A DNA stretch of 64,000 nucleotides from Snowella sp. (lineage in GTDB: Bacteria > Cyanobacteriota > Cyanobacteriia > Cyanobacteriales > Microcystaceae): the NCBI GenBank assembly GCA_003249095.1, contig QBMS01000005.1, positions 17,737-81,736 on the forward strand, read 5' to 3'. The position numbers and the translations under genes were made by a program. This document shows, one piece after another, positions 1-64,000 of this stretch (positions are counted from its first letter, which is position 1; the number at the start of each line of letters is the position of its first letter). The notes under the pieces were generated by a model. The model searched no databases. It saw only the letters and a program-made list of their open reading frames with translations, and was not told where the DNA came from.

Positions 1-194
1 GCAGATTCGGATCAGGACATTGGAAAATCCTAGATAAACCTTAAGACTTTCCTGCTCCTGTGAATACCGCTATAATTTTTGCTTTACCGTTACTATATTA
101 GGGGTTAGCATGGAACTAAAGCGCGTTGCAAAGACCATATATGATTAATGGATTCGCACCATAGTCCTTGGTTCAATTTCTTAGGTGAAAGCCA

Positions 195-1403
195 TTGAAA
201 TCAGGGACTCAAACACGAGATTCCGAGCAGTGTTGTTGTTCATCTCCTAAAATCCTAGAAAATATGTCCTTAATGGTTGGCCAATTGATCTATACAACCT
301 TACCGAATAGTGGGTTTCAACTATTGGTGAGCCAACGGATTCCGATTCATATTCAGGATTCTTTTGTGCAGAACATTGTTTATCAGCATTGGAATGTCTA
401 TAATCCTCCTAGTGATGACTATCAGGCGGTCTATCTCCATCAGGTTTCTGCTACCCATCTTTTGTTTGGCTGGTTATATAACGAAGGTAGGGATGAACTC
501 GGTCGCTCCCACATTCCCTATTTTTTGGCCTATTACTGGACGGGGAATCTGGATGATGCTCGTTTAGAAAGATTTTTAAGACATTTAGAAAAGGGGCCAG
601 TCTATTTTATTGAACGGGAACGCCTCGAAAGTAACCTACAGAATGTTATTGTCCCCGATGTCGATGAATATAATTCTCCCCGTTTGGGGTTGGTGATTTC
701 TTCAGAAATTAGGGCTAAAAGTCAGAAGGATCTCCAAAAAAAGAAAATTTTAAAGCTGTTGGTTTCTTCGGATGATCCCGTCTCTCCAGAACCCGTTTCG
801 GATCTGGGAAATGTCCTTGAAATCACGGACGTTCCTTACCTAGAGCTGACGGTTGAAACGACAGAAATTAGCGAAAAACTGACGGTTACAGAGAAAAAGT
901 CCCAAGTTACCGCCCCAACAGAGCTAAACTCATCCCAGGTTGAACAAATTTTTGAAGATGTGGTGCAAGAGGGCATGGGCATTGAAGGGGCGATCCTGAT
1001 TTCTGACGAAGGGCGATCGCTGACTAGGGCCATTGGTCTGGATGAAAGTCAGGCGTTGATTATGGCGGGTCGGATGTTGGCCTTAGCGAAAAAAAGTCAA
1101 ACAGAGATGCAATGGCAGGATTGGGAGGCGATCGCGGCCCATAGTTCCGACGGTCATTTGATGCTCACTCCCTGCTTACCCGACGTATTTTTATTTGTTC
1201 AGGCAAGCGAGGTTTTAACGGGCTTATTAGAAGTCGAAATCAAACGCATTATCAAAAAAATCCAATCGATTCACCAAAATAACGAGATGTTTGTGCCATT
1301 TTCTCCCCTCTGGGACGATCTAGAGGAAGAAGATGAAATGGGTGAAGTGTTGGCCGACTCCGATGAACAAATCCTGTATCGTGGCAGACGCATGAGTTTT
1401 TAA
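195..1403 (+). CDS. Hypothetical protein with C-terminal Roadblock/LC7-like domain
   Basis: ORF of 402 aa; C-terminal ~110 aa (VEQIFEDVVQEGMGIEGAILISDEGRSLTRAIG...) looks like a roadblock/LC7 fold; exact start uncertain. Confidence 0.6.
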   Translation: MKSGTQTRDSEQCCCSSPKILENMSLMVGQLIYTTLPNSGFQLLVSQRIPIHIQDSFVQNIVYQHWNVYNPPSDDYQAVYLHQVSATHLLFGWLYNEGRDELGRSHIPYFLAYYWTGNLDDARLERFLRHLEKGPVYFIERERLESNLQNVIVPDVDEYNSPRLGLVISSEIRAKSQKDLQKKKILKLLVSSDDPVSPEPVSDLGNVLEITDVPYLELTVETTEISEKLTVTEKKSQVTAPTELNSSQVEQIFEDVVQEGMGIEGAILISDEGRSLTRAIGLDESQALIMAGRMLALAKKSQTEMQWQDWEAIAAHSSDGHLMLTPCLPDVFLFVQASEVLTGLLEVEIKRIIKKIQSIHQNNEMFVPFSPLWDDLEEEDEMGEVLADSDEQILYRGRRMSF

Positions 1404-1410
1404 GGCTGAT

Positions 1411-3360
1411 TTAATCCCACTCTAAGACTACATTGCGGATTAAACGGGCGATCGCTTTTTGGGCTAGACCCTCAGCCACCTGTTGGCCCATGCGATGGGT
1501 TTCAGGATTGGTAATCAGTTTACTGAGAACAGGAACTAATTTCATCGGCTCAAAACCTGGCGTATTTCGTAAAATCTGCCAGATACTCTTAAGATGCTCG
1601 AAGGTCTTAGCATTATCTTGCAGTTCTATCGGTCTTTCCTGGAGAGCCAAGCCCACCTGTTCCCGAATCCCCGTTGTCAAATTAAACCAACTACGACGAC
1701 CAAACAAATCGATCGCATTAATCAATTCCTTGACCACCCGTTCCCGAATAAAATTACCGCGATCGGAGAACAAAAACTCAGTGGCCTGTTCTAAAATCTT
1801 ATCAAAATCGAAATCACTAGAATTTTTGGCATTATTTAACAAATTTTCCAACCGATTCCAACGAAAACTCCCATCTTGAAATAACAAATCCTGGAGAGAA
1901 GACCGTAATTGGGGAGACTCATCCGTTAAAAGCCGTTTTGCCACATAGGGATAGGCTTTCGTTAATACCTTAAAATTGGGGTCAATACCGATCGCGATCC
2001 CTTCTAGGGTCACCATTGAGCGAATAATGAGGGCATAATAGGCGGGAACTCGAAAGGGAAATTCATACATCATGGCCGACATTTGATCGGTAATACTTTT
2101 GAAATTCAACTCCGCCACACTCGCCCCCAACGCATTGCCGAAAACCTGGGAAAGGGCGGGAACAATCGGTCTGAGATCCGTATCAGCCTTGAGAAAATCT
2201 AGATTCACATAATCCTGGGCTAGGGACTCAAAATCTCGATTCACCAGATGCACCACCGCTTCGATCAAACCATAGCGTTGATAGGGTTTAATCGTACTCA
2301 TCATGCCAAAATCCAGATAGGCTAAACGGCCATCTTTCATGGCCAATAAATTGCCAGGATGGGGATCGGCATGGAAAAAGCCATTTTCTAATAATTGACG
2401 CAAAGAACATTGCACCCCTACCTCGACCAAATGGGTGGCATCAATGCCTTGAGCCTGAATTGCCCGCATATTGGTTAATTTTGTTCCTTCAATCCATTCC
2501 ATCGTCAACACTCGACGACCGCTATATTTCCAATAAATGCTAGGAACGTAAATTTCGGTCATGTGTCCATAGAGTTGGGCAAATTTTTCGGCGTTGCGTC
2601 CCTCCTGGATATAATTCATTTCTTCAAAAATCCGACTGGCCAATTCATCGGTAATGGCGACTAAATCAGAGCGGACTCTTTTTACATTACGATTTGCCCA
2701 GAGTGAGAGGGTTCTCATAATGTAAATATCTAGGGTGATGCGTTTGATCAAATCGGGGCGTTGAACTTTGATCGCGACTTTTTCACCTGTTTTAAGGATT
2801 CCTCGATAAACCTGACCTAATGAGGCGGCGGCAATCGATTCGGGGGAAATTTCAGCATAGATTTCTGACGGGTGCGCACCCAGTTCTTCTTCAATTAATT
2901 GATAGGCAATTTCATTAGAAAAGGGCGGTAGTTGATCCTGTAAAGTCGTCAGTTCATCTAAATAAATGGGCGGCACCAGATCGGGACGGGTGGAGAGGGC
3001 TTGTCCGACTTTGATATAGGTAGGCCCTAGTTTTGTTAATAATTCTCGGAGTTGAATCGCTCGTTTGCGATCGCCTTTAGGATCTTTACCGCAGAATTTA
3101 TCCCACCATAAACTCACGATAAAGGAGAGAAAGGGGATGATGATATTCAATAAACGAGCAAAAACTTGCAAAGGACGCTGTTTATAGAACTCAGTAATTA
3201 ATTCAGGATGATAACGCCAGCTTTCGGGGAACATATCACTGACAGGCCCTAAATCTTCGGTATGGCCGAGAGGGATATGAATCGGTTGTACTTCTACGGA
3301 AATAATCTCTTCTGCGAGTTCCACAGAGTTAGAAGGGGGCGTAATCATCGCTTGGGTCAT
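1411..3360 (-). CDS. ABC1/UbiB (AarF) family atypical kinase
   Basis: KxGQ motif (LGPTYIKVGQALSTRPDLVPPIY), AAASLGQVYRG, HADPHPGN and LDFGMM motifs. Confidence 0.93.
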   Translation of the reverse strand: MTQAMITPPSNSVELAEEIISVEVQPIHIPLGHTEDLGPVSDMFPESWRYHPELITEFYKQRPLQVFARLLNIIIPFLSFIVSLWWDKFCGKDPKGDRKRAIQLRELLTKLGPTYIKVGQALSTRPDLVPPIYLDELTTLQDQLPPFSNEIAYQLIEEELGAHPSEIYAEISPESIAAASLGQVYRGILKTGEKVAIKVQRPDLIKRITLDIYIMRTLSLWANRNVKRVRSDLVAITDELASRIFEEMNYIQEGRNAEKFAQLYGHMTEIYVPSIYWKYSGRRVLTMEWIEGTKLTNMRAIQAQGIDATHLVEVGVQCSLRQLLENGFFHADPHPGNLLAMKDGRLAYLDFGMMSTIKPYQRYGLIEAVVHLVNRDFESLAQDYVNLDFLKADTDLRPIVPALSQVFGNALGASVAELNFKSITDQMSAMMYEFPFRVPAYYALIIRSMVTLEGIAIGIDPNFKVLTKAYPYVAKRLLTDESPQLRSSLQDLLFQDGSFRWNRLENLLNNAKNSSDFDFDKILEQATEFLFSDRGNFIRERVVKELINAIDLFGRRSWFNLTTGIREQVGLALQERPIELQDNAKTFEHLKSIWQILRNTPGFEPMKLVPVLSKLITNPETHRMGQQVAEGLAQKAIARLIRNVVLEWD

Positions 3361-3534
3361 AGGTCAACACTGAGAATACAGACTATGTAAACTATTGTAA
3401 CAAGCTTTGCCCTAAGCTTCCCCCTTTCTGAGTGCGGTTTCCAACCTATGCGATCGCATTTTTGTGATTAGACCAGAGGCGATCGCTTTTTAGTTTGATG
3501 TATAATTTCTATTGTTATCCCTGGGTGTTGTCCT

Positions 3535-3799
3535 ATGCCTACCGTCACCGATTCCGAGCTAAAAGAAATAAAAGACCTGATAACTGAATCTTAAGCAAGG
3601 TGTGGGAAAAGTTAACGAGACTGTCACTGAAATTAAAATTAATCAGGCGCGAATGGATGAAAAATTAGAGTCTATCAGCGAAAATATGGCTGACCTAAGA
3701 AAACAATCTGAGAAGCAGGATAACCGTCTCTGGGTTCTCATTTCAGGAATGTTTTTGGCTCTATTAGGGTTTGTGATCAAATCTTCTCTTAATCCTTAA
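3535..3799 (+). pseudogene. Small coiled-coil/TM protein split by a frameshift
   Basis: ATG at 3535 reads MPTVTDSELKEIKDLITES* (frame 1); the next frame continues LKQGVGKVNETVTEIKINQARMDEKLESISENMADLRKQSEKQDNRLWVLISGMFLALLGFVIKSSLNP to 3799. Confidence 0.6.
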
Positions 3800-3906
3800 C
3801 TGCGATCGGCTTTTGGTGTACAATTTTCACTATCTTCAATCATTTATTGTTGATTTGCCGTATCTTGATTTTCTTGCAACTCTATATTTTCTAATTCTCT
3901 TTAATA

Positions 3907-4464
3907 ATGATGTTAAATACACAAGATCGAAAAAAATTGATTGGTAAAATTAGTAGGGCAACTGGAATTGCCCAATATGCCCTTGACAAAAAAATGAATG
4001 ATCAACAATTAGTAGAAGCGGGAAATCATTTAATGACATTGAAGCTAATTAAGTCTGCTAATGACTATAATCGTTACTGTCAGGGACAAAAAACGGCCGA
4101 AGCTAAGGCTAAATTAAAGGAATTTCTCAGTCTTCAAAACTCAGAAATTTATAAAGCTGGTCAGTGGTTAGTCTCTTGTCTTTCGACTAATGGGCAGGAA
4201 AGAAAAAAAAATTTGCTTGAAAAGGAATTAGTTCATAAAGATGATTATAATGAAGCAACACGTGATTTAAGTGATACAATTAAAGAACAGTTAAAGATTG
4301 CTGATTCCCAAGTACAAGAGGCAGTAAACAAGATTCAAATATTAGAAAACATCAACGATAATTTACGTAAGCAAATGCAATCTGTCAAGGATTATATCAT
4401 GAAAAAACATGGCTCTGATGAATGGAACAATATAATTAAGTATTTTCCAAAATCTAATAAATAA
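3907..4464 (+). CDS. Hypothetical protein, C-terminal coiled coil (first gene of a three-gene cassette)
   Basis: 185-aa ORF, AT-rich, co-directional with the next two ORFs. Confidence 0.7.
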   Translation: MMLNTQDRKKLIGKISRATGIAQYALDKKMNDQQLVEAGNHLMTLKLIKSANDYNRYCQGQKTAEAKAKLKEFLSLQNSEIYKAGQWLVSCLSTNGQERKKNLLEKELVHKDDYNEATRDLSDTIKEQLKIADSQVQEAVNKIQILENINDNLRKQMQSVKDYIMKKHGSDEWNNIIKYFPKSNK

Positions 4465-4477
4465 GATACAATCAATT

Positions 4478-4852
4478 ATGAAAAATGACGACAAAATGAC
4501 TTATCGAGATTGGCAAAAGAGAAATACCAATAAATTTAGCTATCTAAACAATTTTCAAAAAAAAGAAATACGGAATAGAGGCTACAAAAATATAGGGTGG
4601 ATTCAAGTAAAATCTTCATGGGAAATCCTGTGCGAATATTTTTCTAATCAAGAAGAAAATCAGGACAATTCAATCAGTATGTTTGATTATAAGATATCTC
4701 AAGGGGATATAATAGGTGCTATTAACTTGTCTATACTTGAATCAGATGTAGCAAAAAAAGTTGCAATAGAAGCTCAAAAAAAACTACTTCAATCTCAAAA
4801 ATATTTAGAAAAAATATCGCTAGATTCTCTTGAAAAATATCCATTACTCTAA
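4478..4852 (+). CDS. Hypothetical protein (second gene of cassette)
   Basis: 124-aa ORF, 13-nt gap from the upstream ORF. Confidence 0.65.
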   Translation: MKNDDKMTYRDWQKRNTNKFSYLNNFQKKEIRNRGYKNIGWIQVKSSWEILCEYFSNQEENQDNSISMFDYKISQGDIIGAINLSILESDVAKKVAIEAQKKLLQSQKYLEKISLDSLEKYPLL

Positions 4853-4875
4853 TTTTTATTTCCCATGAAGAAAAT

Positions 4876-5379
4876 ATGTCTGAATTTCCTCAAACGATTC
4901 TAAAAACTTTATATAAGTCCAGCGACATAAACAGAATATGGCGTGATAATGCGAGTCAACCTGTTATTTGTCATCCCCAAAAAGGCTGGATATCTCCAAA
5001 TAAATATAGAGAAATCGGAAAAAATAGACCATGTCCTTATTGTGCAAAAAAAATGGTTTATGGAAAAGATAGATATAGTACACCTTCGCTTCAAGAGGCT
5101 GTCAAAAGAGGTTATGAATATCTTGACAATCAGGGGATCAAAAAAATAAATCAAATAGGTAATGGCAATCTTTATTTTCATCCCAATTACGTGACTTTAG
5201 ACCATAAAATCAACAAAGCTCGTTGTCCTGAACTAATGTTTAATTACGATAATTTGGAGATTATTTGTTGGAAATGTAATAATGAAAAAAGTGATAATAA
5301 TGCTTTTGAATTACAATTTAATCACCAATATATTAATGATTTAATTGATGAGGTTTTAAGTCGTTATCCATCTCTCTAG
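4876..5379 (+). CDS. HNH-endonuclease-like protein
   Basis: CPYC ... VTLDHKINKARCPELMFNYDNLEIICWKCNNEKSDNNA resembles an HNH/zinc-binding nuclease core. Confidence 0.75.
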   Translation: MSEFPQTILKTLYKSSDINRIWRDNASQPVICHPQKGWISPNKYREIGKNRPCPYCAKKMVYGKDRYSTPSLQEAVKRGYEYLDNQGIKKINQIGNGNLYFHPNYVTLDHKINKARCPELMFNYDNLEIICWKCNNEKSDNNAFELQFNHQYINDLIDEVLSRYPSL

Positions 5380-5873
5380 AAATACCAATTTTATCTATTG
5401 ACTTTGTACACGAAAATTTTAAAAACGCAAACTAGTATATGCAAGTAAAACAAAAAGCTCTATCAGAACTTTCCGAAACTTTTCAAAGCTTTTTTAATCG
5501 AACAGTATGAAAATAATTACCTTCCTGAATTATAGCGATCGCATTTTCAGTAGTTATTAGTAGGGGCATAGTATTTTTGCCATCCCGAAGAGCTTAAAAC
5601 CGTAGTTACCCCATAGGAACCGATAGAAACCATATCAAAACCATCCTTAAAATACTTAAAGTTCTTTTATATCCCTAGACTACCCACTATGCCTCGAAGA
5701 TCGATCATGTTCCACCACACAACTGTCAACGGTAAAAATACTGATTGTTCCAAACTAAGATTGCGATCGCGTTTTTCTGAAAAAATTTTGAAAAAACAAG
5801 GGGGGATCGCTTTTATTCGACAGTTATAATAATGAGATTAGCCTAATTCCTCCTTTGCAACGTTAAACTACCT

Positions 5874-6041
5874 ATGACTTACGAAGAATTACAAAATCTT
5901 ATTACGTCCAATGCCAAAGCAATAGATGCACTTACCCATGCTCTAAATCAGGAAAGAGAAGAACGCCAGAAAAAAGAAATAGCTTGGGAAAAGGACAGAA
6001 AAGAAATAGATGAACTACTGGGACGAGTCGCCCGTAGGTGA
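5874..6041 (+). CDS. Small charged coiled-coil protein (55 aa)
   Basis: ATG at 5874, reads MTYEELQNLITSNAKAIDALTHALNQEREERQKKEIAWEKDRKEIDELLGRVARR*; absent from the ORF track, probably because of length. Confidence 0.45.
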   Translation: MTYEELQNLITSNAKAIDALTHALNQEREERQKKEIAWEKDRKEIDELLGRVARR

Positions 6042-6066
6042 TCGCATTTTAAATTAATTACAGATG

Positions 6067-6984
6067 CTAAAACTGACAAATTAACTCAGGGGGAGGAGGA
6101 CAAATAAAACTTACATATTCGCTTGTCCCAGGATGAATAAAACCGAGTTGATGGGCATGGAGGCAATAGCCACAATCACTAGGAACAGAAATTTTTGAAT
6201 CTATACAGATAGTTTTAGCAATACCACCCACATCATAGAGCGGATCGCCTAAAAGTGGATAACTGATCGCGGCTAAATGAATGCGAATCTGGTGGGGTCT
6301 GCCCGTCAAAATTTTTATTTCTAAAAGTGTTTTCCTTGAGCTTTTTTCTAACACTCGGCAATCGCTTTGAGCAAACTTGCCCGTTGGGGTCGCGCCATAA
6401 ATATAACCCAAAATTGGGTGGGGAATTTTACCGATCGCCTGATTAATAGTAAATTCCGTTGGTAATTCGCTGGGGCCAATTAAGGCACGATAAATTTTAC
6501 TGATTTGGCGATCACGCATCTGTTGACTGAGCTTAGATTTTGCCAAGGACGAACGAGCGATTAACATCAAACCAGAAGTCCCCCGACCGAGACGATGGAT
6601 AGGAACAGGCATTTCCTGGGGATAACGTTGTTGGAGTTGGTAAAGTAGGGTATTTTGTAAAAATCCGCCCCCAGGCAACACGGGTAATCCCAACGGTTTG
6701 GCAATAATCATTAAATCAGTATCTTCGTAGAGCATTACAAAATCCAACGGGACATCAGGTTCTTCCCAGGGCGATCGCTGATAGGTGAGTTGCTGTCCTT
6801 TTTTTAAGAGAGTTTCAGGTTTTGCGGTTTGGTGATTAATTAAAATTTGTCCCGCCAGAATGCGATTATGCCATTCTTCTCGACTGGAATGTTGATAATT
6901 TTGGCAATAGTAATCTAACAGGGTTTGACTCGCGCCTTGAGCATTAACCTTTTCCTCATACGTCCAACCTTGATTCATCACCAT
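6067..6984 (-). CDS. RluA-family RNA pseudouridine synthase
   Basis: HRLGRGTSGLMLIARS motif and GRPHQIRIHLA; N-terminal S4-like segment. Confidence 0.93.
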   Translation of the reverse strand: MVMNQGWTYEEKVNAQGASQTLLDYYCQNYQHSSREEWHNRILAGQILINHQTAKPETLLKKGQQLTYQRSPWEEPDVPLDFVMLYEDTDLMIIAKPLGLPVLPGGGFLQNTLLYQLQQRYPQEMPVPIHRLGRGTSGLMLIARSSLAKSKLSQQMRDRQISKIYRALIGPSELPTEFTINQAIGKIPHPILGYIYGATPTGKFAQSDCRVLEKSSRKTLLEIKILTGRPHQIRIHLAAISYPLLGDPLYDVGGIAKTICIDSKISVPSDCGYCLHAHQLGFIHPGTSEYVSFICPPPPELICQF

Positions 6985-7124
6985 GATAGAAAAGCTGATT
7001 TTTCACTGAATAAATATTAAACGCGCGATCGCATTTCTAATTTTATCGAGAAAATCCCATTCTTTCTTTCTTTAGGTCAAGCCGAGTTGCTAAAATAATC
7101 AAGCTGAAATTAGGAAATATTCTC

Positions 7125-7715
7125 ATGGGCGATCGCTTACAGGGCTTGAATCTCTACCTCATCGGGATGATGGGAACGGGCAAAACAACAGTGGGTCAGC
7201 GATTAGCTAAGGAATTAGGCTATCGTTTTTTTGATACGGATGTTCTCATTGAACGGGTGGCTCAAAAGAGTATTAATGAGTTGTTTGCAGAAGACGGAGA
7301 AACTTTTTTCCGAGATTTAGAAAGTCAGGTATTAGGGGAAGTCTCAGCCTGTACTCGGAGCGTTATTGCAACAGGAGGCGGCGCGGTGTTGCGTCCTGTC
7401 AATTGGGGTTATTTGCGGCATGGATTGATTATCTGGCTTGATGCGCCGATTTCCCTGCTGGTAGAAAGACTCGCAGAAGACAATACCCGTCCTTTACTCA
7501 AAATTGATGATCTGTCCCTGAAGCTAGAAACTTTGTTAGCAGAACGAAAATCCCTCTATCAAGAAGCCGATTTACAGATTGCGATCGCCAAAAATGAAAA
7601 TCCTGAGCAAATAGTCTCAAAAATCCTAGAACAAGCCCCCAACGTCTTAAAATCCCCTGAAAAATCACCCCAACCAGGCGAAATAAATCCTGAAGATCCC
7701 AACGAATTCAATTAG
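7125..7715 (+). CDS. aroK: Shikimate kinase
   Basis: GMMGTGKTTVGQRLA P-loop, FFDTDVLIE, GGGAVLR, RPLL motifs. Confidence 0.95.
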   Translation: MGDRLQGLNLYLIGMMGTGKTTVGQRLAKELGYRFFDTDVLIERVAQKSINELFAEDGETFFRDLESQVLGEVSACTRSVIATGGGAVLRPVNWGYLRHGLIIWLDAPISLLVERLAEDNTRPLLKIDDLSLKLETLLAERKSLYQEADLQIAIAKNENPEQIVSKILEQAPNVLKSPEKSPQPGEINPEDPNEFN

Positions 7716-7749
7716 CATAGAATTAAAAATTTTTTGTTCTAGAACTGCT

Positions 7750-8208
7750 ATGGAAACCAATCTTCCCAGTCTTGCTCACGGAACCCTACGGAAAGTGCAT
7801 CATATCGCCTTTAACGTCAAAAATATGGACATTTCTCGCCATTTTTACGGTCAAATTTTAGGCTTAACCGAATTAACAGGGGATGCGGTTCCCTCTACCC
7901 TCAAATCCCTCGTTGAACAGGGAAAAGTCGCCAATTTTATGACTCCCGACGGCACAATTATCGATCTATTTTGGGAACCTGATTTATTGCCGCCCCATCC
8001 CGATCCGACCCAGGGCTTTACCCGTGCCAATCATCTTGCCTTTGATATTGCTCCCGAAGCTTTTGATGACGCGATCGCGGTTTTACAATCCCACCAAGTC
8101 GCGATCGACCACGGCCCCGTGACCCGACCGACTGGCAGAGGCATCTATTTTTATGACCCCGATGGTTTTATCCTCGAAATTCGTTGCGATCCCGAAAGCT
8201 CCCTTTAA
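7750..8208 (+). CDS. VOC-family (glyoxalase/dioxygenase-fold) protein
   Basis: HHIAFNVKNMDISRHFYGQILGL ... GIYFYDPDGFILEIRCDP. Confidence 0.88.
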   Translation: METNLPSLAHGTLRKVHHIAFNVKNMDISRHFYGQILGLTELTGDAVPSTLKSLVEQGKVANFMTPDGTIIDLFWEPDLLPPHPDPTQGFTRANHLAFDIAPEAFDDAIAVLQSHQVAIDHGPVTRPTGRGIYFYDPDGFILEIRCDPESSL

Positions 8209-8328
8209 GCAATTTTCCCCAACTTTTCCACAGACTGTGGATAACAAACCAAGTCATTAAATCCCCACGCCAGCAACCCCAATAAGAGCGTACAATCGAT
8301 CTGCTCTACTAAAACCGTGTTACGAGTC

Positions 8329-9501
8329 ATGAAATTTATTTGCAGTCAAAGCGATTTAAACACTAATCTTTCCCTGGTTAGTCGTGCCGTCCCCTCCCGT
8401 CCTTCCCATCCCGTTTTAGGAAATGTTCTTTTAGTTGCCGATGAAAAAGGGCGAGTCAGTTTAACCGCTTTTGATTTGAGTTTAGGCATTCATACCAGTT
8501 TTATCGCCGATGTTTCCCAGAGCGGAAAAGTTACCCTCCCTGCCAAATTATTAGGGGATATTGTCTCCAAATTACCCGAAGGCGAATTAACCCTCGCGAT
8601 CGATGAAGAAAAGGAATCAGGAGAAAGTATTTTAGCCACCCTAACCTCCGCCTCTGGACGTTTCCAAATTCGGGGATTAACGGCCGATGAATTTCCTGAA
8701 TTACCCACAGTAGATGAAGCAAGTCCTCTGATGTTGCCCGTGGGTGTGTTAAATGAAGGACTCAAAGGAACCCTATTTGCCGCCAGTACGGATGAAACCA
8801 AGCAAGTTTTAACAGGTATTCACCTCAAAGGGTCTGCCGATAGCCTGGAATTTGCCGCAACGGATGGTCATCGTCTCGCCGTCGTCGAAGCTCCAACCCA
8901 GGTAGAAACCGAAGAAGGGGAAGAAAAGGTTCAAGCCAGTAATTTAGAAGATTTCTCCGTCACCATTCCTGCCAGAGCCTTACGGGAACTGGAAAGAATG
9001 TTATCCATGCGGGCCGATAGTGATTTGGTTTCCCTTTGTGTGGATGAAACCCAGGTGATTTTTGAATTGGGCGATCAGCGTTTAACCAGCCGTAAATTAG
9101 AAGGAGCCTATCCCGCCTACCATCAACTCATTCCCCGTCAGTTTAGCCGCACGATTAGCATGGAACGCAAACGGCTGTTAAGTGGTTTGGAGCGAGTTTC
9201 TGTGTTAGCTGATCAAAAAAATAATTTAGTGAAATTTACGCTGAATACTTCCGATAGTCAATTAACGTTATCCGTAGAAGCTCAGGATTTGGGGAATGCG
9301 CGGGAATCTTTACCTGCTGAAATTAGCGGTGAAAGTGGAGAGATTGCGTTTAATGTGAAATATCTAATGGATGGTTTAAGAGCATTACCGACTGGTGAAA
9401 TTCAAATGAAGTTAAATGAGGGGAATCAACCTGTAATTTTTACGCCTTTGGGTGGTTTGAAGATGACTTATTTGGTGATGCCTGTGCAGATTGTTAGATA
9501 G
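8329..9501 (+). CDS. dnaN: DNA polymerase III beta sliding clamp
   Basis: MKFICSQSDLNTNLSLVSRAVPSRPSHPVLGNVLL ... YLVMPVQIVR; ATG at 8329 preferred over the GTG at 8317. Confidence 0.97.
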   Translation: MKFICSQSDLNTNLSLVSRAVPSRPSHPVLGNVLLVADEKGRVSLTAFDLSLGIHTSFIADVSQSGKVTLPAKLLGDIVSKLPEGELTLAIDEEKESGESILATLTSASGRFQIRGLTADEFPELPTVDEASPLMLPVGVLNEGLKGTLFAASTDETKQVLTGIHLKGSADSLEFAATDGHRLAVVEAPTQVETEEGEEKVQASNLEDFSVTIPARALRELERMLSMRADSDLVSLCVDETQVIFELGDQRLTSRKLEGAYPAYHQLIPRQFSRTISMERKRLLSGLERVSVLADQKNNLVKFTLNTSDSQLTLSVEAQDLGNARESLPAEISGESGEIAFNVKYLMDGLRALPTGEIQMKLNEGNQPVIFTPLGGLKMTYLVMPVQIVR

Positions 9502-9626
9502 TTTGCTTTTTGTTAGACAGTTGAGAGACTTTGAGGGGAAGATGATAAAACATTATTCACTCTTCCTCTTTTTTTCAACAAAATTAGACTAATCATACAG
9601 TAACTAGAGATTAGTCGGTTGACAGT

Positions 9627-9998
9627 ATGACAGAAGAAAAAATTTATTATTCAAATTTGACAGGGGAAGAATCTGAGCTAACGATGATACTAGAATTGAA
9701 GAGAGCCATTTCAGTAGAAAGGGTTTTGATCACCAACCATGCTAGACAGGAAGCCGAAAACGATAATTTACGATTAGACGAAATTTACTGGTCAGTAAAT
9801 CATGGAGAATTGATAGAAAACTATCCTGATGATAAACCGTTTCCCAGTTGTTTAATTGTAGGCATTACTCCCAACAACGATCCGATTCACAGCGTTTGGG
9901 CATACAATAGTCAAAAACAAATTGCGATCCTAATCACTGTCTATCGTCCTGATTCAGACAAGTGGATTGATGGACGAGAAAGGAAAAAGCCATGCTAA
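9627..9998 (+). CDS. DUF4258-type putative toxin
   Basis: RVLITNHARQEAENDNLRLDEIYWSVNHGELIENYPDDKPFPSCLIVG pattern; overlaps the next ORF by 7 nt. Confidence 0.75.
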   Translation: MTEEKIYYSNLTGEESELTMILELKRAISVERVLITNHARQEAENDNLRLDEIYWSVNHGELIENYPDDKPFPSCLIVGITPNNDPIHSVWAYNSQKQIAILITVYRPDSDKWIDGRERKKPC

Positions 9999-10231
9999 TA
10001 AATGAAATTTGTCCCGTTTGTGGTGGCCCGACTGTTTTAAAAAAGGTTACAGAAATTATTCGCGGTGGTAAACATACTGCGATCGTTCAAGTAGAGGCTG
10101 AAGTCTGCTTACATTGTGGAGAACGCTTATATACGCCCGAATTTGTTAGAAAATGTGAACAAATTAAAGCAAAATTAGAAAAAGAAGAAACTAAGGACTT
10201 TCAACCAGTGGAAGTTGCTTATCAAGCTTAA
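9992..10231 (+). CDS. YgiT-type zinc finger protein (MqsA N-terminal-like)
   Basis: CPVCGG ... CLHCGERLYTPE. Confidence 0.88.
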   Translation: MLINEICPVCGGPTVLKKVTEIIRGGKHTAIVQVEAEVCLHCGERLYTPEFVRKCEQIKAKLEKEETKDFQPVEVAYQA

Positions 10232-10237
10232 ACGACG

Positions 10238-10534
10238 ATGATTCAAATTATTAATCCCCATGAGGGTGACATTCTCAAATATGAATTTTTAGAAGAACTC
10301 AATATACCCGATAAGGATTTGGCCCTAGCCATTGGTGCGCTCCAAATTGTCATTGAAAACATTATTCAAGGAAAATCTAGAATTACTGCCGATTTGGATT
10401 TGCGTTTATCCCGTTATTTTGGACTTTCAGAAGGATACTTTCTCAGACTCCAAAATGCTTATGAATTAATGGAAGCCAAAAGAATATTAGGAGAAACGTT
10501 AAATCAGATTATTCCTTTAGGAACAAGAATTTAA
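10238..10534 (+). CDS. HigA-like XRE-family antidote
   Basis: HPGD-like start (NPHEGDILKYEFLEELNIPDKDLALAIG ... RITADLDLRLSRYFGLSEGYFLRLQNAYELMEAKR). Confidence 0.88.
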   Translation: MIQIINPHEGDILKYEFLEELNIPDKDLALAIGALQIVIENIIQGKSRITADLDLRLSRYFGLSEGYFLRLQNAYELMEAKRILGETLNQIIPLGTRI

Positions 10535-10614
10535 CCAATTGTCCGTTTAAGATACCAATAAATCTGGATTTAAAGCTCCCCAGCAAAAAAGCACAGGTTA
10601 TTTATTTTTCATGC

Positions 10615-10950
10615 CTAACTTTCTGGATTAACTTCGGCTTGTCTTGATGACAACTTTTCCTGTTCAACTTCCGCCTGAAGTTTAGCTTGCTCTTCAGGAG
10701 TCATACTTTCCCAACGTTTTTGGATGATAGCCTCTTCATAATCTTTAATTTGTTTATGGTAGGTCATATCATTGGTCAAGACACGGAAAATATAGGAGAA
10801 TAACCAAAGAATTAAGACTCCAACCAAAAATGCCTGAGACCAGACTCCCGCTTTTTGGGGATCTAATCCGCTTACTTGCAAGAGCAGATAAACCACTAAT
10901 CCCGATACAAAGAAAGCAGTGATCAGCGCGATCGCATCAATACGGCGCAT
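10615..10950 (-). CDS. DUF3007 family membrane protein
   Basis: Two TM helices then MTYHKQIKDYEEAIIQKRWESMTPEEQAKLQAEVE; immediately downstream of ndhL, as usual in cyanobacteria. Confidence 0.8.
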   Translation of the reverse strand: MRRIDAIALITAFFVSGLVVYLLLQVSGLDPQKAGVWSQAFLVGVLILWLFSYIFRVLTNDMTYHKQIKDYEEAIIQKRWESMTPEEQAKLQAEVEQEKLSSRQAEVNPES

Positions 10951-10962
10951 AAATATTGTGTC

Positions 10963-11205
10963 CTAAATAGCACGACGTTGGGGACGAAAGTTTAAAACGG
11001 GACTCAATAAAAGCATCCCAGGGAAAAAGAAAAAGACCAAAAAGTACATAAACAACCGTTCCACAGAACTGACCACGTACCAACGGCTTTTTAGGTAAAA
11101 ATAAACCAATGCGGGCAAAACCAACAAATAAAGGCCGCTCAGGACGAGGTAGAGTAGGGCAACCAAGCCTGTTTCTGAAAGGAGGTTAGAGACAATAAAT
11201 TCCAT
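10963..11205 (-). CDS. ndhL: NAD(P)H-quinone oxidoreductase subunit L
   Basis: 80-aa membrane protein with [62 protein letters not shown]. Confidence 0.9.
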
Positions 11206-11259
11206 TGGTTGATCTTGAAAATAGGGGTAATCGTCAGGTTGATAGGTCGAATATCTTAG

Positions 11260-11700
11260 TTGACATACTCCCCATGCCTAAAGGCAGGGGATTCTCCAAA
11301 CATTGCTGCTTTGGATTTCTGGTTCAGCGACTCAACTTCAATCAAACATCTTGCAATATTCAATCCAGAGGTCGTGTCTCCCCAGACGTTTACTCCATTT
11401 CAGAAGTCCGTTCTCGTATGCCCTACGATACGGTTTAAAACCTCAATACTGGTTTCTCTGGTACTTGGTGCTTGGATATTTTACCTGTACGAGGATTACC
11501 GTACAGAACCCGCTATATCCAGTTTTCAAGGTGCGTCTATCGTTTAGATAGCTAGGTTTTAAAAGCGGTTGAATACCTTTCCGCTACAACCTAATTATAC
11601 GCATTTTGAGAGTTTTTGGATAAAGGTTCTTCAAGGTGGCTAAAGCCACCACCGTGTTCATCCCCATGCCTAAAGTCAGGGGCTTTCCACTCGCTTTTTG
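11260..11700. mobile_element. TnpB-less IS200/IS605-derived element (MITE/PATE-like) with omega-RNA-like end
   Basis: Bounded by near-identical 21-nt hairpins CCCCATGCCTAAAGGCAGGGG (11270-11290) and CCCCATGCCTAAAGTCAGGGG (11662-11682); minus strand ends GGAGAATCCCCTGCCTTTAGGCATGGGGAGTATGTCAA, typical of cyanobacterial IS605/TnpB right ends; no transposase ORF. Confidence 0.7.
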
Positions 11701-11906
11701 TAAACTGTAGCTTATTTTTGGCTGAATTTCATCCCTAGCATTTTAAATTTGATCTATTGCTTGACAGTTGTGACTCTAGTCTTAGACAATAAGAGATCGC
11801 GTGTCCAAAGTTCCTGCTCGGATCAGGTTTGAGACATTAGTAAACAAATTTTTAGGGCATTATAGCCTTGAGAATACCTGTACGGCAACCCAATTAAAAA
11901 GAAAAA

Positions 11907-12305
11907 ATGAGTTACGCAATTATTGAAGCGGGTGGTACGCAACTGCGTGTCGAGCCTGGTCGTTTTTATGATTTGAATCATCTTTTTGCCGATCCCGATG
12001 ATAATTATGTGATCGACAAGGTTTTATTAGTCAATAACGACAATGAAGTGACGGTAGGTCAGCCTTTCGTTGAAGGGGCTACGGTGGAAGGAAAAATTCT
12101 TTCCCATTTACGGGGACGGAAAATCATCGTCTATAAAATGCGTCCCAAAAAGAAAACTCGCAAAAAACGCGGGCATCGTCAAGAGTTAACCCGTTTGCTG
12201 ATTACTTCGATTAGTATGAATGGTACGGCGATCGCGTCGGCTTCCGAGGACGCGCTCAAGACACCGATCTTAGCTACCTCAGAAACCTTTGCAGAAGAAG
12301 AGTAA
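11907..12305 (+). CDS. rplU: 50S ribosomal protein L21
   Basis: [23 protein letters not shown] ... [23 protein letters not shown]. Confidence 0.96.
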
Positions 12306-12344
12306 ACTCTAAATTATTCTCATTAATTTTTAGGTAAAAATAAA

Positions 12345-12614
12345 ATGGCACATAAGAAAGGGACAGGTAGTACACGAAACGGACGCGACTCTAATTCAAA
12401 ACGTCTGGGTGTTAAACGCTATGGCGGTCAGGTCGTCACGGCAGGTTGTATCATTATTCGTCAACGGGGAACCAGAGTTCATCCTGGGGAAAACGTCGGA
12501 CGGGGCAGTGATGATACGCTTTTCTCTTTGATTGATGGCGTAGTTAAATTTGAACAAAGAACTCGTAGTCGTAAAAAAGTGAGTGTTTATCCTGTGGCTG
12601 TGGCGGCAGAATAA
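12345..12614 (+). CDS. rpmA: 50S ribosomal protein L27
   Basis: [31 protein letters not shown]...[12 protein letters not shown]. Confidence 0.98.
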
Positions 12615-12856
12615 TCTGTTTAAAATGATTTTGATTTAGTGGAGAGGCTTAGTTTCTAGGCCTCTTTTTTCATGGATTATGCTCCTAAGATTGTAGAAGG
12701 GATCGGAGTCATTTTAGTCGCGATCGCGAATTCTCTGGTAGGGGCAAAGGCAAGCCCTGCAATAATCCCTATATGAAGTTTGAGGGCTTGTCTGAATAAG
12801 CTATATTAGTTCATAGACCACAATTATAGACTCATAAGAAATAAAAACTTTAACCA

Positions 12857-13018
12857 ATGGCTTGCCCTCATTGCAATAGCGACTATATTTGCCCGTCTCG
12901 TACCCAAAATCTTGTAATAAGATTGTTATGGCTTTTGTTGCTTTGTCATCGTTTTCGTTGTCGTAGTTGTGGCAAGAGTCACATCGTCTTTTTACCGTTC
13001 TATCTCTTTTTAGAGTAA
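12857..13018 (+). CDS. Small zinc-ribbon protein (53 aa)
   Basis: MACPHCNSDYICPSRTQNLVIRLLWLLLLCHRFRCRSCGKSHIVFLPFYLFLE*; CxxC...CxxC pairs; not in ORF track. Confidence 0.5.
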   Translation: MACPHCNSDYICPSRTQNLVIRLLWLLLLCHRFRCRSCGKSHIVFLPFYLFLE

Positions 13019-13021
13019 CTG

Positions 13022-13459
13022 TTATTTGACTGCTTCCAGACGAATCGCATTGCCTTGGGAGTCGGTGCGATAAATCCAGGTTTTTTTATTGTGACCAAGG
13101 ATAATTTGCCAACCTTGAACCAACATTTGCGTACAGAATTCATCGGTTTTCGCTAATCCTAGACAGCCATCAGGCCAAGTCTTGGGATTCGCTGTTTTTA
13201 CGACTATTTCCTGAAAAGGGATTTTAGCTCTTTTGACCAGATCTTTGCGGACTAATTGAATAAGATTGGGCGGTGCAGAAATTTGATTTGCTAGGAGTTC
13301 TGCCTTTGTTGAGTTTGACTCTATGGGAAGAGGAAACACGGCTAAGGTATTTTGGAGAGTCAGAGTCCAAATGATCAGAGTGGCTAGCAAGAATTTAGTA
13401 GCAGATAACCCTAAAAAATAAATCTTTCGAGTCAAAATAAATGGTTTTTGTTGTTTCAT
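13022..13459 (-). CDS. Hypothetical secreted protein
   Basis: Signal-like N-terminus (FLLATLIIWTLTLQNTLA), conserved-looking PDGCLGLA/WIYRTDSQGNAIRLE. Confidence 0.65.
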   Translation of the reverse strand: MKQQKPFILTRKIYFLGLSATKFLLATLIIWTLTLQNTLAVFPLPIESNSTKAELLANQISAPPNLIQLVRKDLVKRAKIPFQEIVVKTANPKTWPDGCLGLAKTDEFCTQMLVQGWQIILGHNKKTWIYRTDSQGNAIRLEAVK

Positions 13460-13709
13460 TATTAGTGATTTTTTTAAGCTTTTGAAAGCTGATAGAAATT
13501 AATTCTGAACAATGGCAATATTGGGAATTAACGCTAATCAGGTGCTGATGGTAATTGATTTTAACCCGCAACAAGATCCCCTTTCTATTTTAGCGAAGAA
13601 TTGAAATTGGATGAGTGTGACCTCTAGTTGATGAAGGATGGTATATCGCTGTTCTATCAGAGAAGGAGAGTTATAATAAAGAAAAAGCCCTGAAAAAGTT
13701 AGGTGGTAT

Positions 13710-13835
13710 ATGGTTAAGCCACGGGACGCGCAAAAAACAGTGAAATTCATCGATGAATACTGTGAAGTGTATAGAACCTATTTGGTATCTCTCTTGCAAC
13801 GCTTAGCTGATAAGAATTACAGGCATTTTGCCTAA
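13710..13835 (+). pseudogene. IS701-like transposase N-terminal remnant
   Basis: MVKPRDAQKTVKFIDEYCEVYRTYL... resembles the N-terminus of IS701-type transposases; stops after 41 codons. Confidence 0.5.
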
Positions 13836-13856
13836 TTCTCTCTAATCCATACTGGG

Positions 13857-14060
13857 TTAAGGTTTTGAGAAAGATACCAACAAGGTTTGTTGAATTGCCT
13901 TTTTCTTACGAGGTCTGGGAATCGGCGTAATAAAACTGGCAGGTCGCCGTTGATCAATAACTTTTTGAGTTGGCAAACCATTCTTGTCCAGTTCTCCATG
14001 CTGGGTTGGGCGATGATAGGGAGAATTTAAGATGGGTTTCTCAAAAAATTGATCAGACAT
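13857..14060 (-). pseudogene. Truncated N-terminus of a BPTD_3080-type restriction endonuclease/helicase
   Basis: MSDQFFEKPILNSPYHRPTQHGELDKNGLPTQKVIDQRRPASFITPIPRPRKKK resembles the start (ILNSPYEYPxRHWELDxxGQPT...ITPIPKPKK) of large type III-like restriction helicases; only 67 aa remain. Confidence 0.6.
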
Positions 14061-14263
14061 AAAGCAGATAATTGAATTTTACAAGAACAGACGTGTAAGA
14101 ATTTTCACTTAAAGGACAAGTTTAACGCTTTTTGATTCACTCTATCGATCTTTTCTTTTTCGTATTCTATGGGGCCAATAAAAAAATCCACTACCTGAAG
14201 GGAAGCGGATCATAAATTCAATGAAGAATACTAAAAAATTTTCAAAAACAGGCAATGGAGCAT

Positions 14264-14488
14264 TTAATCCTTATCTAACCAGTCGTAAATGCGGTCTAGT
14301 TCATCCAAATTAATTAAACCGTACTGCCACAGCACAATGGGTAAGGAGCCATGATTTTGTTTGACTGAGCGTTCGGCGATCGCCACAGAATCCTGAGAAA
14401 GGGCCAATTCTTCCTGCAAAAAATTAGAAAGTCCATGATATTTCGTACTTTGCATAGTTATTTGTCCATCCTGTTTTGTTATGTTCAT
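14264..14488 (-). CDS. DUF2949 family protein
   Basis: LPIVLWQYGLINLDELDRIYDWLD motif typical of this cyanobacterial family. Confidence 0.75.
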   Translation of the reverse strand: MNITKQDGQITMQSTKYHGLSNFLQEELALSQDSVAIAERSVKQNHGSLPIVLWQYGLINLDELDRIYDWLDKD

Positions 14489-15183
14489 TTTGAAATAAGG
14501 GTTTGATTAATAAAGGGAACAAAGGCCAGTTTTAAAATAGTCTATTGATTAGTTAAGGTGATTTTACAAAAGTCCAAAAAATTTGGATTTAATTTTGCTC
14601 GTCTCTATAAACAAGTATTGCGTTCACCTAAACGACGGGTTTCGGAAAAAATAATCGAACCCCAGAGCATAGAATCTTTGTAGTTATAGCTAATTCTTGT
14701 GAAGGATTTGTGAATTTAAAATGCAAATTTAAAATAAATATTGCTTCGTTAAACAACGAGAGCATCTCCGCACAAGAATCTTAATGTAAGCTTGATAAAT
14801 CTGTCCCCTAAACCATTGATTTAGGGAAACTCTCACATTACTTACAAACACTACTAACTCTAAAGAAGATCCAAAAGCCACATCTTAGAGTTTTATTTTG
14901 CGGCGAGTAGCCACTTAGATACAATTTTGAGCATCTTGTTGGGAGCCTACCGCAACGCTTTGATCTCGTTAAAACACCAGAGTGGGTTGGGGGAAATGGT
15001 ATCTGGACTGCTCGATTAAAAGATAGAACCGAATCTCAGTTAATTCAACTGTTGAAGTAGCCTATCTGAATCTTTTGGCATTAAAGATTTGCCTTTGACT
15101 AATACTATACGCAATTTTTGTCGATTAAATACCAAAGAAAACCTTAAATTTTGTAAATTGATACAGGGGATTTCTAGCTAAAA

Positions 15184-15687
15184 TTACGGAGTTTTCGTGA
15201 ATTCGACCTTAAGTAGATCTCCTTTTTGAAGTCCTAATTCTTTTGCACGTCCAGAAGCGAGTTCTACCACTTGATCAATTTCCACAAAAGGGCCATAGGA
15301 AGGACAGGGATCACGCTTACAAGGAGGAACCGAGGCTGAAATTGATTGGATCACGCCTCCACGCAAAAAAATCATATCTAGCGGGATCAAGGTATTTTTC
15401 ATCCAAAAGCGAGTCACGCGGGGCGGAGAAAAGAGAAAGATCATTCCTCGATTTTTTGCTAAATCGGTTCTAAACATTAATCCGATTTCTTGCTGTTCTG
15501 GGGTTTTCGCGACTTCTAATTCAATGACTTCTTCACCGATTTTAGCGGTTGCTGTAATCGGTAATTTTTGTCCCTGATTTGCAGCAACCTGGGGCTGGGA
15601 GGATACGGGAGCGGTCGTTACGCATCCAGCCAGTAAAAAGGTTAGGAGTAATCCAGAGATTGATTTTTGTAGCAGGTTCACCGTCAT
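15184..15687 (-). CDS. DUF192 family lipoprotein
   Basis: EVAKTPEQQEIGLMFRTDLAKNRGMIFLFSPPRVTRFWMKNTLIPLDMIFL; lipobox LLAGC. Confidence 0.9.
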   Translation of the reverse strand: MTVNLLQKSISGLLLTFLLAGCVTTAPVSSQPQVAANQGQKLPITATAKIGEEVIELEVAKTPEQQEIGLMFRTDLAKNRGMIFLFSPPRVTRFWMKNTLIPLDMIFLRGGVIQSISASVPPCKRDPCPSYGPFVEIDQVVELASGRAKELGLQKGDLLKVEFTKTP

Positions 15688-15836
15688 TTCATCTTGGTTG
15701 CAATGTTAGGAATTTTGAGGTTGAGAAAATTGAGAATTTCTAATATATCAAGCTTTGGAGCTTTTTTGATTGGGGAATCTGTAAACCCAGAAGGACGGTT
15801 GGCCGCGATCGCCGATCGCCTCTTTTTTGCGTTTCT

Positions 15837-16529
15837 TTAAGATTCTTTGAGGACATACCCCACACCCCGAACGGTATGAATCAGGCGTTTTTGACCACCC
15901 ACTTCAATTTTTAGCCGTAGATAACGGATATAGACCTCAATGATATTCGATTCTCCATGAAAATCGTAACCCCAGACGTGTTCTAAAATTTGCTCCCTCG
16001 TCACCACTTCCCTGGGATGGGCCATGAGGTATTTTAATAATTCAAATTCCTTCATGGTTAAATCAATTTTTTTTCCCATTAAAATCAGATGACGATTGCT
16101 TAAATCTAGGACGAGATGACCAAAGGCGAGTTGTTCGGGGGGATTTTCCGAGGGTTGGAGATAAAACCGCACTCGGCGCAAAAAAAGACTCGAATAGGGT
16201 TTGAGTAAATAATCATCGGCTCCTGCTTCTAAGCAAATGACCCGCTCCTCAATGCTTTCCTGTTCAATCAACATCAGAATAATCACGGGATAGGATGCCT
16301 GCCGCAACTCCTGACAGAATTGCAATCCTTTCTCCCCAGCGCGATCGCGGTCTAGGACAATCAGAGCGGGATGTTGTTGTTTTATTTGAACCCAGGCCTG
16401 ATCAATATCGAGGGCAATTAAGGGAATATAGCCCGCTTCCTGAAGATCTAAGTTCGCTTTTTGATTTAAAGCATCATTGGTTTTCACCAATAATACGTAG
16501 GGATTCGGTGTTGGAGGAGAAACTACCAT
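15837..16529 (-). CDS. nblR: OmpR-family response regulator, NblR-like
   Basis: Receiver domain plus winged helix (MKEFELLKYLMAHPREVVTREQILEHVWGYDFHGESNIIEVYIRYLRLKIE); symbol is a recollection-based assignment. Confidence 0.75.
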   Translation of the reverse strand: MVVSPPTPNPYVLLVKTNDALNQKANLDLQEAGYIPLIALDIDQAWVQIKQQHPALIVLDRDRAGEKGLQFCQELRQASYPVIILMLIEQESIEERVICLEAGADDYLLKPYSSLFLRRVRFYLQPSENPPEQLAFGHLVLDLSNRHLILMGKKIDLTMKEFELLKYLMAHPREVVTREQILEHVWGYDFHGESNIIEVYIRYLRLKIEVGGQKRLIHTVRGVGYVLKES

Positions 16530-16534
16530 AGGGG

Positions 16535-17716
16535 TTAGGGACTTTGCGATTGCTTTGGTTCAGGATAAATTTCAGTCACCACTCTATCTTTTTTATCACT
16601 GGTGACAATGACACTATTATTTTGCAGAATACCGATCGCCCTTTCTCCTGTGAGATTAAATTTAGGGGATTTGCTTTGTTGATAAATCACATTTCCCAGG
16701 GCCTCCAAGGTTTGGTCAGCCATATTCCAAGTCAGGTTATTGGCAAAGAGGGTCGCTTGATTCCGTTGACTCATCCCCTGGGCTCCCCCTGTCAGCCAGG
16801 CCATCCTTTGATTGAGATCTACCTTACCCTGATTGCCCGTAATGGTAATTTGTTCTTCATAATCGACTAACTTCAGGGGCTGGGAGGAATCGACTAGCCG
16901 TTTGTCATAGTGCCAATTGATCAAAGTTCCCGCAATTTGCAGAGGCGGCTTTAGGGATTTAAAATCCACACTCTGTCGGATTTGCAACAGTTTAGTCTTC
17001 AATTGCAATTCTGCTTGTTTGGTCACGACCTGATCGGTGATCAGTTTATCTTGAAAGCGAGAAACCGTCATTAATTGATCACTCAGAATCTTGTTTTCAG
17101 CAATCAACCAAAACAAATGTTCCGTTTTCAGTTGCAGTCTTTTTTGAGCCGATACCGCGACAATGTTGCCCGACAAATCCACACGCTGGCGACGGGTTTC
17201 ATACCGTCCTTCTTTGGCGGTCACTTCCAGTTGGGGATGACTGCCCTTAAAATCACTACGAATAATCAACAGAGAATTTTTGGGTTGCCACTCGGCTTCA
17301 TTACTGCGAATCACCGCCTTGTTACGGGGATCAACGGCGATAATATTTTGCCGCAAAATCACGATTTCCCCGTCTTTTTGAATTTCTCCCTTATCCGCAC
17401 TCACTTTGAGGACGATTTTTCCATCGGTAAATAAATTTCCCTTGATGCCAGTCAAGTCCGCATTTTTGCGATCGGGGGTATAAACCGCATCTTCTACCTG
17501 AATTTTCCAGAGATTCTGTCCCTTGGCATTAGTTTGCTCTAGGGTCGCCTTGGTTAACCTCAGATAGCTTTCTAACTTGCCGCTCGGAGTCGGACTGGGC
17601 TGGGCGATCGGTTTAGAGGGTTGACATCCCGCGACCATAAAAATCAGGACACCACTAAGCAGTAGTCTCCAACTATCCATAGAACGAGGTAAAAAATTTA
17701 ACAAATCAAAAGCCAA
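16535..17716 (-). CDS. LptC-like LPS export periplasmic protein
   Basis: Lipobox VAGC; repeated LTGIKG.../DLSGNIVAVS/ALGNVIYQQ OstA/LptC-like repeats. Confidence 0.8.
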   Translation of the reverse strand: MAFDLLNFLPRSMDSWRLLLSGVLIFMVAGCQPSKPIAQPSPTPSGKLESYLRLTKATLEQTNAKGQNLWKIQVEDAVYTPDRKNADLTGIKGNLFTDGKIVLKVSADKGEIQKDGEIVILRQNIIAVDPRNKAVIRSNEAEWQPKNSLLIIRSDFKGSHPQLEVTAKEGRYETRRQRVDLSGNIVAVSAQKRLQLKTEHLFWLIAENKILSDQLMTVSRFQDKLITDQVVTKQAELQLKTKLLQIRQSVDFKSLKPPLQIAGTLINWHYDKRLVDSSQPLKLVDYEEQITITGNQGKVDLNQRMAWLTGGAQGMSQRNQATLFANNLTWNMADQTLEALGNVIYQQSKSPKFNLTGERAIGILQNNSVIVTSDKKDRVVTEIYPEPKQSQSP

Positions 17717-17745
17717 TTACCAGAATTTCAAGCAGATTTAGTGAA

Positions 17746-18351
17746 TTAACGGGTTTTATCGTGGTCGAGTATGCCAATCGTCGGAAAGCTCCCATAACTC
17801 AGGTTGGTTTTCGAGGTTTTTTGGATCTCTTCCTTAATTTGGTCTAGATCCACATAGCGATCCGACACGTTAATTAAACTATCACTGGTCATCGATCGCA
17901 AGCTAACGACTTCAATTCTTGCTCCCCGATAACTGACCGCATCCGCCGCGTAGGCCAAATCTCCATCCCCACTGACAATCACTGCCGTATCAAAGGAACC
18001 CACAAGAGCCATTAAATCCACCGCAATTTCCACATCTAAATTTGCTTTTTTTGAGCCATCGGGTAATTGGACAAGATCTTTGGCAATCACTCGGTAGCCA
18101 TTGCGCCGCATCCAGAGTAAAAAGCCCTGTTGTTTCTCATTGGTGCGATCGACTCCCGTATAAAAGAAAGCTCTGAGTAAGCGAGACCCCCCTGTTAAAC
18201 GGAGAAGTAACTTGGTGTAATCAATTTCAATGCCCAACTGAAGAGCGGCATAAAACAGATTAGAACCATCGATAAAAATAGCGACCCGACCCCGATTTTC
18301 CAAAAGCTGATCGTGGGTAAAGAGGGGATCATTCTCAAATTCTTCAAACAT
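17746..18351 (-). CDS. NYN domain (LabA/DUF88-like) protein
   Basis: VAIFIDGSNLFYAALQLG ... KKANLDVEIAVDLMALVGSFDTAVIVSGDGDLAYAADAV. Confidence 0.92.
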   Translation of the reverse strand: MFEEFENDPLFTHDQLLENRGRVAIFIDGSNLFYAALQLGIEIDYTKLLLRLTGGSRLLRAFFYTGVDRTNEKQQGFLLWMRRNGYRVIAKDLVQLPDGSKKANLDVEIAVDLMALVGSFDTAVIVSGDGDLAYAADAVSYRGARIEVVSLRSMTSDSLINVSDRYVDLDQIKEEIQKTSKTNLSYGSFPTIGILDHDKTR

Positions 18352-18473
18352 TTTTGTTATACCTCGTTTGTTATACGTTTAAAAAAAGGGTTCTTTAAAA
18401 ATTGGAAAAAATTAAAACAGATAGCGTATTAGCCCGATAATAACTCAAAAGTAAGGGATGACCTAATAAAAGA

Positions 18474-20087
18474 TCAAGGGGAGCCGTCACTGACAGGGGG
18501 GTCGAGACGATTAAAAATGGGTTTGGCCACATTTAACTGGATATTTGCAGGAAAAGACCCCCATTGTCCATGTTCTTCAAAGGTAACTGTTTCCTTAAAT
18601 TTTTCCCAATCGTTAAAATGAATCGTAAAACCTAACTGGTGATAAATATCCGTACTTAAATTGGGAATAATGGGAGAGAGGAGATAGGCCGCTAGACGAA
18701 TAGATTCTAGAACACTATATAAAATTTTTTCAACCTCTTGGTGTTGTTGCTGTTTGTATAAACTCCAAGGGGCATTTTCATCAATGTATTTATTACAGGC
18801 GCGAATCAGGGTGAAAATTTCTTCCCCCGCTTCACTCAAGGCCAATTTATCGTAGGATTCCGTAACGCGATCGCCCAGATTTTGACCCAACAACAACAGG
18901 GCATCATCGGGTGATAAATCCGCCGCCGTCAACTGAGGGCCTTGACCTTGACAATATTTTTTTACCATCCCCAAGGTTCGATTCAGTAAATTCCCCAAAT
19001 CGTTCGCCAGGTCAGCATTGAGGACATTAATAAAACGGGTTTCATTAAAATCTCCATCCTTGCCAAGTTCAATTTGAGTCAGAAAATAATAGCGTACCGC
19101 ATCGGCCCCATAGCGTTCCACTAAATCTACAGGATCTAGGGTATTACCTAGACTTTTACCCATTTTTTGGTTATCTTTGGTCAGAAATCCATGACCAAAC
19201 ACTTTTTCAGGAAGGGGAAGTTGGGCCGCCATCAACATCGCGGGCCAATACACGGCATGAAATCGGAGAATGTCTTTACCGATCAAATGCAAATTAATCG
19301 GCCACCAGTTAGCGAGGGCATTGGTTAAGGTGGGTTCCTGATCTGGCTCTAACAGGGCCGTAACATACCCCAGCAGTGCGTCAAACCAAACATAGATGGT
19401 GTGTTTCGGATCAGTCGGAATGGGAAACCCCCAGTCCAGATTAATCCGAGAAATAGAAAAGTCCTGTAATCCTTGTTTAACAAAGTTTAGGACTTCATTG
19501 CGACGACTTTCGGGTTGAATAAAATCAGGGTTTTCCTCGTAGAGTTTTTCCAATGGCTCCTGATAGCGAGACAAGCGAAAGAAGTAATTTTCCTCATCTC
19601 GCCACTCGGCGGTCAAATTAGTATGGATAGGACAACAGCCATTTTCTAATAGATCTCGCTTTTCCTTAAATTCTTCACAGGCAACGCAATACCATCCCTG
19701 TTGTTGGGCGAGGTAAATATCTCCTGCCCCTGCAACTCGTTCAAAAAATTCCTTAACAATTGCGGCATGGCGGAGAGCAGTCGTGCGACTGAAACGGTCG
19801 TATTGAATATCTAATTTTTGCCAGAGGGATTCAAAACTCGTGACGATGCGATCGCAATGTACCTGGGGCGATAATCCCTTTGTTTCGGCTGTCCGTTGAA
19901 TTTTTTGGCCATGTTCGTCGGTTCCTGTAATCAGCAAAACAGAATACCCCTGAAGTCGCTTAAAACGGGCGATCGCATCGGCCACCATTGTGGTGTAGGC
20001 ACTCCCCAGGTGGGGAACATCATTAACGTAATACAGGGGAGTTGTAAGAGAAAATCTTTTGATATCAGCGTTTTTAAAGGGGGTCAT
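18474..20087 (-). CDS. metG: Methionyl-tRNA synthetase
   Basis: LTTPLYYVNDVPHLGSAYTT (HIGH-like) and KMGKSLGN; start set at internal Met (20087). Confidence 0.95.
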   Translation of the reverse strand: MTPFKNADIKRFSLTTPLYYVNDVPHLGSAYTTMVADAIARFKRLQGYSVLLITGTDEHGQKIQRTAETKGLSPQVHCDRIVTSFESLWQKLDIQYDRFSRTTALRHAAIVKEFFERVAGAGDIYLAQQQGWYCVACEEFKEKRDLLENGCCPIHTNLTAEWRDEENYFFRLSRYQEPLEKLYEENPDFIQPESRRNEVLNFVKQGLQDFSISRINLDWGFPIPTDPKHTIYVWFDALLGYVTALLEPDQEPTLTNALANWWPINLHLIGKDILRFHAVYWPAMLMAAQLPLPEKVFGHGFLTKDNQKMGKSLGNTLDPVDLVERYGADAVRYYFLTQIELGKDGDFNETRFINVLNADLANDLGNLLNRTLGMVKKYCQGQGPQLTAADLSPDDALLLLGQNLGDRVTESYDKLALSEAGEEIFTLIRACNKYIDENAPWSLYKQQQHQEVEKILYSVLESIRLAAYLLSPIIPNLSTDIYHQLGFTIHFNDWEKFKETVTFEEHGQWGSFPANIQLNVAKPIFNRLDPPVSDGSP

Positions 20088-20392
20088 ATTGTCAAAAATA
20101 GAATACAAGCAAACCAAAACCGTTATTGATAACGGAATAATTTCAAGTATCCAGCCTAATTATTATTTTTATATTGTTCTAATTTAAACGAAATAGACTA
20201 GTAGATATGATTAAAACTTTGTGAAAATTTTTGATGAAAGCTCTATTATTTTTACCGAATAAGCTCTCTAATGATAGCGTAAAATCCATTAAAATCTGGA
20301 AAAATAGAAAAGAATATCGGTATATTTACTTAATATTTACTGATGAAGCTGAGAGAAAAAACTTATCAATAAACCAGAAAACATTCCTTGGG

Positions 20393-20569
20393 CTAATCTT
20401 GCCCAGGAAGAGTCACCTCTGGAAAGGGTAAAATCGGTAGGCGATCGCCCCGAAAAACTTCTTCACTCAATTTTCCTAATTCTATAATTCCCTCAGTTAA
20501 GGGACGGGAAAGACTTAATCCCACCAGCAGAGGAAACGTCACAAAACTTAAGCAAATTTGGGGATTCAT
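20393..20569 (-). CDS. Small hypothetical protein (58 aa)
   Basis: ATG at 20569: MNPQICLSFVTFPLLVGLSLSRPLTEGIIELGKLSEEVFRGDRLPILPFPEVTLPGQD*; absent from ORF track. Confidence 0.5.
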   Translation of the reverse strand: MNPQICLSFVTFPLLVGLSLSRPLTEGIIELGKLSEEVFRGDRLPILPFPEVTLPGQD

Positions 20570-20611
20570 GGGTTAATTGATTCTTAAATAATCAGGAATT
20601 AAAGCTTTATT

Positions 20612-21145
20612 TTATGCGGGGGATGAGGGATTGACAACATCCGATTCGGAATGAGTTTTAGAAATGGTTCGGGTACAGCACCAATTACTGGGCAAGGCCG
20701 ATGGCCATCCCATGCGAATCGCTTCAGGGCAAATCGTTGTCACCGTTAATTGACAATCAATCAGTTGAAAACCCTCTTTGTCACATTGTTTTAAACTGTG
20801 TTTTAAAATCGAATCATTATTAAATTCAATGGTTCGGTTGCACTGCACACAAACAATATGATGGTGATGGTGATGGGCCTGATGGAGTTCGTAATGTTTA
20901 TGACCTTCGGCCAGTTCTAGCTCCCGTAAAATGCCCATACGAGACATTAATTTGACACTACGGTAGATCGTGGACAAACTAATGCCTTCCTTGCGCTTTT
21001 CTAACAATTCGTAAAGTTCTTCCGCACTGAGATGATTACCCTTAGGTAAATTTTGAAAGACGTGAAGAATTTTTTCTCGTTGGGGAGTTAATCGCCAGCC
21101 TCTGGAATTTAATTCTGATTTGAGGGAATTAGCGGTATAAGTCAT
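20612..21145 (-). CDS. Fur-family transcriptional regulator
   Basis: RGWRLTPQREKILHVFQNLPKGNHLSAEELYELL ... LHQAHHHHHHIVCVQCNRTIEF; likely FurA-type, subtype not decided. Confidence 0.92.
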   Translation of the reverse strand: MTYTANSLKSELNSRGWRLTPQREKILHVFQNLPKGNHLSAEELYELLEKRKEGISLSTIYRSVKLMSRMGILRELELAEGHKHYELHQAHHHHHHIVCVQCNRTIEFNNDSILKHSLKQCDKEGFQLIDCQLTVTTICPEAIRMGWPSALPSNWCCTRTISKTHSESDVVNPSSPA

Positions 21146-21284
21146 GATCCGCGACTTGCTCGCAACACTAGGTAGATTCCTCATCATAGTCTTTAGTGAT
21201 GGCTATTTGCAACAAAAAGCCCTAATTGCCAATAAAAAAAGCCCGCCGAAGCGAGCTAAAACGAGACACAATAGTTATTAATCT

Positions 21285-22712
21285 TTATTGATCACTGAAA
21301 ACAGGCTTTCTGTTAGAGGAGTGACGATGATTGTTGTTGTTATTGTTGATTTTGTTAGGTTTGCGTTTGATAGCTGGCTTGTTCATGCCACTTTCAGGAA
21401 CTTCCCATTCGGTTTTCATCCAGTTAGGACAATTTTGGTCGTAGATCATTTGTAAGGCCGCTGCCGCGATCGCCTGGGGATCATAGTCTGCGCTCAGGTC
21501 ACGCACCAGGGGTAAGAAAGAGGCCATCCGTTCACCCGTTAAGGCTTCTTGGATTTGATTTTGTAATTTTTCTAAGCGTTTGGCTTCAACCACCGAACGA
21601 GTAGGGATTTCATGAATTTCAATCCGTTGTTTGAGACGTTGTTCAATTTGACGGAGTAAACGACGATCAATGGGTTCTACCAAGGCGATCGCGGTTCCTG
21701 TTTTTCCTGCCCGTCCCGTCCGTCCAATACGGTGAATATAGGTTTCCGCATTATCAGGTAAATCAAAGTTAATTACATGGCTCAAATTCGTGACATCTAA
21801 ACCCCGTGCGGCAATATCCGTCGCCACAACTAATTTAACCTTATTATCCCGAAAACGTTGTACTAGACGCTCCCGTTGGGATTGGCTCAAATTACCGTGA
21901 TATTCATCTACACTTTGGCCCGATTCCTGAAGTTTGCTGGTTAGTTCCGCCGCCGTTTGCTTGGTTCGGACGAAAATAATCGCTGATTCAGGACTTTCAA
22001 TTTCTAGAATCGGTTGCAGAGCTTTCAACTTCGACCAACCACGAGGAACAAAATAAAGTTGTTGCTCAATTTTTGTCGGAGCGACTTCCAATTGTTTCAC
22101 CGAAACCGTTGCGGGATCTTTCAAGAACTGATTAACCAATTCGCGAATTTCGCGGGGCATGGTAGCCGAGAAACAAGCCGTCTGACGGGTTGCAGGGGTC
22201 TTTTTCAAAATGGTTTTCACATCATCAATGAAACCCATACTGAGCATTTCATCCGCTTCGTCTAAGACCACCCAACGGACTTCTTCAAGGTTTAATTTTT
22301 TGCGGTCAATTAAATCAATGACGCGGCCAGGAGTCCCAACAACAATTTGCACACCGCGTTCTAAACTACGGATTTGGCGTTCGATGGATTGACCCCCATA
22401 GACCGTTAGAACAAATAAACGACGTTGATTCGTGAAGTCTTTCATCGCTTCAGCGACTTGTTGAGCCAATTCCCGTGTGGGGGTTAAAATAATGGCTTGG
22501 ATACCAGGGCGACGGTCAATTTGCTCTAGAATCGGTAAGGAATAGGCGGCGGTTTTTCCAGTCCCTGTTTGGGATTGGGCTACTAGGTCTTTGCCCCCTA
22601 ACATCAGGGGAATGGCCTGGGCTTGAATTTCCGTTGGCTCCGTAAAACCTAGTGATTCTAGGTGCTGGGTATGTTCATCGGATAATCCTAAGCTTTGAAA
22701 AGAAATAGTCAT
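21285..22712 (-). CDS. DEAD-box RNA helicase
   Basis: AQSQTGTGKTAA, VVLDEADEMLSMGF, FSATMP, HRIGRTGRAGKTG; start likely 22712 (MTISFQSLGLSDEH). Confidence 0.95.
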   Translation of the reverse strand: MTISFQSLGLSDEHTQHLESLGFTEPTEIQAQAIPLMLGGKDLVAQSQTGTGKTAAYSLPILEQIDRRPGIQAIILTPTRELAQQVAEAMKDFTNQRRLFVLTVYGGQSIERQIRSLERGVQIVVGTPGRVIDLIDRKKLNLEEVRWVVLDEADEMLSMGFIDDVKTILKKTPATRQTACFSATMPREIRELVNQFLKDPATVSVKQLEVAPTKIEQQLYFVPRGWSKLKALQPILEIESPESAIIFVRTKQTAAELTSKLQESGQSVDEYHGNLSQSQRERLVQRFRDNKVKLVVATDIAARGLDVTNLSHVINFDLPDNAETYIHRIGRTGRAGKTGTAIALVEPIDRRLLRQIEQRLKQRIEIHEIPTRSVVEAKRLEKLQNQIQEALTGERMASFLPLVRDLSADYDPQAIAAAALQMIYDQNCPNWMKTEWEVPESGMNKPAIKRKPNKINNNNNNHRHSSNRKPVFSDQ

Positions 22713-22828
22713 GGGGAACGTTGTATTTTTCAGAATTTGACAAGGGTTAATAAAATTTGAGTTATCGGAAGAAATATATTTTTCATACATCCCTATGGAT
22801 AACGCTGGTCGAGTTTTCACAACTCCGC

Positions 22829-24142
22829 TTACACCACTTCTCCATAGAGATCGTAAACATCTGCTGCGGTAATGGTGACGGGAACAATGACTCCCAGGGG
22901 AGCCTCTCCTTTGACATAGACCAATCCATCAACTTCTGGGGCAAAGCGGGCAGAACGCCCAATCAATTCCCCTGTTTCAGGATTTTCTTGTTCAATCAGA
23001 ACCTCAACCGTCTTTCCAATAGACGCTTGATTTTTTTTAGCAGAAATCGGTTGCTGAGTCTGCATTAAAAGATTACGCCGCTCGTCCATCACCTTTGCTG
23101 GGACTTGATGGGGCATTTTGTAAGCAGGGGTTTCTTCTTCGGGTGAGAAGGTAAAGACCCCTACATGGTCGAACTCGTGGCGTTGAACAAAGCTAAGTAG
23201 GTGGTTAAAATGTTCTGACGTTTCGCCTGGAAAACCGACAATAAAAGTAGTACGCAGGATGGCGTTGGGAATTGCGTTTTGAATCTTTTCAATGATAACA
23301 TCATTGACTTGACCTTGCCAGGGTCGATTCATGGCTTTAAGGATCTCCGAGTGGGAGTGTTGGAGGGGTAAATCTAGATAGGGCAGGACGTTGGGAGTTT
23401 CCTGAATGGCTTTGATTACCTTGGGGGTGAGTCCTGTGGGATAGGCATAATGGATGCGTATCCAGGGAACATCGACTTGACCCAAGGCCCGTAGCAATTC
23501 ATCTAATTTAGGTTCGCCGTACAAATCTAAACCATAGTTAGTGGTGATTTGGGAAATAAGAATGATTTCCTTGACTCCCTGGGCTGCTAATTGCCGTGCT
23601 TCTGCCACAATCGATTCAATGGGCCGCGATCGCTGATTACCCCGTAGATGGGGAATAATGCAAAAAGCACACCGATAGTCACACCCTTCAGCGACGCGCA
23701 GATAGGCCACGCCTTCGGTCGTTGTGCGATAACGGGGCGTATGTTCATCGGCAATGTAGGTCGGCTCGGCAGAAATCGCCTTAACTCGCTCACCTTGCTC
23801 TACTTTTTCAACGATTTCAACAATTTTTTGATAATCGCCCGTACCGACGACCGCAACTGCTTCGGGAATTTCTTCTAAAAGCTGTTCTTGAAAGTGTTGC
23901 GCTAAACAACCAGAGATAATAATTTTCTTATCGGCTTCTGCTAATTCAACGAGGGTACGCACCGATTCCTTTCGGGCATCCCCAATAAAGCTACAAGTGT
24001 TAACAATGACGTAATCTGCTAGTTCTTCGTTGGCATCAACGGAGTAACCTGCTTGTACTAGCAAGCCTAGCATATGTTCTGAATCGATACGGTTCTTTTC
24101 GCATCCCAGATGGGAGATAGCGATCGTTGGCTTGTTGCCCAT
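22829..24142 (-). CDS. rimO: Ribosomal protein S12 methylthiotransferase
   Basis: [18 protein letters not shown]; radical-SAM [21 protein letters not shown]. Confidence 0.95.
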
Positions 24143-24389
24143 GCGTTTCTTGGTATCACCCTGTTATCACGACTTCGGGGTTGCAAACCAAGAATGCTTT
24201 AACGTTCAGCCGAGTCGGACGATTGTTAGTTAGGATTTGGTTTTTCCCCTGTATTGTAAAATATTGTAACAGACAAATGCCGATTCTGCCGAATGAGTTC
24301 AACGACTTTGATTAAATTCTCATTATTTCTAATGATTTTTTAAAATCAAACGATACATTTACTCCTGAAAAATACTGAGGGGATTCCTA

Positions 24390-25064
24390 ATGTCAGATTT
24401 GCCTTTAAATTTAACCGCGATCGCTGTTTTTGTGATGATGCTCTCCGTTTTAATCGGGCCGTTGATCCATCTATCTCCTTTTGTGACGGCCCTGACGACC
24501 ATTTCTTTGTTGGGACTGATCACTGCCGATCAATTTGCCTGGCAGGGTCGGGGAAGCAATTTATTCCTCGATAGCCTAGCTTCCAAAAAGCAACGAAAAA
24601 GAATTTTGCACCACGAAGCAGGTCATTTTTTGGCGGCCTATTACCTGGGGATTCCCATCAAGGACTATACCCTCTCGGCGTGGGAAACTTTCAAGCAAGG
24701 AAACCCAGGGCTAGGAGGAGTGCAGTTTGATACGGAACCGCTCGAAAACCAGTCCCAAAATTGGCAGAATTTTCCCCTGATCCTAGAACGATTTGCAACG
24801 GTGTGGATGGCGGGGATCGCGGCAGAGCAATTAATTTATGGTCAAGCCGAGGGAGGAAATGATGATCGTCAAAAATTATTAATTTCTCTCAATCTGTCCC
24901 AATTACCCCAAGCTATTTATCCACAAAAGGAGCGTTGGGCTTTAGTACAGGCAAAAAATCTGTTGGAAAGTCATCGTGCTGAATATGACGCATTGGTTCA
25001 AGCCATGACCGAAAGACTGCCTGTTGTCGATTGTTGTCGCATCATTCAGGAAAAACAGGTCTAA
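24390..25064 (+). CDS. Stand-alone M41-like membrane zinc peptidase (no AAA domain)
   Basis: Two N-terminal TM segments then RILHHEAGHFLAAYYLG (HExxH) and AAEQLIYGQAEGGNDDRQKL, as in FtsH protease domains. Confidence 0.75.
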   Translation: MSDLPLNLTAIAVFVMMLSVLIGPLIHLSPFVTALTTISLLGLITADQFAWQGRGSNLFLDSLASKKQRKRILHHEAGHFLAAYYLGIPIKDYTLSAWETFKQGNPGLGGVQFDTEPLENQSQNWQNFPLILERFATVWMAGIAAEQLIYGQAEGGNDDRQKLLISLNLSQLPQAIYPQKERWALVQAKNLLESHRAEYDALVQAMTERLPVVDCCRIIQEKQV

Positions 25065-25158
25065 TTGTGCGTCAGTCCCTCTGGTCTTTACAATATAGAA
25101 GAGCGGTCAATTTAATGATGCCGCCAATGGTATTAATTTTCGATTTGAGGCTAAATCT

Positions 25159-25758
25159 GTGGATGCAATGGAATTCTTTCAGAAAAGTTCGGGAAAATGG
25201 CGATCACAGCGTACCACCCACCATCTGGCGTTTCGACGAGCCGAAATCGGAACATCAGAAATTTATGTCGAAGCATTGGGCGCAGATAATCCCAAGGTGA
25301 TTGAAATTTGTGAACTCCATGAATTTGATGCGGCTTTGGCTGTCGGTGGAGCCTTTGTCAGTTGGGAAAGCGCGATGTCCTGGGATCAAGAAGGGGAAAA
25401 TCACGAAGGAACAACGGTGTTTGCCCTGATCCCTGATACAGACAATCCCCAATCGGGAACGCTTCTGCGAGAACGGGGTTACGCGGAAATTGTTCCGATC
25501 GCGGGAAGATATCACATTGACGAGGAAGAAGCTTTAGTCCTGGTGACAGACTACGAAACCATGACGACCATTGAGCGATTCTGGTTTGCCAATCCTAATT
25601 TACGCCTGAGAACGAGTACGGTGCAACGTTTCGGGGGATTCAATACAGCCACTTTTTGTACGGAAATGCGGGCGTTAGAAGAATCGGAGTCAGAATCCGA
25701 CAGTGTTTCTGCTCTAACGTCTGATGCGATCGCCTTTGATGCCATCAGTGGTTGGTAA
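25159..25758 (+). CDS. CpcS/CpeS-type phycobiliprotein chromophore lyase
   Basis: MDAMEFFQKSSGKWRSQRTTHHLAFRRAEIGTS ... GYAEIVPIAGRYHIDEEEALVLVTDYETMTTIERFWFANPNLRLRTSTV. Confidence 0.88.
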   Translation: MDAMEFFQKSSGKWRSQRTTHHLAFRRAEIGTSEIYVEALGADNPKVIEICELHEFDAALAVGGAFVSWESAMSWDQEGENHEGTTVFALIPDTDNPQSGTLLRERGYAEIVPIAGRYHIDEEEALVLVTDYETMTTIERFWFANPNLRLRTSTVQRFGGFNTATFCTEMRALEESESESDSVSALTSDAIAFDAISGW

Positions 25759-25965
25759 AAGGGAATTACCTAGTCCTGATTGAAACCATGATTTTGGGAG
25801 AAATAGAGCTTTTTTAAAGTTAATCTCGAAACCCAAGGCCTAACTTTGACCAGAAATCATTAATGTTTGTAATAAATTGTAATATTTGGCAATGGGTAGG
25901 CCCCGACTCCCTTATCATTTAGGTTAATTCAATTTAAGCTTTTCTAATATTACGGAGGTTTTAAC

Positions 25966-26718
25966 TTGGCTATTCCGCTTCTAGAGTACGGGCCAAAAAG
26001 TCAGAACGTGCGCGTTGAAGGGTTTGAAGTCGGTAATGACGAGACACCCCCAGTGTTTACGACTGAAAACCTACTTTCTCCTTCCGAAATGGGCAACTTG
26101 ATCGAAGCCGCCTATCGTCAAATTTTCTTCCATGCCTTCAAGTGGGACAGAGAAAAAATTCTGGAATCCCAACTCCGCAATGGACAATTGACCGTAAGAG
26201 ACTTCATTCGGGGACTATTGCTCTCGAATACCTACCGCACGAGTTTTTATGATAAAAACAGTAATTACCGCTTTGTCGAACACACTGTTCAAAAAGTTTT
26301 AGGCCGCGCGGTTTATAACGAACGGGAGAAAATTGCTTGGTCAATTGTTGTGGCGACTAAAGGCATTCAGGGCTTTGTCGATACCCTGCTCAATAGCGAT
26401 GAATATCTAAATAGTTTCGGTTATGATACCGTTCCCTATCAACGTCGTCGCAATCTACCTGGAAGAGAATTAGGTGAGCGTCCCTTTAACATCACCTCTC
26501 CCCGTTACGATGCGTACCACCGTCGTCAGTTGGGCTTCCCCCAAATTGTTTGGCAAAACGAAATTCGTCGTTTCGTTCCCCAGGACAAAAAAGCAAAAGC
26601 AGGCGATCCCAGTCTTTTCTTAGGAATGGTTCGGAGCATCAATCCGACTGTCAGTCCTACGCCTAAAATTTCGGCTCTCAATATTAATATTGAAGCGTCC
26701 GTACCCCGTCGGCGTTAA
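25966..26718 (+). CDS. cpcG: Phycobilisome rod-core linker polypeptide CpcG
   Basis: [27 protein letters not shown]..., pfam00427-type linker domain; TTG start preceded by GGAGG. Confidence 0.95.
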
Positions 26719-26821
26719 TTTGGTTTTAACCAGACTTTTTTAAGGAAAGTTATTGATTGGCAAGATGATTAGGTCTTTTTGATTTGATTATCCTGTGGAT
26801 CAGTGGCTTTCCTTTATTTTG

Positions 26822-26925
26822 GGGTTTGCCCCCTAACCCCGAATTTTGGGGATAATAAAGCCCTTTAACTCCCAATTTTAGGGAAAATAAAGCCCCCTAG
26901 CCCCCAACTTTGGGGGAATTAGAAT
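26822..26925. repeat. Imperfect tandem/palindromic CCCCTAACCCC...TTTTGGGG repeats
   Basis: Three degenerate copies of AATAAAGCCCCCTAACCCCCAATTTTGGGGA between cpcG and the next gene. Confidence 0.7.
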
Positions 26926-26941
26926 TAGTTAAAAGCGGTGT

Positions 26942-27397
26942 TCAGCATAATCCAAATTCTTGCAGAGCTGGATAAAAATTATGGTTTTCGTGACTGGCTC
27001 GACTGAGTTTGATCAGGGCAAAGCGTTGAATTGGGGTCAGCGATCGCCATTGAGATTGGGTTAAAGTTAATCCTGTTTCGATCGCCTTGGATTGAACACT
27101 ATCAGGAATAATGTCTGGATCTAACCAGGGAGGATTAGAGGCGATCGCAATTTCCGTTGCGGGTTCACCTGTTTTTTGAGTAATTAAATCCTGTAGAAAC
27201 TGCCGATAATTCTCGATTTCATCAGACGTTGAACAGGGAAGTTGAAGTAAAGATTGACGTTCCTCTGAATTGAATTGATTCCAATGGACTAACTTTAGTT
27301 TGACACCGCAGGTATCTAAATTTAACCTGACCAACATGGGAATACAGCGCAGAGATTCTACAAAATCTTGCTCGAATTGAAAAAAATAATCGGTCAT
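26942..27397 (-). CDS. Hypothetical protein (conserved cyanobacterial type)
   Basis: 151-aa ORF, overlaps the upstream PAP2 ORF by 4 nt. Confidence 0.7.
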   Translation of the reverse strand: MTDYFFQFEQDFVESLRCIPMLVRLNLDTCGVKLKLVHWNQFNSEERQSLLQLPCSTSDEIENYRQFLQDLITQKTGEPATEIAIASNPPWLDPDIIPDSVQSKAIETGLTLTQSQWRSLTPIQRFALIKLSRASHENHNFYPALQEFGLC

Positions 27398-28098
27398 ATT
27401 TTAAGTTGATTTTTCGGAAAATAATAGGTCTCAGGAGCCGCCCGTTGTAATAAGGCGATCGCCAATGTTAACCAAACAAAACCCACACTGTAACCCGCTA
27501 TAATATCGGTTGCCCAGTGAACTCGACAATAGGTACTACTTAGTCCAATTAATCCTACCCACAACATTGCTCCTAGATAAATATATTTTTTAAGATGGGG
27601 AAAATGAGTTGACAATAGAAAAGCTATATAGAAATAAAAAACCACACTCCCCGCCGAATGGCCACTCGGAAAACTTTTACCATCGACATTAACTAAACTG
27701 GCAAGAGATTCGGAAAAAGATCCTGGACGAATGCGACCAAAGATGGGTTTTAGGATCTGATCAATTAATAATAAAATTCCCAAAGACGCAAAGGCTAAAT
27801 ATTTGGCTTCTTCCCAATAACGTTTCCAAAAGAGATAACCTAAACTCCCTAAGACGACAAAAGCCGTAACATTCGCTCCTGTCATTATATAAATAATTTT
27901 TAAAACTTCACCTATACTAGGCGGAATAACGGTATGTAACCAATTTAAAAATTGGATATCCCAAGGAACTTCTCTTGTCCCTTTTAACTGGGGGCCAATA
28001 ATCGCGATCGCAACAATAATAATCAGACAAATGACTAATCGAACCTTGCCTATTACTTGAATGAAAGGGATTTTATCGTGTTTTTGAGTTAGCTTCAT
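27394..28098 (-). CDS. PAP2-superfamily membrane phosphatase
   Basis: KPIFGRIRP, SFPSGHSAGS, CRVHWATDIIAGYSVG motifs. Confidence 0.93.
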   Translation of the reverse strand: MKLTQKHDKIPFIQVIGKVRLVICLIIIVAIAIIGPQLKGTREVPWDIQFLNWLHTVIPPSIGEVLKIIYIMTGANVTAFVVLGSLGYLFWKRYWEEAKYLAFASLGILLLIDQILKPIFGRIRPGSFSESLASLVNVDGKSFPSGHSAGSVVFYFYIAFLLSTHFPHLKKYIYLGAMLWVGLIGLSSTYCRVHWATDIIAGYSVGFVWLTLAIALLQRAAPETYYFPKNQLKI

Positions 28099-28251
28099 TA
28101 ACGATACGCCAAGAGATATTATTGAAAAGATTTTAACACAATCAAGGTGTGTCTCTTCTGGACGTATTCTGGGATAAATAACGAGATAAAAACCTCTTAT
28201 TTTTCAATTTTTAAAGGTTCTGCTTGTTATCTAGGATGCTATGGCAAAAAA

Positions 28252-28701
28252 TCAGAAAGCACAATCATCATCCAATTGTACATCCCATTGAGCAGAAAGA
28301 ACTTGAGTAACCATCGCTTCCAGGGCTTCAACATCCAGGTAACTATTCGGCCCATCTTCTTGTAGTGGGCTAGATAGGGGCGTTAACCGTAAATGACGAT
28401 TTTCTTGGACGAGTTCAAAACAAGTTTGCGCTTGGTCATCACTATCGAGTATCAGATAATCAAAGCTTTGGAGATTCAGATAGAGGGAGTGATTGGCGAC
28501 GAGGGTGGCTTGGGTGGCATCAGCAAAAATTTCCATGATCCAGCCCTCCCCTTCACTCTGTATAAATCCGTCTAAGGTATGCAAATAATGAACTCTACCA
28601 ATATCATTAAGCAAACGACGCATATCTTCCTTATTGACGATAATGCCCGAATCAATGATGCAAGGAGCAGGCAACGGCTGGGGAGACTGGGATTTATTCA
28701 T
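28252..28701 (-). CDS. Hypothetical protein
   Basis: 150-aa ORF after start adjustment; conserved-looking acidic C-terminus. Confidence 0.65.
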   Translation of the reverse strand: MNKSQSPQPLPAPCIIDSGIIVNKEDMRRLLNDIGRVHYLHTLDGFIQSEGEGWIMEIFADATQATLVANHSLYLNLQSFDYLILDSDDQAQTCFELVQENRHLRLTPLSSPLQEDGPNSYLDVEALEAMVTQVLSAQWDVQLDDDCAF

Positions 28702-28836
28702 AAAAAAAATGCCTTGGATTAAAGACGAGGTCGTGTTCTGAAAAAGTACCACGAACCTTAACGTTATGCTGAAATACGATAGATTGGCATACCATTTAAT
28801 CTTAGCTCAATAAGTCCTAACGACTGTGAATTTTTT

Positions 28837-29673
28837 GTGAACAATAATTTATCGAAAGGTAACAAAAATAATAAAAACTTATCCGAAGCAATTTCTCCAG
28901 ATTGGACGGCCAAATGGCGGGGATTTGTTGGGTCTTTGGGCGGGGCAATGATTTTCTATACTTGTATGCCGTTGCCTACTGCTTGGCCGATTCAGTTTGA
29001 CCGTATTGCTCGTTGGTGTCCCTTGATTGGCTTGATTCTGGGGGCAAGTCTGGGTTTGCTGGATGGAGCTTTAGACTGGTTGGGTTTTCCGAATTTGGTG
29101 CGGTCAATTTTCATCGTGGCGATCGCGGTGGGATTGACGGGGGGATTACATTTAGATGGAGTCAGTGATACGGCAGATGGTTTAGCGGTGACCGATCCCG
29201 AACGTCGTTTGGTGGTGATGAAGGATAGCCTGACGGGAGCGTTTGGAGTGATGGCGATCGCGTTGGTTTTATTACTTAAATTTGCGGCTTTGAGTGAATT
29301 GGGATCGGAGCGTTGGTTTTGTTTGATGATGGCGATGGGTTGGGGACGTTGGGGACAGGTGGCAGCGATCGCGTTTTATCCCTATTTACGAGCGGAGGGA
29401 AAAGGAGCATTTCATACTGAAACTTTTAAATTTCCCCAGGATTTGCTTTTCGGCTTATTTTTTTTGCTTCTATTCAGTTTAGGCTTTGCTTTTTGGCAAC
29501 CCCAATTTTGGTTATTAATTCTTCAATCTACTCTTTTAGGATTCGCGATCGCCCTTTTAACGGGATGGTGGTTCGCAAAACGTCTCGGCGGTCATACAGG
29601 AGATAGTTATGGCGCGATCGTGGAATGGACAGAAGCCTTAATTTTATGTGGATTAACCGTCTGGTTTAATTAG
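28837..29673 (+). CDS. cobS: Adenosylcobinamide-GDP ribazoletransferase
   Basis: HLDGVSDTADGLAVTDPERRLVVMKDSLTGAFGVMA. Confidence 0.95.
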   Translation: MNNNLSKGNKNNKNLSEAISPDWTAKWRGFVGSLGGAMIFYTCMPLPTAWPIQFDRIARWCPLIGLILGASLGLLDGALDWLGFPNLVRSIFIVAIAVGLTGGLHLDGVSDTADGLAVTDPERRLVVMKDSLTGAFGVMAIALVLLLKFAALSELGSERWFCLMMAMGWGRWGQVAAIAFYPYLRAEGKGAFHTETFKFPQDLLFGLFFLLLFSLGFAFWQPQFWLLILQSTLLGFAIALLTGWWFAKRLGGHTGDSYGAIVEWTEALILCGLTVWFN

Positions 29674-30115
29674 CTGGGCGCAACCGACTCACTTTGAGCG
29701 CGAATTTTCCGCCCCCTGCGACACCAAAGGTTCTGACTCGCACAATATATTTGTCCGTTTCCGCAATGCGAGCAAACAATAGGGAATTGGTTCCCCCATC
29801 AGGGCCATCATCATTCGATCCGACCGTTGAACCATCGGCACTAATTAATACAATCACCGTATCAAATTCATTAGAGTTTAGATCAATGGCAACCTGATCG
29901 CCTTTTTTCAATTCCACCACATAATCTCGCGCAAATCCCCCTTCCCCCGTTGGAATATCCTGATCCGTTAGGCGATCGCTAATCTCTGTATTAAGACTTA
30001 AAGGGATGGGATTATATAAGGGATTGTCTGCCTGGGATTGGGAAGTAATGAGGAGAGATAAAATAGAAATTAATAAAGCGGTAAAGCGAGAAGAAAATTT
30101 ATAAGGAATGAACAT
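29666..30115 (-). CDS. Secreted PPC-like domain protein
   Basis: Signal peptide; FARDYVVELKKGDQVAIDLNSNEFDTVIVLISADGSTVGSNDDGPDGGTNSLLFARI. Confidence 0.78.
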   Translation of the reverse strand: MFIPYKFSSRFTALLISILSLLITSQSQADNPLYNPIPLSLNTEISDRLTDQDIPTGEGGFARDYVVELKKGDQVAIDLNSNEFDTVIVLISADGSTVGSNDDGPDGGTNSLLFARIAETDKYIVRVRTFGVAGGGKFALKVSRLRPAN

Positions 30116-30135
30116 GATATTTTTTAAAGTTGCGA

Positions 30136-30828
30136 TTAATTATCTTGTAAATATTTTGCAAATTCCCTGAGAGATTCATTTCTTGCGAGAGTTTGCTGAT
30201 TAATTTCAATATATTTTGCAACTTGAGGTGAATCACTTTCTTCATAACGTTTCTCCTTTAATTTTTTGCTAAGAATAGGATTGATTTTAAAATTAATTCT
30301 GTCAGAAAGAATTTTTATTAAATATTCTTTAGCTCCTTTACCGCCTGGAATTGCTTCAACAATTAATTCCGTATTTCCGCGCTGATTTTTTTTGGAAAAG
30401 TCTATCCAATCTTTTTTAATTCTAGTATTTTCATCTTTAGTAAAGTAACAACAGATTCCTAAACAATCAATTAATAACCATGATTCAAGCTCTTGTTTGA
30501 TATAAATCAAAATAGCTTTATCATTAGAGTTAACAACTTTTGTAATTCTGTTAACTAAAGAATTGGGTTCTCCACGACGTTTAAAATGAGATTCAACTCC
30601 GTCATAATCAATCAGAAAAATAACTAGATCACTCGTTTTGAGGTAAATATTTACCTGCTTTTGTAATCCATCTTTTTGATTTTTCTGGAATGCCTGATTA
30701 TAAGCGTCTTTCGATGCTTCTAAAATTTTAATGTCACTGCCATAAAATGCAATAATTTTTTCGGCTATACAACGAACTGCTTTACTATCATAATTTGATT
30801 CAGGAGTCCAAATACGAATACTAGGCAT
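30136..30828 (-). CDS. Putative TOPRIM-like nuclease subunit (DUF4276/RloB-like)
   Basis: IRIWTPESNYD (candidate catalytic Glu) and LVIFLIDYDGVESHF (DxD); overlaps the upstream ATPase by 8 nt. Confidence 0.65.
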   Translation of the reverse strand: MPSIRIWTPESNYDSKAVRCIAEKIIAFYGSDIKILEASKDAYNQAFQKNQKDGLQKQVNIYLKTSDLVIFLIDYDGVESHFKRRGEPNSLVNRITKVVNSNDKAILIYIKQELESWLLIDCLGICCYFTKDENTRIKKDWIDFSKKNQRGNTELIVEAIPGGKGAKEYLIKILSDRINFKINPILSKKLKEKRYEESDSPQVAKYIEINQQTLARNESLREFAKYLQDN

Positions 30829-31981
30829 ATTGAGATTCTAATAACTCCTGTAATAAGTTACTATGATAAACGGCACTACCAACGCCAAAATCCCGCATCC
30901 ATTCGGCTAAATCTTCTCTTTCTTGACTTAATTGATCTAATCTAAAAACTTGAGTTCCAGAAGTATCTTTTTTACTTAATAACAAAACAGAAATATCAGA
31001 ATTAATTTCATCAGAACTAAAACAATCTAGTAGCTGTGAACTGTGAGTTGTAATAACAACTTGAGTTCTCTGAGAAAGTTTTTTTAAAATAGAGGCAACA
31101 GTTGTTAGAATAGCTGGATGTAAATTTCTTTCAGGTTCCTCAATCCCTATTAACGGAGGTAAATTATCGTTATGTAGTAGGACATAATAGGCAATGATTC
31201 TGAGTGTACCATCAGATAAACCAGATAATTTCACTTTTTGTCCATCTATTTCTTTTACTCTGAGATCACTTTTTCCAGAAACCTCTAAAAGTATTCCCAA
31301 ACAATCTTGTAACGCTTGATTAACTTCATTAAACTTTTCTTGTTCTTTTGATTCCCAGTATAACAAGACCTCTTCAAGATACTCACCATCAATATCTAAA
31401 GTAGGCATTTTTTCTTGTTCACTTTCCATTATAAACCTCACACTCCTTCTGTCTCTCCTCATCATACGTGGATCTAAATCATAAAACTCCCATGATTTCA
31501 TAAACTCAGATAATTGAGCTGTTAGAGGTTTATTCCCAAAATCACCCGCCGCTTTTAGAGCTAAACTCCCTTCTTTTGATTGGTAATTTTGAGTGTTTTC
31601 TCCATCTTCATCTCGAACTTCGCCCTGATTTTCGTGAATATTAATTACGGTTATTTCTCCAGTTTTTAATACTTCTCTAGAAAAATTTACTTTTTTATTA
31701 TTTCTTGATATACAAACTTTATAATCTATATCTTTATTATCTACTTTTGTAATAATTTCTAGTGTTAATGCTTGGTCAGTACTATTTCTGAGTAAATCTT
31801 CAATCAACTTCATGGGTGGTGAAGAACTTATTTGGACAATTTTGCCAAACAAGCGAAGAGCTTCTAAGCAATTAGATTTTCCTGTCGCATTAGCCCCGAC
31901 AATAATTGTTAAATCCCGAAAATCTAACTCAACATCTTCTAAACTTTTAAAATTTTTGATTTTAGCTGATATAAGTCGCAT
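30821..31981 (-). CDS. ABC/AAA15-type ATPase (OLD/AriA/AbiL-like)
   Basis: Walker A GANATGKSN, Q-loop-like region, signature LSGLSDGTLR, Walker B LIGIEEPERNLHP, switch VVITTHSSQLLD. Confidence 0.9.
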   Translation of the reverse strand: MRLISAKIKNFKSLEDVELDFRDLTIIVGANATGKSNCLEALRLFGKIVQISSSPPMKLIEDLLRNSTDQALTLEIITKVDNKDIDYKVCISRNNKKVNFSREVLKTGEITVINIHENQGEVRDEDGENTQNYQSKEGSLALKAAGDFGNKPLTAQLSEFMKSWEFYDLDPRMMRRDRRSVRFIMESEQEKMPTLDIDGEYLEEVLLYWESKEQEKFNEVNQALQDCLGILLEVSGKSDLRVKEIDGQKVKLSGLSDGTLRIIAYYVLLHNDNLPPLIGIEEPERNLHPAILTTVASILKKLSQRTQVVITTHSSQLLDCFSSDEINSDISVLLLSKKDTSGTQVFRLDQLSQEREDLAEWMRDFGVGSAVYHSNLLQELLESQYA

Positions 31982-32099
31982 AAATCTTACTCAAATCCGA
32001 TTTTAAAATAATCTTATTAAAATTGTATCCCAAAAGTTCCAAGAATTTTTATGATGAATTGCCTAGAGGCAAACGCTGAAGTTCAAAAAATCTCAAAAT

Positions 32100-33410
32100 C
32101 TACTGGCCGCCATACCATCGTAATAAAACCCGCGCTAATCGATGGGGATCATGACGCACCCTGCCCGTTTCTTCATTTTCGCTCATAACATTAGCGATTA
32201 CAATCCGACAGCCCATTGCCCCTACCGTTTCGCGGTCTAAGAAGACGGGGTGACAATTTTCTTGGGCGTAGTGTTTCAGGGATTCGGGAGATGGAGGAGT
32301 TCGTTGCACTAGAACCGCGTCAAAGAGTCGATATTCGGAAATAGCATCGATCGCGCTCAAGTGATCCGAGACTGTATAATCATCGGTTTCTCCTGGTTGG
32401 GTCATGATATTGCAAACATAGATACGAGGCACATCGGCCCCTGCGATCGCGGCTCGAATATCGGGAACCAGTAAATTGGGAATCACACTGGTATAAAGAC
32501 TACCTGGCCCGATAATGATGTACTCAGCTTCCTCGATCGCCCGAATCGCGGCGGGTAAGGCAATGGGATTTTCGGGACGGCAACCAATTTCCTCAATTTT
32601 TCCTCCTGCGCCTGTGATATTCGATTCTCCCTCGATTAAACGACCATCACTCAATCTTGCCCAGAGACTCACATCAGTCAGGGTTGAGGGCAACACTTTT
32701 CCTCGCACGGCTAACACCTTAGAACTAGCCGCGATCGCCTGCTCTAGATCCCCTGTAATCGCTGTCATCGCCGTCAAAAACAAATTACCAAAACTGTGGC
32801 CGACTAATCCATCACCCGCTTCAAATCGGTATTGAAATAATTCGGTTAATAATTTTTCCTCATCTGCCAAAGACGCAATGCAATTCCGAATATCGCCTGG
32901 CGGTAAAACGCCAATTTCTCGTCGCAACCGTCCTGAAGATCCGCCATCATCGGCTACGGTGACGATCGCCGTAATATTGGCACTATAGAGTTTTAAGCCC
33001 CTGAGCAAGGTTGAAAGCCCCGTTCCGCCCCCAATAACGACAATCTTTGGCCCTCGATTGAGACGACGATGGGCTAATAAAACATCCACCAATTCTTCAT
33101 TGCTTTCGGGTTGCAAGACTTCCGTGATCGCATTCATCGTGCGACTTTGACCCCAAAGGACAAAAAATAAGCCCCCAAAAAATAGAACGGGGCCAGAAAT
33201 ATAACTGGGAAAAAATTGAGAAAGCTTTTCGATAGTTTGGGAAACAAATCCTCCGATCCGATAAATAGGGGTCAATTTTACCCAAATCGCTAACCCCAAA
33301 ATCAATAAACTAATGCCTACCGAACTAATCAACAACCAACGTTTTACAAATAGCCCTGGAGCTAACCATTTAAACCAACGATTCACCCGTCTGGGAGTGT
33401 GCTGACTCAT
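32100..33410 (-). CDS. YvcK/CofD-like gluconeogenesis factor
   Basis: [45 protein letters not shown]-terminal TM region. Confidence 0.93.
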
Positions 33411-33645
33411 GGCAAGCCCCCATTTTCGCTTTTCAGCGTTAAGCTTCCGTACAGCAGATTTGAAAGGACTAATGGGCATAGAGAATGGGGATTCGGCGTA
33501 AAAAGCAAGTCGTCTTCAGTTTAAACCAACATAGGATTAGCGGTAACAAGATTGACAAAATCGATGCGGGCAAGGGCGGTCTTCTGAAGTATTTTCGTTT
33601 AGGATAGAGGCTATTGGATTAATCTCAGAAAACCCCTCAATCATC

Positions 33646-34491
33646 ATGGAATGGCAAGAAATTTCTGGCAGTTGGGTCTTAATTCCACGACAACCCATCG
33701 CAATTATTCATTTTTTGGGTGGTGCCTTCGTGGGAACGGCTCCTAGTGTGACCTATCGCTGGTTATTGGCCGAACTGGGTAAGCAGGGTTATGGGATTAT
33801 TACGACTCCTTTTGTGAATACCCTCGACCATGCCGCGATCGCCCGCAGTGTTTTGAACCGTTTTGAAAATATCCTAGAACGTCTGCAAACGAGAAATGCT
33901 TTATCTAGGGGATATTTGCCGATCTATGGAATGGGCCATAGTATGGGCTGTAAATTACACTTGTTGATCGGCAGTCTCCATGATGTGAAGCGGGCAGGCA
34001 ATATTTTAATGTCTTTTAATAACTATCCCGTGCGTCAGGCGATTCCTGGAGCAGAACAATTTGCCCAACTCGATTTGACGAACTTGAATAAACTGTTTAA
34101 TTCGGTCAAGCAACAATTTGATATTAAAACGAATTTAAACTTAGATCTTAATTTAGAATTTAGTCCTTCTCCTGCGGAAACGCTGGATTTAATTACAGAA
34201 CACTATGAAGTGCGTCGGAACCTTTTGATTAAGTTTAGAAACGATGAAATTGATCAAACTCTTACCCTCAATCCTCTCCTCCGCGATCGCTTTAATAATA
34301 TGACGGCATTCTGTCAATTACCTGGCAATCATTTAACCCCCTTGGGTCAAGAAATTAATTGGAAAACAGGCGAAGTTTTTACGCCTCTCGATGCGGTGGG
34401 TCAGTGGGTGAAAGAATCCTTTTCTAAGGATTTATTGCAATTAAAACAGGAGATTTTACACTGGCTCAATCCTGGTGTAATCCCGATTTAG
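33646..34491 (+). CDS. DUF1350 family alpha/beta-hydrolase-like protein
   Basis: IIHFLGGAFVGTAPSVTYRWLLAELGKQGYGIITTPF; GMGHSMGCKLHLLI. Confidence 0.88.
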   Translation: MEWQEISGSWVLIPRQPIAIIHFLGGAFVGTAPSVTYRWLLAELGKQGYGIITTPFVNTLDHAAIARSVLNRFENILERLQTRNALSRGYLPIYGMGHSMGCKLHLLIGSLHDVKRAGNILMSFNNYPVRQAIPGAEQFAQLDLTNLNKLFNSVKQQFDIKTNLNLDLNLEFSPSPAETLDLITEHYEVRRNLLIKFRNDEIDQTLTLNPLLRDRFNNMTAFCQLPGNHLTPLGQEINWKTGEVFTPLDAVGQWVKESFSKDLLQLKQEILHWLNPGVIPI

Positions 34492-34562
34492 ATAACCAAC
34501 AAAAAACGCGATCGCTTTTATCCAGGGTAACCCAAGAAATTAACCCAATAAAAACCCAGAAA

Positions 34563-35282
34563 CTAAAAACTAGGCGCGTTTTTTAACTGGTCTAAATCTA
34601 GTTCCAGCAAATGTTCATAGGCGTTACTAATCACCCTTTTGCCCCGCAGAAAACCCGTATTTGCACCAGGACAAAGATAAGCCAAAGTTTCATTACTAAA
34701 GCGATCGCGTAATTTGCCCACACTCGCTAATTGTCGCCACCAATGAAACGTTTTAGAAAGTCTTAAAGGAGTGGGTTTTCCCTCTTGATTCGGTAAAAGA
34801 TGACGACCCGTGAATAAAATGCCGCCTTGGGAATCAAAATAAAGACAAGCTGAACCTGGAGTATGGCCAGGAGTCCAAATTAAATTAATCCCAGGACTAA
34901 TCTCGAATTCCTCAGAAAAAGACGCGATCGTCAAATTAGGCAAAAGATAGGCCTCTTGTTCTTGAATGATAATGTCACAACCGAGATCCCGTTGAATGCC
35001 CGAAATAGCGGGACTGATTCCCCCTCGGTGGGTGAGAAATAACCAGCGCACACCCCCTTGCTCTGTTAAAAAACCTTGATTTTCAGCGTCCCAAGCAGGA
35101 CAATCCACCAATATATTGCCCGATTTATTTACAATGAGATAAGCCGTTCCTCCTAAAATTTCTCGATTAGGGGGAAAAGCATAAACATCTTCTAAGATTA
35201 ATCGGGGAACTTTCGGCGATCGCGTTTCTACCAAAGGAATAGTAGGGTTATTAACAGGAGGTTCGGGACTAAGGGATGACAT
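34563..35282 (-). CDS. MBL-fold metallohydrolase
   Basis: FLTHRGGISPAISGIQ, WTPGHTPGSACLYFDSQGGILFTGRHLLP. Confidence 0.85.
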   Translation of the reverse strand: MSSLSPEPPVNNPTIPLVETRSPKVPRLILEDVYAFPPNREILGGTAYLIVNKSGNILVDCPAWDAENQGFLTEQGGVRWLFLTHRGGISPAISGIQRDLGCDIIIQEQEAYLLPNLTIASFSEEFEISPGINLIWTPGHTPGSACLYFDSQGGILFTGRHLLPNQEGKPTPLRLSKTFHWWRQLASVGKLRDRFSNETLAYLCPGANTGFLRGKRVISNAYEHLLELDLDQLKNAPSF

Positions 35283-35392
35283 AAATTCAGTGCAAGTAAC
35301 GAAATAATCTTTTTCCACTCCCGATAATCATAGAGTGACAGGGGAATGAACGAGAAAGACTCTTTATATTAAAAACCATTAAAAACTTACTG

Positions 35393-36889
35393 TTGAAACT
35401 AAAAATGTGGTTACTTTTATCTCTGTTTGTGTCGTTAGGGCTAATTACTTACTTTATTATTCAAAAAAACGTCTCCCATATCACTAAAACGCCGATTTGG
35501 TTGTTGTGGCTCGTGCTAATGACTCCATCCTTTGTCTGGATGAGTTGGTTTTTAATCTATGGCGAAAATAAACCCCTACCTATACTGCTGATTTTCGGCC
35601 CCTTTTTGATTTGCCCTGGTTTGTATTGGTGGTTAGTTCAAAAAGGACGAATTGTTCCCCCATCGGAAGAAAATAGTTCAATTTTAGGGGAAAATACTAA
35701 CGATGCTGATACGAGTTCAACGGATGCGGCTAAAGTTCGTCCTATCAATGCTACTGAAGAAAAATCCCTACGAGATTGTTTTCCCTTTGGTGTGTATTAT
35801 CTCCAGCAATTAGATTATCGACCCCAGGCGATTCTCTGTCGGGGAAAACTGCAAACGGCTCCCGAAACGGCCTATGATCGCATCAAAAAAAATGTAGAAG
35901 GGGTTTTCGGCGATCGCTTTTTAGTGTTATTCCAAGAAAGCTTACAGGGACAACCCTTTTTTGCTCTGATTCCCAATCCCAACACAGAAGTTGCTGAAGA
36001 AAAAAACCAAGAAGTTCTCACTCGACCCTGGTTAGCCGCCTTTTTATTAATCGTCACCATTCTCACCACGACCATTGTGGGCGCGGAAATGAGTGGCGTG
36101 ACCCCCGAACAACTCCAGGACAATTGGATGGTTTTATTTCAAGGTTTACCCTATAGTTTCGGGGTGATTGCCATTTTGGGAGTCCATGAACTCAGCCATT
36201 ATTTTACCGCCGTTCATTATCGTGTCCGCACGACCTTACCCTATTTCATCCCGATTCCCTTCTTCCTGGGAACGTTTGGTGCGTTTATTCAAATGCGATC
36301 GCCGATTCCCCACCGCAAAGCTCTCTTTGATGTGGCGATCGCGGGGCCATTGGGGGGATTAGGGATTGCCTTGCCCCTGCTTTTTTGGGGTTTATCCCTC
36401 TCTGAAGTGGTTCCTTTGTCAGAAAAAAGTACCATGCTGCAATTTAATGCCCTTGATCCCCGTTTTTCTTTATTGTTTGCCCTGATTAGCAAATTAGCAA
36501 TGGGCGCAACCTTTATCAAGGGAACCGCGATTGATCTCCATCCCTTAGCGATCGCAGGTTATATCGGTTTGATTGTGACGGCTCTTAACCTGATGCCCGT
36601 CGGTCAACTAGATGGGGGACATATTATCCATGCCATGTTGGGTCAACGTGCCGCGATCGCGATCGGTCAAATTGCACGAATTGGCATGATCATCTTAGCC
36701 TTTGTGGAACGGGATTATTTTCTCTGGGCGATTCTTTTATTATTAATGCCCGTCAGTGATCAACCTGCGCTTAATGATGTAACGGAATTGGATAATCGGC
36801 GAGACTTTCTAGGAGTATTTTCAATGGCAATTTTAGTGATGATCCTATTGCCTTTGCCAGAGATATTAGCTAAATGGTTACAAATTTAG
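35393..36889 (+). CDS. Site-2-protease-type (M50) zinc metallopeptidase
   Basis: GVHELSHYFTAVHYRVRTTLPYFIPIPF and NLMPVGQLDGGHIIHA. Confidence 0.92.
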   Translation: MKLKMWLLLSLFVSLGLITYFIIQKNVSHITKTPIWLLWLVLMTPSFVWMSWFLIYGENKPLPILLIFGPFLICPGLYWWLVQKGRIVPPSEENSSILGENTNDADTSSTDAAKVRPINATEEKSLRDCFPFGVYYLQQLDYRPQAILCRGKLQTAPETAYDRIKKNVEGVFGDRFLVLFQESLQGQPFFALIPNPNTEVAEEKNQEVLTRPWLAAFLLIVTILTTTIVGAEMSGVTPEQLQDNWMVLFQGLPYSFGVIAILGVHELSHYFTAVHYRVRTTLPYFIPIPFFLGTFGAFIQMRSPIPHRKALFDVAIAGPLGGLGIALPLLFWGLSLSEVVPLSEKSTMLQFNALDPRFSLLFALISKLAMGATFIKGTAIDLHPLAIAGYIGLIVTALNLMPVGQLDGGHIIHAMLGQRAAIAIGQIARIGMIILAFVERDYFLWAILLLLMPVSDQPALNDVTELDNRRDFLGVFSMAILVMILLPLPEILAKWLQI

Positions 36890-38139
36890 ATTGCTTTTAA
36901 GAGTCTCCGTCGCAGTTGATCGAGGGCATTGGAGGCACTGAGGTAGCGTATTCCTGACCGTCCCCTAGTGTCTCCAAATTGAAACTTGAGACTTTCGACG
37001 TTTTCCTGGGGATCAGCAATGCCAAGATAAACGAGTCCAACTGGTTTACTCTCCGTTCCGCCCTCTGGCCCAGCAATGCCTGTGATACTCAGTCCCCAGT
37101 CCGTTTGGAGAGACTGTTTAACGCCCAAAGCCATTTGTTCAGCAACTTCAGGACTAACTGCTCCAAAGGTTGCGATATCTTCAGGATTTACGCCCAAAAG
37201 TTTAATTTTTACCTGATTATGATAAGCAATAATTCCACCATAAAAATAGTAAGAACTGCCTGGGATTTCGGTAAACATTGCCCCCAAACCGCCTCCCGTA
37301 CAGGATTCTGCCACACTTACGGTTTGTCCCTTTTCGAGTAATAATTTACCCACTACAGAGGCGATCGTTTCTTCGTCTTGTCCAAAGTAATCTAATCCTG
37401 CAATCTCTCGAATTTGAGTCGCTACGGGTTCAATGGCTGCTAGGGCTTCGGCTTCGGAGGTTGCTTTACTAGAAACTCTCAGACGGACTTCTCCCAGGGC
37501 GGCATAGGGCGCGACGGTGGGATTTTTGAGTTCAAAGAGGGGCGCAACTTTTTCAGCGAGGGATGATTCCCCAATTCCTCGAAACCGCAAAACCTGACTA
37601 TAGATGCGTTCCTTTCCCCAACCCTGGCTCTTGAGGTAGGGAACGGCGATATCTTTCCACATCCGTTTCATTTCCGAGGGAACCCCTGGAAAGGTCAAAA
37701 GGGTAATCCCAGGACGGGGTTGCCAGATTAGTCCTGGGGCCGTTCCTGTGGGATTCGCTAAAATATCTGCGCCTTGGGGCAATAGGGCCTGTTTATAGTT
37801 ATTTTCAGCGATAGGGCGGTTAATACGGGTAAATTTTTCGGTAATGTCAGCGATAATTTCGGGACGTTCAATTAAGGGCGTTTCAAAAAAATCCGCGATC
37901 GCCTCAGTGGTCAAATCATCAGGGGTCGGGCCGAGGCCACCAGTAAAAATGAGGATAGAAGAGCGTTGAATCGCCGTAGCAATCACCTGATGGATGCGTT
38001 GGGGATTGTCGCCGACGGTGGTTTGATAATAATGGGGAATGCCTAATTGAGCGAGTTCTTCCGCTAAAAATTGAGCGTTACTGTTCAAGATTTCGCCTAG
38101 CAAAAGTTCTGTCCCGACACAAATAATTTCCGCGCTCAT
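36886..38139 (-). CDS. cinA: CinA family protein
   Basis: MSAEIICVGTELLLGEILNSNAQFLAEELAQLGI; SVAESCTGGGLGAMFTEIPGSS. Confidence 0.95.
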   Translation of the reverse strand: MSAEIICVGTELLLGEILNSNAQFLAEELAQLGIPHYYQTTVGDNPQRIHQVIATAIQRSSILIFTGGLGPTPDDLTTEAIADFFETPLIERPEIIADITEKFTRINRPIAENNYKQALLPQGADILANPTGTAPGLIWQPRPGITLLTFPGVPSEMKRMWKDIAVPYLKSQGWGKERIYSQVLRFRGIGESSLAEKVAPLFELKNPTVAPYAALGEVRLRVSSKATSEAEALAAIEPVATQIREIAGLDYFGQDEETIASVVGKLLLEKGQTVSVAESCTGGGLGAMFTEIPGSSYYFYGGIIAYHNQVKIKLLGVNPEDIATFGAVSPEVAEQMALGVKQSLQTDWGLSITGIAGPEGGTESKPVGLVYLGIADPQENVESLKFQFGDTRGRSGIRYLSASNALDQLRRRLLKAI

Positions 38140-38241
38140 AAATTCTGATTAAATTAAATTTTTCGCGATCGCGTTTAAATTGACCTAACTAACGTTTGCC
38201 TATCTCGTCTATCTCACAAAACATCAATCTAAAATATGAAC

Positions 38242-38325
38242 GGAGAGGGGGGGATTCGAACCCCCGTTAGGTTTCCCTAAAACAGATTTCGAGTCTGCCG
38301 CATTCAACCGCTCTGCCACCTCTCC
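38242..38325 (-). tRNA. tRNA-Ser (anticodon CGA)
   Basis: GGAGAGGTGGCAGAGCGGTTGAATGCGGCAGACTCGAAATCTGTTTTAGGGAAACCTAACGGGGGTTCGAATCCCCCCCTCTCC; 7-bp acceptor stem, long variable arm, loop CTCGAAA. Confidence 0.95.
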
Positions 38326-38571
38326 AGTATCTGGCTTATTTTAACTTAAATTGGCATCAATCAAATCAATGGTTGTCTGAAAACAGGCGGATGGGTTGAT
38401 TTATTCAACAAACTCAAGCCTGGAAAGACGCGATTTTAAGATTTTTTGCTCAGTCCAAGATACGGTAACTCGTCGCCCTAGTCCGCTATAGAGAAAAACT
38501 AAGGGCGATCGCTTTGAGTCCATTAAATCGCGGGTGAGGCGTTTTCGTTTTATCTGCTTAAGTTTTTATCA

Positions 38572-38748
38572 TCAGGAATTAGAATGGCTTTCTGAACCAC
38601 TAATCTGCCAACAGTGTTCTAGGAGTTGAATTTGATAAAGATACCAAAAATGGTTTGGATTCCAAATTGCCTGTTGTTTTGTAGCAAAAATGGGTTGATT
38701 CAAATATTGCCAGACAACTCCTCCTATTTGTCTTGTTTTCCAAAACAT
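38572..38748 (-). CDS. Small Trp-rich hypothetical protein (58 aa)
   Basis: MFWKTRQIGGVVWQYLNQPIFATKQQAIWNPNHFWYLYQIQLLEHCWQISGSESHSNS*; preceded by AGGAGAGGATGCAATT RBS-like sequence. Confidence 0.45.
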   Translation of the reverse strand: MFWKTRQIGGVVWQYLNQPIFATKQQAIWNPNHFWYLYQIQLLEHCWQISGSESHSNS

Positions 38749-39105
38749 AATTGCATCCTCTCCTAAACAAAAAGTTAGTTAAAATAAATGAAGGTAATAG
38801 TAAATATTTTTTGGGAAAATCGCCCATTCCGTACTGAGAAATGATCCTTAAGTCTTAGAGTATAAATTATTTGAATTAAACTCTTAGGTGATCATCAGGA
38901 AAGGAATTTTAGAACCTCTGAAAAGTGGATAATTTTATCCTTTTCTCAGTAAACTCACTTCACGCTTTGACTATCGCTTGTAACCGATCAATGAGTAGTC
39001 TCACACCGTAATTTTTTAGGATTAACAAGCTTAATCCCTACTTTAAATTTTCCCACTTGCTCCAAGATCCATAACACCCTCTTTACAGCTTGTAATAATT
39101 AAAGA

Positions 39106-39483
39106 TTAGTCGGGCTGTCCTTCTGAACAATCACGGGTGATATCAATCACGATCTGTCCCCCAAAGTCGGGAATCGGGGGAGCAACCTTGGTGAGTTGGA
39201 CTCGGACTTTCTGCACTAGAGGGAGGGTTAAAACGGCATCGGCGATCGTTTGAGTGAGTCGTTCTACGAGGGCAAACTTTTTTTGGGAGACCAATTGTTT
39301 AACCAGGGCGATCGCCTGACGATAATCAACGGTATCGGTAAGCTGGTCAGTTTTCCCTGGTGGCAACAGATCAACCCAAATCGTCAAGGTAACGTCAAAC
39401 CACTGTCCCAAAATCTGCTCTTCTTCCAAAAATCCCGTATAACCATAGCAACGAATATTTTTCACCTGAATTGTATCAGTCAT
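39106..39483 (-). CDS. folB: Dihydroneopterin aldolase
   Basis: DTIQVKNIRCYGYTGFLEEEQILGQWFDVTLTIWVDL; ALVERLTQTIADAVL. Confidence 0.92.
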   Translation of the reverse strand: MTDTIQVKNIRCYGYTGFLEEEQILGQWFDVTLTIWVDLLPPGKTDQLTDTVDYRQAIALVKQLVSQKKFALVERLTQTIADAVLTLPLVQKVRVQLTKVAPPIPDFGGQIVIDITRDCSEGQPD

Positions 39484-39795
39484 TTTTTAAATATCACCTA
39501 TAAGTTTTTTATTTTGTGCATTAATGAAACTCTAAGTTTCGATGGTCAGGATTTTAGTCATTCTGATGTATAGTTTATCAGCAAATTAGGACTCACCGTC
39601 TATACCGTAGCTTAGTTGATTATAACCCATCAAAAAAACTAAAATGCTGCGGAGACAAAAATTTTCTGGAAAAACGTCGGTTGGGAATGACAACTTCCGT
39701 ATCTTAGCAAGGTCAGAATTTAATCTGTTAGGATAATATTCTAATCTTTAAGAATCAATAATTCTTTTGATTTCTTAATAATTCCCAGTTCAACA

Positions 39796-40419
39796 TTGCA
39801 AAAGTTGCACAAAGGTACTATGAAAAAATCTTTGGTGAGTGGATTAATTGCCCTAGTATTTCTTTCCATATTTGTTAAACCCGCCTCTGCTGAATGGGAT
39901 TACGCCACCCTAGAAGTCGTGAGCAATGCCTTGGATACTTTTTGGGGATCTTTTTTTAAGAGAATGAAAATTCGATACCGTTACCCCGTTGTTTATCCCC
40001 ATCAGCGAGTGGTTCGGACTCCCTGCGGCCCTGCTGAACTAGCCCATTATTGCGCCCAAGACAACACAATTCACCTCAATATTCCTAGAATGACCCGTTT
40101 AGCCAATAGCCAAGGAGATGCGGCGGCTTACTATGGATTAGCCCATGAATATGGTCATTCAGTTCAAAATCAGTTGGGATTATTCAATCAAAATATTCCT
40201 CTCGTCCGATTGGAACTTCAGGCAGATTGTTTAGCGGGAGTTTTCTTTGCGGCGACGGATCGGGTGGGGGTATTAGAGCCAGGAGATCTCGAAGAAGGAA
40301 TGATTACCGCCAAAATGATGGGAGATTATGATTATCACGATGTTCAACATCACGGAACCCCGAAGCAACGAATGAATGCTTTTATGAAGGGTTTTAAAAA
40401 TCCTCGTAATTGTTTTTAA
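39796..40419 (+). CDS. Secreted neutral zinc metallopeptidase-like protein
   Basis: Signal peptide; AYYGLAHEYGHSVQNQLGL (HExxH), LELQADCLAGVFF; adjusted start probably at 39820 (MKKSLVSG). Confidence 0.85.
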   Translation: MQKLHKGTMKKSLVSGLIALVFLSIFVKPASAEWDYATLEVVSNALDTFWGSFFKRMKIRYRYPVVYPHQRVVRTPCGPAELAHYCAQDNTIHLNIPRMTRLANSQGDAAAYYGLAHEYGHSVQNQLGLFNQNIPLVRLELQADCLAGVFFAATDRVGVLEPGDLEEGMITAKMMGDYDYHDVQHHGTPKQRMNAFMKGFKNPRNCF

Positions 40420-40561
40420 AATAGATTTTTGTGGATTTCTCTTTCATTAAAAATCACTCATTTATTGGGGATCTAAGAGCGTTGAGTATTTTGATTGATT
40501 GGTAATAGATAGATGAAGTGAAATCAAAGTTCTAGCTTTGTTCGAGATGTATAAAAGGCAA

Positions 40562-41527
40562 TTATTTTTTGACAGTTTCTAGCCACTGAATGACGGTTTT
40601 TCCCAAGTTCACTCCTTCTAGGCGATCGATTTCTCGAATTCCCGTTGGACTAGTGACATTCACTTCGGTTAAGTAGCCTCCAATGACATCAATGCCGACG
40701 AGATATAAACCATCTTGGACTAATTTCGGGCCAACGATCGCACAAATTTGCTGTTCTCGGTCGGTAATTTCGGTTTTTGCCACCCTTCCACCCACGGCCA
40801 TATTGCCGCGAAATTCTTGCCCTGTGGGAATGCGATTCACCGCACCAATGGGTTCGCCATTCAATAAAATAATACGTTTATCACCGTCTTTGGCTTCGGG
40901 TAAAAATCGTTGAACCATGACTGGCTCCTGTCCCTGTTGGGTACTAACTTCGATCATGGAATTAAAATTGCGATCGCCTGGTTCAAGGAAAAGAATACCT
41001 TCTCCTGCCTTTCCTCCTAAGGGTTTAAGAACGGCTTGCTGATGTTTTTCCACAAATTGCCGAATCAAAGCTTTATCTTGACTCACCATTGTTGCGGGCA
41101 TAACCGACAGAAATTGAAAAGTGTACATTTTTTCATTGGCATTGCGCAATCCCTGGGGAGAATTAATCACTAAGGTTTTGGCGGGATCAATCAAATCCAA
41201 AATATAGGTGACATAGAGATAACGCACATTAACAGGCGGATCTTTTCGCATCAAGACCGCATCCATTTCTTCCAAATTGCGAACCACAGGCTCAGAAACC
41301 TGATACCAATCAGGAGCCGCGACCCAACGCCCTTCTACCAATTCAACGGGGGTTAATGTTAACTGTTGTAATGACGCGCAGGCTTTCCCATCCATCACAC
41401 TCAATTGATGAATTTCTGTCACCCAAACTTCATGACCCAATATTTGGGCGGCTTCCATGATGGCGACACTGGTATCATGGGTGGGATCGAGCAGGGAAAG
41501 GCGATCGATAATAAAAGCAAGTTTCAT
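40562..41527 (-). CDS. gshB: Glutathione synthetase
   Basis: MKLAFIIDRLSLLDPTHDTSVAIMEAAQ; VLKPLGGKAGEGILFL; EVNVTSPTGIREI. Confidence 0.95.
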   Translation of the reverse strand: MKLAFIIDRLSLLDPTHDTSVAIMEAAQILGHEVWVTEIHQLSVMDGKACASLQQLTLTPVELVEGRWVAAPDWYQVSEPVVRNLEEMDAVLMRKDPPVNVRYLYVTYILDLIDPAKTLVINSPQGLRNANEKMYTFQFLSVMPATMVSQDKALIRQFVEKHQQAVLKPLGGKAGEGILFLEPGDRNFNSMIEVSTQQGQEPVMVQRFLPEAKDGDKRIILLNGEPIGAVNRIPTGQEFRGNMAVGGRVAKTEITDREQQICAIVGPKLVQDGLYLVGIDVIGGYLTEVNVTSPTGIREIDRLEGVNLGKTVIQWLETVKK

Positions 41528-41606
41528 AGAGTCTAGCCCCACATTCTATAGATTGATCAGCACATTAAATAATAACCTTGTTGGGTCTTTTCTCTATTCT
41601 TCAAAA

Positions 41607-41870
41607 TTACAGAATTGACTTTATGGGAAATCTTTCAGGATTTTTAATAATATCTGTACTTAAATCAACATCTAAATCTGGCCAATAAAAATGATTAGGA
41701 GAAGGTTCTTGCACATTTAATATTTGTTTAACCGAAGCCTCTTTAAACCAAGGAAAATTTTCGTAATCAAGAAACATTTCATCATTTTCGGCAAGTATCC
41801 ATATTCCGTGAGAGGATATATGGGTAACTTCAACTGTTAAAATGTTTTTTCCAAGCGTTTCTAATTTCAT
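41607..41870 (-). CDS. DUF2442 family protein
   Basis: VEVTHISSHGIWILAENDEMFLDYENFPWFKEASVKQILNVQEPSPNHFYWPDLDVDLSTD. Confidence 0.85.
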   Translation of the reverse strand: MKLETLGKNILTVEVTHISSHGIWILAENDEMFLDYENFPWFKEASVKQILNVQEPSPNHFYWPDLDVDLSTDIIKNPERFPIKSIL

Positions 41871-42069
41871 TTTGTCGTTCCTCAATGATTTTTTCAATAG
41901 TTTTAAGTTGTTGCCGAGATAATTTGTAGTTACGAGCTAATTCAATTTGGGGTTCGAGCCAAAACTTCGCTTCTCCATCTCCACAATAAACATGAACGTG
42001 CATTCTTAGTTCTTCACGAGAGAAGAAAAAGAAACGATAGTTATCTTCTCGAAATATTGTTGGATTCAT
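41830..42069 (-). CDS. DUF4160 family protein
   Basis: FREDNYRFFFFSREELRMHVHVYCGDGEAKFWLEPQIELARNYKLSRQQL; overlaps the DUF2442 ORF. Confidence 0.88.
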   Translation of the reverse strand: MNPTIFREDNYRFFFFSREELRMHVHVYCGDGEAKFWLEPQIELARNYKLSRQQLKTIEKIIEERQNEIRNAWKKHFNS

Positions 42070-42088
42070 AAATATTTTATTTTAACGG

Positions 42089-42925
42089 TTAAAAGTCACC
42101 TTCAGCGACCTGTAAGCAAGTTAATCCTAATTGTCGCCACATTTGTACTACTTGATTTCTATCATCTAATACAAAATCAATATTATAAAAACCTCGAATT
42201 TGAGTGTCAAATATTTCTTTCTTGATAATAGCATCTTTGCGAAAATCTCCTGTCTCTCTCATGATTAATTTTTCATAATTAATTTGATGTTTATCTAAAA
42301 AATTAATCGTTTGTTCTCGATATTTATCTTCTCTCCCTGATACTAATAGCACTAACTTATCTTTAATTAAGGAAGCTACAACAGGATTTAAGATATCATT
42401 TTCACACCTTGAAGCATCGTAGGGACTTCTACCATTCAAAAGAGCTAAGGTTCCATCAAGGTCACAAATAATGGCATGGGGTAAATTGGGGTCAATAACA
42501 ATTTCCTCTGGCTTGGGAGCCAAAAAATCGTTATACATTTGTCGAATAACTTTTTCCCCAACGGAATTTAGGCGATTAAGATCTCTTTTAATGCACGTTT
42601 CAAGTTCAACATCAGTAAAATCTTGAATAATAACTTCTGCGATACCCTTAGTTAATTCTCGAATTGTCTTTTCGTGTTTGGGATGCAAATTAGTATCATC
42701 AATAATCACGTGCTTTCCTTCTTCGAGAGCCATTAACATGATTTGATTCCGAATTTTTAGGACAAATTTTTCTGCATCTTTAGAATGCTTGGAATTGTCT
42801 AGCATTGCTCTCAAATCATCTTTATTGATACGTTTATATTGATTAGGGTTTTTATCAATCAGTTTTTTTGCCCAGGTAGATTTTCCGCTTCCTGGCAATC
42901 CCTTAGTCATAATCACTTTTTTCAT
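42089..42925 (-). CDS. Pnkp-like polynucleotide 5'-kinase / 3'-phosphatase
   Basis: P-loop GLPGSGKSTWAKKL, then HAD-type CDLDGTLALLNGRSPYD ... VLLVSGREDKYREQT ... FVLDDRNQVVQMWR; same domain order as T4 Pnkp. Confidence 0.9.
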   Translation of the reverse strand: MKKVIMTKGLPGSGKSTWAKKLIDKNPNQYKRINKDDLRAMLDNSKHSKDAEKFVLKIRNQIMLMALEEGKHVIIDDTNLHPKHEKTIRELTKGIAEVIIQDFTDVELETCIKRDLNRLNSVGEKVIRQMYNDFLAPKPEEIVIDPNLPHAIICDLDGTLALLNGRSPYDASRCENDILNPVVASLIKDKLVLLVSGREDKYREQTINFLDKHQINYEKLIMRETGDFRKDAIIKKEIFDTQIRGFYNIDFVLDDRNQVVQMWRQLGLTCLQVAEGDF

Positions 42926-43935
42926 ATTTCTAGTTTAAAGGGTTTACTATGCTCAGGTTTAATCATTTTCCAAATTAGCTCGGAAGGATCTTTTTCATCT
43001 AATAGGCGAAACATGACGTGGGGATATTTTTGAGTTAAAAAATAGGCGGCTGTTTCCTTGCGAGTCTCAAAGGTTTTAAAGGCAGATTTTGCTTCTGATA
43101 AAATCGCGTCAAATTGCTGGGTTAATTCCATTTTAGTTTGTTTAACCCATTCATAAAATTCATCGGGAACTTTTTCTAGTAATTCTTCAAAGGATTTTCC
43201 TGTGGCGAGATTTTCCCAGACAACGGTGCTAGAAGTTTGAGTAATAATACGATGGAGTCTGACGTATTCTGAGAATTTGACTTTGACCCGAAATCCATTT
43301 TTAAAACGAATGACAAAACCTTCCTGATTTTCTTTTTCAATTTCTCGTAATTGGCTTAAATCATTAATGCCATTAAATTTTTTGACGATGGGAAAACCAA
43401 TATCGGGAATCAATAAATCTTGACCTGTTTGAGAGTCTAGGACTGCCAATAAAATGAGGTCATCTAGGTCGCCATAATTAACCACAATTCTGTTTTCGGG
43501 ATAAATAATTTCAAATAAATAGGTATGTTCCCGATTGAGTGAATTAAAGGTATGGCCATAACGATCGCGTAATAATTGGGTAGCGTGCAGGGCTTGATCG
43601 CTGCTAAAACTTCCCCTAGTGGCGATCGCGGGCTTATCATTAATCCAATAAAGAATTCCTAGAGAACCATCTTCTTTATTAAAAACATCAAAGGCTTCCT
43701 GGGGAATTTCTTCAGGAGAATGTTCCTCTAAATTGAAGAATTTTTTAAAGGGTCTGGCGACAATATTCATTTCTTTGTCGAGAATTAATCCTCGCGTCAT
43801 GAGGGTGATCTCATTCCAAAGTTTTTGATATTGAACCAAGGGAGAATAGTTATAAATAAACAGATCAGTATCAGGATGTTTTTGCACTAATACTAATTTT
43901 TGTTCGAGCATTGACTTTAATAAATCTTTGTCCAT
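42922..43935 (-). CDS. T4 Rnl1-like RNA ligase
   Basis: Motif I FNKEDGSLG (KxDG), FEIIYPENRIVVNYG, EGFVIRFKNGFRVKVKFSEYVRLH; overlaps the Pnkp-like gene by 4 nt. Confidence 0.88.
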   Translation of the reverse strand: MDKDLLKSMLEQKLVLVQKHPDTDLFIYNYSPLVQYQKLWNEITLMTRGLILDKEMNIVARPFKKFFNLEEHSPEEIPQEAFDVFNKEDGSLGILYWINDKPAIATRGSFSSDQALHATQLLRDRYGHTFNSLNREHTYLFEIIYPENRIVVNYGDLDDLILLAVLDSQTGQDLLIPDIGFPIVKKFNGINDLSQLREIEKENQEGFVIRFKNGFRVKVKFSEYVRLHRIITQTSSTVVWENLATGKSFEELLEKVPDEFYEWVKQTKMELTQQFDAILSEAKSAFKTFETRKETAAYFLTQKYPHVMFRLLDEKDPSELIWKMIKPEHSKPFKLEI

Positions 43936-44104
43936 GCGTTTTTTTGTAATGCTAAATTTTTTTTGCAAAACTGAAGTAATTTACAAATTTATCAAATACT
44001 TTTTGGAACATAAGTTTAAGGACAAAAGATATTCTGTCCCTACGGCTGTGTTGTATTTCTATTAGTTTTGGATTTTTAAGGCCTATCCCAGAATTGTATT
44101 GAAA

Positions 44105-44365
44105 TTAGACAGCCAATAAGGGATCTAGTTTTTTTTGTCTTTCTAGAGCATGGAGATCGTCACAGCCACCGATATGCTGATCGTCAATAAAAATCTGGGG
44201 AAGACTCCTGCTTCCGTTTGCCCGATCTGCCATCTTGTTTCTGGCTTCATTATCTCCGTCAATGCAATATTCCGTAAATTCCACATTTTTTCTATTTAAT
44301 AAAGCCTTGGCCCGAATGCAAAAAGGACAGGAACTCCAGGTATAAATTTCAACTTTGGCTGCCAT
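44105..44365 (-). CDS. grxC: Glutaredoxin 3
   Basis: VEIYTWSSCPFCIRAKALLNRKNVEFTEY; SLPQIFIDDQHIGGCDDLHAL. Confidence 0.95.
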   Translation of the reverse strand: MAAKVEIYTWSSCPFCIRAKALLNRKNVEFTEYCIDGDNEARNKMADRANGSRSLPQIFIDDQHIGGCDDLHALERQKKLDPLLAV

Positions 44366-44855
44366 ATTTTTTGTCAATGTAAAGTAACGTTTCTATTTGT
44401 GATTGTAAACTGTGGTTAAGATAAAGAGCAATATGAGCGGACAAGAAGTGACAATTTATTTTCTCTTGGTGGGTAACATTCTATCAATGAAATGAGTTCT
44501 TCTAACCGCTTAAAATAATCTCCTCAAAACGGTATTTAGCAGATCCTATTGGTAACCGCTGCATAATGATAGGGCAAAATCCAGACCATCAATCACGAAA
44601 TTACTAAATCACCATAATGTCTCAAAATATCCTTAATTCTGAGATTAGAGGCTAAATCTTAGTAATTCTTGTCATCAAGTTGATGATCGTCTGTTCTTCT
44701 TTCGTTTAATGGGAGAAGAAACCGCGATCGCCCAATCAAAGCAAGAAAACAGAGATAAAACGCGATCGTTGAATTACTATCAAATTTATAAAAAAGTTAA
44801 CAAAGCCTATAAAATAGTTAACAAACGCCTATCAAAAGCAAAAGGTTCAATTTTT

Positions 44856-44978
44856 ATGACTCCTACTTTAGCGAATTTCCTCTGGAGCCTAGTTTTGGGT
44901 GCCGTAATTGTGGTAATCCCCTTTACCGCCGCCCTGATCTTCATCAGCCAGAAAGATAAAATCAAGCGCAATTTCTAA
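44856..44978 (+). CDS. psbX: Photosystem II reaction center protein X
   Basis: [40 protein letters not shown] (40 aa); the longer ORF from 44709 is probably an upstream extension. Confidence 0.88.
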
Positions 44979-45085
44979 GTCGTATTATTCCCCACTCTTA
45001 ATTTACTCAAGGGTGGGGTGACTAAAGCAAACAAGTGAGTAAAAACTCGCTACCATAGAAGCAAGAATGAAAGGCGATCACATCA

Positions 45086-45943
45086 ATGGTAAATTTTGGG
45101 CTAAACTCAGCAAGTATTTTAGGGATTTTCTTGGCAGTCGCTGGAGCAGGGTTGTATTTCTTGCGTACTATTCGCCCTGAAGTTTCTAGGGATTATGATA
45201 TTTTCTTTTCGGCTGTCGGTCTGCTGTGTGGTTTAATCCTCCTCTTTCAGGGATGGCGACTCGACCCAATTTTACAATTTGGTCAACTTTTGCTCACGGG
45301 ATCAACCGTATTTTTTGCGGTAGAAACCATTCGCCTACGGGGAATTACCACCGAACAAGCCCGACGCAATAGCCCGATCGCCGATGATCGCCGCGTTAGT
45401 AAAACCAGGGTTTATACCGAAGCTGAATTAGACCAGATCGAACCCTACGAGGAAGAAGAAGAGTATAGCAATAACAGACGTTTACGGGGATATACCGAAC
45501 CGCGTCCTAGTCGCACCACAAGGACTGAAAACGAGCCTCCCCGTTCTAGCCGAAATCGTCGTCCCGCTTCCCCTCCAGTAGAGCCAAAAAATAGTCCGCG
45601 CAGTCGTCCTTCTCGACGACCTGAACCCGATAATTATAATAATTGGGAGGATTCCTCGGATGTATGGGAAGAAAAACCCGCCCCTCGTCGTCCCCGCCGT
45701 CCTCGTCCCGATGATGAGTCTACCGAAAATACCTCTCGTCCCCCCCGACAACGTCGCCCCCGTCCCGAAGAAAATCCTTCTCCCAGACAATATGAGGATG
45801 AAGCCCCTGCGCCCTATGTAGATTATCAACCGATTGATGAGTCTGACTCCGATCCAGATACCTGGGAAAATTCTTCTGCCGATAACGAACCTCCCAGACG
45901 CGATCGCCCCGATGCTGAAGCGACCTCCCGTTTTGATTATTAG
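45086..45943 (+). CDS. Ycf66 family protein
   Basis: MVNFGLNSASILGIFLAVAGAGLYFLRTIRPEVSRDYDIFFSAVGLLCGLILLFQGWRLDPILQF, then low-complexity Arg/Pro/Glu tail. Confidence 0.9.
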   Translation: MVNFGLNSASILGIFLAVAGAGLYFLRTIRPEVSRDYDIFFSAVGLLCGLILLFQGWRLDPILQFGQLLLTGSTVFFAVETIRLRGITTEQARRNSPIADDRRVSKTRVYTEAELDQIEPYEEEEEYSNNRRLRGYTEPRPSRTTRTENEPPRSSRNRRPASPPVEPKNSPRSRPSRRPEPDNYNNWEDSSDVWEEKPAPRRPRRPRPDDESTENTSRPPRQRRPRPEENPSPRQYEDEAPAPYVDYQPIDESDSDPDTWENSSADNEPPRRDRPDAEATSRFDY

Positions 45944-45954
45944 ATTGAATCAGA

Positions 45955-46515
45955 GTGAGACAAAATCCCTGGTGGCGAGCAACACTTTTTCGGGCAGTTT
46001 CTTGCGGATTCATTAGCCTGCTGGCTTCCTGTAGCTTCGTTTCCCAAGCTCCCGTTTCTCCCCGCCTCAATAGTCGTTATAACGATGAACAACCCAGTTT
46101 GAGCGGGAATGGTCGTTGGTTAGCCTTTGTTTCTAATCGCAATGGCAATCGGGAAATTCTGGTCTATGATTTACGGGAACAACGCTTGATTAATTATCCT
46201 GGTCTGAATCAGGGTAACGCGATCGCCGAAAGTCCTAGCCTCAGTCGGACAGGTCGATATTTGGTTTATTTATCCAGTTTACAGGGACGACCCGATGTCG
46301 CATTGTATGACCGAGCGACCCAACGCACAGAAATTTTGACCCTTAACTATCGAGGTTGGGTCAGAAATCCCCAGATTAGTCCCGATGGCCGCTATGTCGT
46401 CTTTGAAACCTCTCGTCGGGGTCAGTGGGATATTGAAGTTCTCGACCGAGGCCCCGCCATTGAAATGGATATTCCCAACGGTAGTCCCGTAATCGTTCCT
46501 TCTCCTCAGCCTTGA
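45955..46515 (+). CDS. TolB-like beta-propeller (WD40-like) lipoprotein
   Basis: GTG start; RYNDEQPSLSGNGRWLAFVSNRNGNREILVYDL, ISPDGRYVVFETSRRGQWDIEV. Confidence 0.88.
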   Translation: MRQNPWWRATLFRAVSCGFISLLASCSFVSQAPVSPRLNSRYNDEQPSLSGNGRWLAFVSNRNGNREILVYDLREQRLINYPGLNQGNAIAESPSLSRTGRYLVYLSSLQGRPDVALYDRATQRTEILTLNYRGWVRNPQISPDGRYVVFETSRRGQWDIEVLDRGPAIEMDIPNGSPVIVPSPQP

Positions 46516-46624
46516 TTTTTAAGAATGTGTTTGAAAAAATTTAGCCAAGCCCAAATTCACCGCAAGACTTTTGGGAAAATTGCTTTTTGAGAAAACGGGC
46601 GTTGCTGATTTTAGGTATGTTTTG

Positions 46625-46705
46625 CCCCCCTAGCCCCCCAAATTTGGGGGGAATCAATGCTTGGAAGTCCCCCAGAATTGGGGGATTGAGGGGGCGATAA
46701 AAATG
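46625..46705. repeat. CCCCCTAGCCCCCCAAATTTGGGGGG palindromic repeat, paired inverted copies
   Basis: GCCCCCCTAGCCCCCCAAATTTGGGGGG ... AAGTCCCCCAGAATTGGGGGATTGAGGGGGCG; related to 26822-26925. Confidence 0.7.
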
Positions 46706-46857
46706 ATTGTGATAGGTTTCTTTCATACCCTGATTAAGCAACGCCAGAAAACGCGATAGGAAAATTTCAAGATCCCGTTTTTGAATTGCTTGCTAAATCA
46801 ATGTATACGGTATACAATTTTCTTGATTTATCCTAGAGTGTTGGACGACTAAAGAAT

Positions 46858-47268
46858 ATGAGTAATAATCCCGAAACCATTCGCTTCTTCATTTGTGGCT
46901 CTGCGCTACGAGGCCAGCCCGATCATCAAAATTTGCAATCCGCCCAATTTATTAAAACTGCCCAGACCCAACCCAACTATCGTTTGCATTCCGTTGGCAA
47001 TGGTTGGCATCCTGGCATTTATGCTGTTACCGAAAATGGCATTTCTATTCCTGGTGAAGTTTACGAAATGACGCGATCGCAGTACGAACATCTTTTAGCC
47101 ACTGAACCCCCCAATATGTATCCAGAGCAAGTCGTTCTCAGCGATGGTGAAGTCTTGTTAGCGATGCTCTATCCCCGTGAATTAATTGAAAAACAAGGCG
47201 ATCCCGATATTTCCCATCATGGCGGTTGGGCGGCCTATAAATTAGCAACAACACCCGTCACCGTCTAA
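46858..47268 (+). CDS. Gamma-glutamylcyclotransferase-like / allophanate-hydrolase-related protein
   Basis: FFICGSALRGQPDHQNL ... NGWHPGIYAVTENGISIPGEVYEMTRSQYEHLLATEPPN. Confidence 0.8.
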   Translation: MSNNPETIRFFICGSALRGQPDHQNLQSAQFIKTAQTQPNYRLHSVGNGWHPGIYAVTENGISIPGEVYEMTRSQYEHLLATEPPNMYPEQVVLSDGEVLLAMLYPRELIEKQGDPDISHHGGWAAYKLATTPVTV

Positions 47269-47322
47269 TTTGCCTAGCTTTTCTAAAACTTTTTGAACTA
47301 TAAGGATTATCAAAACCCAACC

Positions 47323-48228
47323 ATGACCTATCCCCGCGATTTAATTGGCTACGGCGCCAATCCCCCCGACCCTAAATGGCCCAATAATGCTCGTTTAGCG
47401 TTACAGATTGTCCTCAATTACGAAGAAGGTTCAGAATATTCTATCCCTGATGGTGATAATCGCTCAGAAACCTATCTCTGGGAAGTACCAGGGGCTTCAA
47501 TGGGAGACGGGAAACGAGATTTAATTGTGGAATCTATCTATGAATATGGCTCCCGTGCGGGGTTTTGGCGATTAATGCGGCTTTTTAAGTCCCGTAATAT
47601 TCCCATCACCATTTTTGGGGCAGCTTTAGCCCTAGAACGTAATCCCGATGCGGCCCGTGCCATTGTAGAAGCGGGTTACGATATTTGTTGTCATGGTTGG
47701 CGTTGGATTGGTTTCCAGGATATGAGTGAAGTTGAAGAACGTCACCAAATGCAGTTAGCGATCGAGTCTCTCAAAAAACTCACAGGCGATCGTCCCTTGG
47801 GATGGTATTGCCGTTACGCGCCTAGTGTCAATACTCGTCGTTTAGTCGTGGAAGAAGGCGGATTTTTGTATGATTCCGATGGTTATAACGATGACTTGCC
47901 CTATTGGGATGTCGTGGAAGGTAAACCGCATTTAGTGATTCCCTATACCCTGGATAATAACGATATGAAGTTTTGCGTTGCGCCAGGCTTTAATAGTGGA
48001 GATGACTTTTTTACCTATTTGAAAGATGCCTTTGATGTCCTTTATCAAGAAGGCGAAACGGCTCCTAAAATGATGTCTGTCGGACTCCATGCCCGTTTAG
48101 TGGGAAGACCAGGAAGAATTGCCGCCCTCACCCGCTTTTTAGATTACGTCCAGTCCCATGAAGATGTTTGGATTTGTCGTCGTCTGGACATTGCTAACCA
48201 CTGGATTAAAAATCACCCCTATCAATAG
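47323..48228 (+). CDS. puuE: Allantoinase of the polysaccharide deacetylase type
   Basis: [43 protein letters not shown] ... [18 protein letters not shown] ... [16 protein letters not shown]. Confidence 0.92.
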
Positions 48229-48230
48229 CT

Positions 48231-48593
48231 ATGGCAGGAAAATTAACGACTCACGTTTTGGATACGGCTCATGGTTGCCCTGCCGCGAATTTAGCCATTG
48301 AATTGTGGTCAATTGATGCTGTTAGTGGCGATCGCATTTTGATGAAAAGTTTAACCACTAATCAAGATGGCCGTACCGACGAACCATTGCTGATCAATGA
48401 AAAGTTTAAAATTGGTCTCTACGAATTGGTTTTTACCGTAGGAGATTATTTTGCGATCTACGGAGAAAATTTGCCCCAACCTTTATTTTTAAACCGCATT
48501 CCCATCCAGTTTGCGATCGCTGATCCTGATAGTCATTACCACGTGCCTCTCTTGGTTTCTCCCTGGTCTTATAGTACCTATCGAGGTAGTTAA
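48231..48593 (+). CDS. uraH: 5-hydroxyisourate hydrolase
   Basis: [25 protein letters not shown] ... [19 protein letters not shown] (C-terminal YRGS). Confidence 0.95.
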
Positions 48594-48689
48594 TTTTAAG
48601 CATTGTTAGGGGTGCAAGGTTTGCATCTGTTTAACCTTTATTTAAAAAGTAAGTTAAATCTAAAATTCAATATAAAACGTTACGTCAAA

Positions 48690-49196
48690 ATGCTTTACGC
48701 GATCGCCCAATTAAATCAAATGTCTGAAGGGGAATTTACTGAATCTTTAGCAAAAATTTTTGAAGATTCCCCCTGGGTAGCTGAAAGAACTTGGCCAAAA
48801 AGACCCTTTAAAAATGTGAATGATCTCCATCGGGCAATGGTTGAAACCGTTGAGGAAAGCTCCTTAACAGAAAAACTACGCCTAATTTGTTCCCACCCTG
48901 ACCTGGCAACTAAAACAAAAATGGCCGAAGCTTCAGTCAAAGAACAGGCAGGAGTTGGCTTAGACCGCTTAACTTTAGAAGAATATAACCAATTTCAGCA
49001 ATTAAACCAAGCCTATAAGGATAAATTTGCTTTTCCCTTTATTGTTGCCGTCAAAAATCATACCAAAGAGAGCATTTTAGAAGCCTTTAAACAACGTTTA
49101 GAAAATTCCCTAGAAACAGAAAGAAAACAGGCTTTAATAGAAATCGCTAAAATTGCACATTTTCGTTTACTAGATTTAATTCCAACCTCTCTATAA
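48690..49196 (+). CDS. uraD: OHCU decarboxylase
   Basis: SPWVAERTWPKRPFKNVNDLHRAM ... ICSHPDLATK ... EQAGVGLDRLTLEEYNQFQQLNQAYKDKFAFPFIVAVKN. Confidence 0.93.
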   Translation: MLYAIAQLNQMSEGEFTESLAKIFEDSPWVAERTWPKRPFKNVNDLHRAMVETVEESSLTEKLRLICSHPDLATKTKMAEASVKEQAGVGLDRLTLEEYNQFQQLNQAYKDKFAFPFIVAVKNHTKESILEAFKQRLENSLETERKQALIEIAKIAHFRLLDLIPTSL

Positions 49197-49223
49197 TTCC
49201 TAAATAGCCTAATCTGACCAATT

Positions 49224-49523
49224 TTAGGGTCTTTTTTCGTAGTTAGAACAATCTTCACAGGGGCCACTGGGATTAATAGCACAACGCAAATAGGGAGACT
49301 TGGCATTATTGCGACAACTAATATCGCCGATATAATCGCCATAACGTTCTAGGGCATCAAAAGGGACAGGAAAAAACTCTCGGTCTAAACGTCGTCGATA
49401 GTTATTTAAGGCCCGAATACGTCTCATTCGTTCACTGAATTGTCGCTTTGCCCTACGAACGACAATAAAAGAAAGCAAAGCGGGGAGTAATGCTGCAAGG
49501 AGAAGAATAATAAACCCTGTCAC
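49224..49523 (-). CDS. DUF6464-like small membrane protein
   Basis: YGDYIGDISCRNNAKSPYLRCAINPSGPCEDCSNYE, TM N-terminus. Confidence 0.75.
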   Translation of the reverse strand: MTGFIILLLAALLPALLSFIVVRRAKRQFSERMRRIRALNNYRRRLDREFFPVPFDALERYGDYIGDISCRNNAKSPYLRCAINPSGPCEDCSNYEKRP

Positions 49524-49685
49524 TTAATTAACCCAGATGAAATAATTCCAAGATTGGTTGATGATTTTATTTTAGTGCGAGATCCCAGTCTCGAATCAAA
49601 AATTACCCAGAGCAGAGGCTATTAAAACCAAAATGACCTGGGTAAAGCTATCTATCATGATCAAACTTAAACAATCGCTTAGGGT

Positions 49686-50267
49686 CTATTCATCGCCATT
49701 TTTGCGGGGCTGAATTACACCATAACCCCCATGATTACGGATGTAGATCACATTGATTTCATCGGTGTCTTTGTTGCGGAACATATAGAAATCATGATCG
49801 ACCAGTTGCAGTTGCTCCCAGGCTTCTTCAATCGAGATGGACGGAATGGCAAAATATTTCATTCGCACACTTTCCGAGGGAAGTTCTGCGGTGCGATCGC
49901 CGATGAGATCCTTTTCGACGGGTTTTTCTTCAACGATCGCGCTGGTTTTGACGTGATTTTGGCTTTGATCGACTAAACGCTCTTTATACTTGCGGAGTTG
50001 ACGGGCAATTTTATCAGCAACGAGGTCAATACTGGCATAGAGATTTTCGCTACCTTCCTGGGCTCGAATCACTGTACCATTGGCATACACCGTAACCTCC
50101 GCTTTATGCTTGTTGGCAATACGTGCATTGCGAGCAACGGATAGATGCACATCGACCTTGGTGGTGATTCCTTGAAAATGTTTAACGGCCTTGTCAAGTT
50201 TTTCCTCCACATAGGAATGAATCGCATCGGTAACGGTAATATTATTGCCTTGAATTAACAGCTTCAT
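49686..50267 (-). CDS. hpf: Long-form ribosome hibernation promoting factor (LrtA-type)
   Basis: [31 protein letters not shown] ... [50 protein letters not shown]. Confidence 0.95.
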
Positions 50268-50676
50268 ACTGAATTCTCCCTACTCAATTTAATAGTAAAT
50301 GCTGTGTTAATTGAAAAATTTGGACTAAGTTCAAACAGGATTGAGTCAATAAAGATTGCTATTTAAAGAAACAATCTATTAACGAAATATTCCATATTTG
50401 GGTGGATTCATACTCATTAATGACCTAAGTACAAAATAGTCACACACCTGATATTGTCATAGTCGCAAAAAAGATTTTCATCTTTTTCTTGAACCCTTTA
50501 GACTTGAGAGGAACTGGTGTGATTTTGAGGTTCGCCTCAAGGTGGCTTTCTCCTTCTCTAATTTACTTTCTATTTTTAGATTAGCACCTTGTATTGCTTA
50601 AAACATAGTCTTTGTCATCATTCTTATTTTCCTTTGCATCTCTTTACATTTCCTCCGTGAAAATCAGGAGAATTAT

Positions 50677-51372
50677 ATGATTTTTAACGCTGCTTCCGAT
50701 CCAACTCCGAGAATTTGTCGATGGGAGGCATTAGGTTTGGTGGCCTATCAGACCGCTTGGGATTATCAGCGATCGCTGGTGGCCGCCCGATTGGCTGATC
50801 CGATGTTGGAAGATGTTTTGTTATTGTTGGAACATCCCGCCGTCTATACCCTGGGAACGGGATCTAGTCAGGATTTTTTAAGATTTGATCCCCAAGATAC
50901 ATCCTATGAAATTCATCGCATTGAACGGGGCGGCGAAGTGACTTACCATTGTCCAGGTCAACTGGTGGGTTATCCGATCTTGAATTTACGCTACTACCAA
51001 CAGGATTTACATTGGTATCTCCGTCAATTAGAAGAGGTTATTTTACAGGTTTTGCAGAGTTACAGTTTACCCGCAGAACGGTTATCGGGACTAACGGGGG
51101 TTTGGGTAGAAGGTCACAAAATTGCGGCGATCGGGATTAAGGTGAGTCGTTGGATTACGATGCACGGTTTTGCGATTAATGTTTGTCCTGATTTAACAGG
51201 ATTTACTCGCATTGTTCCCTGTGGTATTGCTGATAAACCCGTCGGTAGTTTGGCCCAATTTTTACCCACAATTACCGTCAAACAGGTGCAGGATGATATT
51301 GTAAGAAGGTTTGCCCAGGTCTTTCAGGTTAACCTTTTACCAAGGTCAAAAAAACTAAAATTGAATGACTAA
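50677..51372 (+). CDS. lipB: Octanoyltransferase
   Basis: [54 protein letters not shown]. Confidence 0.95.
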
Positions 51373-51469
51373 TCAGGCGATCGCCGAATTTTTAGAAGTC
51401 TTTTTATGGGGATGATAAACTTCCCTCATTACCGACTTTGAGAAAAACAGTGATCGCTGTGGAACTACT

Positions 51470-54040
51470 TTATTCGGCTTCTCCTTCCTCTTCTCCTTCC
51501 GCTAAAGGAGGCACTAAGGCAACCGCCGCGATCGCATCATCCGCATCCAGACGTTGAACCCGAACCCCAGTAGCCGTCCGAGATTGGGTGGAAATCGCAT
51601 CCACCGCTTGACGAATAATAATGCCCCGATTAGTGACGAGCATTAATTCATCTTCAGCATTGACTACATGAATGGCGGCTAATTGATCACTGGGGGACTT
51701 AAAGCGAATGGCCTTCACGCCCATCCCTGCGCGACGTTGCAGACGGAACTGAGTCACAGGAACCCGTTTCCCAAAACCCCCCGTTGTGATGGCTAAAACC
51801 CAGGGGCCAGGGGTGGTTTCTTCAACAATTTCTTCCGTTTCCAACAGATCGCTAGTTTCCTCTTCGGGTTCGTCTTCCGCACTGGCAATATTAGCCACCA
51901 CCTGACTCGGTAAAATATCCATGCTAATCAGTTCATCGCCCGATCGCATTTTCATCGCCTTAACCCCCTTGGTTGCTCGTCCTAGCGGTCGTAACTGTTC
52001 ACTATCGGCGCGGAAATGAATAGTCATCCCTTTACGAGACCCGATAATAATACTGTCTTCGGCCTTGGCTAACCGTACCCAACGCAGTTGATCTCCATCG
52101 GCAAGGGAAATGGCAATCAAACCATTGGAACGAATATGACTAAAGGCAGAAAGGGCCGTTTTTTTGATCGATCCCCCCTTGGTCAACATGATCAAATAGG
52201 TGTCATCGGTAAATTCTGAAACAGGGAGGATAGACGTGATTTTTTCATCCTTGGGAATGGGCAACATTTGGATAATGGGAACCCCCCGCGCTGTCCGTGA
52301 AACGACAGGAATTTGATAGGCATTGATTCCATAAACCACACCGCGATCGCTGAAAAAGAGAATTTGATCATGGTCGCAACAACTGAGGAAATGCTCAACC
52401 CCGTCATCCTCTTTAATTTTGGCGGCGGCTTTCCCCCTGGTGGCTCGGCTCTGAGTCCCAAAGGTATTAGCGGGCATCCGTTTGATATAACCCTGTTCCG
52501 TGAGCAAAATCACCGCTTGTTCATTGGCAATTAAATCTCGGTCATAAATCTCACCATCATCCAGCACAATTTCCGTGCGGCGGGGTGTGGCATAGAGAGT
52601 TTTAATTTGTCCCAATTCTTCTTCGATAATGGCATCAATGCGTTCTTTACGAGCCAGAATATCCTGCAAATCGGCGATCGTTAGCTGTAATTCATCGTGT
52701 TCGGCGTTGATTTTATCGGCTTCCAAGGCCGTTAACCGTCGTAGTTGCATTTGTAAAATCGCATCAGCTTGCACTTCCGACAGTCCAAATCCTTCCACCA
52801 ATTCCGCCTTAGCTGTGGCCGTATCTGCCGCCGCCCGAATGAGGCGAATCACCGCATCCAGATTGCCCAGGGCGATCAGTAAACCCTGTAATAAATGATC
52901 CCGATCCTGGGCTTTCCGCAATTCATAGTTCGTGCGTCGGGTAATGGTGACAACGCGGAATTCTAGGAAGACACGGAGAAATTCCTTAAGGGTCAATAAT
53001 TGAGGTTCTCCACCGACCAGGGCCAGCATATTTGCCCCAAAATTAGACTGGACGGGGGTTTGTTTATAAAGATTATTCAGGACAACACGGGCATAGGCAT
53101 CGCGTTTAAGTTCAATCACGATCCGCATCCCGTCGCGATCGCTTTCATCCCGAATATCCGAGATCCCCTCTAATTTCTTATCGTTAACGAGGTCAGCAAT
53201 GCGCTCAATCAGGGAAGCTTTGTTGGTTTGATAGGGCAACTGGGTAATAATAATCGCTTCTCGGTCTTGTCGTCCCCGTTGCTCTAAAATCTCAATCTCG
53301 GCGACACCGCGCATCGTAATCGAACCGCGTCCTGTTGTGTAAGCGTCCTTAATGCCCGATCGCCCTAAAATCTGCGCTCCTGTAGGGAAATCGGGGCCAG
53401 GAATATATTGCATCAATTCCAAATCCGTTAAGTCGGGATTATGAATGAGCGCGATCGTTCCTTCGATTAACTCACCCAAATTATGGGGCGGAATATTGGT
53501 TGCCATACCGACCGCAATTCCCGATGAACCGTTTAAAAGTAATTGGGGAATACGAGAAGGCAAAACAACGGGTTCCTGTTGCGATCCATCAAAGTTATCA
53601 ATAAAATCAACGGTATCCGATTCAATATCCCGTAATATGGCGTAGGTCGAAAGGGGTCTGAGGCGACACTCGGTATAACGCATGGCGGCGGGCGGGTCAT
53701 TATCCACCGAACCAAAGTTTCCATGCCCATCAATCAGGCGATCGCGCATCGAGAAATCTTGAGCCATCCGCACCAGGGCATCATAAACCGCCGTATCTCC
53801 ATGCGGATGATATTTCCCTAAGACTTCCCCCACAACCCGCGCACATTTGCGAAAAGGCCGTTCTGGCGTTAATCCCAACTCGTGCATGGCGAAGAGAATG
53901 CGACGGTGAACGGGTTTTAAGCCATCCCTCGCATCAGGCAATGCCCGTCCGACAATGACGCTCATGGCGTATTCTAGGTAAGAACGCGACATTTCGTTTC
54001 TCAGGTCGGTGGGAATAATCCGTTCAAGGGAAGAGGTCAT
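51470..54040 (-). CDS. gyrA: DNA gyrase subunit A
   Basis: [53 protein letters not shown] (GyrA box-like). Confidence 0.97.
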
Positions 54041-54439
54041 GGAAAGGCTCCAAACTAAGTAAAAATTGTAATCTCAGGTCTTCAGAAAGCGAAAAAGTGA
54101 GCTTTTTTTAAACCTTTGGTAAAATTGGGACAAGATTACCAACAGTTTAACATCTTTTGGGTATGGCATAGAGTATTCATGGGTTATTCAGTCATGAGTT
54201 TGAGCCATTTTTATATTAAAAATATTTTCAATTAATTTTCTGCAGGATGTCAGTTTAAGCCAATCTAAATAATTGTCTTTTTAAAAAAATTATTATGAGT
54301 AACTATTCAGGAATTTTTGACGCGATCGCGATCTTGTTATTTATCAGAAGTGTTGAACGTCAAAAAAAGTTCAATAGATCGAGTATTATAGATAGTAGAA
54401 GAAGCTCAAATAAGAATAAACAAAGAGTCAAAATTATGT

Positions 54440-54790
54440 CAACAAAATTTCCTAAACTGCTCAAAGATATTCTCAAGCCATTGCCCAAAAATGATCGTCC
54501 CGTAGTAAATACATTTTCTTTGTATCGTGCTGGATAGGTTTTGCATTATTTTCTAAGGTGAGTAAGATTCGAGAAATAGATGTATTTGAGAAAATCATTG
54601 CTAAACTAAACAAAAGATTGTCAATTAAAGAAGGAGTGGAAAAAGCAAGAGCGTTATTTCCAATCGATTCGATAGTAATTAGCTTAACAAGTAAACTATT
54701 ATGACAAAAAAAATGGCATCAAGTAAAATTATTTTGTGGACTAAATAGCATAACAAGCGAAGTGGGAGGGATTCAGTATTTCTGGCTTTT
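54440..54790 (+). pseudogene. Decayed IS4-family transposase
   Basis: FPKLLKDILKPLPKNDRPVVNTF followed, after frameshifts/stops, by KRLSIKEGVEKARALFPIDSIVISLTSKLL*QKKWHQVKLFCGLNSITSEVGG. Confidence 0.7.
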
Positions 54791-54891
54791 CAATGTTAGT
54801 CCGATTTTTTTCTTTATCCCACTCCAACTTAGTTTTTATCATTAAATAAGGTATCCAGAAACTCTAGTATAATAACGAAAATCAATAACAG

Positions 54892-56010
54892 ATGGCTATG
54901 ATAAAAAATTCTAAAGCATTTGATCCCCTAATAAGTATTGCCGAGCAATTTTCCCATCAGGGCAACATCACCGATATTCAAGCCTTGGGAAATGGCAATA
55001 TTAACGATACCTTTTTGGTGAGTTTGGACGATCTGGAGCAGACTCGCTTTGTTTTACAAAGGATTAATACCAACGTTTTTCGGCATCCCCAACGGGTAAT
55101 GAAAAATATGTATATTTTGACCGAACACGTCCATAAAAAACTGCAAAATACCCCCCAAACTCGTCCCTGGGAAATTCCTAGAGTAATTTTAACTAAAACA
55201 GGCCAAGATCACTGGAATACGGTAGAAGGTGATTATTGGCGAGCCATTAGTTTTATTGAAGGGTCGGAATCCTTTGATCTGATTGCCGATGTTTCCCATG
55301 CCCAAGAGGTCGGTTATGCCCTGGGAATGTTCCATAACCTTATTAGCGATCTGCCCAGCGAACGATTAACCGACACTCTCGAAGGTTTTCATATTACGCC
55401 CCTTTATTTAGAGCAATACGAAAAGATTTTAGCCCAAAACACGGTTAAATCTTCCCCTGAAGTGGAGTATGGTTTAAACTTTGTCCGCGATCGCGCTGAA
55501 TGGTGTTTTGTCCTGGAAAATGCCAAACAGGAAAATAAATTGCCCCTACGTTTGATGCACGGTGATCCGAAGGTCAATAACGTCATGTTTGACAGTAAAA
55601 CGGGAAAAGCTATTAGTGTCATTGATTTGGATACGGTGAAACCTGGTCTCGTTCACTATGATATTGGCGATTGTCTGCGATCGGGCTGTAATCCGATGGG
55701 AGAAGAAACCCAGGATTGGCAGAATATTTATTTTGATTTAGAGCTTTGTCGGGGAATCTTAACGGGTTATTTAGAAGTTGCCAGAACATTTTTAATTGAC
55801 AATGATTATGCTTTTCTTTTCGATGCTATTCGTTTAATTAGTTTTGAATTAGGATTACGTTTTTTTACTGATCATTTGGCGGGTAATATTTATTTTAAAG
55901 TTAAATATCCTGATCACAATTTAGCAAGAGCCTTAGTCCAATTCAAATTAACCGAAAGTATTGAAAAGCAAGAATCCCAAATTCGCCAATTAATCACTGA
56001 TTTAAGATGA
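54892..56010 (+). CDS. Phosphotransferase (APH/N-acetylhexosamine kinase-like)
   Basis: LGNGNINDTFLV ... LPLRLMHGDPKVNNVMFD ... VIDLDTVKPGLVHYDIGDCLRSG. Confidence 0.88.
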   Translation: MAMIKNSKAFDPLISIAEQFSHQGNITDIQALGNGNINDTFLVSLDDLEQTRFVLQRINTNVFRHPQRVMKNMYILTEHVHKKLQNTPQTRPWEIPRVILTKTGQDHWNTVEGDYWRAISFIEGSESFDLIADVSHAQEVGYALGMFHNLISDLPSERLTDTLEGFHITPLYLEQYEKILAQNTVKSSPEVEYGLNFVRDRAEWCFVLENAKQENKLPLRLMHGDPKVNNVMFDSKTGKAISVIDLDTVKPGLVHYDIGDCLRSGCNPMGEETQDWQNIYFDLELCRGILTGYLEVARTFLIDNDYAFLFDAIRLISFELGLRFFTDHLAGNIYFKVKYPDHNLARALVQFKLTESIEKQESQIRQLITDLR

Positions 56011-56561
56011 CTCACTTTTCCCTAATTCCTTTTCCTGATAATCGTCCCCATCCTGAGATAGAAATTACTGGACAGATTGAACGTCTAGAACAACAAGTCA
56101 ACATTACCTTTGAATTAATAGGCGAAATCCAACAAGTCGCGGTTACGCCTCCTGACGGGAATCCCTCTCGACGCAATGAACTGTGGCAAACAACCTGTTT
56201 TGAATTTTTTCTAGGATTAAAAAATAGTCCAAAATATTGGGAATTTAATCTTTCTCCTGGGGGTCATTGGAATATTTATCGCTTTGATGATTATCGACAG
56301 GGCATGGCTGAAGAATTAGCCTTTGAATCTTTACCATTTTTAGTGAAAGTTAAACCGAATAGTTTAACCTTATCTTTAAGTTTGGATTTAGAGCCAATTA
56401 TTCCTTCAACGCAATCTCTAGAAGTCGCTATTACCACAGTGATTGAGCGTAAAATTAATAACCTAATTTCTAAACAAGATGCAATCACCTACTGGGCGTT
56501 GACTCATGTAGCAAAAGAGGCAGATTTTCACCAAAGAAAGAGTTTTATTCTCAATTTATAA
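56007..56561 (+). CDS. DOMON-like domain protein
   Basis: RRNELWQTTCFEFFLGLKNSPKYWEFNLSPGGHWNIYRFDDYRQGM; overlaps the upstream gene by 4 nt. Confidence 0.8.
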   Translation: MTHFSLIPFPDNRPHPEIEITGQIERLEQQVNITFELIGEIQQVAVTPPDGNPSRRNELWQTTCFEFFLGLKNSPKYWEFNLSPGGHWNIYRFDDYRQGMAEELAFESLPFLVKVKPNSLTLSLSLDLEPIIPSTQSLEVAITTVIERKINNLISKQDAITYWALTHVAKEADFHQRKSFILNL

Positions 56562-56608
56562 TAACAATTCGGTGTGATCGCTATTCGATCATTCTTGTCA
56601 CTGTAAAC

Positions 56609-57886
56609 TTACTGAGATTCTAAACGTTTTTGCCATTCTTGATCAATTTTGTCAGAACGATTAGCTTCCTGTTCTAACAAATCTTGATCGGTAGAATAGG
56701 TAATATCTGCCGCCGTGATGACGGTTTGATTGGCAAATTGTTGGGCGAATTGTAATTTTTGGCGCAGGGTTGCAGTGGGTTTAAGAACTTTTTCTGCCAT
56801 CTTTTGACGTTGTTGATTACGAGATTCAATCCGTTTATTTTTATTTTGAATCCAAAAATAACGAATGAGAGGAATGGTTAAAAAAGCAATTCCATAGGTT
56901 AATAGCGCGGGATAAATTCCCTGGACAAAGGTAATTAAAACCATATCAACTAAATATTTTTGCAGAAGATTTCCTAATACCAACGCCAAAATAATGTAGA
57001 GTCCCCCTAAGCCAATAGACAACATGATTTGACCGCTTTCAGCTTGACTAAATTTCCAGAGTTTTTCTTGTAAATAGTTGGTGATGTCATCCGATCGCCG
57101 TCGTTTGGCCATGACTTGTAGTTCGGGAAAGGAATAAATCAGATTACCTTCAGGGGAAACCTGAGGATAACCATTAAAACGAGCTAGAACGGGTAGAATA
57201 TAATCTTCTGTTTCCTGATTAAGAATTGTCACATTATCTAAATAGGGTGCGATTTGTTCGGCGGTCACAGCTCCCTGATTATTACGAATAACGGCTCCAA
57301 TGTCTTGCCAACGTTTCTCTTCTAAATTGTAGTTAGGATTGCCGTCTCCAAACAGAAAGGAAAAGACAGATTCGAGAAAATTCATCTGACTTTTTGATTT
57401 TTGAGACTTTTCTTCATAACGGTTATAGCTGTCTCCTGGAGTAAAAAACCAGAAAATATCCGTTGGAAAAAAGAAAAAACCACCGCCACGATCATCACGG
57501 GAATCATTATCTTTTCCTGAATTGACTGCGATCAAAATTGCCGCGATCGCCACCATCATCAAAATAATAGACGCAACTAAAACAATGCCAAAGGAAATGC
57601 GAATAATATAAAAAAGTACCTTCCAAATCTTTTCCCAGGTTTCCTGGAGCCGTAATCGCCAATATTTATTACGCAGAACCGTGCGATAGTTTTTGGGAAA
57701 CTGGAAAACAATTTCCCCTGAATCTGCAACCTGTAAATGCCCTCCCACCTCTGAGGCGAGGGTCATTAATCCCTGTTGGGCAAAATTAATTTCTAAACCC
57801 GCTTTAGCGGCTACATCTCCGACTGTTACAGCATAATCTAGCTGTTCAATCGATTTCATGATAGCGGGATTGGGAGTTACCGTCAT
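56609..57886 (-). CDS. Conserved cyanobacterial membrane protein
   Basis: 425-aa ORF with several TM segments, no recognised catalytic motif. Confidence 0.7.
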   Translation of the reverse strand: MTVTPNPAIMKSIEQLDYAVTVGDVAAKAGLEINFAQQGLMTLASEVGGHLQVADSGEIVFQFPKNYRTVLRNKYWRLRLQETWEKIWKVLFYIIRISFGIVLVASIILMMVAIAAILIAVNSGKDNDSRDDRGGGFFFFPTDIFWFFTPGDSYNRYEEKSQKSKSQMNFLESVFSFLFGDGNPNYNLEEKRWQDIGAVIRNNQGAVTAEQIAPYLDNVTILNQETEDYILPVLARFNGYPQVSPEGNLIYSFPELQVMAKRRRSDDITNYLQEKLWKFSQAESGQIMLSIGLGGLYIILALVLGNLLQKYLVDMVLITFVQGIYPALLTYGIAFLTIPLIRYFWIQNKNKRIESRNQQRQKMAEKVLKPTATLRQKLQFAQQFANQTVITAADITYSTDQDLLEQEANRSDKIDQEWQKRLESQ

Positions 57887-57987
57887 AGCGCATCCTCGGT
57901 GATGTCCATTCTGTCTTTCTATCTCTTAGTATAGGGGTTGGGACATTGAAGTGAGTTCCCTTGTTATTTATTCAGCTACTAGAGACC

Positions 57988-58500
57988 ATGAAATCTTGGA
58001 TTTTCCTATTTTCCGTCATCGGCTCCCTGGGGGCGATCGCCCCTGTCCAAGCCGCAGAAAAAGTTATTTTAAAATATAACGTTTTACAAGAATCTATTTC
58101 TGTCGCGCAATTGAGTACCTTGAGCCAAACGGGGGAAGCTTCTCCTGAATTGCATACCTATCTGGATTTGGTCAATAAAAAACCTGAAGAGTTGCGACAG
58201 ATTCTTAATCAATCCATTACCGTTACACCAACGGTTTTATCCAATCTCCTCGATAGCTTTGCAGGAAAGTATCTCTTAAATAAATTGACTGAAGTGATCA
58301 GTTCACCTTCATCACAAAACAGCAAGGAATCCCTACGGAACGCCCTCATCGCCTCAGTCAACACCAATGATGATATTCGGTTGATCGAAGTTTTGGAAAA
58401 TTATCCCGATCCCGAACTCCAGATCGAAGGCGATCGCCTGATGGAACTCTACCAACAAGTCAAAGCGATCACAGGGAATCTTTCAAATCTTCCTTTTTAA
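57988..58500 (+). CDS. DUF1400-like secreted protein
   Basis: Signal peptide then AAEKVILKYNVLQESISVAQLSTLSQTGEASPELHTYLDL. Confidence 0.8.
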   Translation: MKSWIFLFSVIGSLGAIAPVQAAEKVILKYNVLQESISVAQLSTLSQTGEASPELHTYLDLVNKKPEELRQILNQSITVTPTVLSNLLDSFAGKYLLNKLTEVISSPSSQNSKESLRNALIASVNTNDDIRLIEVLENYPDPELQIEGDRLMELYQQVKAITGNLSNLPF

Positions 58501-58753
58501 TTAAATTAATCCAGATTAAAGCCAATTTTGTTGAAAAATTCAGTTTCTCAAAAATACTTAAATAGGCTCCCGTTGTCTTGGAGATCGGTTAAAAATTGAG
58601 ATTTTAAGATTTACCTTAGATTTTAAAAATGTAATTTCTGAAGCCCGATTAGATAAGATGCGTTAATGATACAAATCTTTATTAAACCCCCTAAATACTA
58701 TAAACTAACCAAAAGCGGTTTTATTTTTCACGGATAAGGAGCATATCAGCGAG

Positions 58754-59671
58754 ATGCAGGCGACCCAAACGCTGCCAACTGTCCCCAAGGAGTTTTTAAA
58801 AGCTCAGGGGGGAATTAATCCAAATGTCATCATGTTTTTTACGGCGTTATCGCTGATCACTTGCTCGATCTTCGCCTATTGGCAATGGGGTTGGCCCGAT
58901 TGGATTTGCTTTAGTGCGGATGTGCTGGCCTTACATATTTCGGGAACCGTGATTCATGATGCGTCCCATAATGCGGCCCACCGTAATCGGGTGATGAATG
59001 CCATTATGGGTCATGGGAGTGCTTTGATGTTGGGTTTTGCCTTTCCCGTCTTTACTAGGGTTCATCTCCAACACCATGCCCACGTTAACGATCCTGAAAA
59101 CGATCCCGATCATTTTGTTTCAACGGGTGGCCCGTTACTGTTGATCGCGGCCCGTTTCTTCTATCATGAGATTTTCTTTTTTAAACGAAAGCTGTGGCGC
59201 AAAAATGAATTGTTAGAGTGGTTTTTGAGTCGTCTATTTCTCTTTACGATTGTTTTTCTAGGAATTCACTACGGTTTCATCGGTTATGTGATGAATTTTT
59301 GGTTTGTTCCCGCCCTCGTCGTGGGTGTCACCCTGGGATTATTTTTTGATTATTTACCCCATCGTCCCTTCCAAGAACGCGATCGCTGGAAAAACGCCAG
59401 AGTTTATCCCAGCCCTATCTTAAATTTGATGATTTTTGGTCAGAATTATCACCTCATTCACCATTTATGGCCCTCTATTCCCTGGTATCAATATCAACCC
59501 GCCTATATCACCACCAAGCCCCTTTTAGACTATAAAGGCTGTGATCAATCCCTGGGATTATTAGAAGGTAAAAATTTCTGGAATTTTCTCTATGACGTTT
59601 TTTGGGGAATTCGTTCCCATGAAACCCATGAAAAAGAAACTGTTAAGTCTGTTAAGTCAGACAAAGACTGA
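58754..59671 (+). CDS. crtR: Beta-carotene hydroxylase
   Basis: His boxes HDASHNAAHR, HLQHHAHVNDPENDPDH, YHLIHHLWPSIPW. Confidence 0.93.
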   Translation: MQATQTLPTVPKEFLKAQGGINPNVIMFFTALSLITCSIFAYWQWGWPDWICFSADVLALHISGTVIHDASHNAAHRNRVMNAIMGHGSALMLGFAFPVFTRVHLQHHAHVNDPENDPDHFVSTGGPLLLIAARFFYHEIFFFKRKLWRKNELLEWFLSRLFLFTIVFLGIHYGFIGYVMNFWFVPALVVGVTLGLFFDYLPHRPFQERDRWKNARVYPSPILNLMIFGQNYHLIHHLWPSIPWYQYQPAYITTKPLLDYKGCDQSLGLLEGKNFWNFLYDVFWGIRSHETHEKETVKSVKSDKD

Positions 59672-59713
59672 GTTGATTATTTGGGAACAACCCGTCGTAA
59701 TCAGCCCTATCCA

Positions 59714-60205
59714 CTAAATCCGACATCTCCCCGTTTCCGCTGATTTTAACCGTTCTTCCCGTTCCGCCAAAATTGTCTTCAGATCAGGTCGTCCCGTTAA
59801 AGCCAATCGCCAATCAGCCCAAATACCATAAAGAGCATCGACAACAGGGCCAATAATCGGCCATTTAGTCGCCCCATAGATCCAACCGATCCCCAAAATT
59901 TCATAGACACAACGAAAGACTTCCACATTTTGAATCACAGAACCATCGGCTAACACCGCATGAATTCGTCCCATTGCAGTGGCAAAATCTACGCCACCAT
60001 TTTCTGCTGGATCATAATCATCTTCGGCAATATCCACAAAACTGACTAATCCTCGGCCGCGATCGCGCTTTTGCAAAAAATTCACTTCTCGCACACAGAG
60101 GGGACACTCCCCATCATAGAGAAGCTTGATTTGCCATCGGGTTGACGGCGTTGATTGTTCCAGTTCTGGATTAGTTTGCATCATAAAATTGAGAAATTGC
60201 TTCAC
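59714..60205 (-). CDS. DCC1-like thiol-disulfide oxidoreductase (DUF393)
   Basis: KLLYDGECPLCVREVNFLQKRDRGRGLVSFVDI (DxxCxxC). Confidence 0.9.
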   Translation of the reverse strand: MKQFLNFMMQTNPELEQSTPSTRWQIKLLYDGECPLCVREVNFLQKRDRGRGLVSFVDIAEDDYDPAENGGVDFATAMGRIHAVLADGSVIQNVEVFRCVYEILGIGWIYGATKWPIIGPVVDALYGIWADWRLALTGRPDLKTILAEREERLKSAETGRCRI

Positions 60206-60246
60206 CTTTCATTATGCAATATTATACCAATTTAAAATCATCACCA

Positions 60247-60269
60247 GTAGGGGCGCAAGGCTTGCGCCC
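60247..60269. repeat. Palindromic intergenic repeat GTAGGGGCGCAAGGCTTGCGCCC (copy 1)
   Basis: Near-perfect palindrome; other copies at 62320 and 62608. Confidence 0.85.
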
Positions 60270-60315
60270 AAAACTTAGCTTATGTCCAAAACGTGGCTAT
60301 ATCCAAAACGTACCC

Positions 60316-61782
<1,467 letters not shown>

Positions 61783-61824
61783 TTAAATTTTTGCTGTAAT
61801 TAGGAAATATTTAACAAGAGAATT

Positions 61825-62298
61825 TTAAGAAGAGTTTTCTTGTTTATTTTGTTCTCGAATTTCATCAAAATGCCTTCGAGCATCTTCATATTCAGGATAA
61901 ACTGTTGTTGACTCATTTACATTTTCGGCAATATCTTTTGTTTCGCTTATAAGTTTCTGTTTTTGTATTTTTTGCTTTTTCCGTTTTTCTAATTCTTCAA
62001 CGGGATCAAAGTTCAACCCTATAGTCTTTAAAACTGAATACATATCAGAATTAAAATCTAACGCTGTTGTTATAAAATTTGTTGCTTCTGGGCATAAAGC
62101 AACGACAATTCCTGCTAAGTAGTAACTATTGAAAAAAGCTCTAACCTGATAACTATTTGGGCTATATTCAGTAAGATTAGCTTTTTCTTTCAATTGTAAA
62201 TTTTTTTCTACTACAATAGGATTTTTCTCATACGCATTAAGAAGTTTTTCTTTGATTAAAGTTTTATAATCAATATCGAGGTTTATTTGTTCATTCAT
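61825..62298 (-). CDS. Hypothetical protein between chlL and chlN
   Basis: AT-rich ORF; internal Met start (MNEQINLDIDYK) preferred because the upstream codons run into a repeat. Confidence 0.6.
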   Translation of the reverse strand: MNEQINLDIDYKTLIKEKLLNAYEKNPIVVEKNLQLKEKANLTEYSPNSYQVRAFFNSYYLAGIVVALCPEATNFITTALDFNSDMYSVLKTIGLNFDPVEELEKRKKQKIQKQKLISETKDIAENVNESTTVYPEYEDARRHFDEIREQNKQENSS

Positions 62299-62319
62299 AT
62301 TCAACAAAAAATAATGTTT

Positions 62320-62342
62320 GTAGGGGCGCAAGGCTTGCGCCC
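62320..62342. repeat. Palindromic intergenic repeat (copy 2)
   Basis: GTAGGGGCGCAAGGCTTGCGCCC. Confidence 0.85.
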
Positions 62343-62607
62343 AAAAGCTAATTTATTTAACTTCTCTACATTACTAACATATATATTAGGAGGACAGAAC
62401 TCAAAAAGTTACTAATCATTGAACCTTCTTAACTCCGTAAAGGCTGATTTATTTACGTAAAATGTTGTTAGAGTTTTATTCATAAGATCTTCTAATTTTC
62501 CTATTTCTTTTAGATTTAAAACCAAACTATACATAAACTACTGAAGTTTATTAATTTGGGTTTGTTGAAGACATAGGATAAATCAATCTCAATTAATCGA
62601 AATTTTT

Positions 62608-62630
62608 GGGCGCAAGCCTTGCGCCCCTAC
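62608..62630. repeat. Palindromic intergenic repeat (copy 3, inverted)
   Basis: GGGCGCAAGCCTTGCGCCCCTAC, followed by extra AGCCCCTACAG. Confidence 0.85.
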
Positions 62631-62645
62631 AGCCCCTACAGAAAC

Positions 62646-63518
62646 TTAAACCATCATCAATTCCAACTCTTTTTCAGCAGCAGGAACCGCAGGTTGTTCA
62701 GGATTGAGATAGAAATCAGACAATAAACTAAACAATTCCCGATCTTGAGCATCCTTGGGAACCACGCCTTCAGGTTGAGACAAAATTTGATCAGCAATAT
62801 TCAAATAATAATCACAAACATAATTCAAAGAAGGATCGGTTTCAGCCATTTCAAATAGGGTTTTACCCTTGACACGAGAAACCCGAATATCTTCAATTAA
62901 GGGCAAAATTTCTAACACAGGCATGGGAACAGCTTCGATATATTTATCAATCAAATCCCGTTTCGAGGTGCGATTGCCAATCAAACCTGCTAACCGTAAT
63001 GTGTGTGTCCGCGCTTTTTCCCGAACGGAAGCGGCAATGCGATTGGCGGCAAATAGGGCATCAAAACCATTGTCTGTGACGATTAAACAATAATCCGAAT
63101 AGTTCAAGGGAGCCGCAAAACCACCGCAAACTACGTCACCGAGGACATCAAACAAAATCACGTCATACTCATCAAAGGCATTTAATTCCTTGAGTAGTTT
63201 GACCGTTTCGCCGACAACATAGCCGCCACAACCCGCACCCGCAGGAGGGCCGCCCGCTTCTACGCAATCAACGCCTGCATAACCTTTGTAGATGACATCT
63301 TCGGGCCAAATATCTTCGTAGTGGAAATCTTTTTCTTGTAAGGTGTCGATGATGGTGGGGATGAGAAAACCTGTCAGCGTAAAGGTGCTGTCGTGTTTGG
63401 GGTCACAGCCGATTTGTAAGACTTTTTTACCCCGTTTTGCCAAAGCTGTGGAGATATTGCAACTGGTTGTGGATTTGCCGATGCCGCCTTTTCCGTAAAC
63501 TGAGAGTGTTAAAGTCAA
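62646..63518 (-). CDS. chlL: Light-independent protochlorophyllide reductase iron-sulfur ATP-binding protein
   Basis: [48 protein letters not shown]. Confidence 0.98.
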
Positions 63519-64000
63519 AGTCTTTTCTCCTAGTGATGTGTGTTGGTTTTGTTTTTATGTCATTAGTTGCATTATTGACTAAGTTTTCGAGAAAGGAAAG
63601 CCTTGGATAATCTCAAAAATGGCTTAAATAAAAGTAAATAAGATTATATAAACTTTTTTACCATTAAATATCTATTTAAAACTCATAAAAATCCTAAAAA
63701 TAGACTTTAAACTAATTTATAATTTTATTTATAGTAAAGCGGAACAATAGACAAATTATTGTAGGTGATCGCATCAAATCCCATGAGTATTTTTTCTCAA
63801 GACCACGCTATAGCAAGGAAAATCGGCGATTAATCTGACTGGGATCAATTCTTTGGATAGACTTTAATCTATGGAAAAATTTCAGAAAAACCTGTTCAAA
63901 GGACTTTTGGGGTTGGGAAAAGGCTGGTCAGGATGACTTTGTTAAGCTTTATAAATTTTTTGAAAAACCCCAGTTTTATTACATTCTCTTAACGTAAACG

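Follow-up and report, generated by a model that had tools for sequence, protein, structure and literature searches.

Several described systems couple an OLD-type ATPase to a Toprim nuclease, either within one protein or as the products of two genes. In PARIS (AriA plus AriB, proposed as OLD class 4), hexamers of AriA sequester three AriB subunits, and the binding of phage proteins such as Ocr to AriA leads to the release of AriB, which is a two-metal Toprim tRNase (PMC12409363). AbiL is likewise bicistronic, consisting of the ATPase AbiLi and AbiLii/RloB, and AbiLii is its toxic Toprim effector (PMC10440598). The OLD nucleases of class 1 (TsOLD and P2 Old) and class 2 (GajA and BpOLD) have the same type of ATPase, and OLD and GajA cleave DNA (PMC10568477). 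The two-metal site of BpOLD comprises E400, D455, and D457 for metal A and E404, T506, and E508 for metal B, with K562 as the catalytic lysine (PMC6755086), and that of TsOLD comprises E377, D381, D431, D433, S478, and E480 (PMC7049728). HEC-01 (a PADLOC "Hma-embedded candidate"), in which an ATPase is followed by a DUF4276 protein, is itself only a candidate system; several HECs show antiviral activity (2026 paper, PMC12988326). Pfam gives DUF4276 no function, and no paper found in the literature searched names it.

The gene pair described here, termed A-B, lies in a 64,000-nucleotide stretch of a Snowella sp. chromosome (contig QBMS01000005.1; 4.6-Mb assembly), and this whole stretch is referred to below as the window. 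Its features are as follows, with invariance judged over 16 homologues that are about 45 to 61% identical to the window proteins.

30821-31981, minus strand: gene A, a 386-aa OLD/ABC-type ATPase with matches to PADLOC HEC-01A and Pfam AAA_21/AAA_15
31871-31897, minus strand: Walker A motif GANATGKSN, A residues 29-37 (G29, N31, G34, K35, and S36 invariant)
31199-31216, minus strand: ABC signature-like SDGTLR, A residues 256-261 (S256-T259 and R261 invariant)
31115-31153, minus strand: Walker B motif LIGIEEPERNLHP, A residues 277-289 (I280-N286, H288, and P289 invariant)
31034-31051, minus strand: H-loop TTHSSQ, A residues 311-316 (invariant)
30821-30828, minus strand: 8 nt shared by the end of A (stop region) and the start of B, from the ORF coordinates
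30136-30828, minus strand: gene B, a 230-aa divergent DUF4276 protein with a predicted Toprim-like nuclease fold
30787-30801, minus strand: E10 and D14 of B, the predicted Toprim Glu and metal-B acid, within IWTPESNYD, residues 6-14 (invariant)
30601-30609, minus strand: D74xD76 of B, the candidate DxD, within FLIDYDGVESH, residues 71-81 (invariant; also in the related DUF4276 group)
30484-30492, minus strand: E113xE115 of B, the candidate third pair of acids, in QELESWLLID, following strand 4 (invariant)
30328-30330, minus strand: K167 of B, the candidate catalytic lysine (invariant)

Both open reading frames and the 8-nt overlap reported in an earlier note on this DNA are present at these positions, and every motif that it quoted can be placed at definite residues of A or B. 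The overlap likely couples translation of the two genes, which are separate ORFs both here and in every intact relative, with a junction gap of -8, +1, +5, or +7 nt in all intact copies. Purifying selection acts on both genes: dN/dS stays under 1 in each of ten pairs (0.08 to 0.48 for A and 0.13 to 0.83 for B). Together with the motif invariance in 16 homologues, this shows that neither ORF arose by chance. Divergence in A tracks divergence in B (Mantel r = 0.875, P = 0.0002), and the two genes form one module. We regard it as a real, conserved, and probably defensive one, and we estimate a probability of roughly 0.7 that A-B is an ATPase-gated Toprim nuclease defence module with a PARIS- or AbiL-like way of working, belonging to a divergent HEC-01-type subfamily. 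By analogy with the described systems, A would be the sensor or regulator and B the effector. At one pair of loci (L012 and L013), the A proteins are 96% identical and the B proteins only 79% (dS of 0.18 versus 0.51), a contrast suggesting that B alone was exchanged or diverged faster.

The Walker A motif, SDGT.R, IEEPERN.HP, and TTHSSQ are kept without exception in the 16 A sequences. Pfam matches to A include AAA_21 (3e-28) and AAA_15 (3e-23), and among the PADLOC models, HEC-01A (E = 3e-45) ranks above AriA (5e-30), AbiLi (4e-27), Mad3, and NsnB; it is the top model for A in all 16 homologues. In a maximum-likelihood tree of the ATPases, the window family is a single clade (support, 100/100). 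It groups (89/79) with HEC-01A-like ATPases that are paired with DUF4276 proteins carrying the DxD and ELE(A/S)WF motifs, and the RloB-linked ATPases form a separate clade. The ATPases nearest A are partnered by the DUF4276 proteins nearest B.

The distribution of the pair is patchy. B is present in 8 of 386 genomes of the phylum, a B profile search recovers it from 24 of the order's 391 genomes, and the exact A-B subfamily had no copy in our phage, plasmid, and viral-contig searches. Twenty loci fall into nine genomic-site groups. A hyp-cobS-PPC block is conserved in nearly all members of the window's family; only in the window genome and one other (G577, with proteins 75% identical) does the A-B pair follow PPC. 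The pair is thus accessory, inserted at a core locus and retained in two genera. In nearly all cyanobacterial relatives with an intact or truncated B, A lies directly upstream, the exceptions being two badly decayed copies, one with A gone (G663) and one with fragments of both genes (G145).

Seven loci in total are broken. In three of these (L024, L092/L047, and L084), B is destroyed and A is intact; another three have damage to both genes or have lost A; and in the last (L020), A is frame-broken and B is intact. Although from small numbers, this bias is consistent with B being the costly member of the pair. The pair at L090 (genome G048) is truncated by a deletion that fuses A, from about residue 335, with B, from about residue 140; relatives of that genome have the pair intact.

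The same decay pattern bears on the reading of A-B as a plain toxin-antitoxin or addiction pair, with B as nuclease toxin and A as antitoxin, maintained by post-segregational killing or a stress response and not by phage defence. Loss of B with retention of A at three of the seven broken loci, the overlapping bicistronic layout, and the validation of AAA/Toprim pairs as toxin-neutraliser pairs (PMC10440598) all agree with it. However, the pair is chromosomal at the sites read, with no match in the plasmid search, and the ATPase family of A is common to the sensor ATPases of defence systems. The locus with a broken A and an intact B also counts against an addiction pair; this locus is awkward for the defence module as well, if A is the sole restraint on B. 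We consider an addiction pair unlikely and continue to favor an ATPase-gated defence module.

The assignment of B requires more-sensitive comparisons, as the window protein scores 23.3 bits against PF14103 (DUF4276), under the 30.2-bit gathering cut-off, a value that one relative (G030) does reach. All 16 B family members nonetheless match PF14103 (best, 3e-7), and all 16 match the HEC-01B model PDLC04205; the best HEC-01B value is 1e-4 for the window B, with partial coverage, and other members reach 3e-5. In profile comparisons with hhalign, the B profile aligned to a broad DUF4276 set with a probability of 86% and to the DxD subgroup with 91.8% (7e-7), versus 1.5% for RloB, 0.65% for DUF4435, and less than 4% for shuffled controls. 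Motif alignment gives B and its DUF4276 relatives E, DxD, and ELExW in common. On these similarities, B is a divergent DUF4276 protein, kin to the DUF4276 partners of HEC-01A ATPases, and the earlier suggestion that it is DUF4276-like, and not of the DUF4435 or RloB type, holds.

Sequence searches of the PDB with B or B profiles gave no match, and evidence on its fold comes from AlphaFold2 models. A first model, built from 16 close sequences, had an unreliable C-terminal half (pLDDT 73); its PDB matches were only generic Rossmann folds, and its top viral match was an RloB-like protein. A second model, built from 18 sequences, the two added being distant DUF4276 rows from viral contigs, reached a pLDDT of 87 and a pTM of 0.86. 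Its top Foldseek match in the PDB is 6nk8, the C-terminal part of Burkholderia OLD that includes its Toprim (probability, 0.97; TM, 0.41/0.45; E = 0.013), a match that is not significant alone. In this model, E10 follows the strand at residues 3 to 7, and the DxD ends the strand at residues 68 to 74. The predicted structure offers moderate support for a Toprim-like four-strand parallel alpha/beta core in B, with the Glu after strand 1 and the DxD after strand 3, and to that degree it bears out the TOPRIM fold that had been proposed from the sequence.

Within this predicted fold, E10, D14, D74, D76, E113, E115, and K167 are invariant in all 16 B sequences. The spacing of E10 and D14 (+4) equals that of E400/E404 in BpOLD and E377/D381 in TsOLD, E113 and E115 match T506/E508 of BpOLD and S478/E480 of TsOLD by order and spacing, and K167 corresponds to BpOLD K562 by position only. 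When searched with a regular expression for a site of the OLD order, all 16 members matched (the window protein at E10), as did 3.5% of the background ORFs and 0.2% of the shuffled versions of B. The region around E113xE115 corresponds to the ELE(A/S)WF..D of the DUF4276 partners, and the D14 position is not conserved across the wider DUF4276 subgroup. Judged by order, spacing, and predicted secondary structure, B appears to reproduce the OLD two-metal site. The Glu and DxD that had been read earlier as fitting a TOPRIM fold are among the invariant residues (E10, D74, and D76), but the candidate site is larger, comprising E10/D14, DxD, ExE, and K.

These residues also weigh on whether B might instead be a catalytically inactive or regulatory DUF4276 protein, with a Rossmann-like binding domain, serving an A that is the active component. 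The Foldseek list below 6nk8, which consists mostly of generic Rossmann-like folds, would suit such a role, but the acidic and lysine positions of the OLD site are all invariant in 16 divergent members, and the pattern is rare in the background ORFs. An inactive B is very unlikely in our judgment, and B as the candidate nuclease of a defence module is the reading taken forward here.

How, then, does the pair compare with the described systems? With PARIS, it shares the split between an OLD-type ATPase and a Toprim partner and a similar acidic site, but AriB is DUF4435-like; with AbiL, it shares the bicistronic arrangement of an ATPase and a Toprim-related effector, but A falls outside the RloB-linked ATPase clade. 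Since the second subunit matches neither DUF4435 nor RloB, A-B is not a member of PARIS or AbiL, and we rejected both labels. From the OLD nucleases, whose ATPase type it has, the pair differs in that the ATPase and Toprim parts are separate genes, although the order E(x3)D/E, DxD, [TSDE]xE, K recurs in B and the BpOLD Toprim region is the closest match to its model. With HEC-01, it has in common the order of ATPase and then DUF4276, HEC-01A as the top PADLOC match for every A, and a weak but consistent match of B to HEC-01B. It differs in a B that stays under the Pfam cut-off and covers the HEC-01B models in part, in extra segments of B at about residues 131-150 and 172-195, in a PES motif in place of (V/L)EExS, and in ATPases that form their own clade. 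From sequence comparison, A-B is best classed as a divergent HEC-01-type subfamily. The resemblance to PARIS, AbiL, and OLD put forward in the earlier note stands for the split ATPase/Toprim-like plan, whereas the closest named candidate is HEC-01.

In the window, which carries a phycobilisome linker, cobS, and other housekeeping genes, housekeeping genes flank the pair, and no UvrD-like helicase adjoins it. Most relatives have housekeeping flanks as well, not defence islands, and 92 flanking proteins of the relatives show no enrichment in defence genes, with single cases only (a PDC-M07 pair in L022 and one PDC-S03). At the former locus, in Dolichospermum FACHB-1091, an ATPase-led pair (8974-10769) lies directly downstream of A-B, and one ATPase among the neighbours scanned, most likely that of the downstream pair, matches PDC-M07A at 2.5e-177. 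Because the window's own neighbourhood consists of housekeeping genes, a defence role is read from the contexts of relatives. DUF4276 proteins occur in 45 of 194 cyanobacterial genomes, and all 30 of the cyanobacterial DUF4276 loci fetched have an A-like OLD-type ATPase upstream. Of the nearest DUF4276 relatives, one lies between hsdS and hsdR in a type I restriction operon of a Meiothermus plasmid, another has the same position in a type I restriction-modification operon on a viral contig (L232, read from translated ORFs), and a third is on a Rahnella plasmid, within a phage-like region. On plasmid pSYSM of Synechocystis PCC 6803 (25994-27735), an AAA ATPase and a DUF4276 protein (MYO_RS16670/16675) adjoin a cysteine desulfurase, a phosphorothioation-associated methyltransferase, a nucleotidyltransferase/DUF86 pair (MntA/HepT-like), and HigBA, in what is likely a defence island. 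A role in host DNA repair or chromosome maintenance, with A-B as a RecF/OLD-type pair and not a defence system, would agree with the matches of A to RecF and SMC models and with the contact of OLD proteins with recombination biology, but it is very unlikely, as A-B is very patchy, mobile between sites, and often decayed, unlike repair genes, and its closest relatives lie in restriction and phosphorothioation islands.

Elsewhere in the window genome, further DUF4276, DUF4435, and RloB matches were found on contigs C17, C111, C177, C22, C165, and C212, and the genome may hold several OLD-type modules. The window itself also carries a T4-type tRNA-repair cassette (42092-43968, minus strand), here located on a bacterial chromosome, in which a Pnkp-like kinase-phosphatase (AAA_33 plus HAD_PNKP, 9e-48) adjoins a T4 RNA ligase 1-like protein (PF09511, 2.5e-18). 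At E <= 1e-10, 64 of the order's 391 genomes have the ligase-like protein. We considered the cassette as an antidote partner of A-B and rejected it, as the two show no association (co-occurrence in 6 of 24 pair-bearing versus 58 of 367 other genomes; P = 0.25).

Returning to A-B as a gated defence module, its steps can be sketched by analogy. As in PARIS, A may keep B inactive in an ATP-dependent complex, would sense a phage component or phage-induced damage, and would then release or activate B. Once active, B may cleave nucleic acid, either tRNA or other RNA like AriB or DNA like OLD and GajA, and this cleavage would halt phage growth at the expense of the infected cell. Somewhat more tentatively, and with slightly less than even confidence, we suggest that A-B represents an uncharacterised split-OLD branch in which DUF4276 is the Toprim nuclease effector, with a new target (tRNA, rRNA, or DNA) and a new trigger.

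The predicted two-metal Toprim site makes DUF4276, a widespread family of "unknown" proteins, a testable nuclease effector, and the presence of a pair with the same layout on pSYSM makes the genetics straightforward. If the split-OLD reading is true, A-B would also join a small number of PARIS-like systems that act against cyanophages in cyanobacteria.

Follow-up and report, generated by a model that had tools for sequence, protein, structure and literature searches.

A probable two-gene RNA repair module of Rnl1-type ligase and T4-type Pnkp inserted in a cyanobacterial chromosome

Phage T4 encodes an RNA ligase, Rnl1 (RnlA, gp63), and a polynucleotide kinase-phosphatase, Pnkp (PseT), and the two genes described here belong to the same two enzyme families, with the same kinase-then-phosphatase order and conserved active sites. 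The pair of T4 is phage-borne and has four genes separating pseT from rnlA, whereas in the present locus the ligase and Pnkp genes overlap and are not in a phage. That ATP-grasp RNA ligases are paired with PNK-HAD enzymes in phages, jumbo phages among them, and in bacteria has already been described, and the logic of healing plus sealing is considered general (PMC7824862); the locus presented here follows the same logic but is chromosomal rather than phage-borne. The RNA repair survey of Burroughs and Aravind (NAR 2016) reportedly covers such pairings as well.

The locus lies in a 64,000-nucleotide stretch of DNA from Snowella sp., referred to as the window, and has the following features.

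44105 to 44377, minus strand: grxC, the upstream flank of the insertion
42922 to 43935, minus strand: Rnl1-type ATP-dependent RNA ligase, the probable true ORF from its ATG, 337 aa
42089 to 42925, minus strand: T4-type polynucleotide 5'-kinase / 3'-phosphatase (Pnkp), 278 aa
42182 to 42210, minus strand: sigma-70 consensus TTGACA-17-TATAAT, 12/12, inside the 3' end of pnkp
41830 to 42069, minus strand: DUF4160 protein, DhiT-like toxin candidate, within the insert
41607 to 41897, minus strand: DUF2442 protein, DhiA-like antitoxin candidate, overlapping the DUF4160 gene
40562 to 41542, minus strand: gshB, the downstream flank, found directly after grxC in relatives

We consider, with a probability of roughly 0.8, that the ligase and Pnkp genes form a horizontally acquired bacterial RNA repair module of two genes, one for healing and one for sealing. 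The original prediction had placed two ORFs here with a 4-nt overlap, and this holds: both are on the minus strand, and the ATGA at 42922-42925 is common to the end of the ligase gene and the start of the Pnkp gene. The ligase ORF was first drawn from a TTG at 43968 (42922-43968, minus strand), which is probably too far upstream. The likely start codon is the ATG at 43935, since this codon is present at residue 12 of the long ORF, residues 1-10 have a pLDDT of 51 compared with 94 in the next block, and the alignments to most relatives start at query residues 10-17.

The ligase matches Pfam RNA_lig_T4_1 (PF09511; E 2.5e-18) and phrog_562 (RNA ligase and tail fibre attachment catalyst, T4 RnlA type; residues 20-346, E 2e-69). 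Of these two Rnl1 family profiles one extends into the C-terminal domain, and the Pfam search gave no match to PF16542. Against NCBIfam TIGR02308, the T4 RnlA equivalog, the score is 72 bits, below the 242-bit cut-off; judged by these profiles the protein is a member of the Rnl1 family and not a T4 RnlA equivalog. The KEDG at residues 98-101 (numbering of the long ORF) supplies the lysine of the KxDG motif and is accompanied by nucleotidyltransferase motifs III, IV and V. Lys98, Asp100, Gly101, Glu153, Glu216, Lys229 and Lys231 are invariant in an alignment of 74 relatives, so that the Rnl1-type motifs originally reported are upheld by the two profiles and by conservation, and loss of the catalytic lysine is seen in none of these homologues.

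The active sites of both enzymes were also compared with those of T4 over residues that we take to be essential. Using T4 numbering, the ligase is identical at Arg54, Lys75, Phe77, Lys99, Glu100, Asp101, Gly102, Glu159, Glu227, Gly228, Lys240 and Lys242, and Pnkp at Lys15, Ser16, Asp35, Arg38, Arg126, Asp165, Asp167, Thr169, Arg176, Arg213, Asp277 and Asp278. The sole mismatch among the residues checked in the two enzymes is Lys119 of the T4 ligase, which is replaced with an arginine (Arg118). The active-site residues of the pair are thus conserved relative to T4 and are also conserved in 74-89 relatives. Pnkp, which is about 41% identical to T4 Pnkp over aligned residues, consists of an N-terminal P-loop kinase (AAA_33, 1.8e-18) followed by a DxDGT phosphatase (HAD_PNKP, 9e-48) and matches the phrog_505 polynucleotide kinase end to end (5.8e-91), which agrees with the T4 Pnkp order previously noted. 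Its best sequence matches in the PDB are Capnocytophaga Pnkp1 and T4 Pnkp, and that of the ligase is T4 Rnl1. Given the family E-values, chance resemblance is excluded for both proteins. A role of Pnkp in DNA repair may also be considered, as it would be compatible with the sequence.

An AlphaFold2 model of the ligase, with the 74-row alignment as input, has a mean pLDDT of 92.8. Searching the PDB with this model using Foldseek gave T4 Rnl1 as the top matches (2c5u, 5tt6 and 9do4; E 1e-18 to 2e-16), followed by the ligase domains of fungal Trl1. The superposition on T4 Rnl1 of the whole model, with the domains not separated, has a TM score of 0.59 and an rmsd near 10, which suggests that the helical C-terminal domain may be arranged differently from that of the T4 enzyme.

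With its T4-like domain order and active sites, the pair bears out the earlier description of a healing-and-sealing RNA repair pair in a cyanobacterial chromosome. From the homology to T4 Pnkp and Rnl1 we infer the likely chemistry. Pnkp would remove the 2',3'-cyclic phosphate or 3'-phosphate of a broken RNA and phosphorylate its 5'-OH, after which the ligase, adenylylated on Lys98 (long-ORF numbering), would join the 3'-OH and 5'-phosphate ends. The substrates would be tRNAs or other structured RNAs cut to give 2',3'-cyclic phosphate and 5'-OH ends, whether by anticodon nucleases or toxin RNases; RNAs cut by RNases that leave a 2',3'-cyclic phosphate, such as the anticodon nucleases, seem the most likely. 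Such a module would enable the cell to recover from, or to resist, this kind of RNA damage, and, judging from the family, a role in defence or counter-defence is plausible.

The pair is a chromosomal insertion between grxC and gshB, as these genes are directly adjacent, on the same strand and 12-239 bp apart, in the 23 family relatives where both were in the stretch fetched; in six more, grxC fell outside the short stretch around gshB. In the window a gap of 2.56 kb separates them, in which the ligase, Pnkp, DUF4160 and DUF2442 genes are all on the strand of the flanking genes. The insert has a GC content of 0.34 compared with 0.41 for the window, a value as low being found in 3% of equal-size windows, and no convincing target-site duplications were seen at its ends. 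The neighbours inspected are housekeeping genes (grxC, gshB, ycf66, folB, cinA, S30AE and gyrase/topoisomerase subunit A). There are no phage structural or integrase genes among these inspected neighbours, part of the genes of the window having been scanned; together with the adjacency of the flanking genes in relatives, this supports the claim that no phage structural genes surround the pair, and argues against a prophage.

Within the cyanobacteria the pair is rare and scattered: a ligase match of any kind is found in 16/386 genomes and only a handful of these reach 50% identity. The closest orthologues, 75% and 67% identical, are in genomes G004 and G064, both of which have grxC-gshB intact and hold the pair at other sites amid unrelated chromosomal genes. 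Conservation of the neighbourhood across cyanobacteria was not found, with no third gene conserved beside the pairs compared that might name a substrate. Both the ligase tree (100/99) and the Pnkp tree group the window with G004 and G064, with Bacteroidota and phage copies near this trio. Neither tree resolves the deeper order or the donor, and a phage sister is not favoured. A topology in which L102 joins the trio could not be rejected (p-AU 0.285). The nearest neighbour of the G237 and G384 copies is a viral contig (100/99), and they stand outside the trio; on this tree they are a separate arrival, and a single origin of all cyanobacterial copies was rejected. At other cyanobacterial loci (L007, L210-L213, L215-L217) we observed a second, far more divergent ligase (about 25% identity) adjoining a Pnkp with 52-55% identity to that of the window, giving the same healing enzyme with a different sealing enzyme.

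Beyond the cyanobacteria, the best 80 ligase matches among genome contigs are almost all from Bacteroidota, and relatives at 50-65% identity are mostly in chromosomal repair loci of this phylum. As the search patterns were derived from the protein of the window itself the sampling is biased, and the Bacteroidota share holds for near relatives rather than for the whole family. Taking the whole set, Pnkp is the next gene to the ligase in 48 loci. Other genes that recur in some of the loci are a WYL regulator, encoded on the opposite strand (cluster c4, 30 loci), TatD (c10, 22 loci), Hen1 (c13, 17 loci), a PF16542-type Rnl (c18, 16 loci) and RlaP (c22, 12 loci). A Rhizobium plasmid carries an Rnl1 homologue (L175, 35%) that adjoins an rtcR regulator gene, with no Pnkp in the stretch shown. 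This recurrent company argues for a role in RNA repair without naming the substrate. In Flavobacterium (L114, L123, L126 and other loci) conserved genes without a known family also lie near Rnl1-Pnkp (clusters c11, c12, c17, c26); the product of one of them has 746 aa and no more than a marginal match to Prok-RING_4.

The pair might instead be phage-derived cargo for counter-defence, either a remnant or kept because it blunts the anticodon nucleases of hosts or rivals. Relatives of the ligase reach 63% identity in IMG/VR contigs, a homologue is present in 1,543 phage records, and the same pair occurs in a few Bacteroidota phages; the ligase and Pnkp genes are near a tape-measure-like gene in L013 and in L012/L093, a Dyadobacter locus that IMG/VR classes as viral. 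We nevertheless regard this explanation as doubtful, as a phage sister group finds no preference in the trees, the cyanobacterial copies inspected have no adjoining phage genes, and a Pnkp gene is within about 6 kb of the ligase in only 8/80 viral loci compared with 63/80 genomic loci, where it is on the same strand. The T4-phage or "domesticated phage" origin originally proposed is likewise not supported, since the trees do not resolve the donor, the nearest relatives are mostly Bacteroidota chromosomal loci with a few Bacteroidota phages, and the T4 ligase itself is very distant (89/323 aligned residues identical, about 28%). In the viral contig L013 the Pnkp frame is split into two ORFs (7011-7849), through either disruption of the gene or a fault in the assembly.

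It would seem unlikely, but is worth setting out, that the pair is one half of a self-repair circuit in which a RloC/PrrC-like ATPase of the host cuts tRNAs under stress and the pair reseals them. The same genome (G000) encodes a 495-aa AAA_13 ATPase, P0005 (L231:10566-12050, contig C179), and is the only one of seven genomes tested in which an AAA_13 protein passes the family cut-off; in the phylum sample such proteins are rare, with 16/386 over the cut-off, most in distant lineages. The C-terminus of P0005 aligns with zinc-hook RloC-like proteins, with Arg406, Glu410 and His464 common to both, and by this alignment Arg406-x3-Glu410 and His464 correspond to the catalytic triad of RloC/PrrC. 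Mutation has shown that the RloC triad is needed for cleavage (PMC2610378). P0005 itself, a putative tRNase, lacks the CXXC zinc hook and has an E-to-His spacing of 53, one above the published range of 36-52. Its gene is unlinked to the pair, and no RloC/PrrC-type gene over the cut-off was found in the other cyanobacterial pair carriers searched, so that P0005 is a lead and not proof of a circuit. Its best PADLOC matches are PDC-S06 candidate models and related proteins are found on mobilizable and conjugative plasmids. RtcB is also present in the genome. Near the AAA_13 gene there is a 112-aa ORF (L231:9769-10104, minus strand) that looks PemK/MazF-like by eye, with no PADLOC match. The specific proposal that a zinc-hook-less RloC/PrrC-type nuclease and the acquired Rnl1-Pnkp pair make up a cut-and-repair circuit in one chromosome is slightly less probable again; if true, it would make a suicidal defence a reversible arrest.

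DUF4160/DUF2442 pairs are a validated type of toxin-antitoxin system (PMC8198452); the text consulted does not state the mechanism of DhiT. That the pair and the adjacent DUF4160/DUF2442 genes are one unit, mending damage done by this toxin, is very improbable: the pair and the DUF4160 gene share a strand and an insert and are only 19 bp apart, but other members of the family that lack this ligase have close copies of DhiT, the other cyanobacterial and Bacteroidota pairs examined have no DUF4160/DUF2442 genes, and dhiTA likely has a promoter of its own in the 12/12 consensus inside pnkp, which precedes the DUF4160 gene by about 110 nt. A functional link was rejected since the association is not conserved, and DhiTA is probably a passenger that is transcribed separately.

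Returning to the reading as an acquired repair module, the pair represents a compact bacterial counterpart of the T4 repair pair outside a phage, and indicates that such modules travel between distant bacteria and phages. With a clean comparison to the empty site, and with several close relatives at hand, the repair targets of bacterial Rnl1-Pnkp become directly testable, and a candidate cutting enzyme is pointed to within the same cell.

Among known systems, the Rnl1-Pnkp loci of Bacteroidota (Flavobacterium, Emticicia, Runella, Saprospiraceae and others; L092-L171) resemble the locus in having Pnkp next to or near the ligase, on the same strand in most, with ligases 50-64% identical to that of the window; they differ in often including a WYL regulator, Hen1, a PF16542 Rnl or RlaP, none of which adjoins the pair in the window. 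A search for the Hen1 methyltransferase gave no match in five genomes and its control genomes likewise gave no signal. The Pnkp-Hen1 system TIGR04075, an 850-aa kinase-phosphatase-ligase fusion, has no match over the cut-off in G000. The Pnkp1-Rnl-Hen1 system of Capnocytophaga (PMC4411300, PDB 4xrp) is also similar, in that Pnkp1 is the best PDB relative of the window's Pnkp and the ligase and Pnkp genes are co-translated with the ligase first. Its ligase, however, is of the bacterial Pnkp ligase-domain type, whereas that of the window matches PF09511 and not PF16542. The pair falls within a class of RNA-repair genes already recognised in bacteria and phages, and what is new is its setting and the presence of a possible cutter elsewhere in the genome.
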